Assembly (NCBI GenBank): GCA_016933055.1
Contig: JAFGBS010000014.1
Coordinates: 150,568 to 214,567 of the forward strand
Length of the DNA: 64,000 nt
DNA from: Promethearchaeota archaeon
GTDB lineage: Archaea > Asgardarchaeota > Lokiarchaeia > Sigyniarchaeales > Promethearchaeaceae
Direction of reading: 5' to 3'
Part shown: piece by piece, positions 1 through 64,000 of the stretch
How the letters are laid out: every line of letters starts with the position of its first letter
Numbering within the stretch: the stretch's first letter is position 1
Notes under the pieces: generated by a model
Told to the model about the DNA's origin: nothing
The model's input: only the letters and a program-made list of their open reading frames with translations
Databases searched by the model: none
Program-made: the position numbers and the translations under genes

Positions 1-660
1 TTCGTCGTGTAATAAATCTTCAATTTCCACAGTTTCAATTCCATCAAATCCAGAAAAATTGACCAATTCGGGAATTTGTTCAAGTTTTTCCTTTTTTTCC
101 TTGTGCAATGCGTAAGGACGATGGTTAGTATTGTCTATCCAAAATTTGATTATTTTTTCATTGATATCATAAAACCGCGCATATGCTTTGTTTTGTTTTC
201 CAGAGTATTCTACTGTAAGTAATATCCCTTGTTCCATATGGGAACAAATTTCCCCGTTTTGGATGAGGTTTTCTACATATACTGCCTTTGCAGCTCCCTT
301 TCTATCTTCTACTGGATTCTCAAACCGTTGTTCCCCAAATGGAGTTGTGTCTTTTTTATAGAAAGTCAAATCAGATTTTTTCAGTGTTTCCACTGAATTG
401 GGTTGGGACGATAGGGTCTTTTTTTGAGGAACATCTTGTTTCTTTTTTTGCTCAACCATCTGTTGTAACTTTTCAAGTTGCTTTTCTTTCTCAGGGAGCT
501 TTTCTGATGAAAAATCTGCAACTTGTTCTTTTTTCGTAGATTTTTTCAAATTTTTCTCGGAATCCGATTCTATGAATCGCATAAGGCTATTCTTTGCGGT
601 AACAGGTTTGGTTTTCTTTTTTGATTTACCGCTGGTTTTTTCAGATTTTTTAAAAGTCAT
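1..660 (-). CDS. Family B DNA polymerase, N-terminal part (cut by window edge)
   Basis: Reading the reverse strand from the ATG at 660 gives an open frame of 220 codons that runs off the window at base 1. It is absent from the ORF track because it has no stop here. Residues 1 to about 100 are lysine, serine and glutamate rich and probably disordered. The following part contains a segment like AYARFYDINEKIIKFWIDNTNHRPYALHKE, resembling the N-terminal domain of archaeal PolB enzymes (replicative DNA synthesis). The exonuclease and polymerase motifs would lie outside the window, so the call rests on N-terminal resemblance only. A TATA-like stretch, TTTATAG on the reverse strand near 702-708, lies upstream. 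The gene is divergent from the thiolase gene. Confidence 0.6.
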   Translation of the reverse strand, partial: MTFKKSEKTSGKSKKKTKPVTAKNSLMRFIESDSEKNLKKSTKKEQVADFSSEKLPEKEKQLEKLQQMVEQKKKQDVPQKKTLSSQPNSVETLKKSDLTFYKKDTTPFGEQRFENPVEDRKGAAKAVYVENLIQNGEICSHMEQGILLTVEYSGKQNKAYARFYDINEKIIKFWIDNTNHRPYALHKEKKEKLEQIPELVNFSGFDGIETVEIEDLLHDE

Positions 661-765
661 TAAGTTCCCCTTACTAGTTACCACTGAATATTGGAAAATC
701 TATCTATAAAGTATTTATTTACATGGAGTACATGCAAAATTGAATAGAATAGAGAGTCAATTCTA

Positions 766-779
766 TATTAAATATATTA
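766..779 (+). promoter_or_regulatory. Probable TATA box of the thiolase gene
   Basis: The stretch TATTAAATATATTA is centred about 23 bases upstream of the ATG at 795, the usual spacing for a leaderless archaeal transcript. This is inferred from position and composition in an AT-rich background. Confidence 0.4.
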
Positions 780-794
780 TTAACCACTCAAAAA

Positions 795-2051
795 ATGGAA
801 GATGAATTCGTGATGAAAAAAAGAGATGTTGTCATAGTTAGTGCTTGTAGGACTCCAATTGGTGCATTTGGAGGGAGTCTGCGACCAGTTCAAGCACCTC
901 AGTTAGCTTCTTTAGTTATGCGTGAGGCAATCAAACGTGCAAAATTACAGGATCAATTAGATCTGATCCAAGATGTGAGATTTGGGAATTGCTTAGAACC
1001 AGTTGATGCGATGAATGTAACACGCATTGCAGCATTACTGGCAGGGGTTCCTAACTCGGTTCCCGCGGTTACCGTAAATCGTGTTTGTATTTCAGGAATG
1101 ACTGCGGCTTTAGATAGTATGGTTTATATACAGAATGGATTATTGGACTGTTGCCTAGTAGGTGGAGTAGAGTCAATGAGTAATGTACCTTATGTGGTTC
1201 AAGAAGCCCGTTGGGGTCTGAGATTACAAGATGCGGCATTTGCTGATGGATTAATTCGTGGTTTGCAATGCGGTTCTATCTTCGTGCCTTATCCTAAAGA
1301 TGGACCAGTCGAGTGGGCTCGTGGAAAACCCTTCATAATGGGTCAAACTGCTGAGTTTCTCGTTGCGCGAGATGGCTGGACACGGGAACAACAGGATGAA
1401 ATCGCTCTACGATCCCATAACAACGCCGAACGGGCTAATACCGATGGTACTTTCAAAGATGAAATAGTACCAGTCACAATTAAGGACCGAAAAAAAGGAG
1501 AGATAATAGTGGATAAGGATGAACATTTCCGGCCGGGACTAACGATGGAACAATTAGCTAGGTTATCCCCTGCATTCATTCCTAATGGCACTGTAACCGC
1601 TGGAAATTCCTCTGGAATTAATGATGGTGCTTCTGCAATGATTATTATGGCAGAAGAAACAGCTTTAGAATTAGGGCTAAAACCACTAGCAAAAATTACG
1701 GGAATGGGAATGGGGGCTTGCGAACCGGAAATAATGGGAAGATCTCCCGTTCCTGCGGTTCGTAATCTCTTGGAACGTACTGATTACAAAATAGAGCAAT
1801 TCGAACGAATTGAACTCAATGAAGCCTTTGCAGCACAGTATTTGACAGTAGAAAAAGAACTGGGTTTAAATCGAGATATTACAAATATAAATGGTTCAGG
1901 AATCGGACTGGGACATCCGGTAGGTTGCACTGGAAACCGGATTATGGTTTCACTTCTCTATGAACTGATTCACTCGGGAAAGCAGACAGGATTAGCAACT
2001 CTATGCGGTGGAGGCGGGGTTTCCTCTGCTTGTGTGTTAGAAAAAATGTAA
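795..2051 (+). CDS. Thiolase (acetyl-CoA C-acyltransferase family)
   Basis: This 418-residue protein has the full thiolase layout. An N-terminal DVVIVSACRTPIGAFGG segment is followed by the nucleophile cysteine in NRVCISGM (about residue 98), the NEAFAA motif, the GLGHPVGCTG motif and the C-terminal CGGGGVSSACV glycine loop. The family condenses two acyl-CoA molecules or thiolytically cleaves 3-ketoacyl-CoA. All catalytic residues are present, so it should be active. Archaeal thiolases often pair with a DUF35 OB-fold protein and HMG-CoA synthase for mevalonate, but neither is adjacent here, so beta-oxidation or ketoacyl cleavage is equally possible. An alternative in-frame ATG at 813 would give MKKRDVVIVSA, closer to the usual family N-terminus. 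It converges with the next gene, 3 bases apart. Confidence 0.9.
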   Translation: MEDEFVMKKRDVVIVSACRTPIGAFGGSLRPVQAPQLASLVMREAIKRAKLQDQLDLIQDVRFGNCLEPVDAMNVTRIAALLAGVPNSVPAVTVNRVCISGMTAALDSMVYIQNGLLDCCLVGGVESMSNVPYVVQEARWGLRLQDAAFADGLIRGLQCGSIFVPYPKDGPVEWARGKPFIMGQTAEFLVARDGWTREQQDEIALRSHNNAERANTDGTFKDEIVPVTIKDRKKGEIIVDKDEHFRPGLTMEQLARLSPAFIPNGTVTAGNSSGINDGASAMIIMAEETALELGLKPLAKITGMGMGACEPEIMGRSPVPAVRNLLERTDYKIEQFERIELNEAFAAQYLTVEKELGLNRDITNINGSGIGLGHPVGCTGNRIMVSLLYELIHSGKQTGLATLCGGGGVSSACVLEKM

Positions 2052-2054
2052 TTT

Positions 2055-3032
2055 CTAATATTTATTTTTTTTATATCCTAAATCTACCAGCATACCGTAT
2101 ACCAGAGCTAAGGCATTTCGGGTTGAAATACCTTTATAGACTTCTTTCAGATCTTCAGTCCGGTGGAAAGAAGAGCGTTCTAGAAACAATTCTTGTATTG
2201 TAGCTTCTACTACTGATCTTGTTGCTTTGAATTTTTCGTAGTTGTTCTTTACGAATTCCCGGAAGATGGGAACAAACTTTATTTGGTCCTCTACAATTAA
2301 TTTTACATCTTTTAAGCTAGTTACGGCACCGTAATGGCAAAATCCTGCGTTTTCTATTTCTAAACCTTGTATTTTCTTTAAGGATTGCATGTATTCCTCA
2401 TAATTGAATTCAGTTGGCATGCTTGTAGGAAGTGTCAACAATTCTTCCTTATTAAAGAGCGTTCCTGCAGCCTCTCCAAAGTAGGAGAAATACGTAGAAC
2501 CCTCCATAAAAATCGTTGGACAGACATGATCCTTGGTGTGCCCAGGAGTAGAAATTAAAGATAGTTCCAGTTCTCTCTCTTCATCCAGCAGAATTTTGGT
2601 ATCAGGTTCAATTAATTGAAAAAATCGATCGGGAATCGGTTCCATTCTACCTACAAACTCTCCGTATGTTGATCTTGCTGCTTTAAGATGATTTTCCGGA
2701 TGTTGCAGATAGGTTTTATGGAGTTCCGTAGCTAAGATCTTTATTTTTGGATTATATTTCTCTAATTTTGTGAGAATCTTCCAACCAGCTCCAAAGTGAT
2801 CAAAATGATGATGCGATGGAATAAGATATTTCACAGAATCTCGGGAAATATGATGTTTCCTCATATAAGAAAGTACTTTGCGATAATCATCTGAAGTGCC
2901 TACATCGAAAATAATCGTCGAATTATCCCAATGCAGCAAAAAACTACTGGTAATTTTACTCATACCATATTGATTTAGATCTATTAAATGTACTGATTCG
3001 ATAAATTCTCCAGCAGTGGAAATGATTGGCAT
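2055..3032 (-). CDS. Metallo-beta-lactamase-fold hydrolase
   Basis: The 325-residue protein carries the metal-binding signature SHHHFDHFGAGW near residue 93, a second histidine in STPGHTKDH, and later FCHYGA, which can supply the last histidine. This places it in the broad metallo-beta-lactamase hydrolase superfamily, whose members bind two metal ions and cleave thioesters, esters or phosphodiesters or act as flavodiiron-type oxidoreductases. No flavodoxin domain follows, so a hydrolase is more likely. It has no signal peptide and is presumably cytosolic. The substrate cannot be told from sequence. It is transcribed toward the thiolase gene and divergently from the HEAT-repeat gene. Confidence 0.8.
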   Translation of the reverse strand: MPIISTAGEFIESVHLIDLNQYGMSKITSSFLLHWDNSTIIFDVGTSDDYRKVLSYMRKHHISRDSVKYLIPSHHHFDHFGAGWKILTKLEKYNPKIKILATELHKTYLQHPENHLKAARSTYGEFVGRMEPIPDRFFQLIEPDTKILLDEERELELSLISTPGHTKDHVCPTIFMEGSTYFSYFGEAAGTLFNKEELLTLPTSMPTEFNYEEYMQSLKKIQGLEIENAGFCHYGAVTSLKDVKLIVEDQIKFVPIFREFVKNNYEKFKATRSVVEATIQELFLERSSFHRTEDLKEVYKGISTRNALALVYGMLVDLGYKKNKY

Positions 3033-3165
3033 TACACATTCCTTAATCTTTTCTATATAATAATTTTTTATAATCTGATTGTTATGGTATGTGTATTAAC
3101 AACGTTATCATCATCTTTATGATTTATTTACAACATACTCAAACATAACCGAGGATAAATAAAAT

Positions 3166-6087
3166 TTGAACCAGTCTCTCACACCCCAACTTAATGACGA
3201 AACCATCGATCTGATAGAATCCTATATAGCAAACCGAAATTATAATGATGTAATTGACATTTGTATCCAAATCGTTCAAGAAAACATCAAAACTCCCAAT
3301 AGAGAACAATTGTATGAAATAATTGAAAAAATTACCCTCATTTGTGATAAAACTCCTTTTATTGTAGACACCCTTGTCCCGTATCTGGGAGAGTTTTTAC
3401 AAGATTTGGATGAATGGCTAAGAACGGAATCCCTAATAATTACGGAAAGAATTAGTAAATATCGCCCCAACGTGTTAATTGAATTCATCCCCCTAATCAC
3501 CAATCGATTACAAGATGAAGATCAAAACAACCGTGAGATTGCTCTGAACATAATTGGAAATTTAAGTTTAAACCTACATCTTGATCGAGAGAATTTATTT
3601 ATCTTTATCCTGAATATGATGCAAGATAAATCATGGAAAATACGAATACGAGCAATCCAAATCAGTGAACAACTCCTAAAGAAAGAAAAAATACCAAATA
3701 AGAATCTTTTTCAAAAATATGTAGAAGGGATATCCAAATTAGTAGGAGATGAGGATGAGGAAGTCCAAGGTACTGCAATAGAAACACTCAAAAATATCAG
3801 TTTCTTGTTGGATTCCGAATCCTTTCTACAGATTACATCCCAGTTAGTAAATTCGTCAATTTGGCAAATAAGTGAGAAAGGAATTTGGTTGGTGGGGGAA
3901 GTAGGAGCAGATCAATATTCCAATGTATCATTAATAGCCCCCAGATTACCTAATCTCCTAAATAATCCTAATTTAATGATCCAAACAAAAGTAATTGATG
4001 CATTGGTAAAAATCGGTCGTGTACATACAGAAAAAATACTGGAGATCATTTTTAACAATGTGCACACTAAAGAAAAGGAGATTTATGACGGTTTATTCGA
4101 TATATTTTTGTATTTAGGAATAGAACGACCCGATGCAGTTCTCCAGCGAGCCTTTGAACATTTAGAAGACCCAGATCGTTCAATTCGGATGTTTATTTCA
4201 GATGTTCTAAACAAATTCAAAGAGGAAGCTGTGGGCAAAATCGAGGAACAAGTAGCGTCACTATTTGCACGTTTACGCACTACTGATTGGCGACAGCGGC
4301 AACATATTGTGGAAATTCTAGGCTCACTCAATGGTGTTATAAAGGTCAACAGTATTGCAGTGTGGTCTTATCTCACCCTTAAATCGATCTCAGAGAATGA
4401 GGTCGATCCTGAGGTTAAGGACACCATCCATTCAGCATTAGAACGGATACAGAGTTCCATTGATGATATAGAGATAATTATTAGAGAAGTTGAAGTACAT
4501 CAAAACTTCTTTTATCGTGAAATATTGGAATTACAGAATTTACCAAAACAATTACGCGACAATATGCTCATCATTATCGAAAAAAACGAATTTCGGGAAG
4601 CATTATTGATTCTGGAACGAGAAATAAATAAAGCTATCAAAAAAATCGAATCATTTGGGGATCGGTTAGATGAATATGAATACAAAAGATTAGCTGTGGA
4701 TTTAATAGAAGATTGGTCATATACTCGATTGGATTTATTGGAGCAAATAGGAGACATAAAAAATTATATTAAAGAGAGTGTAGAAAATGCAAAACAGCGA
4801 TATATTACCCAACTGTACGAGAAAATCCAACGAGTAAAAGCACGAATTGATGTATTGAAGTCTGAAATGGAAGACATCATCAATTTAAATTCCCAGCTAA
4901 AACATCTCATCCAAATAGGTGAAGAGGAACGTGCTAAGAAAAAATTGGAACACCTTGCATACATCCGAGATAAGATTTTTCGTTTAGAAGCAGAAATAGG
5001 ACAAATTTGGATTGAAAATCTTGATTTTAAAGAAGAACTCAAAGATATTACTCTATATTGGGTTAATGCAAAAATTGAAGCCCAACAATTATTGTATTCC
5101 ATAAGTTACAATCTGAAAAGTATCCATACCAGTTTTAAAGATAGTAAAAAACAAAAAAATGCACTAAAAAAGGAAATTTCCTTTGAACTATTATTAAATC
5201 AATATCAAAACTTAATTCTTCAGTCTAGCAGTAACGTCCGTGATCAGTTCGAGCGGTTTTCCATTATCACATCCCCTGTTGTGGACGAAATTAAAAAAGG
5301 GAGTTATGATAATGCGACAGATTTGCTAAAATTAACCATTTCCCAAACAGTCACTAGTATTCAAGATTTTGATAAGGAAATCATAAAAATTTATGATCAA
5401 TTAGATAAGATGGAAGGGGATTTTGAAAAATCTAAAATGATTCGGTCATATATGGAAGATTGGATTCAGATTAAAGATTCATTGATTGAACGTAGTAATG
5501 AATTTTTCCAGCAGACATCTCAAGACATCTTTTTCCATCGTATAATAGATCTACAAAAATACATCAATCCTATCCCTATTGATCTCTTAAGCAAACATTT
5601 GAAAACGGAATATACTGAATCTCAATTACTTGAAAAATTGTTTAAACTCATTGAAAATGGAACTTTACAAGGTAAGATCCGAGATAATAAGTTATACTTA
5701 CCCGAAAAACATCCTGAATACGAAAATGTATTACAGATTTCCAAAAAAATCGAAACTTTAGGTAATTTCGTTCATTTTAAAATACGGTTGCAAAATACAA
5801 CACGTCACTTCTTGCAAAATCTATCAATATTATTTTCTTGGCCGGTATTTATGGAACTCCAAGAAGAACGTAGTAAACCTAACTGGATGGAGATTAAGGA
5901 ACTTCAAGCGGAAGAAATCCAAATTTTTAATTGGGTATTGAAATATCGTCACGATAACATGATTAAATCCTCTGAACGATTGGGAGTAACTTCAAGAATA
6001 GGAGAATTAAAAGTTATTATACGCTATACCAATTTCTTCGGAGTTCAAAAGGAAATTCGAAAGGAACTTGAGGTGTTCATCCCATAA
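3166..6087 (+). CDS. HEAT-repeat / coiled-coil / winged-helix / beta-sandwich protein, adaptin-like layout
   Basis: A TTG-started protein of 973 residues. Residues about 50-430 are helical repeats of HEAT type, for example LQDEDQNNREIALNIIGNL and LEDPDRSIRMFISDVL. Residues 430-800 are long charged helices with coiled-coil character. Residues about 800-848 (PIDLLSKHLKTEYTESQLLE onward) look like a small winged helix of the kind that closes PCI domains. The last 110 residues are beta-rich, with HFKIRLQNTTRHFLQNLSI and LKVIIRYTN, and resemble an immunoglobulin-like appendage. There is no signal peptide or membrane segment. HEAT trunk, flexible middle and C-terminal ear is the layout of adaptor and coatomer large subunits. 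That likeness is my inference, not a family assignment. It may instead be a generic Asgard scaffold. Confidence 0.6.
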   Translation: MNQSLTPQLNDETIDLIESYIANRNYNDVIDICIQIVQENIKTPNREQLYEIIEKITLICDKTPFIVDTLVPYLGEFLQDLDEWLRTESLIITERISKYRPNVLIEFIPLITNRLQDEDQNNREIALNIIGNLSLNLHLDRENLFIFILNMMQDKSWKIRIRAIQISEQLLKKEKIPNKNLFQKYVEGISKLVGDEDEEVQGTAIETLKNISFLLDSESFLQITSQLVNSSIWQISEKGIWLVGEVGADQYSNVSLIAPRLPNLLNNPNLMIQTKVIDALVKIGRVHTEKILEIIFNNVHTKEKEIYDGLFDIFLYLGIERPDAVLQRAFEHLEDPDRSIRMFISDVLNKFKEEAVGKIEEQVASLFARLRTTDWRQRQHIVEILGSLNGVIKVNSIAVWSYLTLKSISENEVDPEVKDTIHSALERIQSSIDDIEIIIREVEVHQNFFYREILELQNLPKQLRDNMLIIIEKNEFREALLILEREINKAIKKIESFGDRLDEYEYKRLAVDLIEDWSYTRLDLLEQIGDIKNYIKESVENAKQRYITQLYEKIQRVKARIDVLKSEMEDIINLNSQLKHLIQIGEEERAKKKLEHLAYIRDKIFRLEAEIGQIWIENLDFKEELKDITLYWVNAKIEAQQLLYSISYNLKSIHTSFKDSKKQKNALKKEISFELLLNQYQNLILQSSSNVRDQFERFSIITSPVVDEIKKGSYDNATDLLKLTISQTVTSIQDFDKEIIKIYDQLDKMEGDFEKSKMIRSYMEDWIQIKDSLIERSNEFFQQTSQDIFFHRIIDLQKYINPIPIDLLSKHLKTEYTESQLLEKLFKLIENGTLQGKIRDNKLYLPEKHPEYENVLQISKKIETLGNFVHFKIRLQNTTRHFLQNLSILFSWPVFMELQEERSKPNWMEIKELQAEEIQIFNWVLKYRHDNMIKSSERLGVTSRIGELKVIIRYTNFFGVQKEIRKELEVFIP

Positions 6088-6102
6088 ATTTTTCAATTAC
6101 GC

Positions 6103-6110
6103 TTTTTTTT
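6103..6110 (+). terminator. Oligo-T terminator after the HEAT-repeat gene
   Basis: A run of eight T lies 15 bases after the stop codon of the preceding gene and before selD. Archaeal RNA polymerase commonly terminates at such tracts without a hairpin. Confidence 0.45.
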
Positions 6111-6119
6111 CCTTACTCA

Positions 6120-6138
6120 ATCGATCTATGTGATCGAT
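6120..6138 (+). promoter_or_regulatory. Perfect 7-bp inverted repeat just upstream of selD
   Basis: ATCGATC and GATCGAT are separated by 5 bases and end 11 bases before the selD ATG at 6150. This could be a hairpin in the leader RNA or a protein-binding operator. A purine-rich AGGGAAACAG follows it and may act as the ribosome site. No function is demonstrated. Confidence 0.4.
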
Positions 6139-6149
6139 AGGGAAACAGA

Positions 6150-7187
6150 ATGAATCCAGAATACCGATTAACAGCTAAAACGCAAATTCATGGATGATCA
6201 TGTAAAGTATCAAAAGGTGCTCTCGAACGGATTTTAATGGGATCCGGGTTAGACTATTCTGCAGAAGATTGTGCCGTAAAACCGATTGGGAATAAGATAT
6301 TAGCCACAAACGTGGATATTTTTACTCCCATTCATGATGACCCTATTGTTCAAGGAGAAATCACCGCTTGTAACGCTACAAATGACCTATTTGCCATGAA
6401 TGTGATTGATATCATTATGTATCTGAGTTTCCTCGGAGTCCCGGTGGATCAACCAGAAGAGATCACTCAAGGGTTAATTAAAGGTCAAAGAAATTTTCTG
6501 AAACAATTTGGCGCCGATATAAATGGAGGTCATACAATTATCAATCCTTGGCCGATATCGGGGGGAATTGTAGTAGGAATCGCGGATAAAAAGGATCTGA
6601 TACCAAAACAGTTACGAACTACAGCCGATACAGGAGATTTGTTCATCACCAAACCGATCGGAATACAAGCAGCTATGGCAATATATCGTATACAAAAAGA
6701 TGAGGACAATGTCCTAAATGAATTATTCCCAAATGTGAAAAAAGTAACACTCGATAAAATGGTAGATACTGCGGTAGAAGTAATGCGGAAATCCAACCAT
6801 GAGGTGGCTCACATAATTCGAAAATATCATCTCAGAAATGGCATTGCCAGTATGACCGATATAACAGGATTTGGTTTGAAACAACACATAGAAGAAATAG
6901 TCCAAGGTACCCAATTCGACATCTCGATAAATACATTACCAATTATCGTGGGTACGGATAAAATATCTGATGGTTTAGGTTATGATCTCATGGGTGGATG
7001 TGCTGCAGAAACTGCGGGTCCAATGTTATTATGCATAGATCCTAATGAAATTGAACATGATGAAATCTTACGAGTGTTTCACAAGGAAAAAGTCCCGATT
7101 TGGAGTATCGGACAATATTTCAAAGGAAATGGAAAAGTGACCATCTCGCAAAATCCTAAGATCATTCAAGTAGAAAAAATAAATTAG
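6150..7187 (+). CDS. selD: Selenophosphate synthetase SelD containing selenocysteine (in-frame TGA at 6195-6197)
   Basis: SelD makes selenophosphate from selenide and ATP, the selenium donor for selenocysteine synthesis. The ORF track begins at an internal ATG (6237) because an in-frame TGA at 6195 closes the frame. Extending upstream gives MNPEYRLTAKTQIHG-U-SCKVSKGALERIL, which matches the start of the family (LT...HG-C/U-xCK). The TGA falls exactly on the catalytic Cys/Sec, three residues before the invariant lysine. The ATG at 6150 gives 345 residues, the normal family length. Downstream motifs are conserved: AEDCAV, ATNDLFAM, GGHT, LFITKPIG and MTDITGFGL. A structured element follows the stop directly. 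Recoding therefore explains the TGA better than a nonsense mutation. Confidence 0.9.
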
Positions 7188-7260
7188 TAGTTCCCTATGA
7201 AGAGGGTGAAAACCGCTTGCGGGTAACTCTCGGAGGCTTCTGCTTGCAAAGCAGGAACTA
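7188..7260 (+). promoter_or_regulatory. Candidate archaeal SECIS element in the selD 3' UTR
   Basis: Immediately after the selD stop, an outer stem TAGTTCC/GGAACTA (7188-7194 with 7254-7260) encloses two arms. The first arm pairs 7202-7207 with 7226-7231. It then has an asymmetric internal loop with GAAAA on the 5' side and GTA on the 3' side, then a 3-bp stem CCG/CGG capped by CUUG. Known archaeal SECIS elements have a conserved GAA...A internal loop under a short GC-rich apical stem, and lie mostly in the 3' UTR, so position and shape both fit. The second arm is a 6-bp hairpin (7240-7245 with 7249-7254) that shares one base with the outer stem. Folding was done by eye. Confidence 0.7.
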
Positions 7261-7276
7261 TATTCTCTCTTTTGTT

Positions 7277-7690
7277 CTATATATACATATCTCTGTATGA
7301 ATCATCGTCTTCCGATTCATAGTCTTCATCATCCTCTTCATCCAGGATCTCTTCAAGTATTTGCCGTAACTCAGGATATTCTCTCAAAAACCTCTTAATA
7401 TCTTGAAAGTCCATCATATCAGGAGTAAGGGGTATATCGTTCATTGAAACAGGAATTCGGATTTTCTTCCGTATCTTTACACCCTTTTGTTGGAGTAGAT
7501 CAAGGTAAATTTTGATTAATTCTTGCTCTATCTCTGTGGCTTCCATTTCATAAATCTTTGAATCTGAATACTTATTTTCTAATTCAAGGAATCCCTTTTC
7601 CCTGAGTTCTTCATCCATTTCCACACCAGATAATTTTTTGACAAAATCTTTAACCACTTCGAAATTTAGAATGTCTCTCCATGTTGCCAT
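7277..7690 (-). CDS. Small acidic protein of unknown function
   Basis: I do not recognise this 137-residue protein. It is predicted mostly helical, has no membrane segment or cysteine cluster, and ends in a strongly acidic tail (LDEEDDEDYESEDDDSY). It starts with an ATG followed by a clear codon-like reading frame that fills the space between two well-supported genes, which supports it as real. It converges on selD and its SECIS candidate, and is divergent from the aIF2-gamma gene. The acidic C-terminus might bind basic partners such as ribosomal or lysine-rich tails, but that is speculation. Confidence 0.6.
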   Translation of the reverse strand: MATWRDILNFEVVKDFVKKLSGVEMDEELREKGFLELENKYSDSKIYEMEATEIEQELIKIYLDLLQQKGVKIRKKIRIPVSMNDIPLTPDMMDFQDIKRFLREYPELRQILEEILDEEDDEDYESEDDDSYRDMYI

Positions 7691-7859
7691 TATTTATCTA
7701 GTTAATAAAAAAAATTATCACTACTAAACTTACCTCTATTTATTTATTGGAAAATCGGCAAAATCGTAAAGTGAAATTAGTGAAAAAATCGATTAAATTT
7801 TTGAACAATAATGAATTAATCACATGAACGATCATTGCATTAGTGGGTATTAATCAAAA

Positions 7860-9449
7860 TTGACTGAGGATCCTAGTAAATATACTGAAGATGACTGGCA
7901 TAAGCTCTATACAGAAGAAACTGGTAAGAAGGCAATATGGGGAGGTAAAATCACCAAACTGTATTTAACTTGGTTACAAAATAAAAAACAAGAGCTCGGT
8001 TTGGTTGATGAAACACCAAAATCAAAAGGGTCTACTAAAAAAACTAAAGAATCATCTACAATCAAACCAGAACCTTCAACCAAAGAAAAGCCGAAACTAA
8101 AAAAAAAGGAAGTAGAAACTGAACCTATTGCCCAAAAAAAATCTGAAGAAAAACCAACTGAAAAATCAAAATCAAAGAAGAAGAAAGGGGAAAAAGGATC
8201 AAGCCTCCAAGCAGAAACGAATGTTGGTATGGTGGGGCATGTAGACCACGGAAAAACAACGCTTGTTGATGCTCTTTCGGGTGAATGGACAGATAGATAT
8301 CAAAAAGAAAGAGAACAAGGTATAAGTATTAAATTAGGATATGCTAATTGCGTAATAGCTTATTGTCCAAGTTGTGATAAGTACGTAACCTACCATCTTG
8401 CTAATGCTTTAAAAAAAAAGAAACAAAAACGAAATACTTGCCCCGATTGTGCAGGAGAATTGACTTTTTGTAGGAAAATTAGTTTTGTGGATGCCCCCGG
8501 GCATGAAATCTTGATGGCTACTATGCTTAGTGGAGCAAGTTTAATGGATGGGGCATGTTTATTGATTTCGGCAAGCGAAAAATGCCCTCAACCTCAAACA
8601 CGGGAACACTTAGCAGCTCTAGATATTTCTGGTATCGATAAAATTATCATTGTTCAAAATAAGATTGATATGGTATCAAGGGAACGAGCAATTGAAAACT
8701 ATAAAGAAATTAAGAAATTCATTAAAGGAACAATTGCTGAAAATGCTCCAATAATTCCTATTTCTGCAATTTATAAAATCAATATCGAGGAAGTCCTTCG
8801 AAAGATTCAAGAAATAATTCCGACCCCCGATTTTGATGAAAACAAACCCCCACAATTCCATATAGCTCGAAGTTTTGATGTTAATAAACCCGGTACAGCG
8901 ATAGAAGAACTAAGAGGAGGAGTGGTTGGAGGATCAATTTCCCAAGGGGTGTTACAAATTGGAGATAAAATCGAGATCCGTCCTGGAATAAAACGTAGTA
9001 ATAAGTTTGAGCCATTAAAAACCAATGTGACCAGTATTTATCAAGGTGATATACCTTTAGATTCTGCACACCCCGGTGGATTGATTGCGATCGGAACAAC
9101 TTTAGATCCCTCATTAACAAAAGCGGATAATTTAATTGGGAACCTTGCTGGTATCATTGATAATCTTCCCGATGTTCAAAATCAATGTGAAATCGAAGTG
9201 CATCTTCTCGATAAAGTCTTAGGGGCTGAAGAAGAGATTGAGGTAACTCCCTTAAAAATTGGAGAACCAATGCTTTTAGTAACAGGCACATTATTGACCG
9301 CGGGTATCATCCAAAAGATTGGAAAGAAGAACAGAGTAGCTTTTAATCTCAAAAGACCGCTCTGCGCGGAAGTTGGAGCTACTGTGGCTATCAGTCGCCC
9401 CATTCGGAAGAGATACCGATTAATTGGTTACGGTATCCTCCGAACATAA
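7860..9449 (+). CDS. Translation initiation factor aIF2 gamma subunit with N-terminal extension
   Basis: aIF2-gamma is the GTPase subunit of the heterotrimer that delivers initiator Met-tRNA to the small ribosomal subunit. The G1 motif GHVDHGKT (about residues 126-133), switch II region DAPGHE, and NKID are all visible. The gamma-specific zinc knuckle CPSC...CPDC interrupts the G domain as in other archaeal and eukaryotic gamma subunits, and two beta-barrel domains follow. The odd part is roughly 118 residues before the G domain: a compact aromatic segment (YTEDDWHKLYTEETGKKAIW) and then a lysine/glutamate-rich linker. Most archaeal gamma subunits start almost at the G domain. The start is a TTG with little room for an alternative upstream. 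It converges with the E2 gene. Confidence 0.93.
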   Translation: MTEDPSKYTEDDWHKLYTEETGKKAIWGGKITKLYLTWLQNKKQELGLVDETPKSKGSTKKTKESSTIKPEPSTKEKPKLKKKEVETEPIAQKKSEEKPTEKSKSKKKKGEKGSSLQAETNVGMVGHVDHGKTTLVDALSGEWTDRYQKEREQGISIKLGYANCVIAYCPSCDKYVTYHLANALKKKKQKRNTCPDCAGELTFCRKISFVDAPGHEILMATMLSGASLMDGACLLISASEKCPQPQTREHLAALDISGIDKIIIVQNKIDMVSRERAIENYKEIKKFIKGTIAENAPIIPISAIYKINIEEVLRKIQEIIPTPDFDENKPPQFHIARSFDVNKPGTAIEELRGGVVGGSISQGVLQIGDKIEIRPGIKRSNKFEPLKTNVTSIYQGDIPLDSAHPGGLIAIGTTLDPSLTKADNLIGNLAGIIDNLPDVQNQCEIEVHLLDKVLGAEEEIEVTPLKIGEPMLLVTGTLLTAGIIQKIGKKNRVAFNLKRPLCAEVGATVAISRPIRKRYRLIGYGILRT

Positions 9450-9473
9450 TGGAATAATAATATAACACTATTT

Positions 9474-9983
9474 CTAATCCATCGCGTATTTTTTTGTGTA
9501 ATCACGAGCTTGCTTATTGAATCGTTCAGGAGACCTCAATGCTTGCTCTCCCGCTTCATGATTCAATGGATCACCAGGATTGTAAAAAGGAGGTTCCATA
9601 TGAATCATTGCTCGAAGAGCTTCAATAATATTTGTCAAAGTTTTCGCCGGAGTCCATCCGCTTGCACCAGTGGTCTGATCTACCTTTCCAACAAGATCTG
9701 GATTAATGAGATCTAAGCAAATATTCAATTTTCCAGGGGGGATGGATGGATCAATGTTTGGATGCCACAAAAGTGTATGACAATAAGCATAAGGGGGACT
9801 GAAAGGATAATTTTCAGGTAATTTTATCTCAAAAATGAATTTACCCCCCTTATATGGTGTATTAGGTAGTCCTTTGATCGTCAATCGAATATGATCAACT
9901 GACATACCCCATGGTTCAATTAAAACTTCTTTATTAGAATTAAAAGCTTCTACAGATTCTTGATAATCAGTTTCTTCGCGCAT
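9474..9983 (-). CDS. Ubiquitin-conjugating enzyme E2 (UBC fold, catalytic cysteine present)
   Basis: This 169-residue protein has the complete E2 core. It shows YKGGKFIFEIKLPENYPFSPP (beta-strands and proline loop), the HPN tripeptide at 74-76, the catalytic cysteine at about residue 89 in KLNICLDL, the tryptophan in GWTPAKTL at 110, and the DPLNHEAG helix start near 138. E2s carry ubiquitin as a thioester and pass it to substrates, usually with a RING E3. HPN to cysteine spans 13 residues instead of the usual 8, and about 19 residues separate the cysteine from the tryptophan, so the active-site rim is enlarged. No ubiquitin, E1 or deubiquitinase is adjacent. A RING-type candidate lies about 27 kb away. 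Confidence 0.93.
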   Translation of the reverse strand: MREETDYQESVEAFNSNKEVLIEPWGMSVDHIRLTIKGLPNTPYKGGKFIFEIKLPENYPFSPPYAYCHTLLWHPNIDPSIPPGKLNICLDLINPDLVGKVDQTTGASGWTPAKTLTNIIEALRAMIHMEPPFYNPGDPLNHEAGEQALRSPERFNKQARDYTKKYAMD

Positions 9984-10154
9984 TTTGCTCGCTTTTTTTC
10001 TTTCTTGTTGAAAGATTATAATTGGAGTCCTTAATGATTTTTGCCAATCTATACTACCAAGTTATGGTAAGTGAGAAAATCCAAAATACAACAAAAATAA
10101 TTAGCGAATAATAAATAGGTTTCTTGGTATTAATGATACTTAGGTCAAAACATC

Positions 10155-11090
10155 ATGGCAAATGGAGTTCTCATATTCAAAATTGTAGGCAACACACGCC
10201 CAGAGATCATCGCAAAATATAATGACGATGGATTTGATAGCAATCTTGCTCGTAAAATCGCAAACAAACATACGATTTATGGAGAGGAAGCCCACCCAAA
10301 AGATATGTTATCGTATCGCACTGACGAAAGTAAATACTATTCTATATATATAACTCAAAATGAGAAGAACGAGAACGTATTTCTAGTCTTTATTTTAGAT
10401 TCCAATGAATCTATTGCGCCGTTTTCTATCATGCTTAGCGAGTTACGAGAGTTTATAATACTGAGCTTAAATAAATCAGAATCTGTGCTGAAAGATGCGA
10501 TAAAACATATTTTAGAAGAGCGAAATGATTTAATACAAGATGTAAGAGATGTTAAGCGTCTGCAAGAAAGAATCGTAACTAAAGCAAATGAGTTATTAGA
10601 TGAGAAAAATTTTGAAAAAACTCAAGAAATGATTAAAAGAGCAAATGAAATACCTCCAAAAATCGCTAACTTGTGTAAAAAAGCAGATCAAGCCTTTCAT
10701 GATCAAAAAAACTACCGTCAAGCTCAAAGATATTATAAAGAAGCCAGCAATTTAGCCAAGAAAATAAAACAAAAGTCAATCTCTAAACTATTGGAACAAA
10801 AAGCAAAACGAGCAGAAGAGATCCCCCAATTTGCTAAAAATTGGGCAATTACTTATGATCAAATAGTTAAACCCCTTCGTAAGATTGAGAAAAGGGATCA
10901 CGATTATTACCTTAAACCCATTAAGTTAATTAATCGAGCCATAGAAATTTCCGATTTTCTAGAAGAGGATAAAACCATAGAGGATTTGCAGAAATTGGCT
11001 GATTATCTAGAACGTGCAAATGATCTAATGGAAGAAGTAGATGCAATTGATGAAAAAATCAAAGAAGTATTGATAAAAATTAAGAGATAA
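10155..11090 (+). CDS. Longin-like N-terminal domain with helical-repeat C-terminus
   Basis: The 311-residue protein begins directly with a beta-strand (GVLIFKIVGNTRPEII). The pattern of strands and helices over about 110 residues, including YYSIYITQNEKNENVFLVFILD and then a long helix, resembles longin or roadblock-type alpha/beta folds. The rest is helical and charged, with TPR-like pairs (ANELLDEKNFEKTQEMIKRA, ADQAFHDQKNYRQAQRYYKEA). There is no membrane segment. In eukaryotes longin domains serve membrane trafficking and GTPase regulation. Here the role is inferred only. Its end lies 5 bases from the end of the pseudo-GTPase repeat gene on the other strand, and both proteins share the repeat style. 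Confidence 0.5.
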   Translation: MANGVLIFKIVGNTRPEIIAKYNDDGFDSNLARKIANKHTIYGEEAHPKDMLSYRTDESKYYSIYITQNEKNENVFLVFILDSNESIAPFSIMLSELREFIILSLNKSESVLKDAIKHILEERNDLIQDVRDVKRLQERIVTKANELLDEKNFEKTQEMIKRANEIPPKIANLCKKADQAFHDQKNYRQAQRYYKEASNLAKKIKQKSISKLLEQKAKRAEEIPQFAKNWAITYDQIVKPLRKIEKRDHDYYLKPIKLINRAIEISDFLEEDKTIEDLQKLADYLERANDLMEEVDAIDEKIKEVLIKIKR

Positions 11091-11095
11091 AAGAG

Positions 11096-14000
11096 TTATT
11101 TCTCAAACAGAATTTTTTCTTCTTCAAAAACTGGGATGATTTGTAATAAACTCCATGCACTATTGATCATAGAACTATAATTGATAGCCCTCGCATCAAT
11201 ATATAAGCTCAATAATTTTACTGGAAAGGTTTCTTTTAACACCTTTTCTGCAAAACCAATTCTTCCGAGGAAGTTATATAAGTATGATTTAATAGGATCG
11301 ATTGTTACTGATGATTTCAGTAAACTCAAGGCGCCCAATAATACTAGCACACTTACAGTATCATAATCTCGCTTAGCGGTTTGGTTAATTGCTAAATCAA
11401 AATACTCGGATGCAGCTTTCTGATATTCTTTATTCTTTAGAGCCTCCAATAGATTGCGATATACTAGCCGTTTTAATGCATTTCGCTTTCTGAATGAATC
11501 TTCCAGGCGTTCTTTATCCTCTGCTTTTCTTTTATTTAAAATCGAAAGTTGTTGTTTCTGTAACACCATAGATTCAGTTTCTTCTTGTTTTTTCTCAAAT
11601 TGGATTTTATTTATTTCAGTTCTCTTACTTGGGCTAATTTCATTAAGTAATAACCCTCGCTCAACATCTAATAATGGAAGGTATTTGTAAAATGCTTCTA
11701 GGATCAAATCTACTTTTTCTTCGTCTTGAAGTTGGTGAGAGACTAATAAAGCTTCGAGAAGTTTATATTCTGGTTTATTTTGGATGATATCTCGGGGCAA
11801 TGGGACCTCCATAATGGTTTTTTCAAGATTACGTTTTGCTTCCAATCTTTTTCCCACTTTAAGTAAGCAGATTACCCCCATCATTAAACTGATTGGGAAA
11901 AATTCCTCGTGATCGTTTTTTATTAGGAGATCTATACTATTGAAATATTCTCTTGCTGCATCCGTATAATTTTGGGTTCTGATATTATTATTAGCGTCTA
12001 ACCAATATTTATCAAGAAGTGTTCCTCGCTTTATCGACGAGATTTCCTTGGTTTTCAGTTTTTCAATGTGTTTATTGATTATGACCTCACTTATATGGGA
12101 AGGATCGAATTGATCTGGCTGGACTTTCTCTCCTTCTCTTTTATCAGGTTTGACTATTTCATGCAATGCATTTTTCTCTTCCCGAAACAGTGCTAAATTT
12201 TCAAATAATTTAATCGCTTGCAGATGAATTGACTGATCTGGATAATCCAACAAGGTAATGATGAAATCAACCACTTGGGAAACAAAACCTTGAGTTCTAT
12301 TATATTTTTTGCGTAAAGGAATTAATCCCTCTTTATTTTTTAATATGAAAAATAGGATTGTGATGACCGCAAGATCAATCTCAGCTAAATCCATTTTTCT
12401 TTGACTGAGTAATGATCCCATTTGTTTTTCATAGCCTTCTAGTGCTTTATCATAATTCTTATTATCCAATAGGTTCAAGAATTCTTGGTAATTTAATCTT
12501 TTATATCCTTGACGACGAGATAATGTGTCTTGTTGTCTTAACAATTCTTCTTGTGCCATCTGTCTGAGACGAGAGAGTTTTTCTACCATCATATGAATCT
12601 CTTCATCTCTCATTTTTTCCGCTTTTCTCTCCTTGTTAATTTCCTCCTCAATAGCATCAATCTTTTTGTGGATTCTCTTTTGAATGCCTTTATTTTTGAT
12701 TTTACTATTTATTAAAGAAGTTTCACTTAATTCTTTTAAAATATCTTTCAAGAAAGCCTCATCAAGCCCGAGTTTACTACCTGTTGAATTTGTCAATTCT
12801 TTTTCTTTCAGTTTGTTTTCCATTTGTGAAAGATGGCGTTGAGCAATTTCCTCTAATATAAAATCATAATCCAGAGGATCCCTCTCTGATAACCTTTGAT
12901 ATACCATTTCTGCTTGTTTAAGCAAATCCAGAACAGTTTGTGCTTCCTCCAAACCCGAAGAAGTAGCGAGTAGCTTTTTTGCTCTACCAGTGAGAAATTT
13001 TACATATAATCTTTCCAGATCCTTAGTTTCATCATATAATAAATGATTTCGATATAATTTTGCGTAATTTTCTAATATCTGGTTAACTTTGTCTAATGAT
13101 TCCTCACTTTCTGTTAAAATTTCAATTTTATTTTGAATTTTACCGATGCTACGCTTTAGATAATCCTCCCGTGTTTCATTTCGTAGATTTATCATTTCGT
13201 GAAGAAATGGTAAAAACATTCCTGAATCTAAATATAAATCCAGTAAATGAATCAATAGTTCGTTATTGATCTTAGCATGTCCTACATTTTTGAACCAATC
13301 TGCACGTTTTTTAATTTCAGAAGTTGCTTCTAATATTTTATCCGCTTTTTTTAATTCCTCGATCTGTCTATATAATTTTTCATTAGCTTGGATAAATTCA
13401 GTTTTTTCTTTTTCTACATATTTCTTTAATACAGAAATAGCATTAGTGTAATGAGTTATTGCCGAATCAATACGATTTTTGCGATATTCTTCTTCAGCAG
13501 ATTGTCGTAATTCTGTTAATTCTTTTTGAATAGGATATGACTGTACATAATTGATCAATTTATCCACAATCGAAAATTGGTTTTTGTTCAGAAATAGTAT
13601 GGCAATACTGCGTATACTATCATCTACATCCTCTCGATCAATGTGGAAGGTCTCCCAAATGTTGAATAACTCTTCAAGAGTAAGATTTGCTGAATCAGGA
13701 TCATTTTCCTTAATATATTGATTTAGTAAAATTCTGAGTACAATGACAATTTTCTCACCCAGTATTTTAATTTCATCGAACAACCCCATCCTTTGATACT
13801 TATCTATTGTAAAATACAATTGCCCTTTTACAATATCATAACGTTTTTCTTCAATTAACCGATCCACTGCTCTTGCTATACCTGGAGTTAAGTCTTGCAT
13901 TAATTCCTTTTGTTCTTTGAAGTCCAATTTCTCCATCAATTGGAACGCATTTTGAAATTCAGTTGAGGTAATCCACGTAGTTATTGCTAATTTTAGGGAC

Positions 14001-14869
14001 TTCTCAGCTAGCTCTTCATCATTTAGTTCTATAGATGCGTATAAATATGCTTTCTCAAACTTTTCTGCTGCTGTGTGATATCTTTTCATATTGAACAGGC
14101 GGGATCCTTGATGAACAAGATTTTCTACATAGATACGGACAAATTTCTCAGAATAAACACTAACTCCTTGTAACACAGTGGACGCTTTCAAATATTCTCC
14201 CGATTTATAATATAACCATGCAGCTTGTTCTGCATTTATGAAATAATCTTGTTTTGAGAACTTTTTCTTCATGTTGGTTAAAATTTCAGCAAGATTCCCC
14301 GCATCCTCATATCGTTCATCTACAAGCAACCGATTGATTTTTTCCATGAAAAAGGGAATTCTCATCCATGCAGTTTCTACGTTAATAGGGATATTTCCAG
14401 TTATCATTGCTTCCGAAAGACATTCTAATACTTCATAAAATGTATTTTTCGAATAAAAATCAAACACAAATGCCTCAATGAGATAATTTTCCCATATGTA
14501 TTCTAACAGGAAGTTGGATGGAACATAAATTAATCCGCTGCGAGTGTAGAACACCACAATAATAGGTATAGTTCGACCCAATTTCTGAATAATATCTATT
14601 ATTAATTCGAATAACTCAAATTGTTGCACATCGTTAGGATCCAAGAAGTATAAAATGCCATCGGAAGTAGGAATAATACTGTCGAAATCAACTGTAGAAC
14701 TTAATACAACATCAATATCAATAACAGCTTGATCTGTTCCCACATTAACTCCTCTATTCCACCGGGAAATCTCATGATCCTTAAATTGGTGGTTCAATTT
14801 TCCTGTTTTTATCAATTGTAGACCAAGATTTGAATCACCTAAACTCAGTACTTTGAAGATATACCTCAT
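11096..14869 (-). CDS. Degenerate small-GTPase-like domain fused to about 1100 residues of helical (TPR-like) repeats
   Basis: The N-terminus FKVLSLGDSNLGLQLIKTG mirrors the first strand and P-loop of Ras-like GTPases (GDSxVGKT), but the lysine and serine/threonine that bind phosphate are replaced. The region to about residue 165 keeps an alternating strand/helix pattern (DGILYFLDPND, IPIIVVFYTRSG, AFVFDFYSKNTFYEVLECL) without an NKxD motif, so nucleotide binding is doubtful. The remaining 1100 residues are helical pairs of TPR type (EQAAWLYYKSGEYLKASTVL, GSRLFNMKRYHTAAEKFEKA) with a highly charged coiled-coil section near 740-830. No signal peptide or membrane helix is present. It is likely a cytosolic scaffold. 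The precise family is unrecognised. Confidence 0.6.
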   Translation of the reverse strand: MRYIFKVLSLGDSNLGLQLIKTGKLNHQFKDHEISRWNRGVNVGTDQAVIDIDVVLSSTVDFDSIIPTSDGILYFLDPNDVQQFELFELIIDIIQKLGRTIPIIVVFYTRSGLIYVPSNFLLEYIWENYLIEAFVFDFYSKNTFYEVLECLSEAMITGNIPINVETAWMRIPFFMEKINRLLVDERYEDAGNLAEILTNMKKKFSKQDYFINAEQAAWLYYKSGEYLKASTVLQGVSVYSEKFVRIYVENLVHQGSRLFNMKRYHTAAEKFEKAYLYASIELNDEELAEKSLKLAITTWITSTEFQNAFQLMEKLDFKEQKELMQDLTPGIARAVDRLIEEKRYDIVKGQLYFTIDKYQRMGLFDEIKILGEKIVIVLRILLNQYIKENDPDSANLTLEELFNIWETFHIDREDVDDSIRSIAILFLNKNQFSIVDKLINYVQSYPIQKELTELRQSAEEEYRKNRIDSAITHYTNAISVLKKYVEKEKTEFIQANEKLYRQIEELKKADKILEATSEIKKRADWFKNVGHAKINNELLIHLLDLYLDSGMFLPFLHEMINLRNETREDYLKRSIGKIQNKIEILTESEESLDKVNQILENYAKLYRNHLLYDETKDLERLYVKFLTGRAKKLLATSSGLEEAQTVLDLLKQAEMVYQRLSERDPLDYDFILEEIAQRHLSQMENKLKEKELTNSTGSKLGLDEAFLKDILKELSETSLINSKIKNKGIQKRIHKKIDAIEEEINKERKAEKMRDEEIHMMVEKLSRLRQMAQEELLRQQDTLSRRQGYKRLNYQEFLNLLDNKNYDKALEGYEKQMGSLLSQRKMDLAEIDLAVITILFFILKNKEGLIPLRKKYNRTQGFVSQVVDFIITLLDYPDQSIHLQAIKLFENLALFREEKNALHEIVKPDKREGEKVQPDQFDPSHISEVIINKHIEKLKTKEISSIKRGTLLDKYWLDANNNIRTQNYTDAAREYFNSIDLLIKNDHEEFFPISLMMGVICLLKVGKRLEAKRNLEKTIMEVPLPRDIIQNKPEYKLLEALLVSHQLQDEEKVDLILEAFYKYLPLLDVERGLLLNEISPSKRTEINKIQFEKKQEETESMVLQKQQLSILNKRKAEDKERLEDSFRKRNALKRLVYRNLLEALKNKEYQKAASEYFDLAINQTAKRDYDTVSVLVLLGALSLLKSSVTIDPIKSYLYNFLGRIGFAEKVLKETFPVKLLSLYIDARAINYSSMINSAWSLLQIIPVFEEEKILFEK

Positions 14870-15069
14870 GGATTTATCGCCTTATATTATGAACAAATTA
14901 TTACGTTTTAGATTTTTCGTTCCTTCCACAAATGTCTGTCAACGATCTTATTATCTCTCGTGTCCCTATAAAACTTCCAACTATGTATTCTACTTCTCAA
15001 GAAATATGAAGTTTTTAATAGCTGAAAGAAAATATTCCAATAAGTAAAGATTGGAGATTGAGTTAAAAA

Positions 15070-15492
15070 GTGTCAGCAGATAATGAAACTTTAGCTATTA
15101 TTATGAGTATTGAAAAAAATCTATTATTCCCGGAAGAAGTCAAAAATAAACTTCTAGAACAAGGTCATAATGTAGTAGTTGTAGTCCCAAAAAATGCTAA
15201 AAAAGTTGTAATGTTTCCCACAAGTGCGAATACAGGTATTTACGCCAGAATTGATATACAAAAAGGTTCCCAGCTGACTGATGCATTTTTTCCTGAACTA
15301 CCGAAAGTATTGAGTAAGTTCCAATTAAAGACATTATTCACAACAGGAGTATGTTTACACACTGAATTATGCTATTGGGAGGGAATTTTTGAGTACCGAG
15401 AAGGATTGGTAGTTGAGGATTTACGTTCTGCACTAATGAATATTAAAACAGTAGAATCGGTCAAAATGACCATTCTGGCTCCATTTGTATGA
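15070..15492 (+). CDS. Conserved-looking small protein of unknown function
   Basis: A GTG-started protein of 140 residues that I cannot assign. It has alternating strand and helix segments (ETLAIIMSIEKNLLFPEEVKNKLLEQGHNVVVVVP), compatible with an ACT-like or other alpha/beta sandwich, and two cysteines in VCLHTELCYWEG. There is no membrane segment. The next gene, a winged-helix regulator, begins 22 bases after its stop on the same strand, so the two are probably co-transcribed. The small protein might then be a sensor or partner of the regulator, but this is inference from position. Confidence 0.6.
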   Translation: MSADNETLAIIMSIEKNLLFPEEVKNKLLEQGHNVVVVVPKNAKKVVMFPTSANTGIYARIDIQKGSQLTDAFFPELPKVLSKFQLKTLFTTGVCLHTELCYWEGIFEYREGLVVEDLRSALMNIKTVESVKMTILAPFV

Positions 15493-15514
15493 AATTTTTC
15501 ACTTGAGGGGTACT

Positions 15515-16189
15515 ATGACAAAATCTAAAGAAAATTTATTACTACTTCACCCTACACGGTGGTCAATATATAAGATCATCTGTGAAAATCCGGGAACCTA
15601 TTTCTATAAATTAATGGGAGAAGTATCAAATTATTCCGATAAAGCCTCTTCTGCCACAATCATTTATCATCTAAAGAAACTAAATGAAGAAAAATTGCTG
15701 CGCACCGAAAAAGTTGATGGTAAACGTATTTATTTTCCCACTAATTTACGATCGGCAGAAATTGAACGAATATTCATGCTATTGCAAAATGAAAATGCAC
15801 GACAAATTTTTCAATATATAATTAATAATGATCGCCCGTTCCAGAATGAGATTGCACGAGAATTAGATGTCCACCATGATACGATCAATTATCATACCTC
15901 CCATTTGGAGGATGCGGGATTAATTGTAAAAGAAAAAGAGGGTAAATTTACTCGATTCCGGGTAGCGGATTTGGGGGAACAAATCCTTAATGGAAGCCTA
16001 AATATCATCACTGAGCAATATGTGAACTTTATTTTCTCAAAATTATCCAGTTCTTGCCATTTCCCTGAGATATTAGAAAAAACTAGAACTCATTTAAAAA
16101 TTCGGGTGATTTGCCCGGACGAGGATGATATTGAACTAACTATCTCACTTAATGACTTTCAAGTATCTTTTATTTCCGAGATGTCATGA
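15515..16189 (+). CDS. Double winged-helix transcriptional regulator (ArsR/MarR-like)
   Basis: The protein has two helix-turn-helix units. The first is around residues 10-75 (LLLLHPTRWSIYKIICENPG ... ATIIYHLKKLNEEKLL). The second is around 95-155 (ARQIFQYIINNDRPFQNEIARELDVHHDTINYHTSHLEDAGLI), each followed by a wing. A short alpha/beta tail may bind a ligand or dimerise. I placed the start at the ATG at 15515 rather than the track start at 15485, because GAGGGG sits 4 bases upstream and the first winged helix follows directly. It overlaps the end of the radical SAM gene by 6 bases on the opposite strand. Targets are unknown. Confidence 0.8.
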   Translation: MTKSKENLLLLHPTRWSIYKIICENPGTYFYKLMGEVSNYSDKASSATIIYHLKKLNEEKLLRTEKVDGKRIYFPTNLRSAEIERIFMLLQNENARQIFQYIINNDRPFQNEIARELDVHHDTINYHTSHLEDAGLIVKEKEGKFTRFRVADLGEQILNGSLNIITEQYVNFIFSKLSSSCHFPEILEKTRTHLKIRVICPDEDDIELTISLNDFQVSFISEMS

Positions 16190-17947
16190 TAATTCTTTTA
16201 TTAATTTCTGAACTTCGACTTCTTGTTGTTTGGGAGTTTTATCTAGTTTCTTTTTATGGTTCTTTGCCCATTTTGTTTCAATTCTTTCCCGATGTAACGT
16301 ATTAAAAGCGCAAAACGGTATTTCTAATACATGGGATTCATCATCCGGATCAAGCACGCCATAATGAACTACACATCTCTGAACGCGCTCTATATCAAAA
16401 TTATAGATATCTTGGAAATGCATGGATCCGATAAATAATAAACCATTTAGCAGCATATCTTTTGAGGTGCGTAATGAGGGATATACAAGCAGTTTAAACA
16501 CATTAATGTAAAATTTATCATCTAGGATTTTCCTCCATTCAAGATCATAAATGTATTTGAGAGTACCGGCAATAAAATACGCTTTCATCATATTACGGTA
16601 GGCGATATCCGTAAGGTTATCTGTTAGATCACCAAGGGCATCAATTAGTTTTTTCATACCGAATTTTCCAGCAAATTCCTCGATGCTACTAAATAATCCC
16701 GATTGGGTGGGTTTGGGAATTTCACATTTTTGTACCATATCCCATACTTCCCCAGCCCATGTCAGCATCCCTTCTACATCAAGATATTCATGCAAGGGTT
16801 TCCAACCGCCCTCAGGCTGAATTTGAACTACGGTAGCAAATCCACAACTATCATGAGCGGTTATTGCCCATCCGGGATTATCTGAAAACCAAGAAAGAAG
16901 TTGTGTGAGTTTATTGCTTGCGCCTAAGGGATAAAAATCTTTAGGACTAAGACTACCTTTGGTGATTCGTTCAATTTCTTGAGTTAGATCACTGTTTGTA
17001 TAGCGAAGTCGTCGAAGATCTTCCATTGTTACCCTTCCACATAAAGAAACGGGTTGGAATACTATTCCACATACTACATCATTATTTTCTCGTGCAAATT
17101 GTAAAACATTTTCTACTTCATGGTCATTTTCTCCTTTACATACAGTCATAACCAATTGTACTCCCGTAATACCTACCTCTCGGCAATTTTCAATCACTTT
17201 ACGTTTTACTTTGCTGAGATCAACTCCTCTGATGGATTTATACGTTTCTGGTTCAATTCCATCAAATGACAAATATAAGGCTAAATCTGGATAAGCATTT
17301 TTTAACTCCTTACAAAATTCAATGGATTGCGCCATTTTGACTCCATTTGTATTCAATAAAATGTGTTGGAAGGATAATTCAGCGGCTTTTTTTATAATTT
17401 TCACTATATCGGGATGAAGAGTCGGTTCTCCTCCTGAGAATTGTGCAACGGGAGCAAAATAGGGACGTTGTTTTACGAAGTGTTCCATGATGCGAACAGT
17501 TTCTTCATAAGAATATTCAACAATATGACCAGCCGCATTGGCATTGGCATAGCAGATCGGACAGTTGAGATTACAGCGATTGGTAACATCCAATATCATT
17601 AGATTAGCTGCAGATTTGTGTTGAGAGCATAAACCACAATTATTAGGACACTCGTTTACAAACGGTTGTAATTCAATATTTTGGGGAGCAGTATCCATAC
17701 GGGAATGAAGAACTTCGTTTACAAGTGAATGTTTCCATTTATACAGTTCCGGGTCTTTGGATAGAATATCCTCGAAATCTCCATGTTCTTCACAAGTTTT
17801 TCGCATTAGAACTAGATTACCGTCTTCAACGATTCGAGCTTTGATATTTTTTTGGCATTCTGGGCAAATAGAAAGTGTGTGTCGGAGAAGAATTTCTGTC
17901 AATCTGTTTATGCTCCTTTTACTGAGTGTTGAATATAATTTTATCAC
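16184..17947 (-). CDS. Radical SAM protein of the tetraether lipid synthase (Tes) / MJ0619 family
   Basis: Tes-type enzymes join archaeal lipid tails into membrane-spanning tetraethers and use several metal clusters. The 587-residue protein shows every cysteine site expected: an N-terminal CPEC (28, 31) with TCEEHG, an ECPNNCGLCSQH cluster (100-107), the radical SAM motif CNLNCPICY (125, 129, 132), then FSGGEPTLH for SAM binding, and a C-terminal RCVVHYG ... IPFCAFN site. This arrangement is typical of Tes and of the related MJ0619 group, which includes proposed pterin methylases, so the exact reaction is not settled by sequence. Length fits the family. A tetraether role agrees with an archaeal host. 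It stands alone as a single-gene unit. Confidence 0.8.
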   Translation of the reverse strand: MIKLYSTLSKRSINRLTEILLRHTLSICPECQKNIKARIVEDGNLVLMRKTCEEHGDFEDILSKDPELYKWKHSLVNEVLHSRMDTAPQNIELQPFVNECPNNCGLCSQHKSAANLMILDVTNRCNLNCPICYANANAAGHIVEYSYEETVRIMEHFVKQRPYFAPVAQFSGGEPTLHPDIVKIIKKAAELSFQHILLNTNGVKMAQSIEFCKELKNAYPDLALYLSFDGIEPETYKSIRGVDLSKVKRKVIENCREVGITGVQLVMTVCKGENDHEVENVLQFARENNDVVCGIVFQPVSLCGRVTMEDLRRLRYTNSDLTQEIERITKGSLSPKDFYPLGASNKLTQLLSWFSDNPGWAITAHDSCGFATVVQIQPEGGWKPLHEYLDVEGMLTWAGEVWDMVQKCEIPKPTQSGLFSSIEEFAGKFGMKKLIDALGDLTDNLTDIAYRNMMKAYFIAGTLKYIYDLEWRKILDDKFYINVFKLLVYPSLRTSKDMLLNGLLFIGSMHFQDIYNFDIERVQRCVVHYGVLDPDDESHVLEIPFCAFNTLHRERIETKWAKNHKKKLDKTPKQQEVEVQKLIKELS

Positions 17948-18089
17948 TATTAAAAAATTTAGTCTTTATCTAATTTATATCGCATAATTGTGTCTATTTG
18001 AATAGCTTTTCCATATTCAAAGTTGTATAATCTTAATGTTTTTGTACTGTGTAACTATCAAAGAAATAATCTCGCAATTGGTACATATT

Positions 18090-18755
18090 ATGACAATACC
18101 ACGATATCTCGATCGAAACACGGAACTAGTTAGAAAACGACTCATTGAGCAAGTTAAAATTTCACTGGATAAGGGGAATAAGTTTATAGAAAAAGAAATG
18201 TCCTCCAATCTGTTTGTGCTTGTAAAACCCATCATTAAGTTTTTCTATAATGAAGTGAAACGTAAAGACATGGAATCGGGGAGTTACAAGCAAATCGATT
18301 TATCCATCAAAGCTGCAAAAGATGTAATACTAGAACAAATATCATTGGAGATGGCAATTGAACGGTATTTTCAGCAGTATTTAAAATCAGATCAAACTTA
18401 CCAAACTTTAAAGAAACATCATAAAAATTATCCCAAATTAGTGAACAACACAAAAGATGTGTTCAGAGAGCAAGTGAGACCACTAATTGATCTCCTTCAA
18501 AATGATTCGGAAAATATTACGACATATGAAAATTTAGCTAAAGAGACTTTTAAATCAAAAGAGAAAACCTTGAATGCCTTAACAGGACAGTTTGAATTTA
18601 TGGAACAAGGCTTAAAATGGATTAAGGAGGATTTAACAATAATCAATCTTCCTATGGGCAGAGACATTTTGTATAAAATTCTATTACAAGGTTATCAGGA
18701 AACCGTTAACGAATTAGTTTCAGAAACCGAGGCGATGTATGATGCCTTATATTAA
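18090..18755 (+). CDS. Helical protein of unknown function
   Basis: I do not recognise this protein. From the ATG at 18090 it is 221 residues; the track start at 18036 adds 18 hydrophobic residues that look like untranslated leader. It is nearly all alpha-helical and charged (ELVRKRLIEQVKISLDKGNKFIEKEM, EMAIERYFQQYLK), with no membrane helix, cysteine cluster or nucleotide motif. Its 3' end overlaps the start of the DUF2085-like membrane protein gene by 17 bases, so the two are almost certainly co-transcribed and possibly translationally coupled. A peripheral or adaptor role to that membrane protein is possible but not shown. Confidence 0.6.
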   Translation: MTIPRYLDRNTELVRKRLIEQVKISLDKGNKFIEKEMSSNLFVLVKPIIKFFYNEVKRKDMESGSYKQIDLSIKAAKDVILEQISLEMAIERYFQQYLKSDQTYQTLKKHHKNYPKLVNNTKDVFREQVRPLIDLLQNDSENITTYENLAKETFKSKEKTLNALTGQFEFMEQGLKWIKEDLTIINLPMGRDILYKILLQGYQETVNELVSETEAMYDALY

Positions 18756-19926
18756 CTCAGAATTCGAAGAAGATTTCATATCTGATGAAGAACTTGAAGA
18801 TGATAGCGAAGCTCTCATTCAGTCTCGAATTAAGTATCAAATTAGTACTCTGGTTAAAGTAAAGCGGATTATATTTTGGATATTATACATTATTGTATTT
18901 TATTTCTTCGCATCTCGGAATTCTGGATACCTTTCTTTTCTCGAATCAGGAATTGATCGAATTTCTGGTGTAAAATTTCTCACTGGATTTTTAGTACTGA
19001 TTCTCTGTGCAAATATCGCAGGACCTATCGCGGGAGGAATTGGAGCTCTATTGGGAGATCTTACGTATCAATTAGTAACTACTAAGACCATACGGATGGA
19101 ATTTTTACTAATAGCAATTCTTATGGGAGTAACAGCAGGAGTATTTCGGTTTGATAAAGAAAAAACTCTAAAGAAAATGAAAGTAATGCACTTGTTTTAT
19201 AGTCTAGTAGGAGCCATTATATTTTCTTTGGGAGTTTTGTTTCTTATTGCATGGGTTCGTAATCCAGGACTGAATTGGAGTTCTGAGCTCGGTTCAGCAT
19301 TACAATTTAATTATTTTCAGTTCTTCTTATCCGAAATAACGTCTTTTTTATTTTTAGCACCCATAATCATAGCTATTTTGGATCGGGTGTTACGTTGGGC
19401 TTCAAATGATAAGGGGATTGCCTATAAATTCTTTTTTACCCACCATTATGAGGAACAAGCAGATCATACAATCCCCATAGACATCGGTGGATACCAATTT
19501 TTTGTATGCTCACGCTGTTCAGGAACGGTGTCTGGTATCTTATTGATGTTTTTTATCGATTCTGTATTATTTGAATATAATAATGGTGTTGAGATTATCA
19601 ATCCGACCATTGCATTCATCCTATCCATTGTTTTTACTATCCCGGCCCTTTCCGATTGGGGAACTCAAAAACTGCTTCTGCGGGAGAGTAACGATACAAT
19701 TCGCTTACTAACGGGAGTATTTCTAGGGGCAGCGATCCATTTATTAGTATTAGCAGTAGACCAATATGTTATTGGAGTTATTATTGTGCTTGTTGCGTAT
19801 TTCGGAGCATTTTTTACCATGTTTGCATTGGGTAATCGCAAATTGCGTCGCTTTATCCAAAAACGCATAAATAAAACAGTGAGTGAAAATGAAATGGATA
19901 AAAATACGAAGGAATCGAAAGATTAA
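18739..19926 (+). CDS. Polytopic membrane protein with DUF2085-like cysteine/histidine region
   Basis: The 395-residue protein begins with an acidic cytosolic head and then has about nine hydrophobic segments (IIFWILYIIVFYFF, FLTGFLVLILCANIAGPIAGGIGALLG and others). Near residue 235 it carries HHYEEQADHTIPIDIGGYQFFVCSRCSGTVSGI, which resembles the conserved core of DUF2085 membrane proteins, a family with a C-x2-C pair and upstream histidine. The N-terminal half resembles an integral sensor or transporter-like module and may be a fusion. The function of the family is not known to me. It overlaps genes on both sides (17 and 44 bases), indicating a three-gene operon. Confidence 0.65.
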   Translation: MMPYINSEFEEDFISDEELEDDSEALIQSRIKYQISTLVKVKRIIFWILYIIVFYFFASRNSGYLSFLESGIDRISGVKFLTGFLVLILCANIAGPIAGGIGALLGDLTYQLVTTKTIRMEFLLIAILMGVTAGVFRFDKEKTLKKMKVMHLFYSLVGAIIFSLGVLFLIAWVRNPGLNWSSELGSALQFNYFQFFLSEITSFLFLAPIIIAILDRVLRWASNDKGIAYKFFFTHHYEEQADHTIPIDIGGYQFFVCSRCSGTVSGILLMFFIDSVLFEYNNGVEIINPTIAFILSIVFTIPALSDWGTQKLLLRESNDTIRLLTGVFLGAAIHLLVLAVDQYVIGVIIVLVAYFGAFFTMFALGNRKLRRFIQKRINKTVSENEMDKNTKESKD

Positions 19927-20473
19927 CCAATATGGGAGTTCCCGAAAAATATTTTCACAATTATTATTACCCTACAATCCAACTCCTGAAGATTTGATAC
20001 GAACAGTCTTGCATGAATTAACGGTCAAGAAAGGACAAGTTTTATACGATTTAGGTTGCGGTGATGGTCGAGTCTTACGAATAGCAGCAGAAGAGTTTGG
20101 ATTACATGCAGTGGGATATGAAATCGATACTACACGAATCCAAGTATGTCGAGAAACGCTTAGAAGTCTTCCTCTCAAGATTCAAAAAAAAATTCGGATA
20201 TTTGAACAAGATTTATTTACGGCTGACCTAAACAAGGCGGATTTAGTGTACATTTATGGATTACCAGACGTATTTCCCTATCTCGTCCATGTTATCCAAA
20301 CTTGCCAACCAGATACCATACTTATACTTGTTTTATATGAACCAGGTGAAACTGTGAAGAGAGAGATGGGAATTGTGATTGAGAGAAAAATATCTATTCG
20401 AAATGCTAGTTGGTTCGCATATATTGCTAAAAAAATGGAGAAAGAAAACAGTGGCGCCGCGACCGGGATTTGA
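19883..20473 (+). CDS. Class I SAM-dependent methyltransferase, FAM173-like
   Basis: Residues about 50-65 contain the SAM-binding loop VLYDLGCGDGRVLRIAAEE, followed by GYEIDTTRI (acidic residue that binds ribose) and ADLVYIYGLPDVFPYL. The pattern YxPTPEDLIRTVL just before the SAM loop, and the GLP segment, resemble FAM173/ATPSCKMT lysine methyltransferases, which in eukaryotes modify membrane-embedded ATP synthase subunit c. The target here is unknown. It overlaps the upstream membrane protein gene by 44 bases. Its stop codon falls inside the tRNA-Asp gene on the opposite strand, so the last seven codons, including the stop, are antisense to the tRNA 3' end. That is either a real overlap or a run-on of the frame. 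Confidence 0.75.
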   Translation: MKMKWIKIRRNRKINQYGSSRKIFSQLLLPYNPTPEDLIRTVLHELTVKKGQVLYDLGCGDGRVLRIAAEEFGLHAVGYEIDTTRIQVCRETLRSLPLKIQKKIRIFEQDLFTADLNKADLVYIYGLPDVFPYLVHVIQTCQPDTILILVLYEPGETVKREMGIVIERKISIRNASWFAYIAKKMEKENSGAATGI

Positions 20474-20560
20474 ACCCGGGTCCAAGGAGATCTGCAAGAT
20501 CGTCGAGAACTCTCAATCTCATGACAGTCCTCGATGCTCACCGAACTACACTATCGCGGC
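20452..20560 (-). tRNA. tRNA-Asp (anticodon GTC) with a 32-base intron
   Basis: On the reverse strand, GCCGCGA pairs with TCGCGGC as a full 7-bp acceptor stem, followed by discriminator G and encoded CCA. The D stem is GTGT/GCAT, the anticodon stem GAGGA/TCCTT, the anticodon loop CTGTCA-C with GTC, and the T arm CCGGG-TTCAAAT-CCCGG. Between position 37 and 38, the canonical archaeal intron site, there are 32 extra bases (20490-20521). Removing them leaves a 77-base tRNA including CCA. Splicing would need the archaeal endonuclease acting on a bulge-helix-bulge. I can see GAGAT/ATCTT pairing there, but did not model it. Confidence 0.92.
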
Positions 20561-20746
20561 AATACAGATATTTAAAAAGTAAATCAAAAAAATTGCTCGT
20601 AACTAATAAATTTTTCTTAACTTCAGTGCCTTTATTATGACCATTCTATTCCAAACTTCAAGAGAGCTCTTCGGTACTTCCTCCTTTTTTTATAGTACTT
20701 GTATTTTCTGCGTTCAGTTCAAAATTACGACTAAGGAAAATTACAA

Positions 20747-22435
20747 TTAAAGATAGAATAAAGATGAACGACTATAATTTACTTCTAATGAATCTAATAA
20801 TCGAAAATGCTCGAATAGACGGATTTTAAAATGATTCCAACTCTTTAGAGATTGTTCAGTCCATAAAACTTCTGCAAGTGCACTCATTCTTGGGACACAC
20901 ATGTATTCAATATGGTCTGGAGTCTCAATGTATTCGGTCCAAAGGTTCCCTTGAGCCCCCAAAATGTATTTAGCTTCTTCCGAATTTAATTCGGCCGGAA
21001 TAGGTTCAAAACTATAGACTTTTGACAAAGGAATATATCCTCCAATTGCTTTGGGCTCAGTGAGAGGATCACCTTGATAATAATCGAAATAACAATGCTC
21101 AGTGGGGGTCATTATTACCGTATGGTTTAATCTAACCGCAGCAATTGCTGCATCCCAGCTATTCCATGCCATAACTGTGGCATTTTCAGCCAATCCACCC
21201 TCGATTATTTCATTCCAACCTATGATTGAACGATTATGAGCTTGTAAAAAGGTACTAATTTGTGAGATGAAATAACTTTGCAGTTCACTTTCATTTTGTA
21301 AGCTTTCATTCATAATTCTGGCTTGACATTTTGGACATAATTCCCAACGAGCTTTCGGACATTCATCCCCACCAATATGGATATATTTAGACGGAAATAA
21401 CTCTATAACTTCCAATAAAACCGTTTCAAGAAACTCAAAAACTTCGTCATTCCCTGCGCAGTAAACATCTTCATAAATCCCCCATTTTGTTGGAACACTA
21501 TATGGACCACCCGTACAGGATAGCTCGGGATACGCAGCTAGAACCGCCATACAGTGACCTGGCATTTCGATCTCGGGAATAATTGTTATATATCTTTTTT
21601 CAGCATATTCTAAAATGTCTCTTATCTCATCTTGCGTGTAATATCCACCGTAAATATTTCCATGTCCTTCCATACGATATGCTCCTATTTCGGTTAATTT
21701 GCTATAATTCTTTATTTCGACTCTCCAGCCTTGATCATCCGTTAGATGCCAGTGAAATGTGTTATATTTATATAATGCTAACAGATCGAGGTATTTTTTA
21801 ATGAAACTAACGGGGAAAAAATGCCTAGCTACATCCAAATGCATTCCACGATATGAAAATCTGGGCTGGTCTCGAATCTGGAGACAAGGCAGTAATATCT
21901 TGTCCTCTTTTATCAATCCATTTAGTTTTCCGATGGAGGGAGGAAATAGCTGTAAGAGTGTTTGAATACCATAGAATACTCCCTTAGGATTTTGAGCCGT
22001 AATCAAAATTATACTTTCATTGATAACCAAATTATATCCCTCATTTCCCAACTTGTCTTCTGATAAATTTAATTCCAACTGGAGGGTTCCGTTCAAGAAA
22101 GTTGTAGGAATAGTTTTTATTTCGATTTCACGTCCCATGGAATATCGTAATTTCTCAGCCAAATAATCCCCTGTTTCTTTTAATTTTTCACTAGAATTAT
22201 CAACTGAAATAAAAAATTCACTGGTTACCTCAAAGAAACCTGAATTTGTTATTACATGCAAGGGTCTGGGTATGATCGGGTATTCGAGACCATCATTCGC
22301 ATTTTTATAGATTAGAAAACCTCCGATGAAACTAGAGATCACCCAAACTGCAATTATTGAAGCAATTATGCAACTATTTTTCCATTTCAAGCCCCGATTC
22401 ACCATCTTGAAGCAATCAACTGTACCAATATGCAC
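20747..22435 (-). CDS. Membrane-anchored beta-N-acetylhexosaminidase (GH20)
   Basis: GH20 enzymes remove terminal GlcNAc or GalNAc using an Asp-Glu pair and substrate-assisted catalysis. The catalytic pair is seen in YIHIGGDECPKARW. The family hallmark RGMHLDVARHFF...YKYNTFHWHLTDDQGWRVEI is intact, as are WNEIIEG and the C-terminal QGNLWTEYI tryptophan region. An N-terminal domain of about 130 residues precedes the barrel. A hydrophobic segment CIIASIIAVWVISSFIGGFLIY near residues 22-43 anchors it with the enzyme outside the cell, pointing to glycoprotein or polysaccharide scavenging or surface glycan turnover. An in-frame ATG at 22405 is an alternative start. It is divergent from the heliorhodopsin gene. 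Confidence 0.92.
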   Translation of the reverse strand: MHIGTVDCFKMVNRGLKWKNSCIIASIIAVWVISSFIGGFLIYKNANDGLEYPIIPRPLHVITNSGFFEVTSEFFISVDNSSEKLKETGDYLAEKLRYSMGREIEIKTIPTTFLNGTLQLELNLSEDKLGNEGYNLVINESIILITAQNPKGVFYGIQTLLQLFPPSIGKLNGLIKEDKILLPCLQIRDQPRFSYRGMHLDVARHFFPVSFIKKYLDLLALYKYNTFHWHLTDDQGWRVEIKNYSKLTEIGAYRMEGHGNIYGGYYTQDEIRDILEYAEKRYITIIPEIEMPGHCMAVLAAYPELSCTGGPYSVPTKWGIYEDVYCAGNDEVFEFLETVLLEVIELFPSKYIHIGGDECPKARWELCPKCQARIMNESLQNESELQSYFISQISTFLQAHNRSIIGWNEIIEGGLAENATVMAWNSWDAAIAAVRLNHTVIMTPTEHCYFDYYQGDPLTEPKAIGGYIPLSKVYSFEPIPAELNSEEAKYILGAQGNLWTEYIETPDHIEYMCVPRMSALAEVLWTEQSLKSWNHFKIRLFEHFRLLDSLEVNYSRSSLFYL

Positions 22436-22603
22436 TTAAACATGAATGATGTGCTATTTTAATTTGAAGATTTATTTCATTCATCGAATTTCATTTTTTC
22501 CGTCTTATATGACGTTTTTCATGATTTTTTCTATAATCTAAAATCACAATTTTTTTTACATAATTAGTTAAATAATTATCAACCCCTTAACTTAATTTAA
22601 CGG

Positions 22604-23422
22604 GTGAGTGAGAAAACAATGGAAAAACAATTTTTAGAACAATCTAGAATTAGTGATAAATATCTGAAGAAGTTCAATCTCGTGATGTTTTTTTTGCACT
22701 TCGTTCAAGCATTGACCATGCTTTTACTCGGACTCTTCGTAGCACAGATAAGAGATTTTGAATTGCCCATTACAACGACCTATCTACAATTCATTCCAGG
22801 ACCAGACATTTTAGTACCGAACTATCAAACTATTGGATCAATTCCTATAGGACCAATTGTATCTTCTTTCTTGTTCCTATCAGCATTGGCACACTTCTTG
22901 ATAGCAGTCCCCTTCAACAAATTCTACAATAAATCTTTAGATAAACATGTGAACTATTTCCGATGGTTTGAATACGCTTTAAGTTCTTCAGTAATGATCG
23001 TACTGATTGCGATGTTCTTTGGTGTTTATGATCTATCAAGCTTGGTTCTGATTTTTGGCGCAAATGCAACAATGAACTTGCTGGGATTAATGATGGAGAT
23101 TCATAATCAAACAACCAAGAAGACCAGTTGGATTGCGTTCAACATCGGTTGGGTAGTTGGATTACTTCCATGGGCAGTAATAATACTTTATCTACTTGGA
23201 AATAATGTATCCTTTAGTCAAGTCCCCTGGTTTGTATGGGCTATCTTTTTCAGCTACGGTGTCTTGTTCTTTACATTCCCGATCAATATGTTCTTACAAT
23301 ATAAGAAAGTAGGAAAGTTTCAAGATTACCGTTTTGGAGAAAGAGGTTATATCATCCTATCACTCGTTGCAAAAACCCTTCTAGCATGGTTAGTTTTTGC
23401 TGGAGTTTTACAACCTTCTTAA
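22604..23422 (+). CDS. Heliorhodopsin
   Basis: Heliorhodopsins are seven-helix retinal proteins with inverted topology, long photocycles and no clear pump activity. The 272-residue protein has seven hydrophobic segments. The retinal-binding lysine is K257 in helix 7 (LSLVAKTLLAWLVF) and the Schiff-base counterion glutamate is E123 in WFEYALSSS. The stretch NATMNLLGLMMEIHNQ and the PWAVIILY, FPINMFLQYKK and DYRFGERGY segments match family landmarks. No retinal-synthesis gene (15,15'-dioxygenase, lycopene cyclase) is nearby. The GTG at 22604 opens the frame; an ATG at 22619 preceded by GGTGAGTGAG is also plausible. An AT-rich TTAAATAAT about 30 bases upstream may be its TATA box. Confidence 0.93.
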   Translation: MSEKTMEKQFLEQSRISDKYLKKFNLVMFFLHFVQALTMLLLGLFVAQIRDFELPITTTYLQFIPGPDILVPNYQTIGSIPIGPIVSSFLFLSALAHFLIAVPFNKFYNKSLDKHVNYFRWFEYALSSSVMIVLIAMFFGVYDLSSLVLIFGANATMNLLGLMMEIHNQTTKKTSWIAFNIGWVVGLLPWAVIILYLLGNNVSFSQVPWFVWAIFFSYGVLFFTFPINMFLQYKKVGKFQDYRFGERGYIILSLVAKTLLAWLVFAGVLQPS

Positions 23423-23440
23423 ACCAATTTTTTTTTATTT

Positions 23441-24271
23441 TTAATTTTTTTGAGAAATATTTCGGTTTGATTTTATCTTGCGTGAGCTAAGAAGATATTT
23501 CGAAAACATATTATATTGGTGGCGATTCTTAGATTTAAGTGCCCAGATTGCGTCTACGGGGCATAGATTTACACATCCATTACAACCAACACAGATTCTT
23601 TCACGTATGACTGGATATCCTTTTTCATTAAGCGTGATTGCACCCGATGGACAAATTACTTCGGCACATATTCTGCATTTTGTGCATTTTTTCCTATTTA
23701 TTTGCTTAAATCCCGCTGTTAACGCCATCTGCCAGCGAAATGAAAGTAAAGCGGTCCAAACAGAGAGAAGATAATTCTGTTTAGGAATTTCTTCAATTTT
23801 GTATTCCAAGTTATGAAAAATCTTATGCACAAATTCATAGGACCGATTTTTGTCATATTCTGATATAGTATAATTTGGTATGATTCTTCGCTTATTCGGC
23901 ATCCAAGCTCGTATATTCGTAGTAACTGATACAGAAAACGCTCCTAAACTTGGACCTGCTGTTCTTGCAATAGATTTATACAGATTCCAATGGGTATTTC
24001 CTTTTTGTCCCCCAGTAGTGGAAAACACAAAGAATGGCTTTCTCTGAAAATCTAATTTTTTTAAAATGGTTGTTACCATTCGTGGAGCCCGATAGGAATA
24101 TACCGGGGCACCAATTCCAAATAAATCATATGTATTTAAATCAATTTGAGAATTATGCTTAATACGAATAAGATCTGAAGTATGACCGATTTCGTTTAGA
24201 TTTTCCCTTAAAATGTTAGCCAATTGTGCTGTAGTTCCAGTACCAGAGAAAAAAACTAAACAAACTTTCAT
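23441..24271 (-). CDS. Flavodoxin-ferredoxin fusion (EFR1-type) electron carrier
   Basis: The N-terminal half is a flavodoxin-like domain: FFSGTGTTAQLA forms the FMN phosphate loop and GAPVYSYRAP and FSTTGG are the later FMN loops. The C-terminal part contains two 4Fe-4S motifs, CTKCRICAEVICP and CVGCNGCVNLCP, so the chain carries both a flavin and two clusters. Such EFR1-like proteins pass low-potential electrons in anaerobes. The first cluster motif reads C-x2-C-x2-C with the fourth cysteine five residues on, slightly longer than standard. It is cytosolic, with no membrane helix. No obvious redox partner lies in the immediate neighbourhood; HypE is elsewhere in the window. Confidence 0.85.
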   Translation of the reverse strand: MKVCLVFFSGTGTTAQLANILRENLNEIGHTSDLIRIKHNSQIDLNTYDLFGIGAPVYSYRAPRMVTTILKKLDFQRKPFFVFSTTGGQKGNTHWNLYKSIARTAGPSLGAFSVSVTTNIRAWMPNKRRIIPNYTISEYDKNRSYEFVHKIFHNLEYKIEEIPKQNYLLSVWTALLSFRWQMALTAGFKQINRKKCTKCRICAEVICPSGAITLNEKGYPVIRERICVGCNGCVNLCPVDAIWALKSKNRHQYNMFSKYLLSSRKIKSNRNISQKN

Positions 24272-24386
24272 ACTTTTAGAAAACCACTACACTTCAAAAA
24301 TCTACCAGTACGATAATTTAACTTTTTATTCAATCGCAATGAATTTGAATTTAAAAGCGATTCGTCAATTGATTATATGAGTTTGA

Positions 24387-25898
24387 ATGGTGGAACCTAC
24401 GCATTTTCTCCATAAGTTATTGAACCCCCAATCCTTGTGTGTTTTCGGCGCGAATGAAAACTTGCTGCAAAATATGGGTTGTCAGGAGCTTTTAAACATT
24501 TTAGATGACGGATATAAAGGAAACGTTTATCCCATTCATCCGAGACTTGAAACGGTTCTCGGATTAAAAGCGTACAAAACAATTGCTGAACTTCCAGAAA
24601 CACCTGACTTGGCAATAATACTATTACCAAAACGAATAGTACCTCAAATACTTAGAGAGATTGGTGAAAAAGGAACAAAATTTGTGATTTTAGTTACTGC
24701 GGGATTTCGAGAAACCGATAATGCTGAAGCAGAAGAAGAAATTGTGAAAATAGCACAACAATACGGAATGCGGTTCATTGGGCCGAATTGTTTAGGTATA
24801 ATCAATACTCATTGTAAGGTTGGGGATGAAGAATGTATTCTTAATACCACCTGGGTAAATTATTACGAACCGAATCGTCCTGGGAATGTATCTATCGCAA
24901 GTCAATCAGGCACTTTTGTTTCCCATGTGTGCTTTCTTACCCCTGAAATTGATTTACATTTTAGTAAAACTATATCCATTGGAAATTCCCTCAATGTGGA
25001 TATTATCGATTGTTTAGAGTATTTTGAGCAAGATCCGACAACGGATGTGATTCTTTTATATATTGAGGAAATTCAAAGAGGACGAGAATTCATTGAAGCA
25101 GTAAAGAGAATTGCCCCCAAAAAACCTATTATTGCATTATATACAGGTGGTTCGAAGTACGGGGCAAAAGCGGTAGCATCCCACACTGGTTCGCTTTCAG
25201 GAAATGATGATATTTACAATGCAGCATTTAAATATGGAATTATACGAGTCGATACATTAGAAGAATGGTTGGATACAGCTGTTTTATTCTCAAAAACTAT
25301 TCCTATAGGAGCAATTCCCAAAAATAATCGGTTAGGAATAGTAACTGTAGCGGGAGGACCAGGTGCTACTATGTCGGATCAAGCTTCACGGGAGGGGTTG
25401 ATTATGCCCGAGTTACCAAAGGATGTTCAAGAGAAGGTGAAAACCATGCTTCCAGCTACAGCACAAGGTATTCAAGCTTCCAATCCTATAGATTTCACAT
25501 TTCAGATTAGTCCACAAGTATTTTTCGAACGAATGCCCAAACTGATAGCTAAAAAAGACATTGTGGATGGAATGATACTTTTTGGTGCATATGGAAGAGA
25601 TTTCTTTCAGTATCACGAAATTGGCATGAGTTTTTACCGAACCGAGGCAGTACAAAACGGTCTTGATGTCTTAAAAGAATTGACTGAAGCAGGGATCGAA
25701 TACTTAAAAAGAATGGTAAAAAAGCTCAAAGTACCCATAATTTTTGTGAATTATCTTGGAACCAAAGATGAAGTTGTGAATTTGCTAAATAGTAAGGGAT
25801 TTACCGTATTTCGTTTAGAACATCAAGCTGTGCATGCCATGAAAAATCTGATGGCGTATGGAATATTTTTACAAAAATTATATAGTTCATCAAACTAA
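24387..25898 (+). CDS. Acyl-CoA synthetase (ADP-forming), alpha subunit
   Basis: ACD enzymes convert acyl-CoA, ADP and phosphate into free acid, ATP and CoA, the main energy-yielding step of archaeal fermentation. The 503-residue protein has a CoA-binding domain (SLCVFGANENLLQNMG ... IHPRLETVLGLKAY), IGPNCLGIIN, ASQSGTF, and the phospho-histidine segment VASHTGSLSGND of the alpha subunit, followed by the third alpha domain. Substrate (acetate, branched or aryl acids) is not readable from sequence. The beta subunit with the ATP-grasp domain is absent from the window and must be elsewhere. The last 60 residues (EYLKRMVKKLKVPIIFVNYL...) complete the chain, so the gene is intact. Confidence 0.87.
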   Translation: MVEPTHFLHKLLNPQSLCVFGANENLLQNMGCQELLNILDDGYKGNVYPIHPRLETVLGLKAYKTIAELPETPDLAIILLPKRIVPQILREIGEKGTKFVILVTAGFRETDNAEAEEEIVKIAQQYGMRFIGPNCLGIINTHCKVGDEECILNTTWVNYYEPNRPGNVSIASQSGTFVSHVCFLTPEIDLHFSKTISIGNSLNVDIIDCLEYFEQDPTTDVILLYIEEIQRGREFIEAVKRIAPKKPIIALYTGGSKYGAKAVASHTGSLSGNDDIYNAAFKYGIIRVDTLEEWLDTAVLFSKTIPIGAIPKNNRLGIVTVAGGPGATMSDQASREGLIMPELPKDVQEKVKTMLPATAQGIQASNPIDFTFQISPQVFFERMPKLIAKKDIVDGMILFGAYGRDFFQYHEIGMSFYRTEAVQNGLDVLKELTEAGIEYLKRMVKKLKVPIIFVNYLGTKDEVVNLLNSKGFTVFRLEHQAVHAMKNLMAYGIFLQKLYSSSN

Positions 25899-26272
25899 AT
25901 CTATTTCTATTTTTGCACCAACTACAGGGGGATTAAACGGTAACCTACCACATCCCGAATCCTGAAAGCAATTCTCGATAGTATAGAGATAGAAGAAGGG
26001 GAATTTATAGCACTCAATGAAGGATCATCCTGAAATTTTTTCGGTATACGCGAATATACTACGACATATATATGAAAAAGTGAATGGAACTGATTTGAAT
26101 TCTATGATTAAATGAAAAACCAAAATACTGTGCTTTTCATTGCATTGGCAGAACAATAGATATTTCCAAATTTATTGCTCATAATTGGAATAAAAATTCC
26201 ATAAAGAATTTTTGAGAGGATAAATAATCATAAATTTAACGTAAAATAGACGTATGAAAGACGAAAAAAGTT
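25899..26272. other. 374-base intergenic region, possibly with a 32-codon ORF
   Basis: This is the only gap above 300 bases. It holds a possible short plus-strand ORF (26017-26115, MKDHPEIFSVYANILRHIYE onward) without recognisable homology, and TATA-like tracts near 26235-26250 (ATAAATTTAACGTAAAATAG) that may drive the following channel gene. I see no tRNA and no repeat in it. Confidence 0.3.
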
Positions 26273-27043
26273 ATGTCTCGTTTCATGGAGAAATTTGTTC
26301 TTATTTGGAAATATGTCAAGCGGAGTCGAATGATAAAGGTAATTCTGATAGTATTTACACTCAATATCATACTTGCGGGTATTTATTCCCTAATTGAGGG
26401 CATTCCCTTCCACCTCGGCTTCTATTGGATAAGTGATTATATTACAAACACGGGGACGGGGCTTATCTCTCCTGATCCCACAGACCCTCATGATATTGGA
26501 TTATGGTGGTTAACCAGTGCAGTGATTTGGATAGGATTGGGCATTACTTTGGTGTTTGTGGAAAATGTCTATTTACGATTTATGCGAAAAGAGGAGAAAG
26601 TTGTGAAGTTCCATAATCATATCATCCTTGCAGGTTGGAACGCAAAGATGCGTTATCTCATCGAAAATCTATCGGGAGAATTAGGAGTTCACCACGATTA
26701 CGTACTGATAAACATTAACGAAGAACGTCCATATGATTTGCCTGACATCATCGAATTTATTTCGGGTAGTCCTTTGGAGGAACGAGTTTTACGCCAAGCA
26801 AATATAGAATCGGCAGATCAAGCTGTTATCGTTATGGAAGATGACGCGGATGCGCTTATGTTATGTAGTACGCTTCAACATATGAATCCCGATGCAGGAA
26901 TAACCGTCAATGTTTTATTTTCGGAAAATATCAAACACTTCCAGCGAATTGATGTAGAAGAGATCATTTGTGATGAAGAATTATCGGGTGATGCCTTAGT
27001 GCAAGGATTTTACCGAAATAAAAAACGTAAAAGCGAAAAATGA
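26273..27043 (+). CDS. Two-TM potassium-channel-like protein with RCK/TrkA-N domain and atypical selectivity filter
   Basis: The 256-residue protein has TM1 (MIKVILIVFTLNIILAGIYSL), a pore-helix region, TM2 (LWWLTSAVIWIGLGITLVFV) and a C-terminal Rossmann RCK domain (HIILAGWNAKMRYLIENL ... NIESADQAVIVMEDD) that in MthK-like channels gates by ligand. The region where TVGYGD is expected reads TNTGTGLISP, so the aromatic filter position is threonine (GTG instead of GYG). Selectivity may be altered or lost, and a non-potassium or non-conducting role is possible. It ends by overlapping the following small ORF by 4 bases (ATGA). The start ATG at 26273 fits TM1 placement. Confidence 0.8.
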   Translation: MSRFMEKFVLIWKYVKRSRMIKVILIVFTLNIILAGIYSLIEGIPFHLGFYWISDYITNTGTGLISPDPTDPHDIGLWWLTSAVIWIGLGITLVFVENVYLRFMRKEEKVVKFHNHIILAGWNAKMRYLIENLSGELGVHHDYVLININEERPYDLPDIIEFISGSPLEERVLRQANIESADQAVIVMEDDADALMLCSTLQHMNPDAGITVNVLFSENIKHFQRIDVEEIICDEELSGDALVQGFYRNKKRKSEK

Positions 27044-27270
27044 ATTTTGAATATTACAACTCTGTACAGTTTACTGCTCGGTTAATAGCCCATTATCGTG
27101 CTTTAGAATTACAGCAAGAAAATCCAAAATTTATCAAATGGGAATTGAAAAGGGAGGAAGTTGTTAATGTTTTCGGTCAATCGGGCTGGCTAGTGAAATT
27201 TCTATTTGCTGATCAGTATGAAGGAGGAAAACATAAAGATTCGGGACAAAAAGGGTTAATTTTTGAATAA
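27040..27270 (+). pseudogene. Short ORF resembling the N-terminus of a PPM1/LCMT-type methyltransferase
   Basis: Only 76 residues remain. NSVQFTARLIAHYRALELQQENPKF recalls the TAxxxAxxRALE...PxF start of leucine carboxyl methyltransferase-like proteins, but the SAM-binding core that should follow is missing and the frame ends at a TAA before the next gene. It overlaps the channel gene by 4 bases, so it is translated if that operon is. It may be a gene remnant or a genuine small protein that looks similar by chance. The likeness is short and I hold it loosely. Confidence 0.35.
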
Positions 27271-27290
27271 GACGAAAAGAAAACATAATT

Positions 27291-28769
27291 CTATACCCAA
27301 TATCCACACATATGATCATAAAATCGATTAAATTTTCGGATTACAAATTGATATTGTTTCACGACTTTAGGATCGGGGCTAAATATCTCTTCTTCTTTAG
27401 GTAAATTCACTTCTGAAATCGAGTTTATTAAACCAACACCAAGAGCCCCTAACATTCCCGCTCCTTTAAGACTGGATTCTGGCTCATCCGTTACTACCAC
27501 GGGCACATTCCAAATGTCAGCTTTCATTTTACTCAATAATTTATTGCGAGTACCCCCTCCAACTAAAAGTACTTTGCTGAATTGTACTCCTAACTCTCGA
27601 AAACTTTGGATTTCACGCGCTAATGACAAGGTAACTCCTTCCATAACTGCACGTGCCATGTGAGCTGCTGTATGATTTATTGTCAAATTGAGGAAAATTC
27701 CTTTCGCATTTGGATTCTCGGGATTTCGTTCCCCTAATAAGTATGGATAAAATATTAATCCATCACTGCCAGCGGGAACAGTCTCTGCTAATTTTATGAT
27801 AGTATCAAATAGTATTTCCTCTTTCGAAACTACATCTAATACATCTTTTATCCATTTGATACTTAATCCCCCTGAATCCAACATAATGAACGGTATCCAT
27901 CCTTCAAGAACATGGTGTAGATTCTGAACACGGGGATGAATAATGGGTTCCTTTTTTTGGAATACGAATAAAGTACTAGTCCCAGTCATATCAATTGCTA
28001 TTCCTTGCTCAATTAATCCCAATCCTAATAGAGAGACTATAAAGTCGCCTCCACCAGCAACTACGGGTGTGCCTTCGGGTATACCGGTTTCTAATGACAC
28101 AATTTTAGTAACTTTGCCTATTATCTCATGGGATTTATGCACTGGAGGAAATTTAGAGATGTCGACATCTAATAAATCTGCCATAGTTTCGGAATATTGC
28201 TCTATTTGGTAATCCCAAAGAAATGATCCCGAAGCTTCAGAAGGATCCGTAGCTGCAACTCCTGTAAGTTTGAAATTAATATAATCTTTCGGGACCAAAT
28301 ACCATTTAGTTCTCTGATATGCGTTTGATTGATGTTCTTTTTCCCATTTTACTTTTAGGGCAACCCACCCAGTTGTGGGAGGATTAGCAGTGATTTGCAT
28401 TAGCAAGTGAGTATCAGTTTTTTTTCTTATTCGGTCTACAATTTGCTGATTTCGTTTATCGCACCACAATTGGGTCATAGAAGTGGTTATATTTCCCTCG
28501 GAATCTATCCCTGTAGGTCCGTGCATCTGACCACAACACGCTACTGCTGCAATATCGTCAGAATTGATCTCAGATTTATCCAGCAATTGTTTAACTGCGT
28601 ATTGTAATTCTATCCACCATTGTTGGGGATTTTGTTGAGCCCAATTTTCATAAGGGGAATCCACTTCATGGTTGACTTGTACAACTGCATCAATATAGCC
28701 TTTCGGTGTCACAATACCTGCTCGGACACTCTGAGTACCTAAATCTATGGCAAGAACTTTATTTCGCAT
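27291..28769 (-). CDS. FGGY-family carbohydrate kinase (xylulokinase-like)
   Basis: FGGY kinases phosphorylate pentuloses, glycerol or related polyols with ATP. This 492-residue protein has the N-terminal phosphate loop LAIDLGTQSVRAGIV, the catalytic region CCGQMHGPTGID with WCDKRNQQIV, GGGDFIVSLLGLG in the second actin-like domain, and LVGGGTRNKLLSKMKADIWNVPV, which is the family signature near the C-terminus and most like xylulokinases. The gene lies 13 bases downstream of an iron-dependent alcohol dehydrogenase gene on the same strand, so together they probably oxidise or reduce a polyol and trap the ketose by phosphorylation. The true substrate is not readable from sequence. Confidence 0.87.
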   Translation of the reverse strand: MRNKVLAIDLGTQSVRAGIVTPKGYIDAVVQVNHEVDSPYENWAQQNPQQWWIELQYAVKQLLDKSEINSDDIAAVACCGQMHGPTGIDSEGNITTSMTQLWCDKRNQQIVDRIRKKTDTHLLMQITANPPTTGWVALKVKWEKEHQSNAYQRTKWYLVPKDYINFKLTGVAATDPSEASGSFLWDYQIEQYSETMADLLDVDISKFPPVHKSHEIIGKVTKIVSLETGIPEGTPVVAGGGDFIVSLLGLGLIEQGIAIDMTGTSTLFVFQKKEPIIHPRVQNLHHVLEGWIPFIMLDSGGLSIKWIKDVLDVVSKEEILFDTIIKLAETVPAGSDGLIFYPYLLGERNPENPNAKGIFLNLTINHTAAHMARAVMEGVTLSLAREIQSFRELGVQFSKVLLVGGGTRNKLLSKMKADIWNVPVVVTDEPESSLKGAGMLGALGVGLINSISEVNLPKEEEIFSPDPKVVKQYQFVIRKFNRFYDHMCGYWV

Positions 28770-28782
28770 ATTAAATTATCCC

Positions 28783-29967
28783 TTATATTCGATTCTCTAA
28801 AATTATTCGCAGATCTTCTTCGGAATGTTGAATTGGATTGTTTTTATTACTAGCTTTTTCAATAATTGCGTCGATACTGGATTTATTAATACCATACTCC
28901 CCCAAGCGTTTTAAATCCAATTTTTTCGTCATTTCTTGGAGTTTATCGATTAAGATCTTACAATTTATTTCAATCTGTTCTTCTGAAGATAAACGTTTAT
29001 TTTCGAATAAAGCTCCAACTTCCGCAAATTTTCTCAAATACTTCAAGTTCTCATCTGAAGGAGATTCTAATAAGCGTTCTATGGTTAATCGATTAGTTTC
29101 AGCCATAAGAGACCCACAAATGACACCATGAGGAATATCGAATAATCCACCAATGGATGATGCAAATCCATGAACTGTTCCTAATCCTGCATTTGCAAGA
29201 GTAATACCCGACATTAATGCTGCATATGCAAGCCCTTCACGGTAGTGAAGATTTTCAGGGTCTTCAATTGCAGTAGGAATTAAATATTGAATACTATATT
29301 GCATCCCTGAAAGTGCTAGTGCATCAGTTATAGGATTTGAGTCAGTTGATACGTATGATTCCAATAACTGGGTAAATGTATCCATTCCACATGCACTTGT
29401 GACATTTCGAGGACAAGTTACCATGAATTCTGGATCAATAATAGCATAATCTGGAACTAAATTATTATGACGAAGAGATTTTTTAAAACCATCATCTCCG
29501 GGACGGCTCAACACGGCATTTTTAGTAGCTTCAGACCCCGTACCAGAAGTTGTTGGAATGGCAATAAATGGAATTTTTTTACCATCATGTTTTTTGGTAC
29601 CTATGCCTTCGAGATAGTCCTCCACTGGAACATCATGAAGAATCATAGCTGATACAGCTTTGCCAGTATCGATAGTAGATCCTCCCCCAATTGCGACCAC
29701 TATATCAATTTCCGAGTGTTTATATTTTTTTACAAGCGAATTTATAGAATTTGGGGAAGGTTCTCGCAAAACTGTTTCGTGATATATTGTTTTAGGTTCA
29801 ATCGCTTCCATTAATTGGTCAAATTTCCCTTTTGAGTTTAAAATATCTTTAGGAGCGGATATTAATAATATCTTTTTTGTATAATTGGGCAAAATAGTGT
29901 TTATTTCTTTAACTTTTCCTATTCCAAATAAAATAGTAGGAATTTTCGTGAAATTAAATGAAAGCAT
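28783..29967 (-). CDS. Iron-containing alcohol dehydrogenase
   Basis: The 394-residue protein belongs to the group III (Fe-dependent) alcohol dehydrogenases. It has GGGSTIDTGKAVS for NAD(P) binding, AIPTTSGTGSEAT, and a metal site built from D (CGMDTFTQLLE), H (GTVHGFASSIGG) and H (DIPHGVICG). These enzymes interconvert alcohols or polyols and carbonyls with NAD(P). It is the first gene of a two-gene operon with the FGGY kinase and is divergent, 112 bases away, from the DUF4091 membrane protein. That pairing suggests a polyol or sugar-alcohol substrate. Length and all ligands are normal. Confidence 0.9.
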   Translation of the reverse strand: MLSFNFTKIPTILFGIGKVKEINTILPNYTKKILLISAPKDILNSKGKFDQLMEAIEPKTIYHETVLREPSPNSINSLVKKYKHSEIDIVVAIGGGSTIDTGKAVSAMILHDVPVEDYLEGIGTKKHDGKKIPFIAIPTTSGTGSEATKNAVLSRPGDDGFKKSLRHNNLVPDYAIIDPEFMVTCPRNVTSACGMDTFTQLLESYVSTDSNPITDALALSGMQYSIQYLIPTAIEDPENLHYREGLAYAALMSGITLANAGLGTVHGFASSIGGLFDIPHGVICGSLMAETNRLTIERLLESPSDENLKYLRKFAEVGALFENKRLSSEEQIEINCKILIDKLQEMTKKLDLKRLGEYGINKSSIDAIIEKASNKNNPIQHSEEDLRIILENRI

Positions 29968-30079
29968 GAATTTTACTTAGATGATTGTGTTTTTATACTC
30001 TCTTCATATTTCAACGCTAAAAAATGTTCATTGAATTCTTAAAAGGAACATTTTTCTAGTACAACGGCAATGTGCAATT

Positions 30080-33000
30080 ATGGTATCAAACAAATCAGTA
30101 TTATTACTCCGATTGCTTTTTTATATCTTTTTTCTGGGTTTTGCTCTAGCTCAGCTATTTTTTTATGGTATTTTAATGATGATCCCAATGGATCTGATGT
30201 TTTTTGCTGAAGAAAATGCGAATGTGTGGGGATTTTTAGTACCATTTTGCATTGGATCGTTTTCTTTGTATGTTCTTCATATAACAAAAACGAAATCAAA
30301 CCCAAAATTCACTGAATATTTTCGAAAATTCTCAGTAGGAGTGGGTTTACTGCTGAATATCATTTTTAGTGGAGTTTTATTGCTGATATTTATCCGATTT
30401 GCCAAATATAATCATGAACCATGGCTAATTCAAGGTGGCTGGTTCATGAGATCTCATGGAATTATTTGGAGTTTCCTTCTGGGAGCTCTTGTTTTCACTG
30501 GTATTCAAGTAATAGATGAATTAATGCTACTCAAGCAGCTTTTTGATTCAGATTTATCTCTAAAAATTGGTAAAGCAAAATGGAATTTCACTATAGGCTC
30601 TCTTGTAGCCTTATTTACCTTTCTATTCACATTAGTGTTTTCTGGCTTCCTATTGCTATTTTATCGAGTTTACACCTTATATGGTGCGTTCTTGTTCACC
30701 TTTATTATATTAATAGGATTTTCGATAATATATATTGGAACGAAAGGAATTCAATTCCCATTTTATTATAAGATTGCGCAAATTAAGCGTTCAGAACCTA
30801 GTACAACTCCGTTAAATACTTCAGAAAGAAAGAAAAATGTAGGGAAATCAGCTTTATTCCTTTTCATCTCTTCAATTTCTCTAATCATAATGATATTATA
30901 TTTCTTCGATATCAAATTCCTCTTCCCTTATCCTCCAGGTGTAAATGCAAACCGTTTTATTTTTCCGATTCAGCAACCTCTAACAATAGTGTTAGGTGTA
31001 TTTGTGGGAATCGTTGTGATTGGGGGATTTTCACGTTTTATCCTACAAAACTCAGTGTTTGGTAAAATTGAACTTACATCTAATAGACAAGCTAACCGAA
31101 TCATTCGCGCTTTATTCGGTATTGGGATTTTTACTGCAGTGACATTCATAATCATAATTTTTGGATTATCTCTGTATATTTTCGAGTTTACTCTTTATCT
31201 TCCCCAAGTTATTAGTTACACATTTATATGGGCGGCACTCGGTGTTATTGTTTTTCTTATAAGTGAGAAACTAGTTCTTAAGTCCAGGTTACGCCAGACC
31301 TTATCATTCACTATGATTATTATTGCATTCCTATTGATCATTACAAATTTCTGGAAATTAGCTTTGGATTTGAGTGAAAACAATCAGAGTTTTAAAAGTG
31401 GAGCTTTTGACATATATTTTCCGTTTGAATTTCTCTTCAGTAATAAAAACATAATCATGATTGGGCTATCTATGGGATTTCTATTGAGTTTTTTGATGAA
31501 AACACTGATAAAAGGATTAAAAACCACAGAAATGTCAAAATATAAAAATTCCACATCGATTTTATTCTTTTTCTTAGCACCTGTGGCGATAGGGTGCTTG
31601 GTAGGCTTCAGTTCATTGATAATTGATCTTCCTGGAGGGAATCCCACATTAGCAATGTACAGTTCTGACTTAATCCTTCCTATTATTCGAATAGGCATCA
31701 TCATCGTTTTGGTCCTCCTATTAGTTCGGTTCAATCTGGTAGCAGATCTTGAAGATAAGAAAGAAATTCTGAAAAAACAAAAAGCACCATCTCCACACAT
31801 AAAGGATGTGTTCACAAATATTACGGAATCTACCTCGAGAAATAAAATAAAAGCTACCATGCTAATTAGTATATTTCTTGTGAGTATGGTGTCAGGTGGA
31901 TTGGGGGTTATTATAGGTATAACCGCCCTAAATTCTCGATCCATGCCTTTATTGAAATCTACTTATGGGTATGACCTATGGGTAGCAAATTCCTCTGAAC
32001 GTTTCAATCATCAAACCAAAATTGCCGTATCTGCTTCACCACAGATTGACCAAGTTACTTTTAACCTAGCAAAAAATGAGTATTATGCTTTCCAATTAGG
32101 ATTAACTCTAAAATCAAAAGATCTATACTTCCATTCCTACTATTTAACCGATTTCGTGGGAGTTGAGAATAGTTTAGAAGTAATCTCATCCGATTTTGCT
32201 CAATTACGATATGAAGATTATATTTTAGAAGAGGAATTTCCTGATAGACTTCTTCCTATAGAGGGAAATCCAATTCTGTTGAATAAAAGACAAACCCACA
32301 TGTTTTGGTTTGATATTCGTACTCCTTATAATATAACAGCTGGTAATTATGCAGGAATTCTCAAAATTACCTTTAAATTAGGAGACCGATATCTTGAAGA
32401 GAACATTCCCATTCGTTTTAATGTATGGGATTTTGCAATACCTTTTCGAAAACATGTAACCACTAGTGTGGGGGATGAAAGTGTTTCATCCGATGAGATA
32501 TACAATCAAATGGTTGAAAGCTGGCATAAGCATCGATTTAATATGTATGCCGAAGATATCAAAGGAACGGATGACTATCGTGTATTTGAAATTTATAATG
32601 GAGAACGCTATATCTATTACTTAAACAAGACAGATGGATCCGTTACATTCAATTGGACACTTTGGGATCAGAAAATCGAGGCTCTCTTAAATGTTACAAA
32701 TGCTCCGATGAATGGAATTCGAGTAGATTATAGCCTGGGGAGAAGTCTAAAAATTGGCAATGAAACGGAAAATCAATGGTTTCTCAATTGGTTAATCGAA
32801 GTAGAACAACATTTAGAATTGAGAGGATGGTTAAATATCTGCTATTATTACTTTGTAGATGAATTTACCTTATTTATCCCCGAAGAATATGAAAACCGAA
32901 CCGCTTATTATGAAGCGGTAGAAGCACAACTCGCATCCATGAGATCTGTAGCACAAAAAATACGGATATTAGTAATTGCGCCCCCTCTTCCCGAATTGGA

Positions 33001-33634
33001 ATCCATTAAGCCTTACATTAACATCTATGTACCCTTGAGTTACGATCGAAATGTAGAACAATGGGAACAAACGAAAAATAGGGATAAAAAGGAGATGTGG
33101 TTCTATACTTGTATTGGACCTTTCGCACCCTATCCCAACGTCCACCTTTACAATCGACTCTTCGAAACACGTATACAAATGTGGAATACTTGGGCATGGG
33201 ATATGGATGGATACCTCTTTTGGAGAGCAAATAGTTTTAATCACGGACAATATGGATTTGGGTATAATTCATGGGGGGATGGATGGTTCATTTACATAGA
33301 TGAAGCGGAAAATCGAATATATGAGTCCATCAGATGGGAGAATCTCGGGGATGGACAAGAAGACTATGAAATGTTCTGGTTATTAAATGCTACTCTTAAT
33401 GAAATAGAAGAAAATGAGTTATTAGCACAAAGCGAGATAGATTTTTATCGGTCGGAACTCTATACAATAGTAAACACAGTTTCGGATGATTTTTTGGACT
33501 ATACTAATAATCCTCATGATATCTATTGTGGTATCGAGAGAATTGGACAAATTCTCCATTCCTTATCGCCAGTTATAGATATAAATGCAATTGGAGAAGC
33601 TCCTTGGTTTCCAATTTCAGGAGTAATCCCATAA
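30080..33634 (+). CDS. Polytopic membrane protein fused to a DUF4091 glycosidase-like domain
   Basis: About the first 620 residues hold many hydrophobic segments (I count about 14 candidates), for example LLLRLLFYIFFLGFALAQLFFYG and MLISIFLVSMVSGGLGVIIG. From about 640 the protein turns extracytosolic: a beta-sandwich (NLAKNEYYAFQLGLTL, NITAGNYAGILKITF) and then a barrel-like region ending in FGYNSWGDGWFIY...ESIRWENLGDGQEDYEMFWLL, the hallmark of DUF4091, which is regarded as glycoside-hydrolase-like. Fusion of this domain to so many membrane helices is unusual. Roles could be glycan cleavage or glycan transfer at the cell surface. It is followed 63 bases later by an M1 aminopeptidase gene on the same strand. 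Confidence 0.7.
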   Translation: MVSNKSVLLLRLLFYIFFLGFALAQLFFYGILMMIPMDLMFFAEENANVWGFLVPFCIGSFSLYVLHITKTKSNPKFTEYFRKFSVGVGLLLNIIFSGVLLLIFIRFAKYNHEPWLIQGGWFMRSHGIIWSFLLGALVFTGIQVIDELMLLKQLFDSDLSLKIGKAKWNFTIGSLVALFTFLFTLVFSGFLLLFYRVYTLYGAFLFTFIILIGFSIIYIGTKGIQFPFYYKIAQIKRSEPSTTPLNTSERKKNVGKSALFLFISSISLIIMILYFFDIKFLFPYPPGVNANRFIFPIQQPLTIVLGVFVGIVVIGGFSRFILQNSVFGKIELTSNRQANRIIRALFGIGIFTAVTFIIIIFGLSLYIFEFTLYLPQVISYTFIWAALGVIVFLISEKLVLKSRLRQTLSFTMIIIAFLLIITNFWKLALDLSENNQSFKSGAFDIYFPFEFLFSNKNIIMIGLSMGFLLSFLMKTLIKGLKTTEMSKYKNSTSILFFFLAPVAIGCLVGFSSLIIDLPGGNPTLAMYSSDLILPIIRIGIIIVLVLLLVRFNLVADLEDKKEILKKQKAPSPHIKDVFTNITESTSRNKIKATMLISIFLVSMVSGGLGVIIGITALNSRSMPLLKSTYGYDLWVANSSERFNHQTKIAVSASPQIDQVTFNLAKNEYYAFQLGLTLKSKDLYFHSYYLTDFVGVENSLEVISSDFAQLRYEDYILEEEFPDRLLPIEGNPILLNKRQTHMFWFDIRTPYNITAGNYAGILKITFKLGDRYLEENIPIRFNVWDFAIPFRKHVTTSVGDESVSSDEIYNQMVESWHKHRFNMYAEDIKGTDDYRVFEIYNGERYIYYLNKTDGSVTFNWTLWDQKIEALLNVTNAPMNGIRVDYSLGRSLKIGNETENQWFLNWLIEVEQHLELRGWLNICYYYFVDEFTLFIPEEYENRTAYYEAVEAQLASMRSVAQKIRILVIAPPLPELESIKPYINIYVPLSYDRNVEQWEQTKNRDKKEMWFYTCIGPFAPYPNVHLYNRLFETRIQMWNTWAWDMDGYLFWRANSFNHGQYGFGYNSWGDGWFIYIDEAENRIYESIRWENLGDGQEDYEMFWLLNATLNEIEENELLAQSEIDFYRSELYTIVNTVSDDFLDYTNNPHDIYCGIERIGQILHSLSPVIDINAIGEAPWFPISGVIP

Positions 33635-33697
33635 ACAGCTGATACTAAAAAAATCCCGATCAAGGAACTATTAAACTACATCGTATTACCTTCTTGT

Positions 33698-36265
33698 ATG
33701 TCTAATAATTTTCAAATTATTGAAGGATTTGCGAGTACAGACGCCAAACCTCATTATCCTCCTAACTTGCAATTAGAACCCATACATCAGGCTATTAAGC
33801 TGACCTTTAATTTAGAAAAGAAAATTGCATGGGGATCTGTGACCACTACGATACGTGCAAATTCTGATAATGCAACAACAATAAAATTTGATGCCATCGA
33901 TTTCACGATCAAATCTGTACAAGGAGCGGATTCCTATTCTTATGATGGCGAAAAAGTCACCATGACATGGAATACTGCTTGGAAGAGAGGGCAAATTCAA
34001 GAAATAGTTATTCAGTATTCAATTGAAGAACCCCTATCTGGATTGTATTTTTCTTATCCCGATGATAAATATCCTAACCGAATAGCTTATGTAGTAACGG
34101 ATCACGAAACAGAACGTGCACGCTATCATATTCCATGCATAGATCATCCCGCGATTCGCTGTTCTATTGATTTTTATCTGACTGCAAATGAGAAATATAC
34201 AATTCTTGCAAATGGAAGGTTAATCGAAGAAGGTAAGAATGGCGACGGAACTAAAACAGCCCATTGGAAGCAAAAATTCCCTTGCCCTTCCTATTTGATT
34301 ACTTATGCAATTGGAGAGTTCGTAAATTTCACCGATAGTGTGGTAGATGCAGGTAAAGGGTCCATTCCCATTGCTTATTTTACGACTAATGACTTCACAT
34401 CTGAAGCCCTTAAGCGTACCTTTGATAGAACTCCCGAAATGCTTGAGTGGATGACGAAGAAATTTAAATGCCCCCTCGAATGGGATAAATACTACCAAAT
34501 TATTACTCCTCATTATGCTGGTGCCATGGAAAATATCTCAATGGTAACTTGGGGATCCTTTGCACTGTTACATACCGAGGATGTTGCGAAGGAGTTATGG
34601 TGGAGAATAGATGCTATTAATGTCCACGAGATGTCACATTCGTGGTTTGGAGATATGATTGTTATTAGAGAGTTTACCCACGGATGGCTTAAGGAGTCTT
34701 GGGCTGTATACACCGAAAGTTGCTATTATGAAGATACGAGAGACGAGGATGAATGGAAATATAATATGTATAATAATTCACTTAGATACAGAGAAGAATC
34801 TGACTCAAAATATGCCAGACCAATTGTTAATAAGACATATGATAGCAGTTGGGATATGTATGACCGTCACTTGTATCCAGGTGGTGCATGGAGGATTCAT
34901 ATGCTTCGGCACTTGATAAAAAACCATGTAAGTGATGAGTGCTTCTGGGAGGCTGTATCAGATTATTTGAACACCTATAAAGGGAAAGTAGTTGAAACTA
35001 TAGATTTTCAGCGAAAACTAGAAGAACACTCCGGATTAAGTCTTCAATCGTTTTTTGATCAATGGTTATATTCTCCCGGTTATCCAAAACTGAAAGTTAA
35101 ATTTAACTTTGACGAGAAATCTCACTTAGCATCTCTTAAACTTGACCAAACACAAATTGATGAGAAAAAAAACATTGGTGTATTTCAGTTTCCCCTGGAA
35201 ATTATGTGGGAAACAGAGAATGGATCGTTTGAACGGGAAAAATTCATTATTTCTGAAAAAGTGCAAACCTTGTATTTCAAATGTGTTAAAAAACCCAAGC
35301 AGATACGTATAGATCCTGATTATGTACTATTATGCTCGTTAGAATTCAATCCAGGTACAGACATGCTAAAACAGCAATTGAAAACGGGTGATAGTATTGC
35401 GAAAATCCAAGCAGCAAAGGAATTAACAAAAACGGGAAAGAAAAAAGACTTGGAAACCGTATTTCATGCGTATCGGGATGAAAAATACTGGGGGACTAAA
35501 GTGGAGCTAGCGAAATTATTGAAAGAGTCTCCCTCTTTATACGGAATGCGTCTTCTTAGGGATTTATTAGAAGACGAATCGGATCCATTAGTGCTGACTT
35601 CCTTGATTCATAATTTTGCAAATGTCAGGGAATTCTTTGTATTTGATGCAATGAAGAACTATTTAAAACGACCTGTACACTATCCCTATGCTACAGCCAC
35701 TGCTTTAGAAGTAATTGGCACTATGCGAACGGATGAAGCGTATAAATTTTTAAACACCTATTCCCCACCTAAGGATCCTAAAAATATCGTTAAATCGGGC
35801 TTATATCGAGCAATAGGGAGTATTCGTACTGAGCAAGCTCTCGAATATCTGGTAAAGAAGATCCCATACGGTGAAGACGCAGAAAATTGTCGTTCAAGTA
35901 TAGCTTCTGCTCTTATTTCCTCTCTGAGTTGGATGAAGGAATCCGTAAGGAATCGGTATCTGGAAAAACTAACGGATATCATCCCCGGAGAGACTAACGA
36001 ATTATTCTTGCATAATTTAGCTCGAATTATAAGCACCGTTAAGGATCCCTTGGTAATTACTGCGTTGAAAACGATTAAACGAAAACTAGCGAAACAAGAT
36101 AAACCAGAGATCGATCGATTAATCCAAAAAGTACAGAAAAGCTTAAGTACGGAAGAAGAAATTCGAAATCTAAAATCAGAAATAGATTCTGTTAAGAAAT
36201 CATTGAAGAATTTGAAAGAAGTGGTAGAAAAAATCGAAGCGAGAACAGCACCGGAAAAAAAATAA
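33698..36265 (+). CDS. M1-family zinc aminopeptidase
   Basis: M1 enzymes remove N-terminal residues from peptides. The 855-residue protein has the substrate loop HYAGAMENISMVTW and the zinc motif HEMSHSWFGDMIVIREFTHGWLKESWAVY, in which two histidines and the glutamate 19 residues later bind zinc. The N-terminal beta-saddle (residues 1-200) and the C-terminal region are in place. After the catalytic domain a HEAT-like helical tail (about 560-820) ends in a coiled coil with a lysine-rich tip. No signal peptide is seen, so it is probably cytosolic. An ATG at 33698 follows a short gap from the DUF4091 gene. It is an ordinary member of its family. Confidence 0.95.
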   Translation: MSNNFQIIEGFASTDAKPHYPPNLQLEPIHQAIKLTFNLEKKIAWGSVTTTIRANSDNATTIKFDAIDFTIKSVQGADSYSYDGEKVTMTWNTAWKRGQIQEIVIQYSIEEPLSGLYFSYPDDKYPNRIAYVVTDHETERARYHIPCIDHPAIRCSIDFYLTANEKYTILANGRLIEEGKNGDGTKTAHWKQKFPCPSYLITYAIGEFVNFTDSVVDAGKGSIPIAYFTTNDFTSEALKRTFDRTPEMLEWMTKKFKCPLEWDKYYQIITPHYAGAMENISMVTWGSFALLHTEDVAKELWWRIDAINVHEMSHSWFGDMIVIREFTHGWLKESWAVYTESCYYEDTRDEDEWKYNMYNNSLRYREESDSKYARPIVNKTYDSSWDMYDRHLYPGGAWRIHMLRHLIKNHVSDECFWEAVSDYLNTYKGKVVETIDFQRKLEEHSGLSLQSFFDQWLYSPGYPKLKVKFNFDEKSHLASLKLDQTQIDEKKNIGVFQFPLEIMWETENGSFEREKFIISEKVQTLYFKCVKKPKQIRIDPDYVLLCSLEFNPGTDMLKQQLKTGDSIAKIQAAKELTKTGKKKDLETVFHAYRDEKYWGTKVELAKLLKESPSLYGMRLLRDLLEDESDPLVLTSLIHNFANVREFFVFDAMKNYLKRPVHYPYATATALEVIGTMRTDEAYKFLNTYSPPKDPKNIVKSGLYRAIGSIRTEQALEYLVKKIPYGEDAENCRSSIASALISSLSWMKESVRNRYLEKLTDIIPGETNELFLHNLARIISTVKDPLVITALKTIKRKLAKQDKPEIDRLIQKVQKSLSTEEEIRNLKSEIDSVKKSLKNLKEVVEKIEARTAPEKK

Positions 36266-36348
36266 AAAAAAATTAAAATAGGGTTGAATTTTTGATTATT
36301 AGCGCCCAATGCAACTACAATAAACAAGGCATTGTGTGGGAGTTAACC

Positions 36349-36951
36349 CTATTTTTTTACTAAATGAATGGTAACTATTCCGTGGTTTTCAGTTATTTTT
36401 ATTTTTTTCTTGGGTTCAAAATTCAAACTTATTTTTCTCTTGTATTTGATAGTATCGTGTTCGGCGATAATGATCACTTCTTTTCCATCAATATCAACAG
36501 TTAAATCCTTTTCTGCTACACCAGGCATTTCAAGTACAAGTTCAACAGAACCGTTGTCTTCCACAACATCCATTATTGGAACCTTATATTCTGCATCAGA
36601 AGGTTTTTCTCCTTCTCCCAAGCCTAGGGTCAACGGTTTTTTCTCACTTAAATCAATCAAATGACCGCCAAAGCGTTTCTGAATCCCACTTAGGAATCGG
36701 TCTACATCTTGTTCGGTTGCATCTCCAGATACGCGAATTTCAGGTTCTTTCATTCCAGTTTGATACTTATAAGAGATGGAATAGGATTTAGTTTTTCCAT
36801 CATCACTGAATTTCGACCTAGGAGAGCGGAACTCAAAGATTTCATCGACGTCTTGAAACATATCATCGAATTCATCCCCAAAAAACGACCATTCCTTGAA
36901 CATTTTTTTGATATTTTTATTCATATAATCGAAAATGTCTTCGTCAGGCAT
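36349..36951 (-). CDS. Small heat-shock protein (Hsp20/alpha-crystallin)-like
   Basis: The C-terminal 90 residues form an alpha-crystallin-type beta-sandwich: VPIMDVVEDNGSVELVLEMPGVAEKDLTVDIDGKEVIIIAEHD...KRKISLNFEPKKKIKITENHGIVTIHLVKK. These proteins bind unfolding proteins as ATP-independent chaperones. The N-terminal half is unusual: acidic and phenylalanine-rich (FFGDEFDDMFQDVDEIFEF), and it probably supports oligomerisation. The usual C-terminal I-x-I motif for oligomer assembly is missing, since the chain stops right after the last strand. It lies on the same strand as the multi-RWD RING gene, but the 80-base gap and different role do not suggest a shared operon. Confidence 0.85.
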   Translation of the reverse strand: MPDEDIFDYMNKNIKKMFKEWSFFGDEFDDMFQDVDEIFEFRSPRSKFSDDGKTKSYSISYKYQTGMKEPEIRVSGDATEQDVDRFLSGIQKRFGGHLIDLSEKKPLTLGLGEGEKPSDAEYKVPIMDVVEDNGSVELVLEMPGVAEKDLTVDIDGKEVIIIAEHDTIKYKRKISLNFEPKKKIKITENHGIVTIHLVKK

Positions 36952-37034
36952 ATATTTTTTTCACCTCTTATAGTTAACTATAGGTTAACTAATCTAATAA
37001 AGGTTTGGATCTGGTTCCCAATAAAAGTGAAAAA

Positions 37035-38813
37035 TTACATACTAGGACGCATATGCTGAGGAGGAGGTCTTAAACAGAAGCCACATTTACCAAAAGAGAT
37101 TATGGTCTGATTCCAGCAGTGTTCATGATATAAGCGTTCGCAACTTGGGCACTGAGTTTGACACTGATCATGAGAGTCACCAGTACTGGATGAGATCTTC
37201 AACCCACATTCGGGACAATCTATTTTATGGCAGATAACACAACTAAGTATGGATTCAGCGAAGATTGTCTGAGATATCTGATTGAAAAGATCAATTAAGT
37301 AGTTAAAAGGATGCCATTGCTGGGTAAAGGACTGAATTTGATTGTTGATTTTTTCTTTTATTTCTTCATACTCTTCCAATGCTGATAGAAGCTTGAAGTG
37401 AGGAACTGTTATTGGATATTCATCATTCATTTGGACCTCGAATGTGAATGCCAGATCTTTAGTTTTTAGTTGACCAGATATTTCAATTGAAAATTTGTCG
37501 GTAGTTTTATCATAATCAACCTTTTTTACTCCCCCTTTCAGTAGATCTACTTCAAAACTTATGCGAGATGCCTTGTCAACCAACCAAGAAATCTCTCGTA
37601 ACACATCCACAACGTGGCTCTCTTTTCTCTTCCAATTTTTTAATACCATCAGATCTTGAGGGGAAAAAGGAAGGACTTCTTGCAATGCTGATGAAAACTG
37701 AACTAAAGGCTCGTTAGGATATTTTGAAATATCTAATGTAAGAATATATTCTTTAAATCCGTATGTAAATAAACCTACTTGAAGATGGGAAATTAAACCA
37801 TCTACCATTTCTGTCTTGTATTCCCCAAAGATCATTTTAGCCTCCTGTTCAATGTCACTCAAAAACCAAAGTTTTCCCTCAACCTCCCGAATTAATTCCA
37901 CAACATGACGGGGATTGTTCTCATCCCATGACTTCAAGATTCCAATAGATTCGTCAACATCCCCAAGGATCTTTCTTAAATTATCTTGAACCACCACTTC
38001 TGGCTTCTTTGGAAACGAAGAAAAGTCAATACGAATGATAAAAGTCTGTTCGAGAGTAATCGTAAGATACACTTCCACAACTCCCATAGTATTTCCAACA
38101 TAATCAATAGCGTATTCTTGCTGAATTAGCGCGGCTTCGGTTGATACTTTTACATCCAGTTCGGCATCTAAATTTTGTGCTTCGATGGACGGATATATAG
38201 GTCGTTCGGTGGGGGTGAGTGCGGGTACATTGTAAGGATCTGCTGAGGGATCCAAAGTTGGGTAAATGGATTCATTCTCTGGTACCTCTTCTTCGGAATT
38301 CCATTCTAAAATTTCATCGGGATTGATATATTCCTCTTGTTCATATAGATATTGACTCATATCGGGAGTGAGATATTGTTCCTCTTCATCCTTTTCTTGT
38401 TTATACGATTGTGATGACAATTCTTCCGTACTGAATTCTGCATAGGTAGGTTGGACAGATGGTTCCTCAGTAGATATATATATTTCCTTCTCCTCTTCTT
38501 GCTGTTCAACATAATTTTTAATTAGTACCGCTAATTCTCGTACTGCTGTGACTACATGACTTTCAGGAGTCCAATTATTCAATGCATTAAGTTCAATTTC
38601 CTCCGGAACATTGGGAATTGGGAGGGGAAATATAAAATCTGGTGGGTAAGTAGGAAAATCTTTGGTATATTTTATCTCTAAAGGATATTTTGTTTCCTTA
38701 TTGGGGGATTCATAAATGTATCCATATAAATGTCGGAGATTTCCTTTAACCATATAAAACTTGAATTCGGAAGCAATTAATTGTGCTTCATGGAGTAATT
38801 TTCCATTTTCCAT
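37035..38813 (-). CDS. Multi-RWD (E2-like fold) protein with C-terminal RING/PHD-like zinc domain; possible ubiquitin-ligase-like protein
   Basis: Numbering follows the track frame (M1 at 38891); I prefer the ATG at 38813 because a TATTTAAG box sits about 30 bases upstream. Four UBC/RWD-like repeats (about 27-130, 253-344, 346-438, 441-545) share a closing signature: WTPESHVVTAVREL, WDENNPRHVVELIREV, WKRKESHVVDVLREI, WHPFNYLIDLFNQI. No cysteine occurs in the first 550 residues, so none is a catalytic E2. An acidic, tyrosine-rich linker (131-250) separates repeat 1. The last 68 residues hold CVIC, CPSC, H-x2-C (YHEHCW) and KCGFC, a C-x2-C/C-x2-C/H-x2-C/C-x2-C cross-brace. E2-like fold, RWD repeats and C-terminal RING is the architecture of eukaryotic FANCL. 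That kinship is inference. Confidence 0.75.
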   Translation of the reverse strand: MENGKLLHEAQLIASEFKFYMVKGNLRHLYGYIYESPNKETKYPLEIKYTKDFPTYPPDFIFPLPIPNVPEEIELNALNNWTPESHVVTAVRELAVLIKNYVEQQEEEKEIYISTEEPSVQPTYAEFSTEELSSQSYKQEKDEEEQYLTPDMSQYLYEQEEYINPDEILEWNSEEEVPENESIYPTLDPSADPYNVPALTPTERPIYPSIEAQNLDAELDVKVSTEAALIQQEYAIDYVGNTMGVVEVYLTITLEQTFIIRIDFSSFPKKPEVVVQDNLRKILGDVDESIGILKSWDENNPRHVVELIREVEGKLWFLSDIEQEAKMIFGEYKTEMVDGLISHLQVGLFTYGFKEYILTLDISKYPNEPLVQFSSALQEVLPFSPQDLMVLKNWKRKESHVVDVLREISWLVDKASRISFEVDLLKGGVKKVDYDKTTDKFSIEISGQLKTKDLAFTFEVQMNDEYPITVPHFKLLSALEEYEEIKEKINNQIQSFTQQWHPFNYLIDLFNQISQTIFAESILSCVICHKIDCPECGLKISSSTGDSHDQCQTQCPSCERLYHEHCWNQTIISFGKCGFCLRPPPQHMRPSM

Positions 38814-38956
38814 TTTGAATACCCGAGTTTTTGAATAATAAAGGCTTAAATAGTGCTTTATATCTTGTCCAACAACAAAAAGTGAAGACAATAACTATAA
38901 AATACCGATATGTCTATAAACTGTACAAAAAAAGGGAAAAAAGAAAATCTCATCAT

Positions 38957-39166
38957 TTATTCTTCGAATTTGAAGGATAGGTTCACGCGCGCTCGGTACA
39001 TAACAATTTCATTATTCAAAATCTTCGCATCAAGTTTAATTACTTCTGCAATACGTAGATCCCGCAATGTTTTTGCTGCTGTCTCAACTGCATTATGAAT
39101 TGCATCTTCAAAACTTGTTTCAGAGGAGCCCACTAATTCAATAAACTTATACACAGATTCTGCCAT
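38957..39166 (-). CDS. Dodecin (flavin-binding protein)
   Basis: Dodecins are about 65-70 residue proteins that form hollow dodecamers storing flavin. The 69-residue sequence MAESVYKFIELVGSSETSFEDAIHNAVETAAKTLRDLRIAEVIKLDAKI...YRARVNLSFKFEE matches the family along its whole length. In many dodecins a tryptophan in the SxxSWEDA position stacks on flavin; here that residue is phenylalanine (SFEDA), which may change affinity. The gene is monocistronic or leads into the RWD-RING gene on the same strand. The 266 bases upstream are shared with the divergent ileS and hold AT-rich promoter-like sequence but no gene that I can see. Confidence 0.9.
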   Translation of the reverse strand: MAESVYKFIELVGSSETSFEDAIHNAVETAAKTLRDLRIAEVIKLDAKILNNEIVMYRARVNLSFKFEE

Positions 39167-39432
39167 AGTTTTTCACTTTAATTGTTTATGATATTAAAAA
39201 TCGGATATGTTTTCCGACGAAAATAATTACCCAAAAGGCATTATTAAATTCTTCGGCTACATAAAAAAAGGAAGATGAGAAATCGATGCTTTTTCATTCA
39301 TATAAACCTCAGAGATTTGTACAAAATGAAGATAAATTAGCATTCTCTTTCACAAAATTAAAATGAGATACTTAATGTCTTTTTCTTGACTGAAGTGCAA
39401 TTTCAGTCGATCAATGTTTGTTGTGAAAAAAA

Positions 39433-42400
39433 ATGCGAGATTTAGGAAAACTCGATTCCCTCCAGTTGGAAGAGAGAATACTCAAGTGGTGGGAATGCGA
39501 AAACATATATGAATTAATTAAGCAAAATGAACCCGAAAAACGCGTTTGGCGTTTTATAGATGGTCCTCCCTACACAAGTGGGGATGTGCATCTTGGAACT
39601 GCTTGGAACAAAATAATGAAAGACTTATTGATACGTTACAAGCGAATGCGGGGCTATAAGGTACTGGACACCCCCGGATATGATACACACGGGCTCCCAA
39701 TTGAAGTCGTAATGGAAAAGAAGCTCAATATTCACAACAAACAAGAGATTATCGATTACGGCTTAGATAAATTTATTGAAGAATGTCGTAAATATGCAAA
39801 AAGCATGATTCCCATAATGAATGAACAATTCAAGAGATTGGGTTGCTCATTTTGGGATTGGGAACACCCCTATGTCACCTATGAAAATACATACTTACAA
39901 GGTGCATGGTGGACATTAAAAAAGGCACATGAAAATGGATATTTATATAAATTCTATAAACCTCAGAATTGCTGCCCCAGATGCGCCACAGCATTAGCGA
40001 AGCATGAATTTGAATATGCAAATATAAAAGATACAGCCATTTTCGTAAAGTTCCAGACCATTGAGGACCCCAAAACCTTTTTTGTGATTTGGACAACAAC
40101 TCCGTGGACTCTTGTTGCTAACACCAATATTATGGTCAACCCCGATATTGAATACGTGGAGATGCGTGTAAAGGATGAAACGTGGATAATGGGGATAGCT
40201 GCTACCACAAATTTGCTGCAAAACAAGATGGGATTACCTTTAAACAAAGATGAGGGATTTTCCTACGGTAGGAGATTCAATGGTAGAGAATTGGAAGGAA
40301 AACGCTATATCCATCCTCTTGGGGATGAAGTTCCAATGCAAGCGGAACTTGAGAAGAAACAGCCCAAAGTACATACCGTGGTTCTCAGTTCGGAATTTGT
40401 ATCGGAAGGGGAGGGTTCGGGTCTTGTGCATACCGCCCCCGGTCACGGACCTGAAGATTTTGAAGTAGGTGTCAGAAACGAAATTCCCATTTTTAATCCT
40501 GTAGATCTCTCCGGAAATTATACTGAGGAAGGAGGATATTTCGAGGGGAAAAATGTTGCGGACACGAATGAAGAAATTATCGATATCTTACATAAGAAAG
40601 GTACTTTGCTTCATCAAGAGGAAATCGTACACGAATATGCTCATTGTTGGAGATGCAAAACAAAATTAGTGTACCGTGCTACCGAACAGTGGTTTCTTTC
40701 TTCCTCTGCGATTAAAGATCGAATGATCGAACTGAACCAAGATGTTTATTGGATCCCCGACCAAGCAGGACATTTACAGTTTGAGTCATGGTTGCAAAAT
40801 CTTCAAGATTGGTGTATATCTCGACAGAGATATTGGGGAATTCCTATACCGATCTGGGAATGTACAAATGAAAATTGCGACCATCTAGAAGTAATTGGTA
40901 CTGCAGAGGAGTTGGAACAAAAAGCAGGTAAGATCCCGGAAGATTTGCATAAACCTTGGATCGACGAAGTCGAGCTTCGATGCGATAAATGTGAAGGTGT
41001 CATGAAACGAATTTCCGATGTTCTGGACGTATGGTTTGATTCGGGATCGGTGATGTGGGCAGCTCAAAAATTCTATGACGGGTACATTCATTACGATACA
41101 TGGGAAAAAGCTGATTTTATCATAGAGGGAAAGGATCAAATACGCGGCTGGTTTAACTCATTACTTGGGTGCGCGGTATTAACTTCTGACCGCCGTAGTT
41201 ATGATGCTTGCTATATGCACGGATGGGTTTTATCCCATGGTATTAAGATGTCTAAATCTCTCGGAAATAAAGTGGAACCGAGAGATGTGATCGAGGGAAA
41301 AGTAGAGATCCTTACAGAGCGGCAAAAAGAGCTGCTTCGTGAAGAAGCCCGAGAAATAGAAGCTTCCAAATTTGAAAAAACAAAAAAAAATTTAACTAAG
41401 ACACGAATTTCTAAGAGAAAAAAGAAATATATCAAAGATGATAAACGCTGGTCAGATATCAAGGGAATTGAAACATTTAGGTTTTATTGTGTGACTGCAG
41501 CTGCGCCAGGTGCTGATTTCAGCTTCAACTATAAAGAATATGTGGATTCATATAAAGTGTTGAATACATTATGGAATTCATATGTATTCGCTCAGGAAAA
41601 AATGAGTTTAAACGAGTTCGATCCCCTCAAACACAAATTCAAATGGGAGGATTTAACCCTCGAAGATAAATGGATAATTTCCAAAACGAATGTAGTAATA
41701 AAGGAATTATCTCAGATCTTAGATTCCTATGAGCTTCCGAAATTTCCACAAAGGTTACAAGATTTTATCCTAAATGATGTATCTAGATGGTATATCACCT
41801 TAATACGAGAAAAAGTTGAACCCCGTAGTGAGGATCCCCTTAAAATTCAGACCCTTGCTGTATTATGGTATGTATTACATCGACTTTTACTGGTATTATC
41901 CCCTTTAAATCCGATGATTACAGAAGAAATTTATCAAAAAATGTTTGTAGATCATTTAAAAAATCCGAAGAAATCAGTACATCTCGAGAAATGGCCAAGA
42001 ATTCAAACTAAGCGAATTAATTCGGAAATTGAAGAACAGATGGAACTTAGTCGTCAAATTATAGAGGCAGTTCGTTCATTGAAAGCTGATAATAAAATTA
42101 AATTACGTTGGCCTACCAAAGGTTTGATTATTGTTCCAAAAAAGAATATTCCAGATTTACAATTGATGGAGTTGATACAGAATATGGCTAATGTGAAAAC
42201 TGTACGAATAGCCAAAGAGACTCCCGAAGGCAAGAATTACACATCTGTAGACCATGTTATAGGAAAATTGATTTTAGATCTTAATGACACTGTAGAATTG
42301 CAACGTGAACGTATTTTAAGGGATTTACTTCGCACATTACAACATTTACGAAAAATAAATGATCTAAAAACTGGTGAACCAATTCAAGTCATCCTAGCTA

Positions 42401-42684
42401 CGAAATCCGATTTCGCATTTGATACATTACAGCAAAATGAACCGGAAATTCGATCGAAGATCTCTGCGGAATCTTTTACTATTGAAAGAGAAATTCACTC
42501 GGAAGAAAACGGATGGATACATCACCAATTTTATTTCTGTTTGAATAAGGGATGTTATGCAAGTATCCGGAAAAAGCACATCGATAAAATACGCGAGGGA
42601 AAGGACTATAGTTGTGATTATTGTGAAAAACTAGTGACTGAAGAAAATCTTGGAGAGATTGACATAAGATTTAAAAAATTATGA
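39433..42684 (+). CDS. ileS: Isoleucyl-tRNA synthetase
   Basis: IleRS charges tRNA-Ile. The class I signatures are clear: HIGH as HLGT in PPYTSGDVHLGTAWNK, the editing-domain motif FVIWTTTPWTL, WCISRQRYWGIPIPIW, DVWFDSGSVMW and KMSKS in GIKMSKSLGN. A lysine-rich insertion of about 60 residues (ILTERQKELLREEAREIEAS...KRKKKYIKDDKRWSDIK) lies soon after KMSKS, where most orthologues continue straight to the GADALRFY-type helix. The anticodon-binding domain ends in a cysteine pair region (CLNKGC...CDYC) that may bind zinc. At 1083 residues it is of usual size for archaeal IleRS. It is separated from neighbours on both sides by opposite-strand genes. Confidence 0.97.
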   Translation: MRDLGKLDSLQLEERILKWWECENIYELIKQNEPEKRVWRFIDGPPYTSGDVHLGTAWNKIMKDLLIRYKRMRGYKVLDTPGYDTHGLPIEVVMEKKLNIHNKQEIIDYGLDKFIEECRKYAKSMIPIMNEQFKRLGCSFWDWEHPYVTYENTYLQGAWWTLKKAHENGYLYKFYKPQNCCPRCATALAKHEFEYANIKDTAIFVKFQTIEDPKTFFVIWTTTPWTLVANTNIMVNPDIEYVEMRVKDETWIMGIAATTNLLQNKMGLPLNKDEGFSYGRRFNGRELEGKRYIHPLGDEVPMQAELEKKQPKVHTVVLSSEFVSEGEGSGLVHTAPGHGPEDFEVGVRNEIPIFNPVDLSGNYTEEGGYFEGKNVADTNEEIIDILHKKGTLLHQEEIVHEYAHCWRCKTKLVYRATEQWFLSSSAIKDRMIELNQDVYWIPDQAGHLQFESWLQNLQDWCISRQRYWGIPIPIWECTNENCDHLEVIGTAEELEQKAGKIPEDLHKPWIDEVELRCDKCEGVMKRISDVLDVWFDSGSVMWAAQKFYDGYIHYDTWEKADFIIEGKDQIRGWFNSLLGCAVLTSDRRSYDACYMHGWVLSHGIKMSKSLGNKVEPRDVIEGKVEILTERQKELLREEAREIEASKFEKTKKNLTKTRISKRKKKYIKDDKRWSDIKGIETFRFYCVTAAAPGADFSFNYKEYVDSYKVLNTLWNSYVFAQEKMSLNEFDPLKHKFKWEDLTLEDKWIISKTNVVIKELSQILDSYELPKFPQRLQDFILNDVSRWYITLIREKVEPRSEDPLKIQTLAVLWYVLHRLLLVLSPLNPMITEEIYQKMFVDHLKNPKKSVHLEKWPRIQTKRINSEIEEQMELSRQIIEAVRSLKADNKIKLRWPTKGLIIVPKKNIPDLQLMELIQNMANVKTVRIAKETPEGKNYTSVDHVIGKLILDLNDTVELQRERILRDLLRTLQHLRKINDLKTGEPIQVILATKSDFAFDTLQQNEPEIRSKISAESFTIEREIHSEENGWIHHQFYFCLNKGCYASIRKKHIDKIREGKDYSCDYCEKLVTEENLGEIDIRFKKL

Positions 42685-42695
42685 GAATTCGCTTC

Positions 42696-43874
42696 CTAAA
42701 TTTTTATTTTATATATTTCCTCTTGTTTTGGTCCCGTAACTATTACTTCTCGATTTTCCGAAATATAGACATTGACTTCACTTCTAATTCCGATTTTTTC
42801 CTCAGGTATATAGATGCCGGGTTCAATGGAATGCAAAATCCCAGGAATTACTCTTCGAGTGTCTTTAGTTTCTAAAGAATCCAAGTTCACTGCGTTGCCA
42901 TGGGTTTCACGACCAATAGAGTGACCTAATCGATGGGTGAAATACTGACCAAATCCTCTTTTTGTTATATAGTCCCGTGCTACTTGGTCAATTTCCCATC
43001 CAGCGACGGATAGGCCAGATTGTATTTTTTCGGTTTCAAAATGAATAGCTTTATCTCTTGCTTTTATCACAACATCCCAGATTTCTTGAATTCGAGGTGG
43101 GATCACCTCACCGACATATGCCATTCTCGTAATATCGACATAAACGGAATCTTGATCTTTGAACTTAGCCCAGGAATCAATTAGAACCAAATCTCCTTCT
43201 TGAATTATGGACGAATTCTTATTTGGAATATAGTGAGGATCTGTTGCATGGTCATTAACAGCAACAATAGGACTCACATCAGTTACTAATCCATATTCAC
43301 GGTATTTTTTCTGGATCAATCGGTGAATATCGTATTCGGTAACAGATTCTTTTGTTTGCAGTAAATTACCAATCTCTTCGAACGCATTTGTTGTGATTCG
43401 ATGCATAATCACACTGGCTTTTTTATGAGTTTCGAATGCCTTTTCAGTAACTAAACCTTCAAATTCTTGAATAAGGTCTTGAGCACTTACCACTTCTACT
43501 CCGATACTTCGAATTAAATCTATTGTCCCCCCATCCACAATCGATACATAGGGTACGTCACCTAAAGGACTGTAATGCATCGCTACTCGATTATGTTGGT
43601 GCAATATAGATTGTAAAGTAGTGTGTAAATCTTGCCATTTGATAATCACATACTTTTCTCCTGGCAATGTGTCTAAAACATGGGGTTCGACAGAACTAAC
43701 TATTTTCTGCGGTGTTCCTTGAGCGGGTATGAAATAAAACCAGCGACGAGTACAGACCGGATTTCCTAGTCCTAATATACGATAGGATAATGGATCTCTC
43801 CCATGAAAATCATAGAATAACCATCCATCTATATTCTGGTCATGCAAAGCATTCTGTATTTGATTTACATCCAT
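42696..43874 (-). CDS. M24-family metallopeptidase (Xaa-Pro aminopeptidase-like)
   Basis: The 392-residue protein has the two-domain form of prolidase-like enzymes, which cleave peptides next to proline. The N-terminal creatinase-type domain (about 1-155) includes IDGWLFYDFHGRDPLSYRILG. The catalytic pita-bread domain shows the dinuclear metal ligands in order: LIDSWAKF (Asp), SVYVDITRM (Asp), FTHRLGHSIGRETHG (His), HSIEPGIYIPEE (Glu) and GIRSEVNVYI (Glu). All five are present, so it should be active. It lies downstream of the pyruvate phosphate dikinase gene, 35 bases apart on the same strand, with no clear metabolic link to it. Confidence 0.92.
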   Translation of the reverse strand: MDVNQIQNALHDQNIDGWLFYDFHGRDPLSYRILGLGNPVCTRRWFYFIPAQGTPQKIVSSVEPHVLDTLPGEKYVIIKWQDLHTTLQSILHQHNRVAMHYSPLGDVPYVSIVDGGTIDLIRSIGVEVVSAQDLIQEFEGLVTEKAFETHKKASVIMHRITTNAFEEIGNLLQTKESVTEYDIHRLIQKKYREYGLVTDVSPIVAVNDHATDPHYIPNKNSSIIQEGDLVLIDSWAKFKDQDSVYVDITRMAYVGEVIPPRIQEIWDVVIKARDKAIHFETEKIQSGLSVAGWEIDQVARDYITKRGFGQYFTHRLGHSIGRETHGNAVNLDSLETKDTRRVIPGILHSIEPGIYIPEEKIGIRSEVNVYISENREVIVTGPKQEEIYKIKI

Positions 43875-43909
43875 GATACAAAAAAGGAAGAAATAAGAAA
43901 AAAGGTTGT

Positions 43910-46567
43910 TTATTCGCGAGGGAAAAGTATTTGTGCCTGTGCTGCTGATAATCTTGCAACTGGAATACGGAATGGCGAGCAGCTCACATAGTTCAAACCT
44001 ATTTTATGACAGAATTCTACGCTAGCAGGGTCTCCCCCATGTTCTCCGCAGATTCCTATTTCAAGATCTGGACGAGTGTTTCTGCCTTCCTTAACTCCCA
44101 TCTTCATAAGTTTTCCAACCCCAATCTGATCAAGGGATGCAAAAGGATTTTCTTCCAATATTCCCTTTTCCAAATAAAACGGGATGAATTTTCCTTCAGC
44201 ATCATCCCGGGAAAAACCTAATGTCATCTGAGTTAAATCGTTTGTACCGAATGAGAAGAATTCTGCTTCTTGCGCAATCTCATCCGCAGTTAATGCAGCA
44301 CGTGGAATTTCGATCATTGTTCCAAACATGTAGTGTAATTCCACACCAGATTCCCTGATGATTCTATCTGCGATTTTCTTCAATCCTTCTTTTACGGGTT
44401 TTAATTCCGAGATAAAACCGATTAAGGGGATCATAACTTCAGGATATACTTCTACTCCTTCTTTTTTCAACTCGACTGCAGCTTCAAATATAGCTTCCAC
44501 TTGCATATCGTTGATTTCTGGCCATTTCAATCCTAAACGACAACCCCGTAATCCCAACATTGGATTAGATTCGTGCAATCCCGAAACTAATTCAAGCATT
44601 TTCTCTTTTTCTTCTAATTCTGCTTTTACATCCTCGCCGTTTTTTACGCGGTATCGTAATAATGAAACTTCTGTAGTAATTGAGGTATAATCTGGAAGAA
44701 ATTCATGCAATGGAGGATCCAATAACCGGATGATAACTGGTTTTCCCGCCATGATTCGAAAGATACCTTTAAAATCTTCTTTCTGCATGGGTTTGATCTT
44801 TTCAAGTGCTTTTTTTCGTTCATCCGTACTTTTAGCTATAATCATTTCTCGAACCACAGGTAAACGCTCGGGAGCCATGAACATATGTTCTGTCCGTGCT
44901 AATCCTATCCCTTCAGCACCGAACTTGATTGCGTTTTTTGTGTCGGGGATTGTTTCTGAATTCGCATATACTCCAAGCTTACGAATCTCATCCGCCATCG
45001 CAAGTAATTCGTCAAATTCTCCACTAATTTCTGGTTCTAAGAGAGGAGCAGCTCCCTTGACTACTAATCCCGTGGATCCGTCAATAGTAATTACATCCCC
45101 CTCTTTGAATACTTGATTGTTTACACGAAAGAGTTTCTTTTTCACATCGATGAATAAATCACTAGCTCCACACACTGCAGGTTTTCCCATCCCTCGAGCA
45201 ACAACAGCTGCATGTGAAGTTTTCCCTCCATGAACAGTTAATACACCCTCAGAAGCCATTAACCCATGGATATCATCCGGTTTAGTTTCGGGACGGACTA
45301 AGATTACTTTTTTCCCTTGATTTGACCAGGTTTCTGCATCCTCCGGTTCGAATACAATTTGACCGGACACAGCTCCGGGAGATGCATTTATCCCCTTTGT
45401 AAGAAGTTCGTAGGTGGATTTTTCATCAATCCTTTTAAATAATAATCCAGTTAATTTATCCGCATCTACTCTAAGAATTGCTTCTTCTTTGGTAATTAAT
45501 TCTTCTTTCATCATATCTATTGCAATTTTTACCATCGCAACAGGAGTTCGTTTTCCATTTCGGGTTTGAAGAAGATAGAGGTTTCCTTCCTGAACGGTAA
45601 ATTCAATATCTTGCATATCCTTATAATGATTCTCCAATTTTTCCATAAGAGTTGTGAGTTCTGTATAAGTAGCGGGGAATTCCTCTTCCATATCACTGAG
45701 TTTTTTTGGAGTTCTAATACCCGCAACAACGTCCTCCCCTTGGGCGTTTGTAAGATATTCACCCATAAATTGTTTCTCACCTGTAGCGGGATCACGTGTA
45801 AATGCAACACCTGTCAAAGACGTGTTTCCCATATTCCCAAATACCATTTGTTGGATATTTACAGCGGTTCCAAAATTAGGGATACGGTTGAATTTTCGAT
45901 AATATACGGCTCGGGGACTATTCCATGAATCAAACACCGCACGTATTGATTTATATAATTGTTCTTTCGGATTATCTGGAAAATCTTCCCCAATCTTTTC
46001 TTTGTAAAGGATCTTATATTTCTGTATAATCTCTCTCAAGTGAGGGATTGTTAAATCCGTATCTTTTGCATTGGAACCGATTTTACTTTTAACCTCTTGC
46101 AGTATGTGCTCAAAATCATCATGATCGATTCCCATTACCACATCCCCGAACATTTGAATAAATCTCCGGTAAGCATCCAAGGCAAATCGCTCATTTCCCG
46201 TTTTCTTTACAAGCGCTTCTAAGTTTTTTTCAGTCAATCCAAGATTTAATACCGTATCCATCATGCCAGGCATGGACATGGGTGCCCCGCTTCTAACACT
46301 AACTAATAACGGATCTTCATTGTCATTAAATTTTTTACCAGCTAATTTCTCTAAGTTTTTTAACGCAGCCTCCACTTTGGGAGTAATTTCTTCCAAAAAT
46401 TTAGGATTTTTGAAGAATTCCAGACAAGCTTGACATGTAATAGTAAATCCCTGCGGAATGGGAATCTTAAGTTTAGTCATCTCGGCAAGATTAGCTCCTT
46501 TTCCACCGAGTGTATTTTTAAGTTCCTTCGATCCTTCCGAAAACATATAAACATATTTTTCTGCCAT
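43910..46567 (-). CDS. ppdK: Pyruvate, phosphate dikinase
   Basis: PPDK interconverts pyruvate, ATP and phosphate with PEP, AMP and pyrophosphate, and in fermenting archaea can serve either direction of glycolysis. The N-terminal ATP-grasp domain (TLGGKGANLAEM, VRSGAPMSMPGMMDTVLNLG) is followed by the phospho-histidine domain with GGKTSHAAVVARGMGKPAVCG. The C-terminal PEP barrel has FGTNDLTQMTLGFSRDD and the catalytic cysteine in NYVSCSPFRIPVARLSAAQA. I use the ATG at 46567 (MAEKYVYMF) instead of the TTG three codons earlier. The 885-residue length is typical. It is an ordinary, complete family member. Confidence 0.97.
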   Translation of the reverse strand: MAEKYVYMFSEGSKELKNTLGGKGANLAEMTKLKIPIPQGFTITCQACLEFFKNPKFLEEITPKVEAALKNLEKLAGKKFNDNEDPLLVSVRSGAPMSMPGMMDTVLNLGLTEKNLEALVKKTGNERFALDAYRRFIQMFGDVVMGIDHDDFEHILQEVKSKIGSNAKDTDLTIPHLREIIQKYKILYKEKIGEDFPDNPKEQLYKSIRAVFDSWNSPRAVYYRKFNRIPNFGTAVNIQQMVFGNMGNTSLTGVAFTRDPATGEKQFMGEYLTNAQGEDVVAGIRTPKKLSDMEEEFPATYTELTTLMEKLENHYKDMQDIEFTVQEGNLYLLQTRNGKRTPVAMVKIAIDMMKEELITKEEAILRVDADKLTGLLFKRIDEKSTYELLTKGINASPGAVSGQIVFEPEDAETWSNQGKKVILVRPETKPDDIHGLMASEGVLTVHGGKTSHAAVVARGMGKPAVCGASDLFIDVKKKLFRVNNQVFKEGDVITIDGSTGLVVKGAAPLLEPEISGEFDELLAMADEIRKLGVYANSETIPDTKNAIKFGAEGIGLARTEHMFMAPERLPVVREMIIAKSTDERKKALEKIKPMQKEDFKGIFRIMAGKPVIIRLLDPPLHEFLPDYTSITTEVSLLRYRVKNGEDVKAELEEKEKMLELVSGLHESNPMLGLRGCRLGLKWPEINDMQVEAIFEAAVELKKEGVEVYPEVMIPLIGFISELKPVKEGLKKIADRIIRESGVELHYMFGTMIEIPRAALTADEIAQEAEFFSFGTNDLTQMTLGFSRDDAEGKFIPFYLEKGILEENPFASLDQIGVGKLMKMGVKEGRNTRPDLEIGICGEHGGDPASVEFCHKIGLNYVSCSPFRIPVARLSAAQAQILFPRE

Positions 46568-46764
46568 AAAAATCAATTTAATGTGATCATTTCTATCAGA
46601 ACTGATGAGTGTGCTTATTAATCAATTAAAAAAAAGTTTGCCTTAGTAAAAATAAGACATTTCCCTTGAAGATAGTTGAAAAATGTCATATCCAAATATT
46701 ATACTGGTATTTATTTTTAGGATAATCAAGTATACTAAATATAAAAACCGAGGATGCATCCGAA

Positions 46765-48681
46765 ATGATTGCACAACGGTATCGAACCCATTTGAAAAAA
46801 GTTTGTCCCGCGATAAATCAATGTATAGCTACAGCTAAGACTACTGATTCATTGTTTATAGTTACTGGAGATATCGAACACAATGTAACCGTTTATAATG
46901 AGCAGCTTGAACAGATTCAACAAATCCCTTTTAAAGGTTGGATCCGATGCTGTGATGCATACGATATTGATCACAATGGAAATCATGAAATTGCTATAGG
47001 TTCCGGAGATAATTCTGTACGTGTATTTCGCTATGAAGAAGAAATCGGATATTCTGAATTGTGGAGGTATGATTTTAACAATAAAGTCACCACCATTACG
47101 ATAGGGGATATTAATTATGATGGACGCGCGGAAGTTATCGCAGGTGGATGGGATAATTCTCTCAAAGTTTTTGATGGGTTGACCGGAGTTCTTCTTTGGG
47201 AATTGACTTTCGACGATTGGGTTACCCTTGCAAAAGTTTTGGATGTAAACCATGATGGATTACCAGAAGTTGTTGTAGGCTTAAAGAAAGGACAATTTGG
47301 AGTAATCAATGGAATCACTGGAGAATGTTTATGGGATCATTTATTCCAAAAAAGGATCAACGCATGTGATTTAGTTCATCTAGCCAACAATCCTTACCCT
47401 CACCTGCTTGCCGGAGGAGATGAAAACATATTATATATTTTCGATTTTGAGGGTAATTTGGTGAATAAATTGGAAACTCCAGATCGAATCTTGTGTATTT
47501 CTCACGGTGATATCAATAAGGACAACTACAATGAAGTACTTCTAACATTAGCAGACAAACGATTATATGTGTATGAAAGTGAAGAAACCGGATTACCAGA
47601 AAACACTTCCTTAAAAATCCGATGGAGAGCTACATTAGATAACGTGGGTATGGGGTTAGTCATGTCCGATCAATTTAAAGATAATATTCCTCGAATAATT
47701 GTTACGGGATATTCCAAGGATGTTCGTATTCTTGAGGATTTTTTTTATGGAGCTGATTCTCAGAGAATACAAATCGAAGATTCGAACTATATCCCCCCAA
47801 AATTATCGAATCATGAGAAAAAAATGCGAGATTTAATGGGAACGGATGTAGATTTAGAATTTTTTAACGAGCCGAATGCTTTTTTTTTTCCAAAAAAAAT
47901 TGAAACTTTGAATCAGCTTATTCCCTCACAATTTGAATCGAAATCGGAAAGCTTCACCTTCATGAATCTAAAGGAGATATATGAGAATAAGTATCTTCTG
48001 GAACGTCAAATCGAACAAATAAGGAATGAAAATTTAGGAAAAGCAAAACCATTAGTTACATTTCCATCCCGCATTTGTAATTTGAACGAAATTCATGACT
48101 ATAGCAACAAAATCGAGGTTCACACAAGTGTGATGAAATCGGTTTCACAAAAGTCCGAAAGCATACCTACAGTGGAGTCATATAACGAAACCGATACTTC
48201 TCTCAAGATAAAATTCATTGAGATATTAAATTCAACGGAAATCATCAGTTCTAAAGCAAAAATGCAAGACCTTATGGAAGAGAATGGATTTACTGAAGAA
48301 CAATTCGAAAGAATCTTCACGATATTAAAAGATGAAGAAGGTATACTGACGTATAGTCGTTCAACTCCTCGTGGATATAGCATCTCAGTACAAGAAGCTC
48401 CTGCCGAAATTACTGAATCTTCCGTTACGATTAAAATTGAAGAAAGAAAGACTGTTTCAATTGATATTGAACCGAAAGATAGAGGTTTGGGTCTTCCTAA
48501 TGAAGCTTTTTTCGACTTGATTAAAGAAAATCAGCCCGTCAGTTCAAAAGATAGACTTCTGGAACTTGCTGAATCTATTAATATTGACAAAAAAACTGCA
48601 GAACAATTAATTGAGCAATTTAAAGAACTTGGTGTAATAGAATACTCAAGAAGCACACCGCGTGGATGGTCTACTATTTAG
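46765..48681 (+). CDS. Beta-propeller (FG-GAP/WD-like) protein with two C-terminal winged-helix repeats
   Basis: Residues 1 to about 330 are repeating blades with DxNxxG calcium-type loops, as in DIDHNGNHEIAIGSGDNSVRVF, DINYDGRAEVIAGGWDNSLKVF and DVNHDGLPEVVVGLKKG. A linker follows (about 330-480). The C-terminus contains two related helical units, each closing with the same words: EGILTYSRSTPRGYSI and LGVIEYSRSTPRGWSTI. These look like winged helices (LLELAESINIDKKTAEQLIEQFKELG). There is no signal peptide, which is unusual for FG-GAP propellers and suggests an intracellular scaffold. Propeller plus helical domain is the general plan of coat proteins, but here the domain type differs, so I do not claim that role. 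Confidence 0.65.
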   Translation: MIAQRYRTHLKKVCPAINQCIATAKTTDSLFIVTGDIEHNVTVYNEQLEQIQQIPFKGWIRCCDAYDIDHNGNHEIAIGSGDNSVRVFRYEEEIGYSELWRYDFNNKVTTITIGDINYDGRAEVIAGGWDNSLKVFDGLTGVLLWELTFDDWVTLAKVLDVNHDGLPEVVVGLKKGQFGVINGITGECLWDHLFQKRINACDLVHLANNPYPHLLAGGDENILYIFDFEGNLVNKLETPDRILCISHGDINKDNYNEVLLTLADKRLYVYESEETGLPENTSLKIRWRATLDNVGMGLVMSDQFKDNIPRIIVTGYSKDVRILEDFFYGADSQRIQIEDSNYIPPKLSNHEKKMRDLMGTDVDLEFFNEPNAFFFPKKIETLNQLIPSQFESKSESFTFMNLKEIYENKYLLERQIEQIRNENLGKAKPLVTFPSRICNLNEIHDYSNKIEVHTSVMKSVSQKSESIPTVESYNETDTSLKIKFIEILNSTEIISSKAKMQDLMEENGFTEEQFERIFTILKDEEGILTYSRSTPRGYSISVQEAPAEITESSVTIKIEERKTVSIDIEPKDRGLGLPNEAFFDLIKENQPVSSKDRLLELAESINIDKKTAEQLIEQFKELGVIEYSRSTPRGWSTI

Positions 48682-48970
48682 ACTCACTTTCTAATTCTCT
48701 CTTCTCATCTATTTGCTTTTTCAATAGACCAAAAGTAGCATCAAAATACTGATCAACCAATGATAATTTTAGTAAAATTACTTTAATTCGCTTGACATCT
48801 TCTTCGGAGTTAATTTTTTCATACAATCTCAAAATACTGGAACATAAACGCTCTGCAGTGCTGAAATCTTGATTGTTATATAAATCCACTGCGATTTGTT
48901 CTAAATCTTTTGCAGATTGTCTGATAAATTCAATTTCGCTTTCTCTATCGGTTTCTTCGGAATCAGTCAA
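48674..48970 (-). CDS. Small helical (TPR-like) protein of unknown function
   Basis: A 98-residue, TTG-started, almost wholly helical protein: AKDLEQIAVDLYNNQDFSTAERLCSSILRLYEK resembles one TPR pair, followed by a further helix and a charged end. I do not recognise a family. It overlaps the end of the propeller gene by 8 bases on the other strand and sits downstream of the DUF11-like gene on the same strand, 70 bases away. A co-factor role for either neighbour is only a guess. Confidence 0.5.
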   Translation of the reverse strand: MTDSEETDRESEIEFIRQSAKDLEQIAVDLYNNQDFSTAERLCSSILRLYEKINSEEDVKRIKVILLKLSLVDQYFDATFGLLKKQIDEKRELESESK

Positions 48971-49040
48971 TAGGAATTAACACCTTATATGATAATTAAA
49001 AAAAAATATATTAAGCCCGTTAATTCGGGCATCGTAGAGT

Positions 49041-51203
49041 TTACATCGATTCTTGTGCATCTGATGGCTTTCCAGTTCCAGAAAGCTTGTATTTGATCTC
49101 AAATCGGTCTCCAGATTCGATCTTTTCAATCTTCCATTTCAAAACATCTAATCCTTCTTTCTTGGTTACTTCAACCGGTTCTAGGCTCAAACCGCTATAT
49201 TCGAAATTCTCTGGTACTTTGTCTGCTACTTCAAAATTTCGGAGCACATAATCACCTGTATTTACGACATACAAGATAATCTCATATTCTCCTGTTGCTG
49301 CAAGACCAATAATTTCTTTACCACGGATCAATCTCTTTCTCACATGGATTACTGGAATTTCAATAACAGCAGGTCGTACTTCAAGTGCTTTTCCAGCGGG
49401 GTATGTGTTAGCTTGGTAGAGCACATCAGAGGTGTAAATAACTGTTTTATTTGGCTTGTCCGCAACAATGGGATAAGTTACTTGAATAATATCTCCTGGT
49501 TTAAATGCACCCAATGGTTTTTCTTTCAAGTCTTTCAGTTCCACTGTAACTCCATCCCTGTTAACAATTATCGTATCGACCTCAATTTCATCTCCATTAT
49601 AAGTTACTACGACATCACTTGTTTCAGGCGGTCTAAATCCATCTTGGATATTTTCAGTGAGAATAACCTCATTAAGATCCGCTCCACCCGTGTTCTCTAC
49701 TTTCATATTCACATGAAAAGTACTTTCTCGGAAGGAGGCAAGTTCTTTTTCATCATAAGATAGTTCCCCTGCAATTGAAGCAACGGCTAGTTCTACATCA
49801 TTGATTTCCATCAAACCCTCGGTGGACACCATATGGTCCGCTATCACGAAGAATTGTACCTTTGTCATAAATACGGGTTCTTGTCCAGGTTCCGATTGGT
49901 ATTCCCAAATATTGGATTTCCATTTTGCACCCTCGGGTAGAGGAGGAACCTCACCAGGATCGATGTCTACATACTTCACTGAGGGATTCTTGACGTCATA
50001 CACATCGGCATTTACTAAACGAAGTAAATATTCACTTTTATTTTCAAAGACAAACTGGCATTCATATTTATCAGGTCTCTCATCAGTTTCATAAAATCCC
50101 TCATAGAATGAATTATTCGTGTATGCATCAAATTTGTCGATACCTAAACCACTCAAGGTAATAGGAGCGTTGTATTTAACGAATATCTTACCAGAACGTA
50201 CTTTTGTGTCTTTATCTTTGACTTTTACTTCTAACTTAAGTTCAAGTTTTTCTTCAGCATTGGGTTTGAGTTCTTCTAATACCCATTTTACACCTCTACC
50301 TTCATCAAAATTTCCTTCATCCGCTTTTCCACTACTTGATCGTAAAACTTTTGCACGTTCAAACAAATCAGGGATGAGTTTAGTTACTTCGATATTTTCA
50401 AGTTTGACATCCGTAATGTTCGTCACGATGATGGAATAATAAATTTCATTATCAGCATCTAAGACTAAAGAATAACTCTCCGTGTCTGGATCATTTAAGG
50501 TGCTAATGAACTCGGAAACGTCAATATGTCGTGCAGCTTTTTCCTTTACCTCATAGGTTTTCTCTTCTTTTTCCCCAGGAGCCAGCTCATAAATAGATAT
50601 TGCCTCCTCCTCAAAGTCCGTACTGTCGATGTTTTTAAGACTTAAATCAATATCCCATAGTCGATCTTTTGTACTTACATTTTCAATACTGAACATACCA
50701 GAAGTGACACTTTCTTCTGCCGCATCAGTTCCGTCATGTTCTAAGTAGATTTTGCTATTTTCTAAAATTTTAACTGGTACAAGCTTCCCCTCTTTCTTTC
50801 CCGGAGTAAGTTTGATTACGCCTTCCTTCTTACCAGAATCGCGGTCGATCGTCTGAATTTCGTCGGATTCGTAAGCCATCTTTCCGCTATCCATTTGTTT
50901 TCGCTTGTAATCTTGTGCTTCTGCATATTCTTTGCGTTCGTCTGCCCCAAAGCCTAATTTCCCTTGGAGAGACTTGATTTTTTCAAAGTAATCGCTGATT
51001 TCAGATGAAGTGCTTCCCCTAATTCGTTCCTCAGTTCCTTTATCGATTGAATCTCTTATGATATTCACGGAGTCTGTTGATAAATCAGAAGTTAAATTGG
51101 AATATTTACCAAAAAGAGCTTCTGAACTGATATTCAAATTAGCTTTAAAACTTCTTCGTCCTATCTCAACGATTCCTAAGGGTCCTAAATCTAATTTTGC
51201 CAT
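49041..51203 (-). CDS. Cytosolic DUF11-like beta-sandwich repeat protein
   Basis: The start at 51203 (MAKLDLGPLGIVEIG) is preferred to the track start 18 codons upstream. The latter adds a basic leader that looks untranslated, and GGTTGA lies 10 bases before the ATG. The N-terminal 130 residues are charged and partly helical (EISDYFEKIKSLQGKLG). From about 150 on, beta-rich modules of about 120 residues repeat: YYSIIVTNITDVKLENIEVTKLIPDLF, FHVNMKVENTGGADLNEVILTENIQDGF and YEIILYVVNTGDYVLRNFEVADKVPENF. These are DUF11-type domains. Such domains are normally surface-exposed, but no signal peptide or membrane helix exists here. Role unknown; perhaps a cytoplasmic filament or scaffold. Confidence 0.65.
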   Translation of the reverse strand: MAKLDLGPLGIVEIGRRSFKANLNISSEALFGKYSNLTSDLSTDSVNIIRDSIDKGTEERIRGSTSSEISDYFEKIKSLQGKLGFGADERKEYAEAQDYKRKQMDSGKMAYESDEIQTIDRDSGKKEGVIKLTPGKKEGKLVPVKILENSKIYLEHDGTDAAEESVTSGMFSIENVSTKDRLWDIDLSLKNIDSTDFEEEAISIYELAPGEKEEKTYEVKEKAARHIDVSEFISTLNDPDTESYSLVLDADNEIYYSIIVTNITDVKLENIEVTKLIPDLFERAKVLRSSSGKADEGNFDEGRGVKWVLEELKPNAEEKLELKLEVKVKDKDTKVRSGKIFVKYNAPITLSGLGIDKFDAYTNNSFYEGFYETDERPDKYECQFVFENKSEYLLRLVNADVYDVKNPSVKYVDIDPGEVPPLPEGAKWKSNIWEYQSEPGQEPVFMTKVQFFVIADHMVSTEGLMEINDVELAVASIAGELSYDEKELASFRESTFHVNMKVENTGGADLNEVILTENIQDGFRPPETSDVVVTYNGDEIEVDTIIVNRDGVTVELKDLKEKPLGAFKPGDIIQVTYPIVADKPNKTVIYTSDVLYQANTYPAGKALEVRPAVIEIPVIHVRKRLIRGKEIIGLAATGEYEIILYVVNTGDYVLRNFEVADKVPENFEYSGLSLEPVEVTKKEGLDVLKWKIEKIESGDRFEIKYKLSGTGKPSDAQESM

Positions 51204-51267
51204 TATAATTTCAACCTTTTTTATTTTTAAAAATTTTAAAGGATAATACATGATCATCTTTGGTCCT

Positions 51268-51290
51268 AAAAAAAATGAGCTTTTTTTTTT
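51268..51290 (-). terminator. A/T hairpin terminator downstream of hypE
   Basis: On the plus strand AAAAAAAA-TGAGC-TTTTTTTTTT forms an 8-bp A/T hairpin with a 5-base loop, about 65 bases past the hypE stop. On the minus-strand transcript it ends in an oligo-U run, the archaeal termination signal. Confidence 0.4.
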
Positions 51291-51356
51291 AAGAAAAAGT
51301 GCGATCCTCTATTCACGTATCGATGCAGAGCAGTTTTCTTATGGCTCTATTCTTCG

Positions 51357-52403
51357 CTAACATACACGAGGGATAGGTTCTCCATACGGTGTATCCAAAA
51401 ATTTCGTACCTCCCCATTCAGATTGTAACAATACCATCCCCAAATTCTCTCTTTGAGCAACGCCGACAATTTTTGCATCTTTACCTAATGGGTGTTCTCG
51501 CAATTTTTCAATGATGATATCCGTATAGTCTGGGTCTACTGCTAGTATTGCTTTGCCCTCAGACGCAAGATGGTAGGGATTTAATCCTAAAATGTCACAA
51601 ATTGATCGAACTTCTGGTCGAATTCGGATTTCCTTTTCAGTTAGTAAAATTCCTACTTTCGATTGAGTTGCCCATTGATTTAACGCCGATGCTATTCCTC
51701 CCCTTGTTGGATCTTTCATTGCATGAATTCCAGTGAAATTATGCAAGTGTTCGATCAAATCCAGTAAGATCGTTACATCTGAATTTAATGCTGTCTTTAA
51801 ATTAATACCATGACGATTTGCTATCAAAGCAGCTTCATGGTCTCCAAGCGGTCCCGTAACTATGATCGAATCTCCTGGTTGGACATTGTTGTCCGCTATT
51901 AGACGTGTTTTAGGTCGTAAACCTATTCCTGTCGTACTCATCATTAATTGGTCCAACTGGCCTTTCGGTAGTACCTTGGTATCTCCACATATTAGAGCTA
52001 CACTATGCTTTTCTAGTGCAGAAGTAAACGAATCCATTATCGTACGTAAATTTCGAAATGAAAAACCCTCTTCGATAAACACTGTAGAAGAAATCGCGAT
52101 ACATCTCGCTCCCATCATCGCTAGGTCATTAATTGTACTCGCCGCACTCAGTAAACCAATATCCCCACCTGGAAAAACTAATGGATGGATAGTATGTCCA
52201 TCTGAGGTGACTACAATCTCTAGATCAGAGTCTTGAAGGGGGATAGTAGCCCCATCATCAAACTCATCTATTCCAATACCTTGATCTACTCGTCTGATTT
52301 TTGCATTTAAAGTTAGGAATTTGATTAATTGCTCCTGTAAAACCCCTCCCGCCCCATGTGATAATAATACTACATCTTCGGGAGATTCTTGATGATTTTT
52401 CAT
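51357..52403 (-). CDS. hypE: Hydrogenase maturation protein HypE
   Basis: HypE dehydrates a carbamoyl group on its C-terminal cysteine to make the cyanide ligands of [NiFe]-hydrogenase. The 348-residue protein begins with LSHGAGGVLQEQLIKFL, contains the AIR-synthase-family nucleotide loops GGDIGLLSAASTINDLAMMGA and MKDPTRGGIASALNQWA, and ends exactly in PRVC, the reactive cysteine being the last residue. This excludes a second SelD despite the shared fold. No other hyp gene or hydrogenase subunit is in the window. It is divergent by 80 bases from the cysteine-rich protein gene, and TTATACAAAAAA upstream on its strand is a likely TATA box. Confidence 0.95.
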   Translation of the reverse strand: MKNHQESPEDVVLLSHGAGGVLQEQLIKFLTLNAKIRRVDQGIGIDEFDDGATIPLQDSDLEIVVTSDGHTIHPLVFPGGDIGLLSAASTINDLAMMGARCIAISSTVFIEEGFSFRNLRTIMDSFTSALEKHSVALICGDTKVLPKGQLDQLMMSTTGIGLRPKTRLIADNNVQPGDSIIVTGPLGDHEAALIANRHGINLKTALNSDVTILLDLIEHLHNFTGIHAMKDPTRGGIASALNQWATQSKVGILLTEKEIRIRPEVRSICDILGLNPYHLASEGKAILAVDPDYTDIIIEKLREHPLGKDAKIVGVAQRENLGMVLLQSEWGGTKFLDTPYGEPIPRVC

Positions 52404-52483
52404 TGACTTGTACTAATAGAAAATTTTTTGTATAATCAAATTTACGAATTCTCCTAGTACAACAAAACAAACCGCTTTCTGTT

Positions 52484-53386
52484 ATGTCAAAACTACCTAA
52501 ATATATCGTTTCTCCATCGGATTCCGATAATTGGTTTATAATTGATTTGATAGATAAGAATATTAAAATTGATGTAGAAAAACGCGTTCTCACTTCACGA
52601 TTTGATTGCCAACCGCATGATGTGCATATTTCAGGTTCCGATAAATCAGTGTGCTGTTCTCGGTATTGTTGTTATATGGGATGCTATATTTCTCCCTTGG
52701 AAATCAAATTTATTGAGGATCATCTACCCGAAATAAAACGTTACCTCTCAGTAGAGAGTCAAGGTGTCTTGAAACAATATAAAGACGAGTTTTATTTACC
52801 TGAAGATTATGATCCCGAGGAAAATCTTTATAAAACCCGCTGTTCGCCCCATGAATCCACGCGTTTTTATTATGATGAGGATGTAAGTGAGGAAGAGATA
52901 GACGAGGATGAGAATGAAATTATCGAAATGATGGAGAATAATGATTCTGCAGATTTAGAAGATTTAGAATCAACTATTGATGAGATCCCTGATTGTTCGT
53001 GTCTTTTTCTAATGGAGGATGGATTATGTGCGGTACATAAATTTTGTGAGGATCAGAGAATAGATTGGACCCTTCATAAATTTAACATTTGTTCGACTTT
53101 TCCCATTGATATTCGCGTGACTCGAAATCAAACGGCTAAAGATGCGCCATATCCAGAAGAGAAAAGGGTAGATGATGAATGCAGCACATTGAAAATGATG
53201 GATGATTATGAAGATTTTCTTTATACTCATATGAATTGTATTAATCTTTCTCCAAAGATCAAAGCACAAAAAAAAGTTCCCTATATTCTGGATTCTATGA
53301 AATATGCGATTGTGAGTAGATTTGGAGAAGAGATTTGGCTTGCATTAAAGGAGTACGCTCTCCAGATACGACACCAAAAATCCTAG
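52484..53386 (+). CDS. Cysteine-rich zinc/iron-chelating protein (YkgJ/DUF3109-like)
   Basis: The protein has a dense N-terminal metal-binding region, FDCQPHDVHISGSDKSVCCSRYCCYMGCYISPLEIKFIEDH, and a second part with CSCLFLMEDGLCAVHKFCEDQ and FNICSTFPIDI. This spacing resembles YkgJ and DUF3109-type CxxxCxxCC proteins, thought to bind zinc or an Fe-S cluster. An acidic, probably disordered insertion (YYDEDVSEEEIDEDENEIIEMM) lies between the two halves. The biochemical role of the family is not established. It starts a plus-strand pair with phosphoglucose isomerase, 45 bases downstream, though they may be transcribed separately. Confidence 0.75.
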   Translation: MSKLPKYIVSPSDSDNWFIIDLIDKNIKIDVEKRVLTSRFDCQPHDVHISGSDKSVCCSRYCCYMGCYISPLEIKFIEDHLPEIKRYLSVESQGVLKQYKDEFYLPEDYDPEENLYKTRCSPHESTRFYYDEDVSEEEIDEDENEIIEMMENNDSADLEDLESTIDEIPDCSCLFLMEDGLCAVHKFCEDQRIDWTLHKFNICSTFPIDIRVTRNQTAKDAPYPEEKRVDDECSTLKMMDDYEDFLYTHMNCINLSPKIKAQKKVPYILDSMKYAIVSRFGEEIWLALKEYALQIRHQKS

Positions 53387-53431
53387 ATTTTTAAATTGCC
53401 CGTTTCCCATTTTAATTAGAAGGGAATCAAA

Positions 53432-54667
53432 ATGCGATCATTGTTAGAATTAGAATTTTACCCGCGTATTTCTTCATCTGAGTTAGAGAACTATATTACG
53501 AGATTTAAGAATAACAAGAATCATTGGAATGAACCTTTTTTTATGGATGTTTATTCCTACGTAGATGTAGATGAAATTAAACGAATCTGCAACCCTATTT
53601 TAGAAAGATCACCCAAAAACATGGTTATACTCGGAACAGGTGGCTCTATTCAGACTACTATGGCGTTAGAAGGATTATTACAGCGTGATTTCTATCCGGT
53701 GGTTTCTTCTCGTCCACGTGAATTACACCAAGTTTTGCGAAAATGCTCCCCGCAAGAAACAATCGTAATACCCATATCTCGGGGAGGAGAAACTCTAGAT
53801 GTAAATTCCACTATTGAGGTGTTTGCGTCCTATCCTATGTTAGGGCTTAGTTCTCAAGGTCCGATGTATGCGTACTTAAAAAAAAAAGAGATTCCTATAT
53901 TACCCGTTCCTGACTTATCAGGAAGATTTGCTGCAAGCATTTCTAATGTGGCTCTAGTTCCCGCTTATTTAGGAGGCATCGATATCGATCTGTTCTTAAG
54001 ATCATTACAAGATGCATATTCTGAATACAAAATGCAAGAGCACCATAATATCAATCTTGCTATGCAACTCGCTATATATTTATTTGTGCATTACGCAAAA
54101 GGATTTCGTAATTGCTTCATCATGCCTTACTCTTCCTATTTAGAAGGTTCAGCGGGATTATTTGTGCAAGAAATAAGTGAGAGTTCAGGTAAAGAAAATG
54201 CTGGAATGATGGGGACTAAACAAGAAGCTCCTCTATGTCAGCATTCCGTTTTGGAATTATTATTGGGGGGTTCGAAAGGTCATACCATTCCCTTTTTGTG
54301 GACTACACGATCTGAACCCAGAGACGTTGAAATACACAATGCTTCCTTTGGATTAGAAAATCAAACAGCTTTAAAAATCATCAATCACCAAGCAGATGCG
54401 ACATTCCAAGCATTGTTAACGCAAAAAGTACCCTCTGCAATGTTGAACTTGAAAGAAATCACAATTCAGGGAATGGCACAATTAATTGCATTTATCCAAT
54501 CGACGATTTATTATTTCTGCGTGCTTTTAGATGTGAATTGGGAAAATAATCCTTTAGTAAATACGGGAAAAAGCATTTGTAATAAAGCCATACAATCTAA
54601 TCTATCTGTAGAACAACGAAAAGCTCAAAGAAAGAAAATAGCATCGGAACAATTTTCCGATGATTAA
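53432..54667 (+). CDS. Phosphoglucose isomerase-like protein (SIS fold)
   Basis: The 411-residue protein has the phosphosugar-binding loop VILGTGGSIQTTMAL, SRGGETLDVN, the strongly conserved QEISESSGKENAG segment with a catalytic glutamate, and APLCQHSVLELLLGG. These are hallmarks of the PGI superfamily (conversion of glucose-6-phosphate and fructose-6-phosphate). It is shorter than bacterial PGI (about 450-550 residues) but has both SIS domains. A bifunctional phosphoglucose/phosphomannose isomerase is less likely given the QHS motif. It would feed the upper sugar pathway together with PPDK at the lower end. Confidence 0.85.
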   Translation: MRSLLELEFYPRISSSELENYITRFKNNKNHWNEPFFMDVYSYVDVDEIKRICNPILERSPKNMVILGTGGSIQTTMALEGLLQRDFYPVVSSRPRELHQVLRKCSPQETIVIPISRGGETLDVNSTIEVFASYPMLGLSSQGPMYAYLKKKEIPILPVPDLSGRFAASISNVALVPAYLGGIDIDLFLRSLQDAYSEYKMQEHHNINLAMQLAIYLFVHYAKGFRNCFIMPYSSYLEGSAGLFVQEISESSGKENAGMMGTKQEAPLCQHSVLELLLGGSKGHTIPFLWTTRSEPRDVEIHNASFGLENQTALKIINHQADATFQALLTQKVPSAMLNLKEITIQGMAQLIAFIQSTIYYFCVLLDVNWENNPLVNTGKSICNKAIQSNLSVEQRKAQRKKIASEQFSDD

Positions 54668-54816
54668 ATTTGATTTCAAGATCTAGAAATATCTCGTATA
54701 AAAAATCATTTAGGGATTTGTTACGTAGATCCAAGTAACGGATAAAATTTCATTAATACTAGGTTACTTCCAAACGCAAAAAAGGAAAACACTCGAACGA
54801 GATTAAACCTAAGAAA

Positions 54817-55194
54817 GTGACAGAGATGAGCGAAGAACAGTTAAATTTCATATTGAAAACTTTAATGAATGAAGTTGATGGCATACAGAGTGTTGCATTA
54901 GTCTCACGAGAGGGTTTAATTGTAAATTCGATTTTGGAAGAAGATGTCTCCCCTATGCATATTGCTGCAATGTCGGCAATTATACTCTCCACGTGTGAGA
55001 GAGTATTATTGGAGTTTAAAAAAGGAGAGCTTGATGTATGTATTATTCAAGGAACTGAAGGTAAATTTATCTGTATGGAATGCGGTGAGGATTTTATTTT
55101 AGTATGCGTATTGCAAGAAGATGCACGTATGGATATATGTTTCACAAAAATGCGTAGTACGGTTGTAAAAGTTGTTGAACTTACCGAGGAATGA
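54817..55194 (+). CDS. Roadblock/LC7 domain protein
   Basis: A GTG-started protein of 125 residues with the roadblock fold: EQLNFILKTLMNEVDGIQSVALVSREGLIVNSIL, then AAMSAIILSTCERVLLEFKKGELDVCIIQGTEGKFICMECGEDFILVCVLQEDA. In bacteria and archaea roadblock proteins regulate small GTPases (MglB-like), and in eukaryotes they belong to dynein, Ragulator and similar complexes. Asgard genomes carry many copies. No GTPase lies adjacent; the nearest candidate in the window is the degenerate GTPase-like fusion about 40 kb away. An internal ATG (MSEEQLNF) three codons on is another possible start. Confidence 0.9.
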   Translation: MTEMSEEQLNFILKTLMNEVDGIQSVALVSREGLIVNSILEEDVSPMHIAAMSAIILSTCERVLLEFKKGELDVCIIQGTEGKFICMECGEDFILVCVLQEDARMDICFTKMRSTVVKVVELTEE

Positions 55195-55380
55195 GAATTC
55201 CCTTTTATGAAAATCCATTCTTCATATTAAGAGTATTAATTTCTGCACTCTTTTTGACTTTATATGATGCTGTTGTTGTAAGATCTTAAGTTAAGATATT
55301 TCTTAATAAACTCCCCGAATTTCAGATTGTTCGCAACTTAATAGTAACGTTTAATTCTTATCTGAAAGGTGAGGTTTGAT

Positions 55381-56544
55381 ATGGCAAAGAAAAAAACCAC
55401 CAAAAAAAAAACCAGTAAAAAAACCACTACAAAATCAACCAAGAAAGATGAGATGGAACCTGACAATGAAAGCGATGGTGAGGAAATGGTTGATGAGGAG
55501 GATGTGAAAGAATTGGTTGAAGAAGAACTTAAGGAAGAGAAACACACGGGTATGGAAAATACCCAAAATTTCAGTAAAATAAGTCCCTTCGTCGTAGATT
55601 CATTGAATTACGATGTCAAAGATCTCCCGGGTGTAGGAGCAGCCACCTTGAAAAAGTTGGAAGACGCAGGTTATGGAACCTTACAGGCTATTGCCATGAC
55701 ACCGCAGAAGACTATTATGGAAGATACAGGGTTGGGAGAAAAGACCACAGCTAGTATAATCCAAGCTGCAAGAGAAACTCTCCAATTAACCTATGTTACA
55801 GCAGACCAAGTCTGGGAAAGAAGAAAACACTTACCAAAAATAACAACGGGATCTGACAAAGTAGATGAGTTAATTGGAGGTGGTATTGAAGTGGGTGGTA
55901 TAACAGAACTTTTTGGGGAATATCGAACAGGAAAAACCCAGATTTGCCATCAATTATGTGTAAATGTTCAATTACCTCGCTCAGAAGGGGGTTTAGAGGG
56001 AAGGGCACTATATATTGACACAGAAGGAACATTCCGACCCGAACGATTGATCCAGATGTCGGAAGCTAAAGGTTTGGATTATAAAAAAGTCTTAAAAGAT
56101 GTATTTGTAATACGAGCACATACTTCTGAACATCAAGTATTGTTGGTAAAAAATTCGATTGATACAATTTCAAAAGAAAAAATCAATTTGATTATTGTAG
56201 ATTCCCTCATCTCTCATTTTCGAAGTGAATATATAAGTCGAGGAACTCTCGCCACTCGGCAACAACTATTGAACCAACATATCCATGACTTAATTCGATT
56301 GGGAAACATTTATCCTGAACTGGCAATTGTCGTAACGAACCAAGTACAAGCAAAACCAGATGCATTTTTCGGAGATCCAAATCGTCCAACTGGAGGTCAT
56401 ATTATGGCACATGCATCAACCCTCCGTTTATATCTACGGAAGGGGAAAGCAGAACAACGCATTATGATTGTAAAGGATGCCCCTCATCTCCCAGAAGGTG
56501 AAGCAGTGTTTACTATTACAGAAGATGGAATTGGAGATGCATAA
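55381..56544 (+). CDS. radA: RadA recombinase
   Basis: RadA is the archaeal RecA/Rad51 strand-exchange protein. I place the start at the ATG at 55381 (MAKKKTTKK), since AGGTGAGG precedes it at suitable spacing; the track start at 55369 lies inside that ribosome site. A lysine-rich then acidic N-terminal tail of about 55 residues precedes the helix-hairpin-helix domain ([21 protein letters not shown]). The ATPase core has Walker [25 protein letters not shown], Walker B LIIVDSLI, and the L2 region [17 protein letters not shown]. All motifs are intact. Its end lies 15 bases from the end of the giant surface-protein gene on the opposite strand. Confidence 0.97.
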
Positions 56545-56559
56545 AAAAAAAGTAAAAAA

Positions 56560-59500
56560 TTACTTATCTTTTAATTTCCAACCAATTGGTTTAGTTTTTG
56601 TTTCAAATCCAATCTTATTCTCTTTACGGAGTTTTTCGAAAACCTCTTTAATCTGTTCCATTTCTGCTTCTATCCCATGATCTTTCAGCGCTTGGTCAAT
56701 AGCTTTCCATAAATCATTCTTGGAACGGATGGTTTGCTCTCTAATTTGGTGAATAGTCGTTTTTTCGATATTTAATTCGATAGAATCCTTCTCATCAATG
56801 ATAAATTTCTCTTGTTCATCTTGAATTTTCTCTTCTAACGTATCCCTAGTTTCTTCTTTTTGGGTGGGATCTTCTTGTGATTCCGTCTCTTCTCTTGATG
56901 TTTCCTTATGTTTTCCTGATTGTTCTTCTCCTTCCTCATCAATATTCTCTTCTTTGCTCTTTTCTGTGGTATCTGTAGCCTCTGTTTCGGTTGTTTCCAC
57001 CTCTTCTTTCTCTTTTTCCAATAAATCTTCAAAAGTTTCCTCTTCTTCGGTAATTTCTTCTTGCTCCACTTTCCTTTCAATGTCTTTTATCATTCTTTTG
57101 GATTTTCTGCGTTTACGTGTTGCAATAAGGGTAATGGAACCCGTTACTACTATAAGTCCAAAACCAATTGCTCCGTATGGAAACCATTTTGATAATTGCG
57201 AGCTAATGTTTATAGATCCATTATATATACTAGTTTCAGAATCAAAGGTCTCAGAGAATATAACACTGAATAAGAGTATTGAATCCGAGGATGGTACTGT
57301 AAACGTAAAAGTAAGTACTCCTTCCGTGTTACTGACTTGAGATATGTTAAGGCTACCGATTTGCAGCTCCACTGTTGCGCCACCTAAAGATGTCCATTCC
57401 GTACTTCCATCTGGGCGGTATTCAATAATGAACCTGAAACTTGTTTCAGTGCCAGGTGTAATTTTAGTTGGTAAGGTGGCCATTGGAGAAATGCGTATTT
57501 CATTTTTGTTAAGTACATTTACAGTAAAGGCAACAGAAGTATTGTGGAAATACGTACGGTTGAGATTAAGATTAAAATTAAGGATGGGAGTCGCGATGTA
57601 AGTTTCTGGAACTATTATCTGGTAGGAGTTCTCGATATAGGTTCCGTAAAAAGAAGTGCCACCTAAGATTAGCTCTGCAATCCCATCTATTAATTCTGAA
57701 TTCGTATAATTATCAATGAGATGGACTAAAATAATGAGATCGTTCCCAAAATAGGCAAATTCGAACGCTAAGTTTTCTTCCTCCATACTATGACCATAAT
57801 CCTGCACTTCCAAGTTTTCATATCTAGTGTCACGATAGGTTATAGTCACAGTAAATTCATCTATTAGGGGATCGAATTCATCGGGATTTAATTCTACTTT
57901 AAAGACATAATCTCCTTCTAGTAAATTTATCGGGATGTTCCAAATTGCGGTTCCATTCTCATTTGTTTCAGCAAGGAACCAATATTGAGTGCCCATAATA
58001 GAAAGATTTACCGTGGTATAAGAAGCAGGTATATCATAAGTGGTTTCTTGGAAAGTATATTGAATCAAGCTGCTTGAACCGCTATATAAGCGATAATGAT
58101 TATCGTCCAATTGCTCTGAATTCTGCCCAAATTGCTGGATCAATTCAAATTCTGCACTACCATTAAGTTTCTGTAATAAAATATTGTAGGTGAACACTTG
58201 TGATTGGTACCCAAGGAGCGTGAATTCAAATCGTGCATAAAAATAACCGAAAGAAATGGAATCCAGATTTAAAATCCATCGGAAAATGTTATTAAATGTG
58301 TCTACAGTAGCTTCACTATTATAAGTTCCATTGATATACAGAGATGCAGTAGCAGCATTAGATAGAAATATGGAATTATTTATATCCCAATACCCAAATT
58401 CGAAAGTTATATTGTTAAATAACTTATAAGCGGTTAGGAAGTCTCCATTTTGCGTAAGATTGCCATCATATCCTGGTATTTGATGATAAATTCCCACTTC
58501 TGTGTAATTAGTTGGCAAAACCCTGACAATTAGAAAGAAATTGAAACTTACCGAATCATAATCTAAACGTTGGAAATTTATTGTAACTAATATTTTGGTA
58601 TTCAGAATTAAGTCATCGGATGGGAAAAGGAATGAATAATTCCCATTAGAAAGATCTGAACCGAGAACTGGAATTCCATTATATATTAAATTACAAGTTG
58701 CACCTACTATCCCTATTGAATTATTTGTGTCAAAATATGAAGCAAACACTTGCACATCATACACTTTAAATCCATTAAAAGAGTTATCTGCAATTGTGTA
58801 TACTAGGGTATCAGTTTCATGACCAAGATGATCGGGTTGTATGATATCATCGAAGGTATAATCTGTGGGTATAAAGGTGGTGTTAATCGTGAATTCATCC
58901 GTGTGATTTTCATAATGAAGTTTTTGTATGGTTATGGTTATTGTATAAACTCCTTCTGTGTTTAAATCTGATTCGGGAATAATCCACAGATACAATCCAT
59001 TGATGTCACTGACGGAGTTGTAGTTTTTTGAATTTAGAGCAAGTCGATGCACATCTGCATTTTCGATACCTACCCCATTTTCTGTATCATAATATTCATA
59101 GAATATTTGTATTCCATATCGAGTATATACAACATAATGACTTCCTTGTAATGGTAATGGATTTGGAGTATGATCGGTTTGAGTTATGGTTGTGAATGAT
59201 AAGGTGGTTGGTAAAACCTGCAGCGTGAGATTAAACTGTAAAGATGCGGTTTGGTAGGTAGACAGTGTAAATGTTACGGAAATCAAATACATTCCCTCCT
59301 CCAGGTTTAGAGTCGGAATAGTCCATGTATAGTTTCCTTCGAATTCGGAATCAATGAAAATGGTTCCACTATTGAAAGAAAGTGTGGGATTTGCACCAGA
59401 AATATATGCAGTATTGTTGAGATCGTAGAAATATATTGATACTTCTGTGTCATACGCGTTATAGGCCACAAAATCAAAACTTGGTTCTCCATTTTGAGTC

Positions 59501-62500
59501 AAATTATCGAAATCTCCGTGATCTGGTTGGACAATGCTATTCAAAATCATATCCGTCGGTAGATTGTAAAATGTAATAACAAATGAATAGGTAGCTTGTT
59601 CATAGTCATCCAAATCGAACGTGATTCTAACGGTATATGTACCCAATGCAACCAAGCTCTGATCAATTTGCCACCCATATATCCCATCTCCATAGTATGC
59701 GGATGAATAATTCACATTTCGGAATTCTAAGGATGAGGTAGTTGCGCCTGGTATAGAGATTAAATGATTTAGATCCCAATAGGATAGGTTTACTGAGAAT
59801 CCATATGCTACATATGCGAAATATCCCTCGGGTAATCCTTGGAAAATCAAGGAATCTGTTCCATAAAGCCCATGATCAGGTTGAGTGATATCAAAGTTTT
59901 GTGTTTCTGTAGGTAAATTATTCAAAGAAAGATTGAATGCGTAATTTTGTGTTTCGTAGAATTGCGATTCCATTATGATCACCACCAGGAAAATCCCTAA
60001 TGTTAAATCATCGGCTGGAATTAGCCAAGTATACTGCCCATCGTCACCTGTATAATCATAATAGGAGAAACCGTTAAAAGATAACGTTGCGGTTGTGGAA
60101 TTTATACTTACTGAGTTATTGATATCTCTGTAAGTCAAATATACTTGAACTCCATATTTGGTATATGCAATATAGTAGTAACCCGGAGGTCCAGAAAAGG
60201 ATAATGTATTCGCATTATCTTCGGATTGAGTAATATCAAAATCAAGCACTTCGGTAGGTAGGGGTTGGATGGTTATGTTAAACATAAAATTAACAGATTC
60301 CCAGTTGATTTTACTGATAATGATTGTAATTGTGTACTGCCCTGTTTTATCGAATATGGGAATATTTGTCCAAGTATACACTCCCCCGACTCCGATGGTC
60401 TCTACATATGGAGTTCCATCAAAGGTTAAGGTTGCAGTAGCATCATTGATTCCTCCCCCAAAGAAAGTATCCATATAGGACGCTTCAACACTGAGGTTGT
60501 AAGACATATAAGCTTGGTAGGAATATTCGAAATAAGGAAGCGTGTTAGAGGTATGATCCGGTTGAATAACATCTTGTAATACTCCATTAGTTGTAATCAA
60601 TGTTAAATTCAGATTGAAATTAATATTCTGACTTTGATGATCCTCTTTGGAAAATTCAATATAGCATGTATAAACACCTACAGTTGCGAATTCAGTTTCC
60701 AATGTCCATACGGCATATCCTGTCGAATTCGTAGTTGTCTCATAGATAGTTCCACCAAAGAATAGAAGTGCTGTTGCCCCCGAAATTAAAGAACCATTAT
60801 CGATATTCCAATACTGGGCAGTTATTGTGGTATTGAAATTACGTAATAGATCATAAGTAGCACCAGTTGCAGTGATATTCTGAGAACTACTGGTTTGATT
60901 GACTTGGGTTATTAAACTATCAGTTTGCCAAGTAATGAAGGAAATATAAAATTCAATGTTGGAAGTCTGATAATTCGTTAATGTGATTGTAATTGTAAAA
61001 TAATAGACTGACCCACTATAATAAAATGAGTTATCCAAAATGAATGTTGCTTCTCCAAGCCCATCGGTGATGTCAATTAGATTCCCTTCTGTAGTAGATA
61101 ATAGTGTAGAAGTCGCACTTGAAACACTTAATCCGTGAATGATGTCATCAAATCGGACCACAATAGTTATATCAGAACCCCCTTTAGCAGTATAGGTATT
61201 TGTAACTGCTGTATAACCCAAAGGTCCATTTGCGTTCGTATAGGACACATTTGATATTTGAGTGGGGATTAGCAAATAATTCAATTGAAAACTATCATTA
61301 CCATCAGCATAGTTGCTATGATTTGAATTAACTGATACCGAGATGATCCCTGAATAGGTTCCAGCCGGAAGAGTAAACATAAAGAAACCGTCCACTGTTC
61401 CCGAAGTATTATAATAGGTGATTCCGTTGATGACAAGAGAAGCATTCCCTTTCGTTCCATCAATCCAGTATCCGTTATTCGTATCAAAAAATCGCACGAA
61501 TACGTAAGTATCATATACTTGATAAGTAGGATAAACTCCTCCCGTCGCTGAGGAGTTCCAATTCCCGTTATATACAGCCCAAACGGTTAAATCTGTTAAT
61601 CCCGTTGCAATATAAATACCAAATGAATCGGTTGCAGTTGCGTAATTTGCTTTTGTGAAGGTGACTTCTGCTGAATTATTCCCTGCAATAGAATCCAGAT
61701 AATCGAGTTGCCAGGAATAAATCCCCCCTATTTCTGAATCGTAATTATAATTCACACCATTGAAATCTATTTGCCCAGTAGTTGCAGTGGATATGAGGGA
61801 GTTGTCTTTTGCATTTCTCCATTGAATTTCTACGAAAATATCAGATCCATAATACTCACCGGAATAGGTGTCGGTGCCTCCGTTATATGTTAGGGTTGTC
61901 GTATCGATCTTCACACTAGTAATTGTTATGGTGGTGGGAACTGCAATCAAATCGACTCGGATATTAAACGATTCCGTCTCATAATTAGCCTTTATTAAAT
62001 CCACAGAAAATAAGTAATCATTTCCGACTGCTATTGTGTCAAAATCTATGTTCCATTCATATATTCCGTTCGCATCGAGATCTGTATCTTGGTATGTAAC
62101 GGAAAATGTTAAGGTTCCAGTGGCTTGAGCAATCAATGCGTTTGTAAACGAATTTCGGAATTCGACTGTAATATGCAAGTCATCCCCATACCAAGCAATA
62201 AAGTCACCAGATGAATTGTCTAACAACTCTCCATACTGTGTGATGATCAGATCATCATAATAAGTAGGACAATTATTGATATCAAAAGTCGTGCTTGTAG
62301 TTTGGGTTTGGTAGTATGATTTATTCACCCCTATCATGGGAATACTATAGTCATTCCCCACAACTTGAATTCCTGTGGGAATAATGAATGTAACTTCTCC
62401 ATTACTGTCCGTTGTATCATAATAGGTTATTCCATTATAGGTCAAATTTGCAAATGCCCCAATAATGGGGGTATTATCGTTATCGATATCCAGATACCGA

Positions 62501-64000
62501 ATGGTTATCGATATATCGGTACCGTAATAAAGATCATAGGGAGTGTTGGAATCAGTAATACCGTATTCAACTTGCTCTAGAGATAAGACTTCAAGAGAAG
62601 TTCGATTAATTACATAAATATTGACACTATATTGTTGAGTAAGATACCATTGTCGAGTGATGGTGAAATTTATTGTGTAATAACTTGAACTTCCCAAAAC
62701 GGGTGTACTATCTAATTCAAGTTCATATAATCCTCCTCCACTATATTGCCACGAGTTTAGAAACGCAGCATTAATGGGGTTCCATATCAACGTTCCACTA
62801 GATATTCCAATAGATGCATTGTTCAGGAAATAGGGAGAAAGAGTGACGTTATTACCCCTAATTATATAATAAGTTGTCGGTGAAAGAGATTGAGTGGTTC
62901 TTATATAGCGATAATAGGTGAACGAGGTAAATTCAGTGATGAAATAATTTTTTTCAGCACGGATTTGGATATCAATCTGACCTAAGGAAGTTGCTTCCCA
63001 TCCATAAATTGTGATATTATAATATCCCCCTCCAAGGCTTTGAACATTATCTGAAGTAAATTCCGCACCCATAATGCTATAACTAATAGTTGCATCAGTG
63101 ATTGGAGTTCCTCGGGTAATTCCATCTACATAAACTTGTATATCGAATTCATCATCATTGAAATAATTCGAACCATTATTAGCACTGACAACCGAAATAT
63201 CCAAGATACCGGTCACGTTAATATATACCTCAACCGTGTCAAAAAGCCCTCCATCATCGGTTAATCGCAAGATAAAACTTTCATATCCCACAATGGCAGA
63301 AAGACTGCCAAATGTAATTACATCGGCAGCCCCATCAATATTTACCACTTTAAAAAGACTGTATCCGGGGTCAATTGACCAAGTTAGTTCATGATCATCG
63401 TGATCAACATCATTTTCGAACAATTTCAAATAGAATTCGAAATCGGCAAAATTTTCCCATTGATTCCAAGTTTCATTATTAATGATAATGGTTTTATCGG
63501 TAATCCATGGTGCATCATTTACTTCTATAACTTGTATTGTTATTGAGATAGAATCAGTTAATCCCCCGCTATCAATCAGCCATAAAGTGAACGTATCAAT
63601 TCCAGAAGCATTCGCTACTGAACTAAATACTAATATATCTGAATCAGAATATTGCCCCATCACCGTGACTAAAGATGTGTCCAATCCAGTGATATACCAA
63701 TCTAAATCCGTTCCCCAGTCTTCAACATCACTTTCAAATCCTGAAAGATGGAAGCTAAAGGTCCCAAAATCCTCGTCTTGTGTCCAACTCGAGTTCCCTT
63801 GAATGATTGTCGGATTTAAGATTGTGGGATTATCATTAACTGGATTTATAGTAATGGTTATGGTAACTGAGTCGGTTAATCCGCCCGAATCCACCAGCCA
63901 TAAGGTGAAGGTATCGGATCCATAAACATTCAAAATGGAACTAAAAGTTAAAACATCATTCGTTGAATTTTCACCAGATATTGTGACAAGTGAGGTATCC
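56560..64000 (-). CDS. Giant membrane-anchored surface protein with Ig/cadherin-like repeats (5' end outside window)
   Basis: The frame continues past the track start (a TTG at 63933) to the window edge: DTSLVTISGENSTNDVLTFSSI repeats the next module, so the N-terminus is missing. About 2480 residues are visible. The first 260 hold cadherin-like repeats (VNDNPTI, EVNDAPWI, DTFTLWLIDSGGLTDS). Then about 20 modules of roughly 95-100 residues follow, patterned on ISGATxxLxFNGxxYxxxxxxxGxYxWxI. Close to the C-terminus a transmembrane helix (WFPYGAIGFGLIVVTGSITLIATRKRRKSKR) leads to a cytosolic tail, glutamate/threonine rich, that ends in a small winged-helix-like unit (LWKAIDQALKDHGIEAEMEQ onward). 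Many N-x-S/T sites suggest glycosylation. It is likely an adhesin or S-layer-like protein. Confidence 0.75.
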   Translation of the reverse strand, partial: DTSLVTISGENSTNDVLTFSSILNVYGSDTFTLWLVDSGGLTDSVTITITINPVNDNPTILNPTIIQGNSSWTQDEDFGTFSFHLSGFESDVEDWGTDLDWYITGLDTSLVTVMGQYSDSDILVFSSVANASGIDTFTLWLIDSGGLTDSISITIQVIEVNDAPWITDKTIIINNETWNQWENFADFEFYLKLFENDVDHDDHELTWSIDPGYSLFKVVNIDGAADVITFGSLSAIVGYESFILRLTDDGGLFDTVEVYINVTGILDISVVSANNGSNYFNDDEFDIQVYVDGITRGTPITDATISYSIMGAEFTSDNVQSLGGGYYNITIYGWEATSLGQIDIQIRAEKNYFITEFTSFTYYRYIRTTQSLSPTTYYIIRGNNVTLSPYFLNNASIGISSGTLIWNPINAAFLNSWQYSGGGLYELELDSTPVLGSSSYYTINFTITRQWYLTQQYSVNIYVINRTSLEVLSLEQVEYGITDSNTPYDLYYGTDISITIRYLDIDNDNTPIIGAFANLTYNGITYYDTTDSNGEVTFIIPTGIQVVGNDYSIPMIGVNKSYYQTQTTSTTFDINNCPTYYDDLIITQYGELLDNSSGDFIAWYGDDLHITVEFRNSFTNALIAQATGTLTFSVTYQDTDLDANGIYEWNIDFDTIAVGNDYLFSVDLIKANYETESFNIRVDLIAVPTTITITSVKIDTTTLTYNGGTDTYSGEYYGSDIFVEIQWRNAKDNSLISTATTGQIDFNGVNYNYDSEIGGIYSWQLDYLDSIAGNNSAEVTFTKANYATATDSFGIYIATGLTDLTVWAVYNGNWNSSATGGVYPTYQVYDTYVFVRFFDTNNGYWIDGTKGNASLVINGITYYNTSGTVDGFFMFTLPAGTYSGIISVSVNSNHSNYADGNDSFQLNYLLIPTQISNVSYTNANGPLGYTAVTNTYTAKGGSDITIVVRFDDIIHGLSVSSATSTLLSTTEGNLIDITDGLGEATFILDNSFYYSGSVYYFTITITLTNYQTSNIEFYISFITWQTDSLITQVNQTSSSQNITATGATYDLLRNFNTTITAQYWNIDNGSLISGATALLFFGGTIYETTTNSTGYAVWTLETEFATVGVYTCYIEFSKEDHQSQNINFNLNLTLITTNGVLQDVIQPDHTSNTLPYFEYSYQAYMSYNLSVEASYMDTFFGGGINDATATLTFDGTPYVETIGVGGVYTWTNIPIFDKTGQYTITIIISKINWESVNFMFNITIQPLPTEVLDFDITQSEDNANTLSFSGPPGYYYIAYTKYGVQVYLTYRDINNSVSINSTTATLSFNGFSYYDYTGDDGQYTWLIPADDLTLGIFLVVIIMESQFYETQNYAFNLSLNNLPTETQNFDITQPDHGLYGTDSLIFQGLPEGYFAYVAYGFSVNLSYWDLNHLISIPGATTSSLEFRNVNYSSAYYGDGIYGWQIDQSLVALGTYTVRITFDLDDYEQATYSFVITFYNLPTDMILNSIVQPDHGDFDNLTQNGEPSFDFVAYNAYDTEVSIYFYDLNNTAYISGANPTLSFNSGTIFIDSEFEGNYTWTIPTLNLEEGMYLISVTFTLSTYQTASLQFNLTLQVLPTTLSFTTITQTDHTPNPLPLQGSHYVVYTRYGIQIFYEYYDTENGVGIENADVHRLALNSKNYNSVSDINGLYLWIIPESDLNTEGVYTITITIQKLHYENHTDEFTINTTFIPTDYTFDDIIQPDHLGHETDTLVYTIADNSFNGFKVYDVQVFASYFDTNNSIGIVGATCNLIYNGIPVLGSDLSNGNYSFLFPSDDLILNTKILVTINFQRLDYDSVSFNFFLIVRVLPTNYTEVGIYHQIPGYDGNLTQNGDFLTAYKLFNNITFEFGYWDINNSIFLSNAATASLYINGTYNSEATVDTFNNIFRWILNLDSISFGYFYARFEFTLLGYQSQVFTYNILLQKLNGSAEFELIQQFGQNSEQLDDNHYRLYSGSSSLIQYTFQETTYDIPASYTTVNLSIMGTQYWFLAETNENGTAIWNIPINLLEGDYVFKVELNPDEFDPLIDEFTVTITYRDTRYENLEVQDYGHSMEEENLAFEFAYFGNDLIILVHLIDNYTNSELIDGIAELILGGTSFYGTYIENSYQIIVPETYIATPILNFNLNLNRTYFHNTSVAFTVNVLNKNEIRISPMATLPTKITPGTETSFRFIIEYRPDGSTEWTSLGGATVELQIGSLNISQVSNTEGVLTFTFTVPSSDSILLFSVIFSETFDSETSIYNGSINISSQLSKWFPYGAIGFGLIVVTGSITLIATRKRRKSKRMIKDIERKVEQEEITEEEETFEDLLEKEKEEVETTETEATDTTEKSKEENIDEEGEEQSGKHKETSREETESQEDPTQKEETRDTLEEKIQDEQEKFIIDEKDSIELNIEKTTIHQIREQTIRSKNDLWKAIDQALKDHGIEAEMEQIKEVFEKLRKENKIGFETKTKPIGWKLKDK

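Follow-up and report, generated by a model that had tools for sequence, protein, structure and literature searches.

Does a single archaeal chain that carries a HEAT-repeat trunk and an ear-like domain belong with the large subunits of the adaptor (AP) and coatomer (COPI) complexes, and could it represent an ancestral vesicle-coat scaffold? This possibility was raised by a first-pass annotation of an ORF in the 64,000-nucleotide stretch of Lokiarchaeial DNA analysed here (the window). We refer to the product of this ORF as the HEAT-ear protein. From N to C terminus it comprises a HEAT trunk, a helical arm, a PCI-type winged helix and an appendage-like ear, which are encoded as follows.

3166..6087, + strand: whole HEAT-ear gene, 973 aa, TTG start, stop codon at 6085-6087 (ORF, orthologs, predicted structure)
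3196..4458, + strand: HEAT/HEAT-like solenoid of helix pairs, residues 11-431 (Pfam HEAT_2/HEAT; AlphaFold2 [AF2] pLDDT mostly 85-95)
4468..5553, + strand: long-helix arm, residues 435-796, with a 77-residue helix at 507-583 (AF2 DSSP)
5554..5709, + strand: PCI-type winged helix, residues 797-848 (Pfam PCI in orthologs, AF2)
5716..6084, + strand: appendage/GAE-like Ig beta-sandwich, the "ear", residues 851-973 (Foldseek/VIA, sub-threshold Alpha_adaptinC2)

A conserved gene of one Lokiarchaeial order

Judged by sequence comparison, the ORF is a real gene, with ortholog matches far beyond chance (E down to 1e-277 for full-length orthologs). It is present as a single copy in its own genome, and 73 of the 83 genomes in the class contain a match (E<=0.001), in most cases a full-length protein of ~970 aa. 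When genome contigs were queried with an alignment (a single-sequence query matched nothing), named GTDB contigs yielded 53 loci, every one from a Lokiarchaeota/Lokiarchaeia MAG, with Prometheoarchaeum and Harpocratesius represented. By the first-start rule, the first start is TTG in 44 of these 53 orthologous loci. Across the phylum, strong matches were confined to four families of the same order (f1-f4, the HEAT-ear family), and the weak matches beyond that order cover the HEAT positions alone. Within the order, orthologs diverge to ~15% identity; the f4 members L119, L121 and L122 share only 14-15% overall identity, yet retain the same length and domain order.

The whole-chain AF2 model, built from a 36-sequence alignment, has a mean pLDDT of 84.5 and a pTM of 0.54, which indicates that the domains are well predicted and their relative placement is not. 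The domain order, its conservation, the predicted folds and the sharing of the tail with other Loki proteins (described below) are established for the HEAT-ear protein.

Trunk, arm and whole-chain resemblance

That the N-terminal region is a HEAT trunk is confirmed by Pfam HEAT matches in 16/16 orthologs, by matches of the protein itself (HEAT_2, 3.1e-12; HEAT, 6.9e-11) and by the predicted solenoid. Whether this trunk is related to adaptins is less clear. Adaptin_N matches 7 of 16 orthologs (best 2.4e-12), and the ORF gives the best single-stretch Adaptin_N match of its whole genome (1.4e-7), a match below the 37-bit cut-off. Adaptin_N is also the top Pfam match of ortholog L121 (4.3e-7, with plain HEAT at 0.2). 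A diversified HEAT-ear profile aligns to AP-3 delta, its best adaptin match, in one stretch over residues 10-324 (1.4e-16). However, a control family of unrelated Loki HEAT proteins (A5; L126-L128) matches AP-2 beta at 1.8e-19; since this control scores higher, the likeness between trunk and adaptins looks generic. The search of the HEAT region thus returned an adaptin match and no specificity. The trunk is HEAT; at the level of sequence it is not demonstrably adaptin. The top phmmer match of the single protein, PP2A-A, was set aside as a generic HEAT match. The control proteins are themselves a membrane-anchored HEAT family of ~1120 aa found in Loki and wider Asgard archaea.

Structure comparison of the whole model favors proteins outside membrane traffic. 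Foldseek places INTS4 (1.5e-11) and INTS7 (9.8e-11) first, above the adaptins, followed by karyopherins, SF3B1, CAND1 and PP2A-A, so that a better match to a nontrafficking family does exist, albeit by what appears to be a generic solenoid. The VIA alignment with INTS4 (8rc4_d) extends across model residues 1-973 and includes 490 aligned residues, at Z 18.2 and 13.6 A. INTS4 combines HEAT repeats, a helical region and a C-terminal beta-sandwich (PMC7980224, PMC9006982), and Integrator INTS4/INTS7 therefore resemble the HEAT-ear protein in HEAT solenoid, helical middle and C-terminal sandwich (for INTS4, as these papers describe it). One reading of this whole-length alignment and shared domain order is that the protein is an Integrator-like scaffold that, as INTS4/INTS7 do, holds metallo-beta-lactamase (MBL)/beta-CASP RNA nucleases or polymerase-associated factors. 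Karyopherins lie within ~40-fold in E, however, and the rmsd is large, which together imply that the INTS4 match mostly reflects a generic solenoid. In the sequence-profile search INTS4 (2.6e-11) falls behind the adaptins, AP-3 delta included, and control family A5 matches INTS4 too (3e-10). No INTS4 or INTS7 chain is among the 50 matches listed for the tail model, an absence that does not amount to exclusion. We consider the Integrator-like reading very unlikely. The adjacent MBL protein (2055-3032) was considered as an INTS9/11-type partner and rejected: it is a small, hydrolase-type MBL with no beta-CASP match.

Between trunk and tail, residues 435-796 are predicted to be helical (long helices at 507-583, 587-617, 619-657, 665-696, 714-748 and 753-796; pLDDT blocks of 63-91), and AF2 predicts no disordered or flexible hinge between trunk and ear. 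The middle had been annotated as a coiled coil. Its long helices are borne out, but its heptad periodicity is no better than the 99% shuffle level; a classical coiled coil was rejected on this basis, and since the heptad signal is weak, "helical arm" is the safer name.

The winged-helix and ear tail

The PCI-like winged helix that had been proposed ahead of the ear is well supported by the orthologs and the AF2 model, and PCI is the best sequence-supported domain of the tail. Pfam PCI matches 32 of 36 orthologous C-termini (E<=1; best 1.3e-5), the window's own match reaching 15.8 bits against a 22-bit cut-off. The match spans positions 28-74 of the 84-position profile, which is the winged-helix part alone.

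The ear is predicted as ~8 strands within residues 856-972, and the sandwich ends the chain. When the tail (786-973) was modeled alone, the same elements were recovered at a pLDDT of 85.0. Comparison of this predicted structure with the PDB placed adaptin and COPI ears among the best Foldseek matches: yeast GGA2 GAE (1.6e-5), TMEM106B (1.6e-5), BBS9 (4.0e-5), COPI appendage (6.9e-5), AP2 alpha ear (1.4e-4) and AP1 gamma ear (1.4e-4). By hand count, 28 of the best 50 matches are GGA GAE, gamma-ear, AP2-alpha ear, COPI appendage or BBSome chains. VIA-align gave BBS9 a Z of 12.1 (2.1 A over 99 residues) and AP2 alpha 10.8 (2.0 A over 100 residues), alongside other Ig-like folds (TRAP-beta, 11.6; GPI transamidase, 11.0; integrin, 10.9). 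As matches within 1 Z count as ties, an appendage type is favored and not proven. On the models, then, the last ~110 residues probably form the appendage-type sandwich that had been anticipated, with other Ig-like folds close behind.

Sequence searches of the ear are supportive at most. Alpha_adaptinC2 matched at E = 0.02 among the orthologous C-termini and 0.041 in a genome scan, where the ORF is the best match of its own genome, and it never exceeded the gathering score (15.6-15.8 versus 27.6 bits). This profile gave 24 matches in 24 genomes, diverged orthologs in G081 and G082 included, and control genomes also match it at the same lax threshold. The tail profile searched against PDB sequences found little beyond the PCI domain of eIF3e (0.11) and similar matches, leaving the ear without a sequence-level match there.

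The tail is not confined to the HEAT-ear family. A winged-helix and ear profile uncovered a second, patchy Loki family of ~600 aa, whose members carry trunk, winged helix and ear, and no arm.

L137:807-2624: armless ~600-aa paralog
L138:674-2284: armless ~600-aa paralog
L139:630-2441: armless ~600-aa paralog
L140:385-2181: armless ~600-aa paralog

These paralogs have the same trunk as the HEAT-ear protein (E to 6e-20), and the top Pfam match of L137 is Adaptin_N (2.5e-7). The ear profile also matches the Ig domain of L145, L146 and L147 (iE ~1e-5), where it follows serial PCI winged helices (PCI ~1e-16 in L145 and L146; 1.1e-16 in L146). L146 weakly matches GAE_BBS1 (0.12), and in L141 the profile detects a relative of the HEAT-ear protein's ear behind TPRs. 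The tail profile matches on several protein types indicate that the combination of winged helix and ear recurs in Loki proteins as a module borne on different scaffolds. The armless paralog family and the sharing of this tail with other Loki proteins are new here.

From their domain types, L141 and L145-L147 are possibly Asgard appendage/ESCRT-type proteins, resembling those that Makarova et al. 2024 (PMC10936438) describe as joining appendage, Vps28-C, longin and HTH/PCI domains. The HEAT-ear protein could by extension be an ESCRT-linked cargo adaptor that feeds cargo to ESCRT and forms no coat, its tail being the module of Asgard ESCRT-associated multidomain proteins. The profile matches to L145-L147, with serial PCI winged helices and then an Ig domain, and the proteins of Makarova et al. 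speak for this reading. Pfam finds no Vps28-C or steadiness-box domain in the ORF, however, and the conserved neighborhood holds no recognizable ESCRT gene, and we regard an ESCRT link as rather unlikely.

Neighborhood, partners and comparison with known systems

Conserved neighbors of the HEAT-ear gene are housekeeping genes, and we rejected the neighborhood as functional evidence. The downstream one is selD.

6147..7187, + strand: selD (selenide, water dikinase), with an in-frame TGA (Sec) at 6195-6197; its start probably lies ahead of the listed ORF (6237)

The TGA falls in the motif HGUSCK, so the selD product is probably a selenoprotein. selD comes after the HEAT-ear gene in 40 of the 48 loci where this could be tested and is the one conserved neighbor that still adjoins it in the window's genome; the two are probably not functionally linked. 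A MaoC-like gene precedes the HEAT-ear gene in 34/49 loci, behind NOG1, hydantoinase-like and amino-acid-kinase genes, and in four loci an aIF2-gamma homolog lies directly upstream. No trafficking gene was found in the conserved neighborhood (NOG1, MaoC-like, amino-acid kinase, SelD).

These neighbors (aIF2-gamma, NOG1 and SelD), together with PCI being the best-supported domain of the tail, would fit a generic HEAT scaffold of a housekeeping complex (translation, proteasome-lid-like or RNA), for which PCI would be the telling domain and the ear a convergent Ig-like domain. Against this, Ig folds abound in the PDB, yet in Foldseek the appendage type accounts for more matches than all the rest of them, and the HEAT-ear gene is order-specific, unlike housekeeping complexes; we judge such a scaffold unlikely.

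The search for partners gave mixed results. No sigma-type partner was found in the genome, which is 91% complete (Clat_adaptor_s, best E 0.34). The mu-type profile Adap_comp_sub had no match in the genome, but its control matched nowhere either, making this result uninformative. Arf-family GTPases gave 46 matches, so possible recruiters exist in the genome.

Several other features of the window were recorded.

7860-9449, + strand: aIF2-gamma, 529 aa, with a lysine-rich N-terminal extension of ~110 residues
9474-9983, - strand: E2 ubiquitin-conjugating enzyme
11096-14869, - strand: 1257-aa protein; by eye, its N terminus resembles a degenerate small GTPase, and helical repeats come next (ANAPC5, 4.8e-5)
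20455-20560, - strand: tRNA of 106 nt, probably with an intron, found by Rfam and missed by ARAGORN
22604-23422, + strand: heliorhodopsin (Pfam, 2.2e-92)
33698-36265, + strand: M1 peptidase with a TAF2-like Ig domain (5.1e-6) and C-terminal HEAT repeats
37035-38891, - strand: 618-aa protein with E2-like and RWD-like stretches

The reading we prefer, at about even chances, is that the HEAT-ear protein is a soluble, cytosolic adaptor or scaffold protein specific to one Lokiarchaeial order, whose one-chain combination of trunk and ear works like a large adaptor subunit. In such a protein the HEAT trunk would offer a large binding surface, and the helical arm, given its predicted geometry, would hold the trunk away from the tail. 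The winged helix and sandwich would recruit partners, probably through short peptide motifs, as is the case for GAE/appendage domains in eukaryotes.

The large subunits AP-1 gamma, AP-2 alpha, AP-3 delta and COPI gamma likewise carry an N-terminal HEAT trunk and a C-terminal appendage sandwich in one chain. The HEAT-ear protein differs from them in its helical arm in place of a disordered hinge, its extra PCI winged helix, its lack of a platform subdomain, its lack of a detected sigma partner and its unspecific trunk match. A platform follows the sandwich in alpha, beta and gamma-COP and is absent in gamma-ear/GGA; in the AF2 model the last strand ends at residue 972, and no platform follows. 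The adaptor/coatomer-like order read into the sequence thus holds in the predicted structure for trunk and ear, but the hinge is replaced by the arm. Because hinge and platform are lacking and the trunk is not demonstrably adaptin, we class the protein, on its predicted structure, as adaptor-like in build and not as an AP/COPI member; a role in vesicle traffic is hypothetical.

So is the proposed ancestral coat. The appendage-type ear on which it depended is present in the predicted structure, but the step from ear to coat stays conjectural, given a trunk match that looks generic, the lead of INTS4/INTS7 and karyopherins over the whole chain, and the failure to detect a sigma partner or conserved trafficking neighbors. 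That the protein is a one-chain, pre-heterotetramer relative of AP/COPI/TSET large subunits, with the fusion already made in archaea and the armless ~600-aa paralog nearest the ancestral form, seems to us quite unlikely.

A single Ig-like sandwich without platform is what the ear shares with GGA/gamma-ear (GAE) and with BBSome BBS9 and BBS1; GGA2 GAE is among its top Foldseek matches, and BBS9 is its best VIA match. In those proteins the GAE domain is preceded by VHS-GAT (GGA) or by beta-propellers (BBS9/BBS1), unlike the HEAT trunk here. The Asgard ESCRT-associated proteins likewise place an appendage-like Ig domain beside winged-helix/PCI domains but carry Vps28-C, longin or a steadiness box, and the available part of their description (PMC10936438) does not include a HEAT trunk with arm. 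Lokiarchaea HEAT proteins have already been annotated as adaptin-N-like, among the asCOG "adaptin N heat repeats domain" ESPs (PMC9834061); that annotation concerns the HEAT part alone, unlike the trunk-and-ear reading given here. A literature search that lay mostly outside subscription journals and bioRxiv found no paper naming HEAT trunk, arm, winged helix and ear together. According to Eme et al., the AP domains of Asgard archaea occur unfused to one another. The HEAT-ear family is a candidate exception, since a HEAT trunk joined to an appendage-like ear in one conserved chain would unite two of these domains. The host lineage, a close relative of eukaryotes, has cultured members, so experiments could address whether adaptors built of trunk and ear are older than the coats of eukaryotes. 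Even if the likeness is convergent, it would mean that the adaptor architecture arises readily from parts that Asgard archaea already had.

Follow-up and report, generated by a model that had tools for sequence, protein, structure and literature searches.

A probable second ubiquitin-like conjugation module in Lokiarchaeia and predicted bulge-helix-bulge introns in genes of a sister family

The gene described here, named E2-B, lies outside the ubiquitin cluster of its Lokiarchaeial genome and likely encodes an active E2 that serves a second ubiquitin-like conjugation module, one existing alongside the canonical Ub-E1-E2-JAB cluster of that genome. The case for this module is built on the sequence, fold, and conservation of E2-B, its genomic partners, and its linkage in relatives. 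With somewhat less confidence, we favor the broader reading that Lokiarchaeia have two ubiquitin-like pathways, the second comprising Ub-B, E1-B, E2-B, a RING-like protein, and a JAB protease, and that in one sister family (f3) the mRNAs of this second pathway and of aIF2-gamma would need the tRNA splicing endonuclease at several bulge-helix-bulge (BHB) introns of 29–39 nt.

Asgard archaea are used to model the ubiquitin system that preceded eukaryotes and have been described with one Ub-E1-E2-RING-Rpn11 set per genome. Their ubiquitin clusters are known (PMC9192718; PMC5654768), archaeal mRNA introns have been documented for crenarchaeal cbf5 (PMC2738675), and other Asgard genomes have a high tRNA-intron content (PMC11291895). 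In the published, mainly open-access papers that were searched, neither a second E1/E2/Ub module nor mRNA introns in Asgard genes were found to be reported.

Sequence and Fold of E2-B

E2-B is an ATG-started ORF of 169 aa located in the window, the whole 64-kb stretch of DNA that was analyzed (Table 1). The Pfam profile UQ_con (PF00179) matched it with 89.6 bits against a curated cut-off of 27 (E = 1.8e-25), and the protein contains the HPN motif at residues 74–76, Cys89, the W110-T-P112 (WTP) loop, and DPLN at residues 138–141. In an alignment of 31 orthologs spanning the whole class, H74, P75, N76, C89, W110, and D138–N141 are invariant, which argues that the motif set is not due to chance, and T111 of the WTP loop is variable. 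The AlphaFold model (pLDDT 80.5, with loop 100–109 below 50) retrieved UbcH5-type E2s in Foldseek (E ~2e-11, TM ~0.7–0.8), indicating a UBC fold. Profile score, HPN and Cys, and fold all place E2-B in the E2 family (UBC, PF00179), and sequence and model together suggest that it is a genuine and probably active ubiquitin-conjugating enzyme. An earlier sequence-only reading of the locus had likewise described a complete, active-looking E2 with HPN, Cys89, W110, and DPLN, and the HPN-Cys spacing of 13 positions that it gave is correct (N76 to C89); its figure of about 19 residues between Cys and Trp captured the wide spacing but not the exact count, which is 20 between C89 and W110.

Table 1. Features of the window and interrupted genes in relatives.
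Feature	Position or locus	Strand	Basis
aIF2-gamma, convergent with E2-B	7860..9449	+	ORF; context only
E2-B, ubiquitin-conjugating enzyme outside the cluster	9474..9983	-	ORF, Pfam UQ_con, UBC fold, orthologs
Active-site insert, residues 94–109, NPDLVGKVDQTTGASG, between Cys89 and Trp110	9657..9704	-	Without counterpart in UbcH5/Ubc1
Catalytic Cys89 codon	9717..9719	-	Invariant in 31 orthologs; aligned with the UbcH5/Ubc1 catalytic Cys
HPN motif, residues 74–76	9756..9764	-	Invariant in 31 orthologs
Candidate cognate E3, UBC/RWD repeats and C-terminal RING-like Cys/His finger, 618 aa	37035..38891	-	Pfam, finger sequence, operon orthology
Interrupted E2-B genes	L049, L053, L057, L065–L069, L071, L072, L115		29–39-nt inserts, BHB
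Other interrupted genes	L112 (clustered E2); L033/L199, L046/L201, L053/L202, L203 (E1-B); L204 (Ub-B)		

Active-Site Rim and Insert

The sequence-only reading had singled out the enlarged active-site rim as a special feature of E2-B, a view that comparison with other E2s did not sustain. The N76–C89 spacing of 13 exceeds the 8 of UBE2G2 (sequence verified against PDB chains), and the C89–W110 spacing is 13 longer than in UBE2D but equal to that of human UBE2G2. In the clustered E2 that accompanies E2-B in the source genome, the HPN-Cys loop is longer still (HPN followed by 15 positions to the Cys; HPNFWPKPTEYSGQRNIC), and the Cys-Trp spacing is 14 positions. Since the rim of the clustered E2 is also long, large rims are common to Lokiarchaeal E2s, and a rim unique to E2-B was rejected. 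The element specific to E2-B is instead the conserved insert, which reads INPDLVGKVDxxTGASGW across the 31-sequence alignment and which, with two D and one K in NPDLVGKVDQTTGASG, is non-acidic.

The best PDB and fold match of E2-B is UbcH5/UBE2D, which conserves F61 and the WTP loop but lacks both active-site insertions of E2-B. E2-B shares with the Ubc7/UBE2G2-Cdc34 class the insert of 12–13 residues after the catalytic Cys, which in human UBE2G2 lies at the same place and gives the identical C89/W110 spacing. On the other hand, E2-B differs from this class in its HPN-Cys loop and in having its closest solved sequences among UBE2D and Ubc1, and because its loop is non-acidic, membership in the Ubc7/Cdc34 class is not claimed. 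The loop of UBE2G2 and Cdc34 tunes chain type or substrate choice, and by analogy the 16-residue insert and the longer HPN-Cys loop of E2-B are likely to cover the Cys as a lid with a similar role.

Phylogeny and Genomic Partners

When genome contigs were scanned, E2-B relatives were identified at 64 loci, which belong to Loki-, Hel-, and Sigynarchaeota and in almost every case show 61–75% identity, and orthologs are present in ~64 of the 83 genomes of the class. E2 scores across the phylum, grouped by hand tally, are bimodal, with full or large matches above 215 bits versus the clustered type and others at up to ~140 bits, and scores above 215 bits are confined to the class of the source genome. 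In the E2 tree, the kind of check proposed by the sequence-only reading, E2-B forms a clade of its own apart from the clustered E2s (support 100/97). E2-B is accordingly not an Asgard clustered (Caldiarchaeum-type) E2, which is another gene in another clade. It resembles the E2 of Caldiarchaeum subterraneum, encoded in a Ub-E1-E2-RING-Rpn11 operon (PMC5654768), and the clustered E2s of Asgard archaea (PMC9192718) in UBC fold, HPN, Cys, and RING-docking loop residues, and the systems are also alike in an E1 with its own Cys region and a JAB protease nearby. E2-B differs from the Asgard clustered E2s in sequence (~38–44% identity), clade, and possession of its own E1-B, and from both groups in being found only in the class of the source genome.

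The source genome carries a canonical cluster on contig C16, with consecutive genes for Ub (123 aa), E1 (415 aa), E2 (175 aa), and JAB (266 aa). The clustered Ub (L075:6960–7331) ends in TAG-M, with a single Gly instead of Gly-Gly. A second E1, E1-B (545 aa, with the motif AACTLKGIPRNR), is encoded on contig C27, and contig C17 encodes another ubiquitin, Ub-B (84 aa, with the terminus AGG-N). The genome has four JAB genes, and the one at C16:183911 is far less similar to the clustered JAB than to its counterpart in a Helarchaeota operon treated in the next section. The four parts of the E2-B module lie on separate contigs or 27 kb apart, and they are dispersed in the family of the source genome as well. 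The search for E1, ubiquitin, and other E2 genes that the sequence-only reading had recommended thus returned a full cluster together with E1-B and Ub-B, and an orphan E2 was rejected; the reading named a genome devoid of partners and a non-UBC fold as evidence against itself, and neither was encountered. Its proposal of a stand-alone or specialized E2 stands as far as the separate clade and the location outside the cluster are concerned, but E2-B is not partnerless and is separated from its partners only in the source genome and its family.

In relatives, E1-B occurs in the flank of E2-B at no fewer than 44 of the 64 loci, a minimum because flanks often end at contig ends. The two genes are convergent in 42 of the 44 linked loci, with a gap of 693–5613 nt (median ~1.7 kb). 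Both genes were found in 61 of the 83 genomes, E2-B only in 4, E1-B only in 8, and neither in 10 (Fisher p = 1.2e-5, based on hand tallies, uncorrected for kinship and incompleteness, and blurred by draft genomes). Linkage of an E2 to Ub-B is seen in one genome, where a 2.1-kb stretch (L206) holds Ub-B, an ORF with a Ub-B-like fusion, and another copy of E2-B, and additionally for divergent Cys-less paralogs adjoining Ub-like genes in genome G081.

The ORF between Ub-B and the E2-B copy (L206:777–1946) encodes 389 aa with a Ub-B-like domain near the C-terminus, and the paralogs in G081 (L210 and L128) have neither HPN nor the catalytic Cys. In family f4 (L207, L208, L214, and L215), E1-B combines two ThiF domains in one chain, in frames of 708–892 aa, and the Cys motif is in the second domain. 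This resembles the inactive-plus-active domain layout of UBA1 and bacterial BilD.

The Window and a Candidate RING-Like Partner

As the sequence-only reading stated, E2-B adjoins aIF2-gamma, and no ubiquitin, E1, or JAB (Rpn11) gene was met within the 64-kb window; that reading overlooked, however, a gene for an RWD/RING-like protein. The arrangement of aIF2-gamma beside the E2 was found at 0 of the 64 loci of relatives, so the neighborhood is not conserved, and a functional linkage between E2-B and aIF2-gamma was rejected. A 1257-aa protein encoded at 11096–14869 on the minus strand has a marginal ANAPC5-like TPR match.

The RWD/RING-like product matched Pfam UQ_con (8.2e-7) and RWD (0.0016) and ends in a finger of the form CVIC..CPEC..CPSC..HEHCW..CGFC, for which there was no Pfam RING match and only weak PDB matches. 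In Helarchaeota (L209), genes for an RWD and RING-like protein (850–2121), E1 (2228–3469), E2-B (3746–4249), and JAB (4251–5702) lie on one strand. The first gene of this operon is an ortholog of the window gene (37% identity, 8e-91), and the window protein is a candidate E3 or ubiquitin receptor.

Proposed Pathway

The thioester chemistry, the pairing of E1-B, Ub-B, and E3, and the substrates of the module are what we infer from these data. The last residue of Ub-B, behind AGG, would be removed first, and the trimmed Ub-B would be adenylated and then thioester-bound by E1-B, handed to E2-B at Cys89, and attached to lysines with the aid of the RING-like RWD protein, for which the window protein is the candidate; a JAB protease would undo the conjugation. 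The RWD protein may dock on F61 and the W110-T-P112 loop. RING domains contact loops 4 and 7 of known E2s (PMC5654768). F61 and P112 of E2-B lie on these loops, with P112 invariant and F61 replaced by Tyr in some orthologs.

Many eukaryotic E2s share UBA1, and E2-B could similarly be an extra E2 that relies on the clustered E1 and ubiquitin, with no separate pathway. The source genome has the full Ub, E1, E2, and JAB cluster to supply it, E2-B is unlinked from E1-B there and at L013, L018, and L041, and four genomes have E2-B without E1-B. We nevertheless consider this unlikely, given that at 44 of the 64 loci the E2 linked to E1-B is E2-B and not the clustered one, that the two genes co-occur, and that the N-terminal helix of E2-B is acidic, unlike that of the clustered E2. 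The N-terminal helix of known E2s binds E1, and its divergence in E2-B therefore fits a different E1. The least probable account, to which we give hardly any weight, is that E2-B is a degenerate, non-catalytic UBC protein that only binds ubiquitin in the manner of UEVs. In its favor, the same clade contains Cys-less relatives (L128 and L210, both in genome G081), but each of the 31 close orthologs, drawn from the whole class, retains HPN, Cys89, Trp110, and DPLN without change. Known UEVs (Vps23/TSG101 and Mms2) are missing the catalytic Cys and the non-canonical E2s UFC1, Atg3, and Atg10 are without HPN, and E2-B, with both invariant, differs from each. An active E2-B serving a second module remains the preferred reading.

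Interrupted Genes in Sister Family f3

In family f3, 11 E2-B genes from 10 genomes contain 14 inserts of 29–39 nt, including three in the single 169-codon gene of L072. The inserts break the frame or add stops, and excision of each restores the E2. A BHB (a 4-bp helix with two 3-nt bulges at the frame-restoring junctions) with all four central pairs is present at 13 of the 14 inserts, and no canonical BHB was found at the middle insert of L072. When the interiors were shuffled, an equal fit was obtained in at most 10 of 500 cases for 11 inserts and in 38 and 63 of 500 for two in L066. Inserts also occur in E1-B of four genomes (interrupted gene 531–540 aa) and, in one genome each, in Ub-B and the clustered E2; the latter two have 4/4 central pairs, and the remaining cases have 3/4 or are unresolved. 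No introns could be assigned to the stops in E1-B of genomes G013 and G018, and insert-like signals at L056, L015, and L027 were not counted for want of a convincing BHB.

aIF2-gamma, a gene with no relation to ubiquitin, served as a control and was found to be interrupted too: in 18 f3 genomes (L178–L195), an insert of 29 or 30 nt sits at the very same P-loop position (GHVDHG^KTT). All four central pairs are present in 15 of the 18 and three in the others. Across 13 distinct rows, 84% of cells are paired in the BHB structure versus 33–53% when it is slid, and the covariation score was reached by 0 of 500 shuffles, which ignore relatedness. Because aIF2-gamma is interrupted as well, the predicted introns belong to these relatives and not to ubiquitin genes alone. 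The E2-B and aIF2-gamma genes of the source genome itself are uninterrupted.

From their sequences, the inserts are predicted to be BHB introns removed by the splicing endonuclease; tiny introns of this type have hardly been described for protein-coding genes of archaea. Alternatively, the inserts could be scars of pseudogenes, errors in the assemblies, or elements bypassed during translation, and the drafts are indeed metagenome assemblies, with two or three inserts in some of the E2-B genes. Yet a BHB whose geometry fits the frame-restoring junctions exactly in five gene families, one identical site in 18 aIF2-gamma genes, the covariation and the loss of pairing upon sliding, exons that remain conserved, and the presence of two splicing-endonuclease genes in 8 of 10 genomes tested (source genome included) make such explanations very improbable. 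The predicted introns resemble those of crenarchaeal cbf5 (PMC2738675) as short BHB-type inserts in protein genes, associated with a two-subunit type of splicing endonuclease, but they occur in another phylum, in at least five other genes, and up to three per gene, and their BHB is mostly canonical rather than relaxed. In five genomes (G059:C7, G054:C133, G066:C56, G028:C9, and G042:C1), the distance between Ub-B and a gene for the tRNA splicing endonuclease is 6–30 kb, a proximity that may be plain synteny.

Implications

If Lokiarchaeia do have two parallel E1/E2/Ub sets, specialization of the kind seen among the Ub, NEDD8, and SUMO pathways would have begun, or have been reached independently, in archaea. 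The predicted introns of the relatives matter more widely than E2-B, as they recur in conserved Asgard genes, and BHB introns would lead standard gene callers to call such genes broken or missing. If f3 mRNAs do need BHB splicing, introns in protein genes would be a common feature of archaea that are closely related to eukaryotes.
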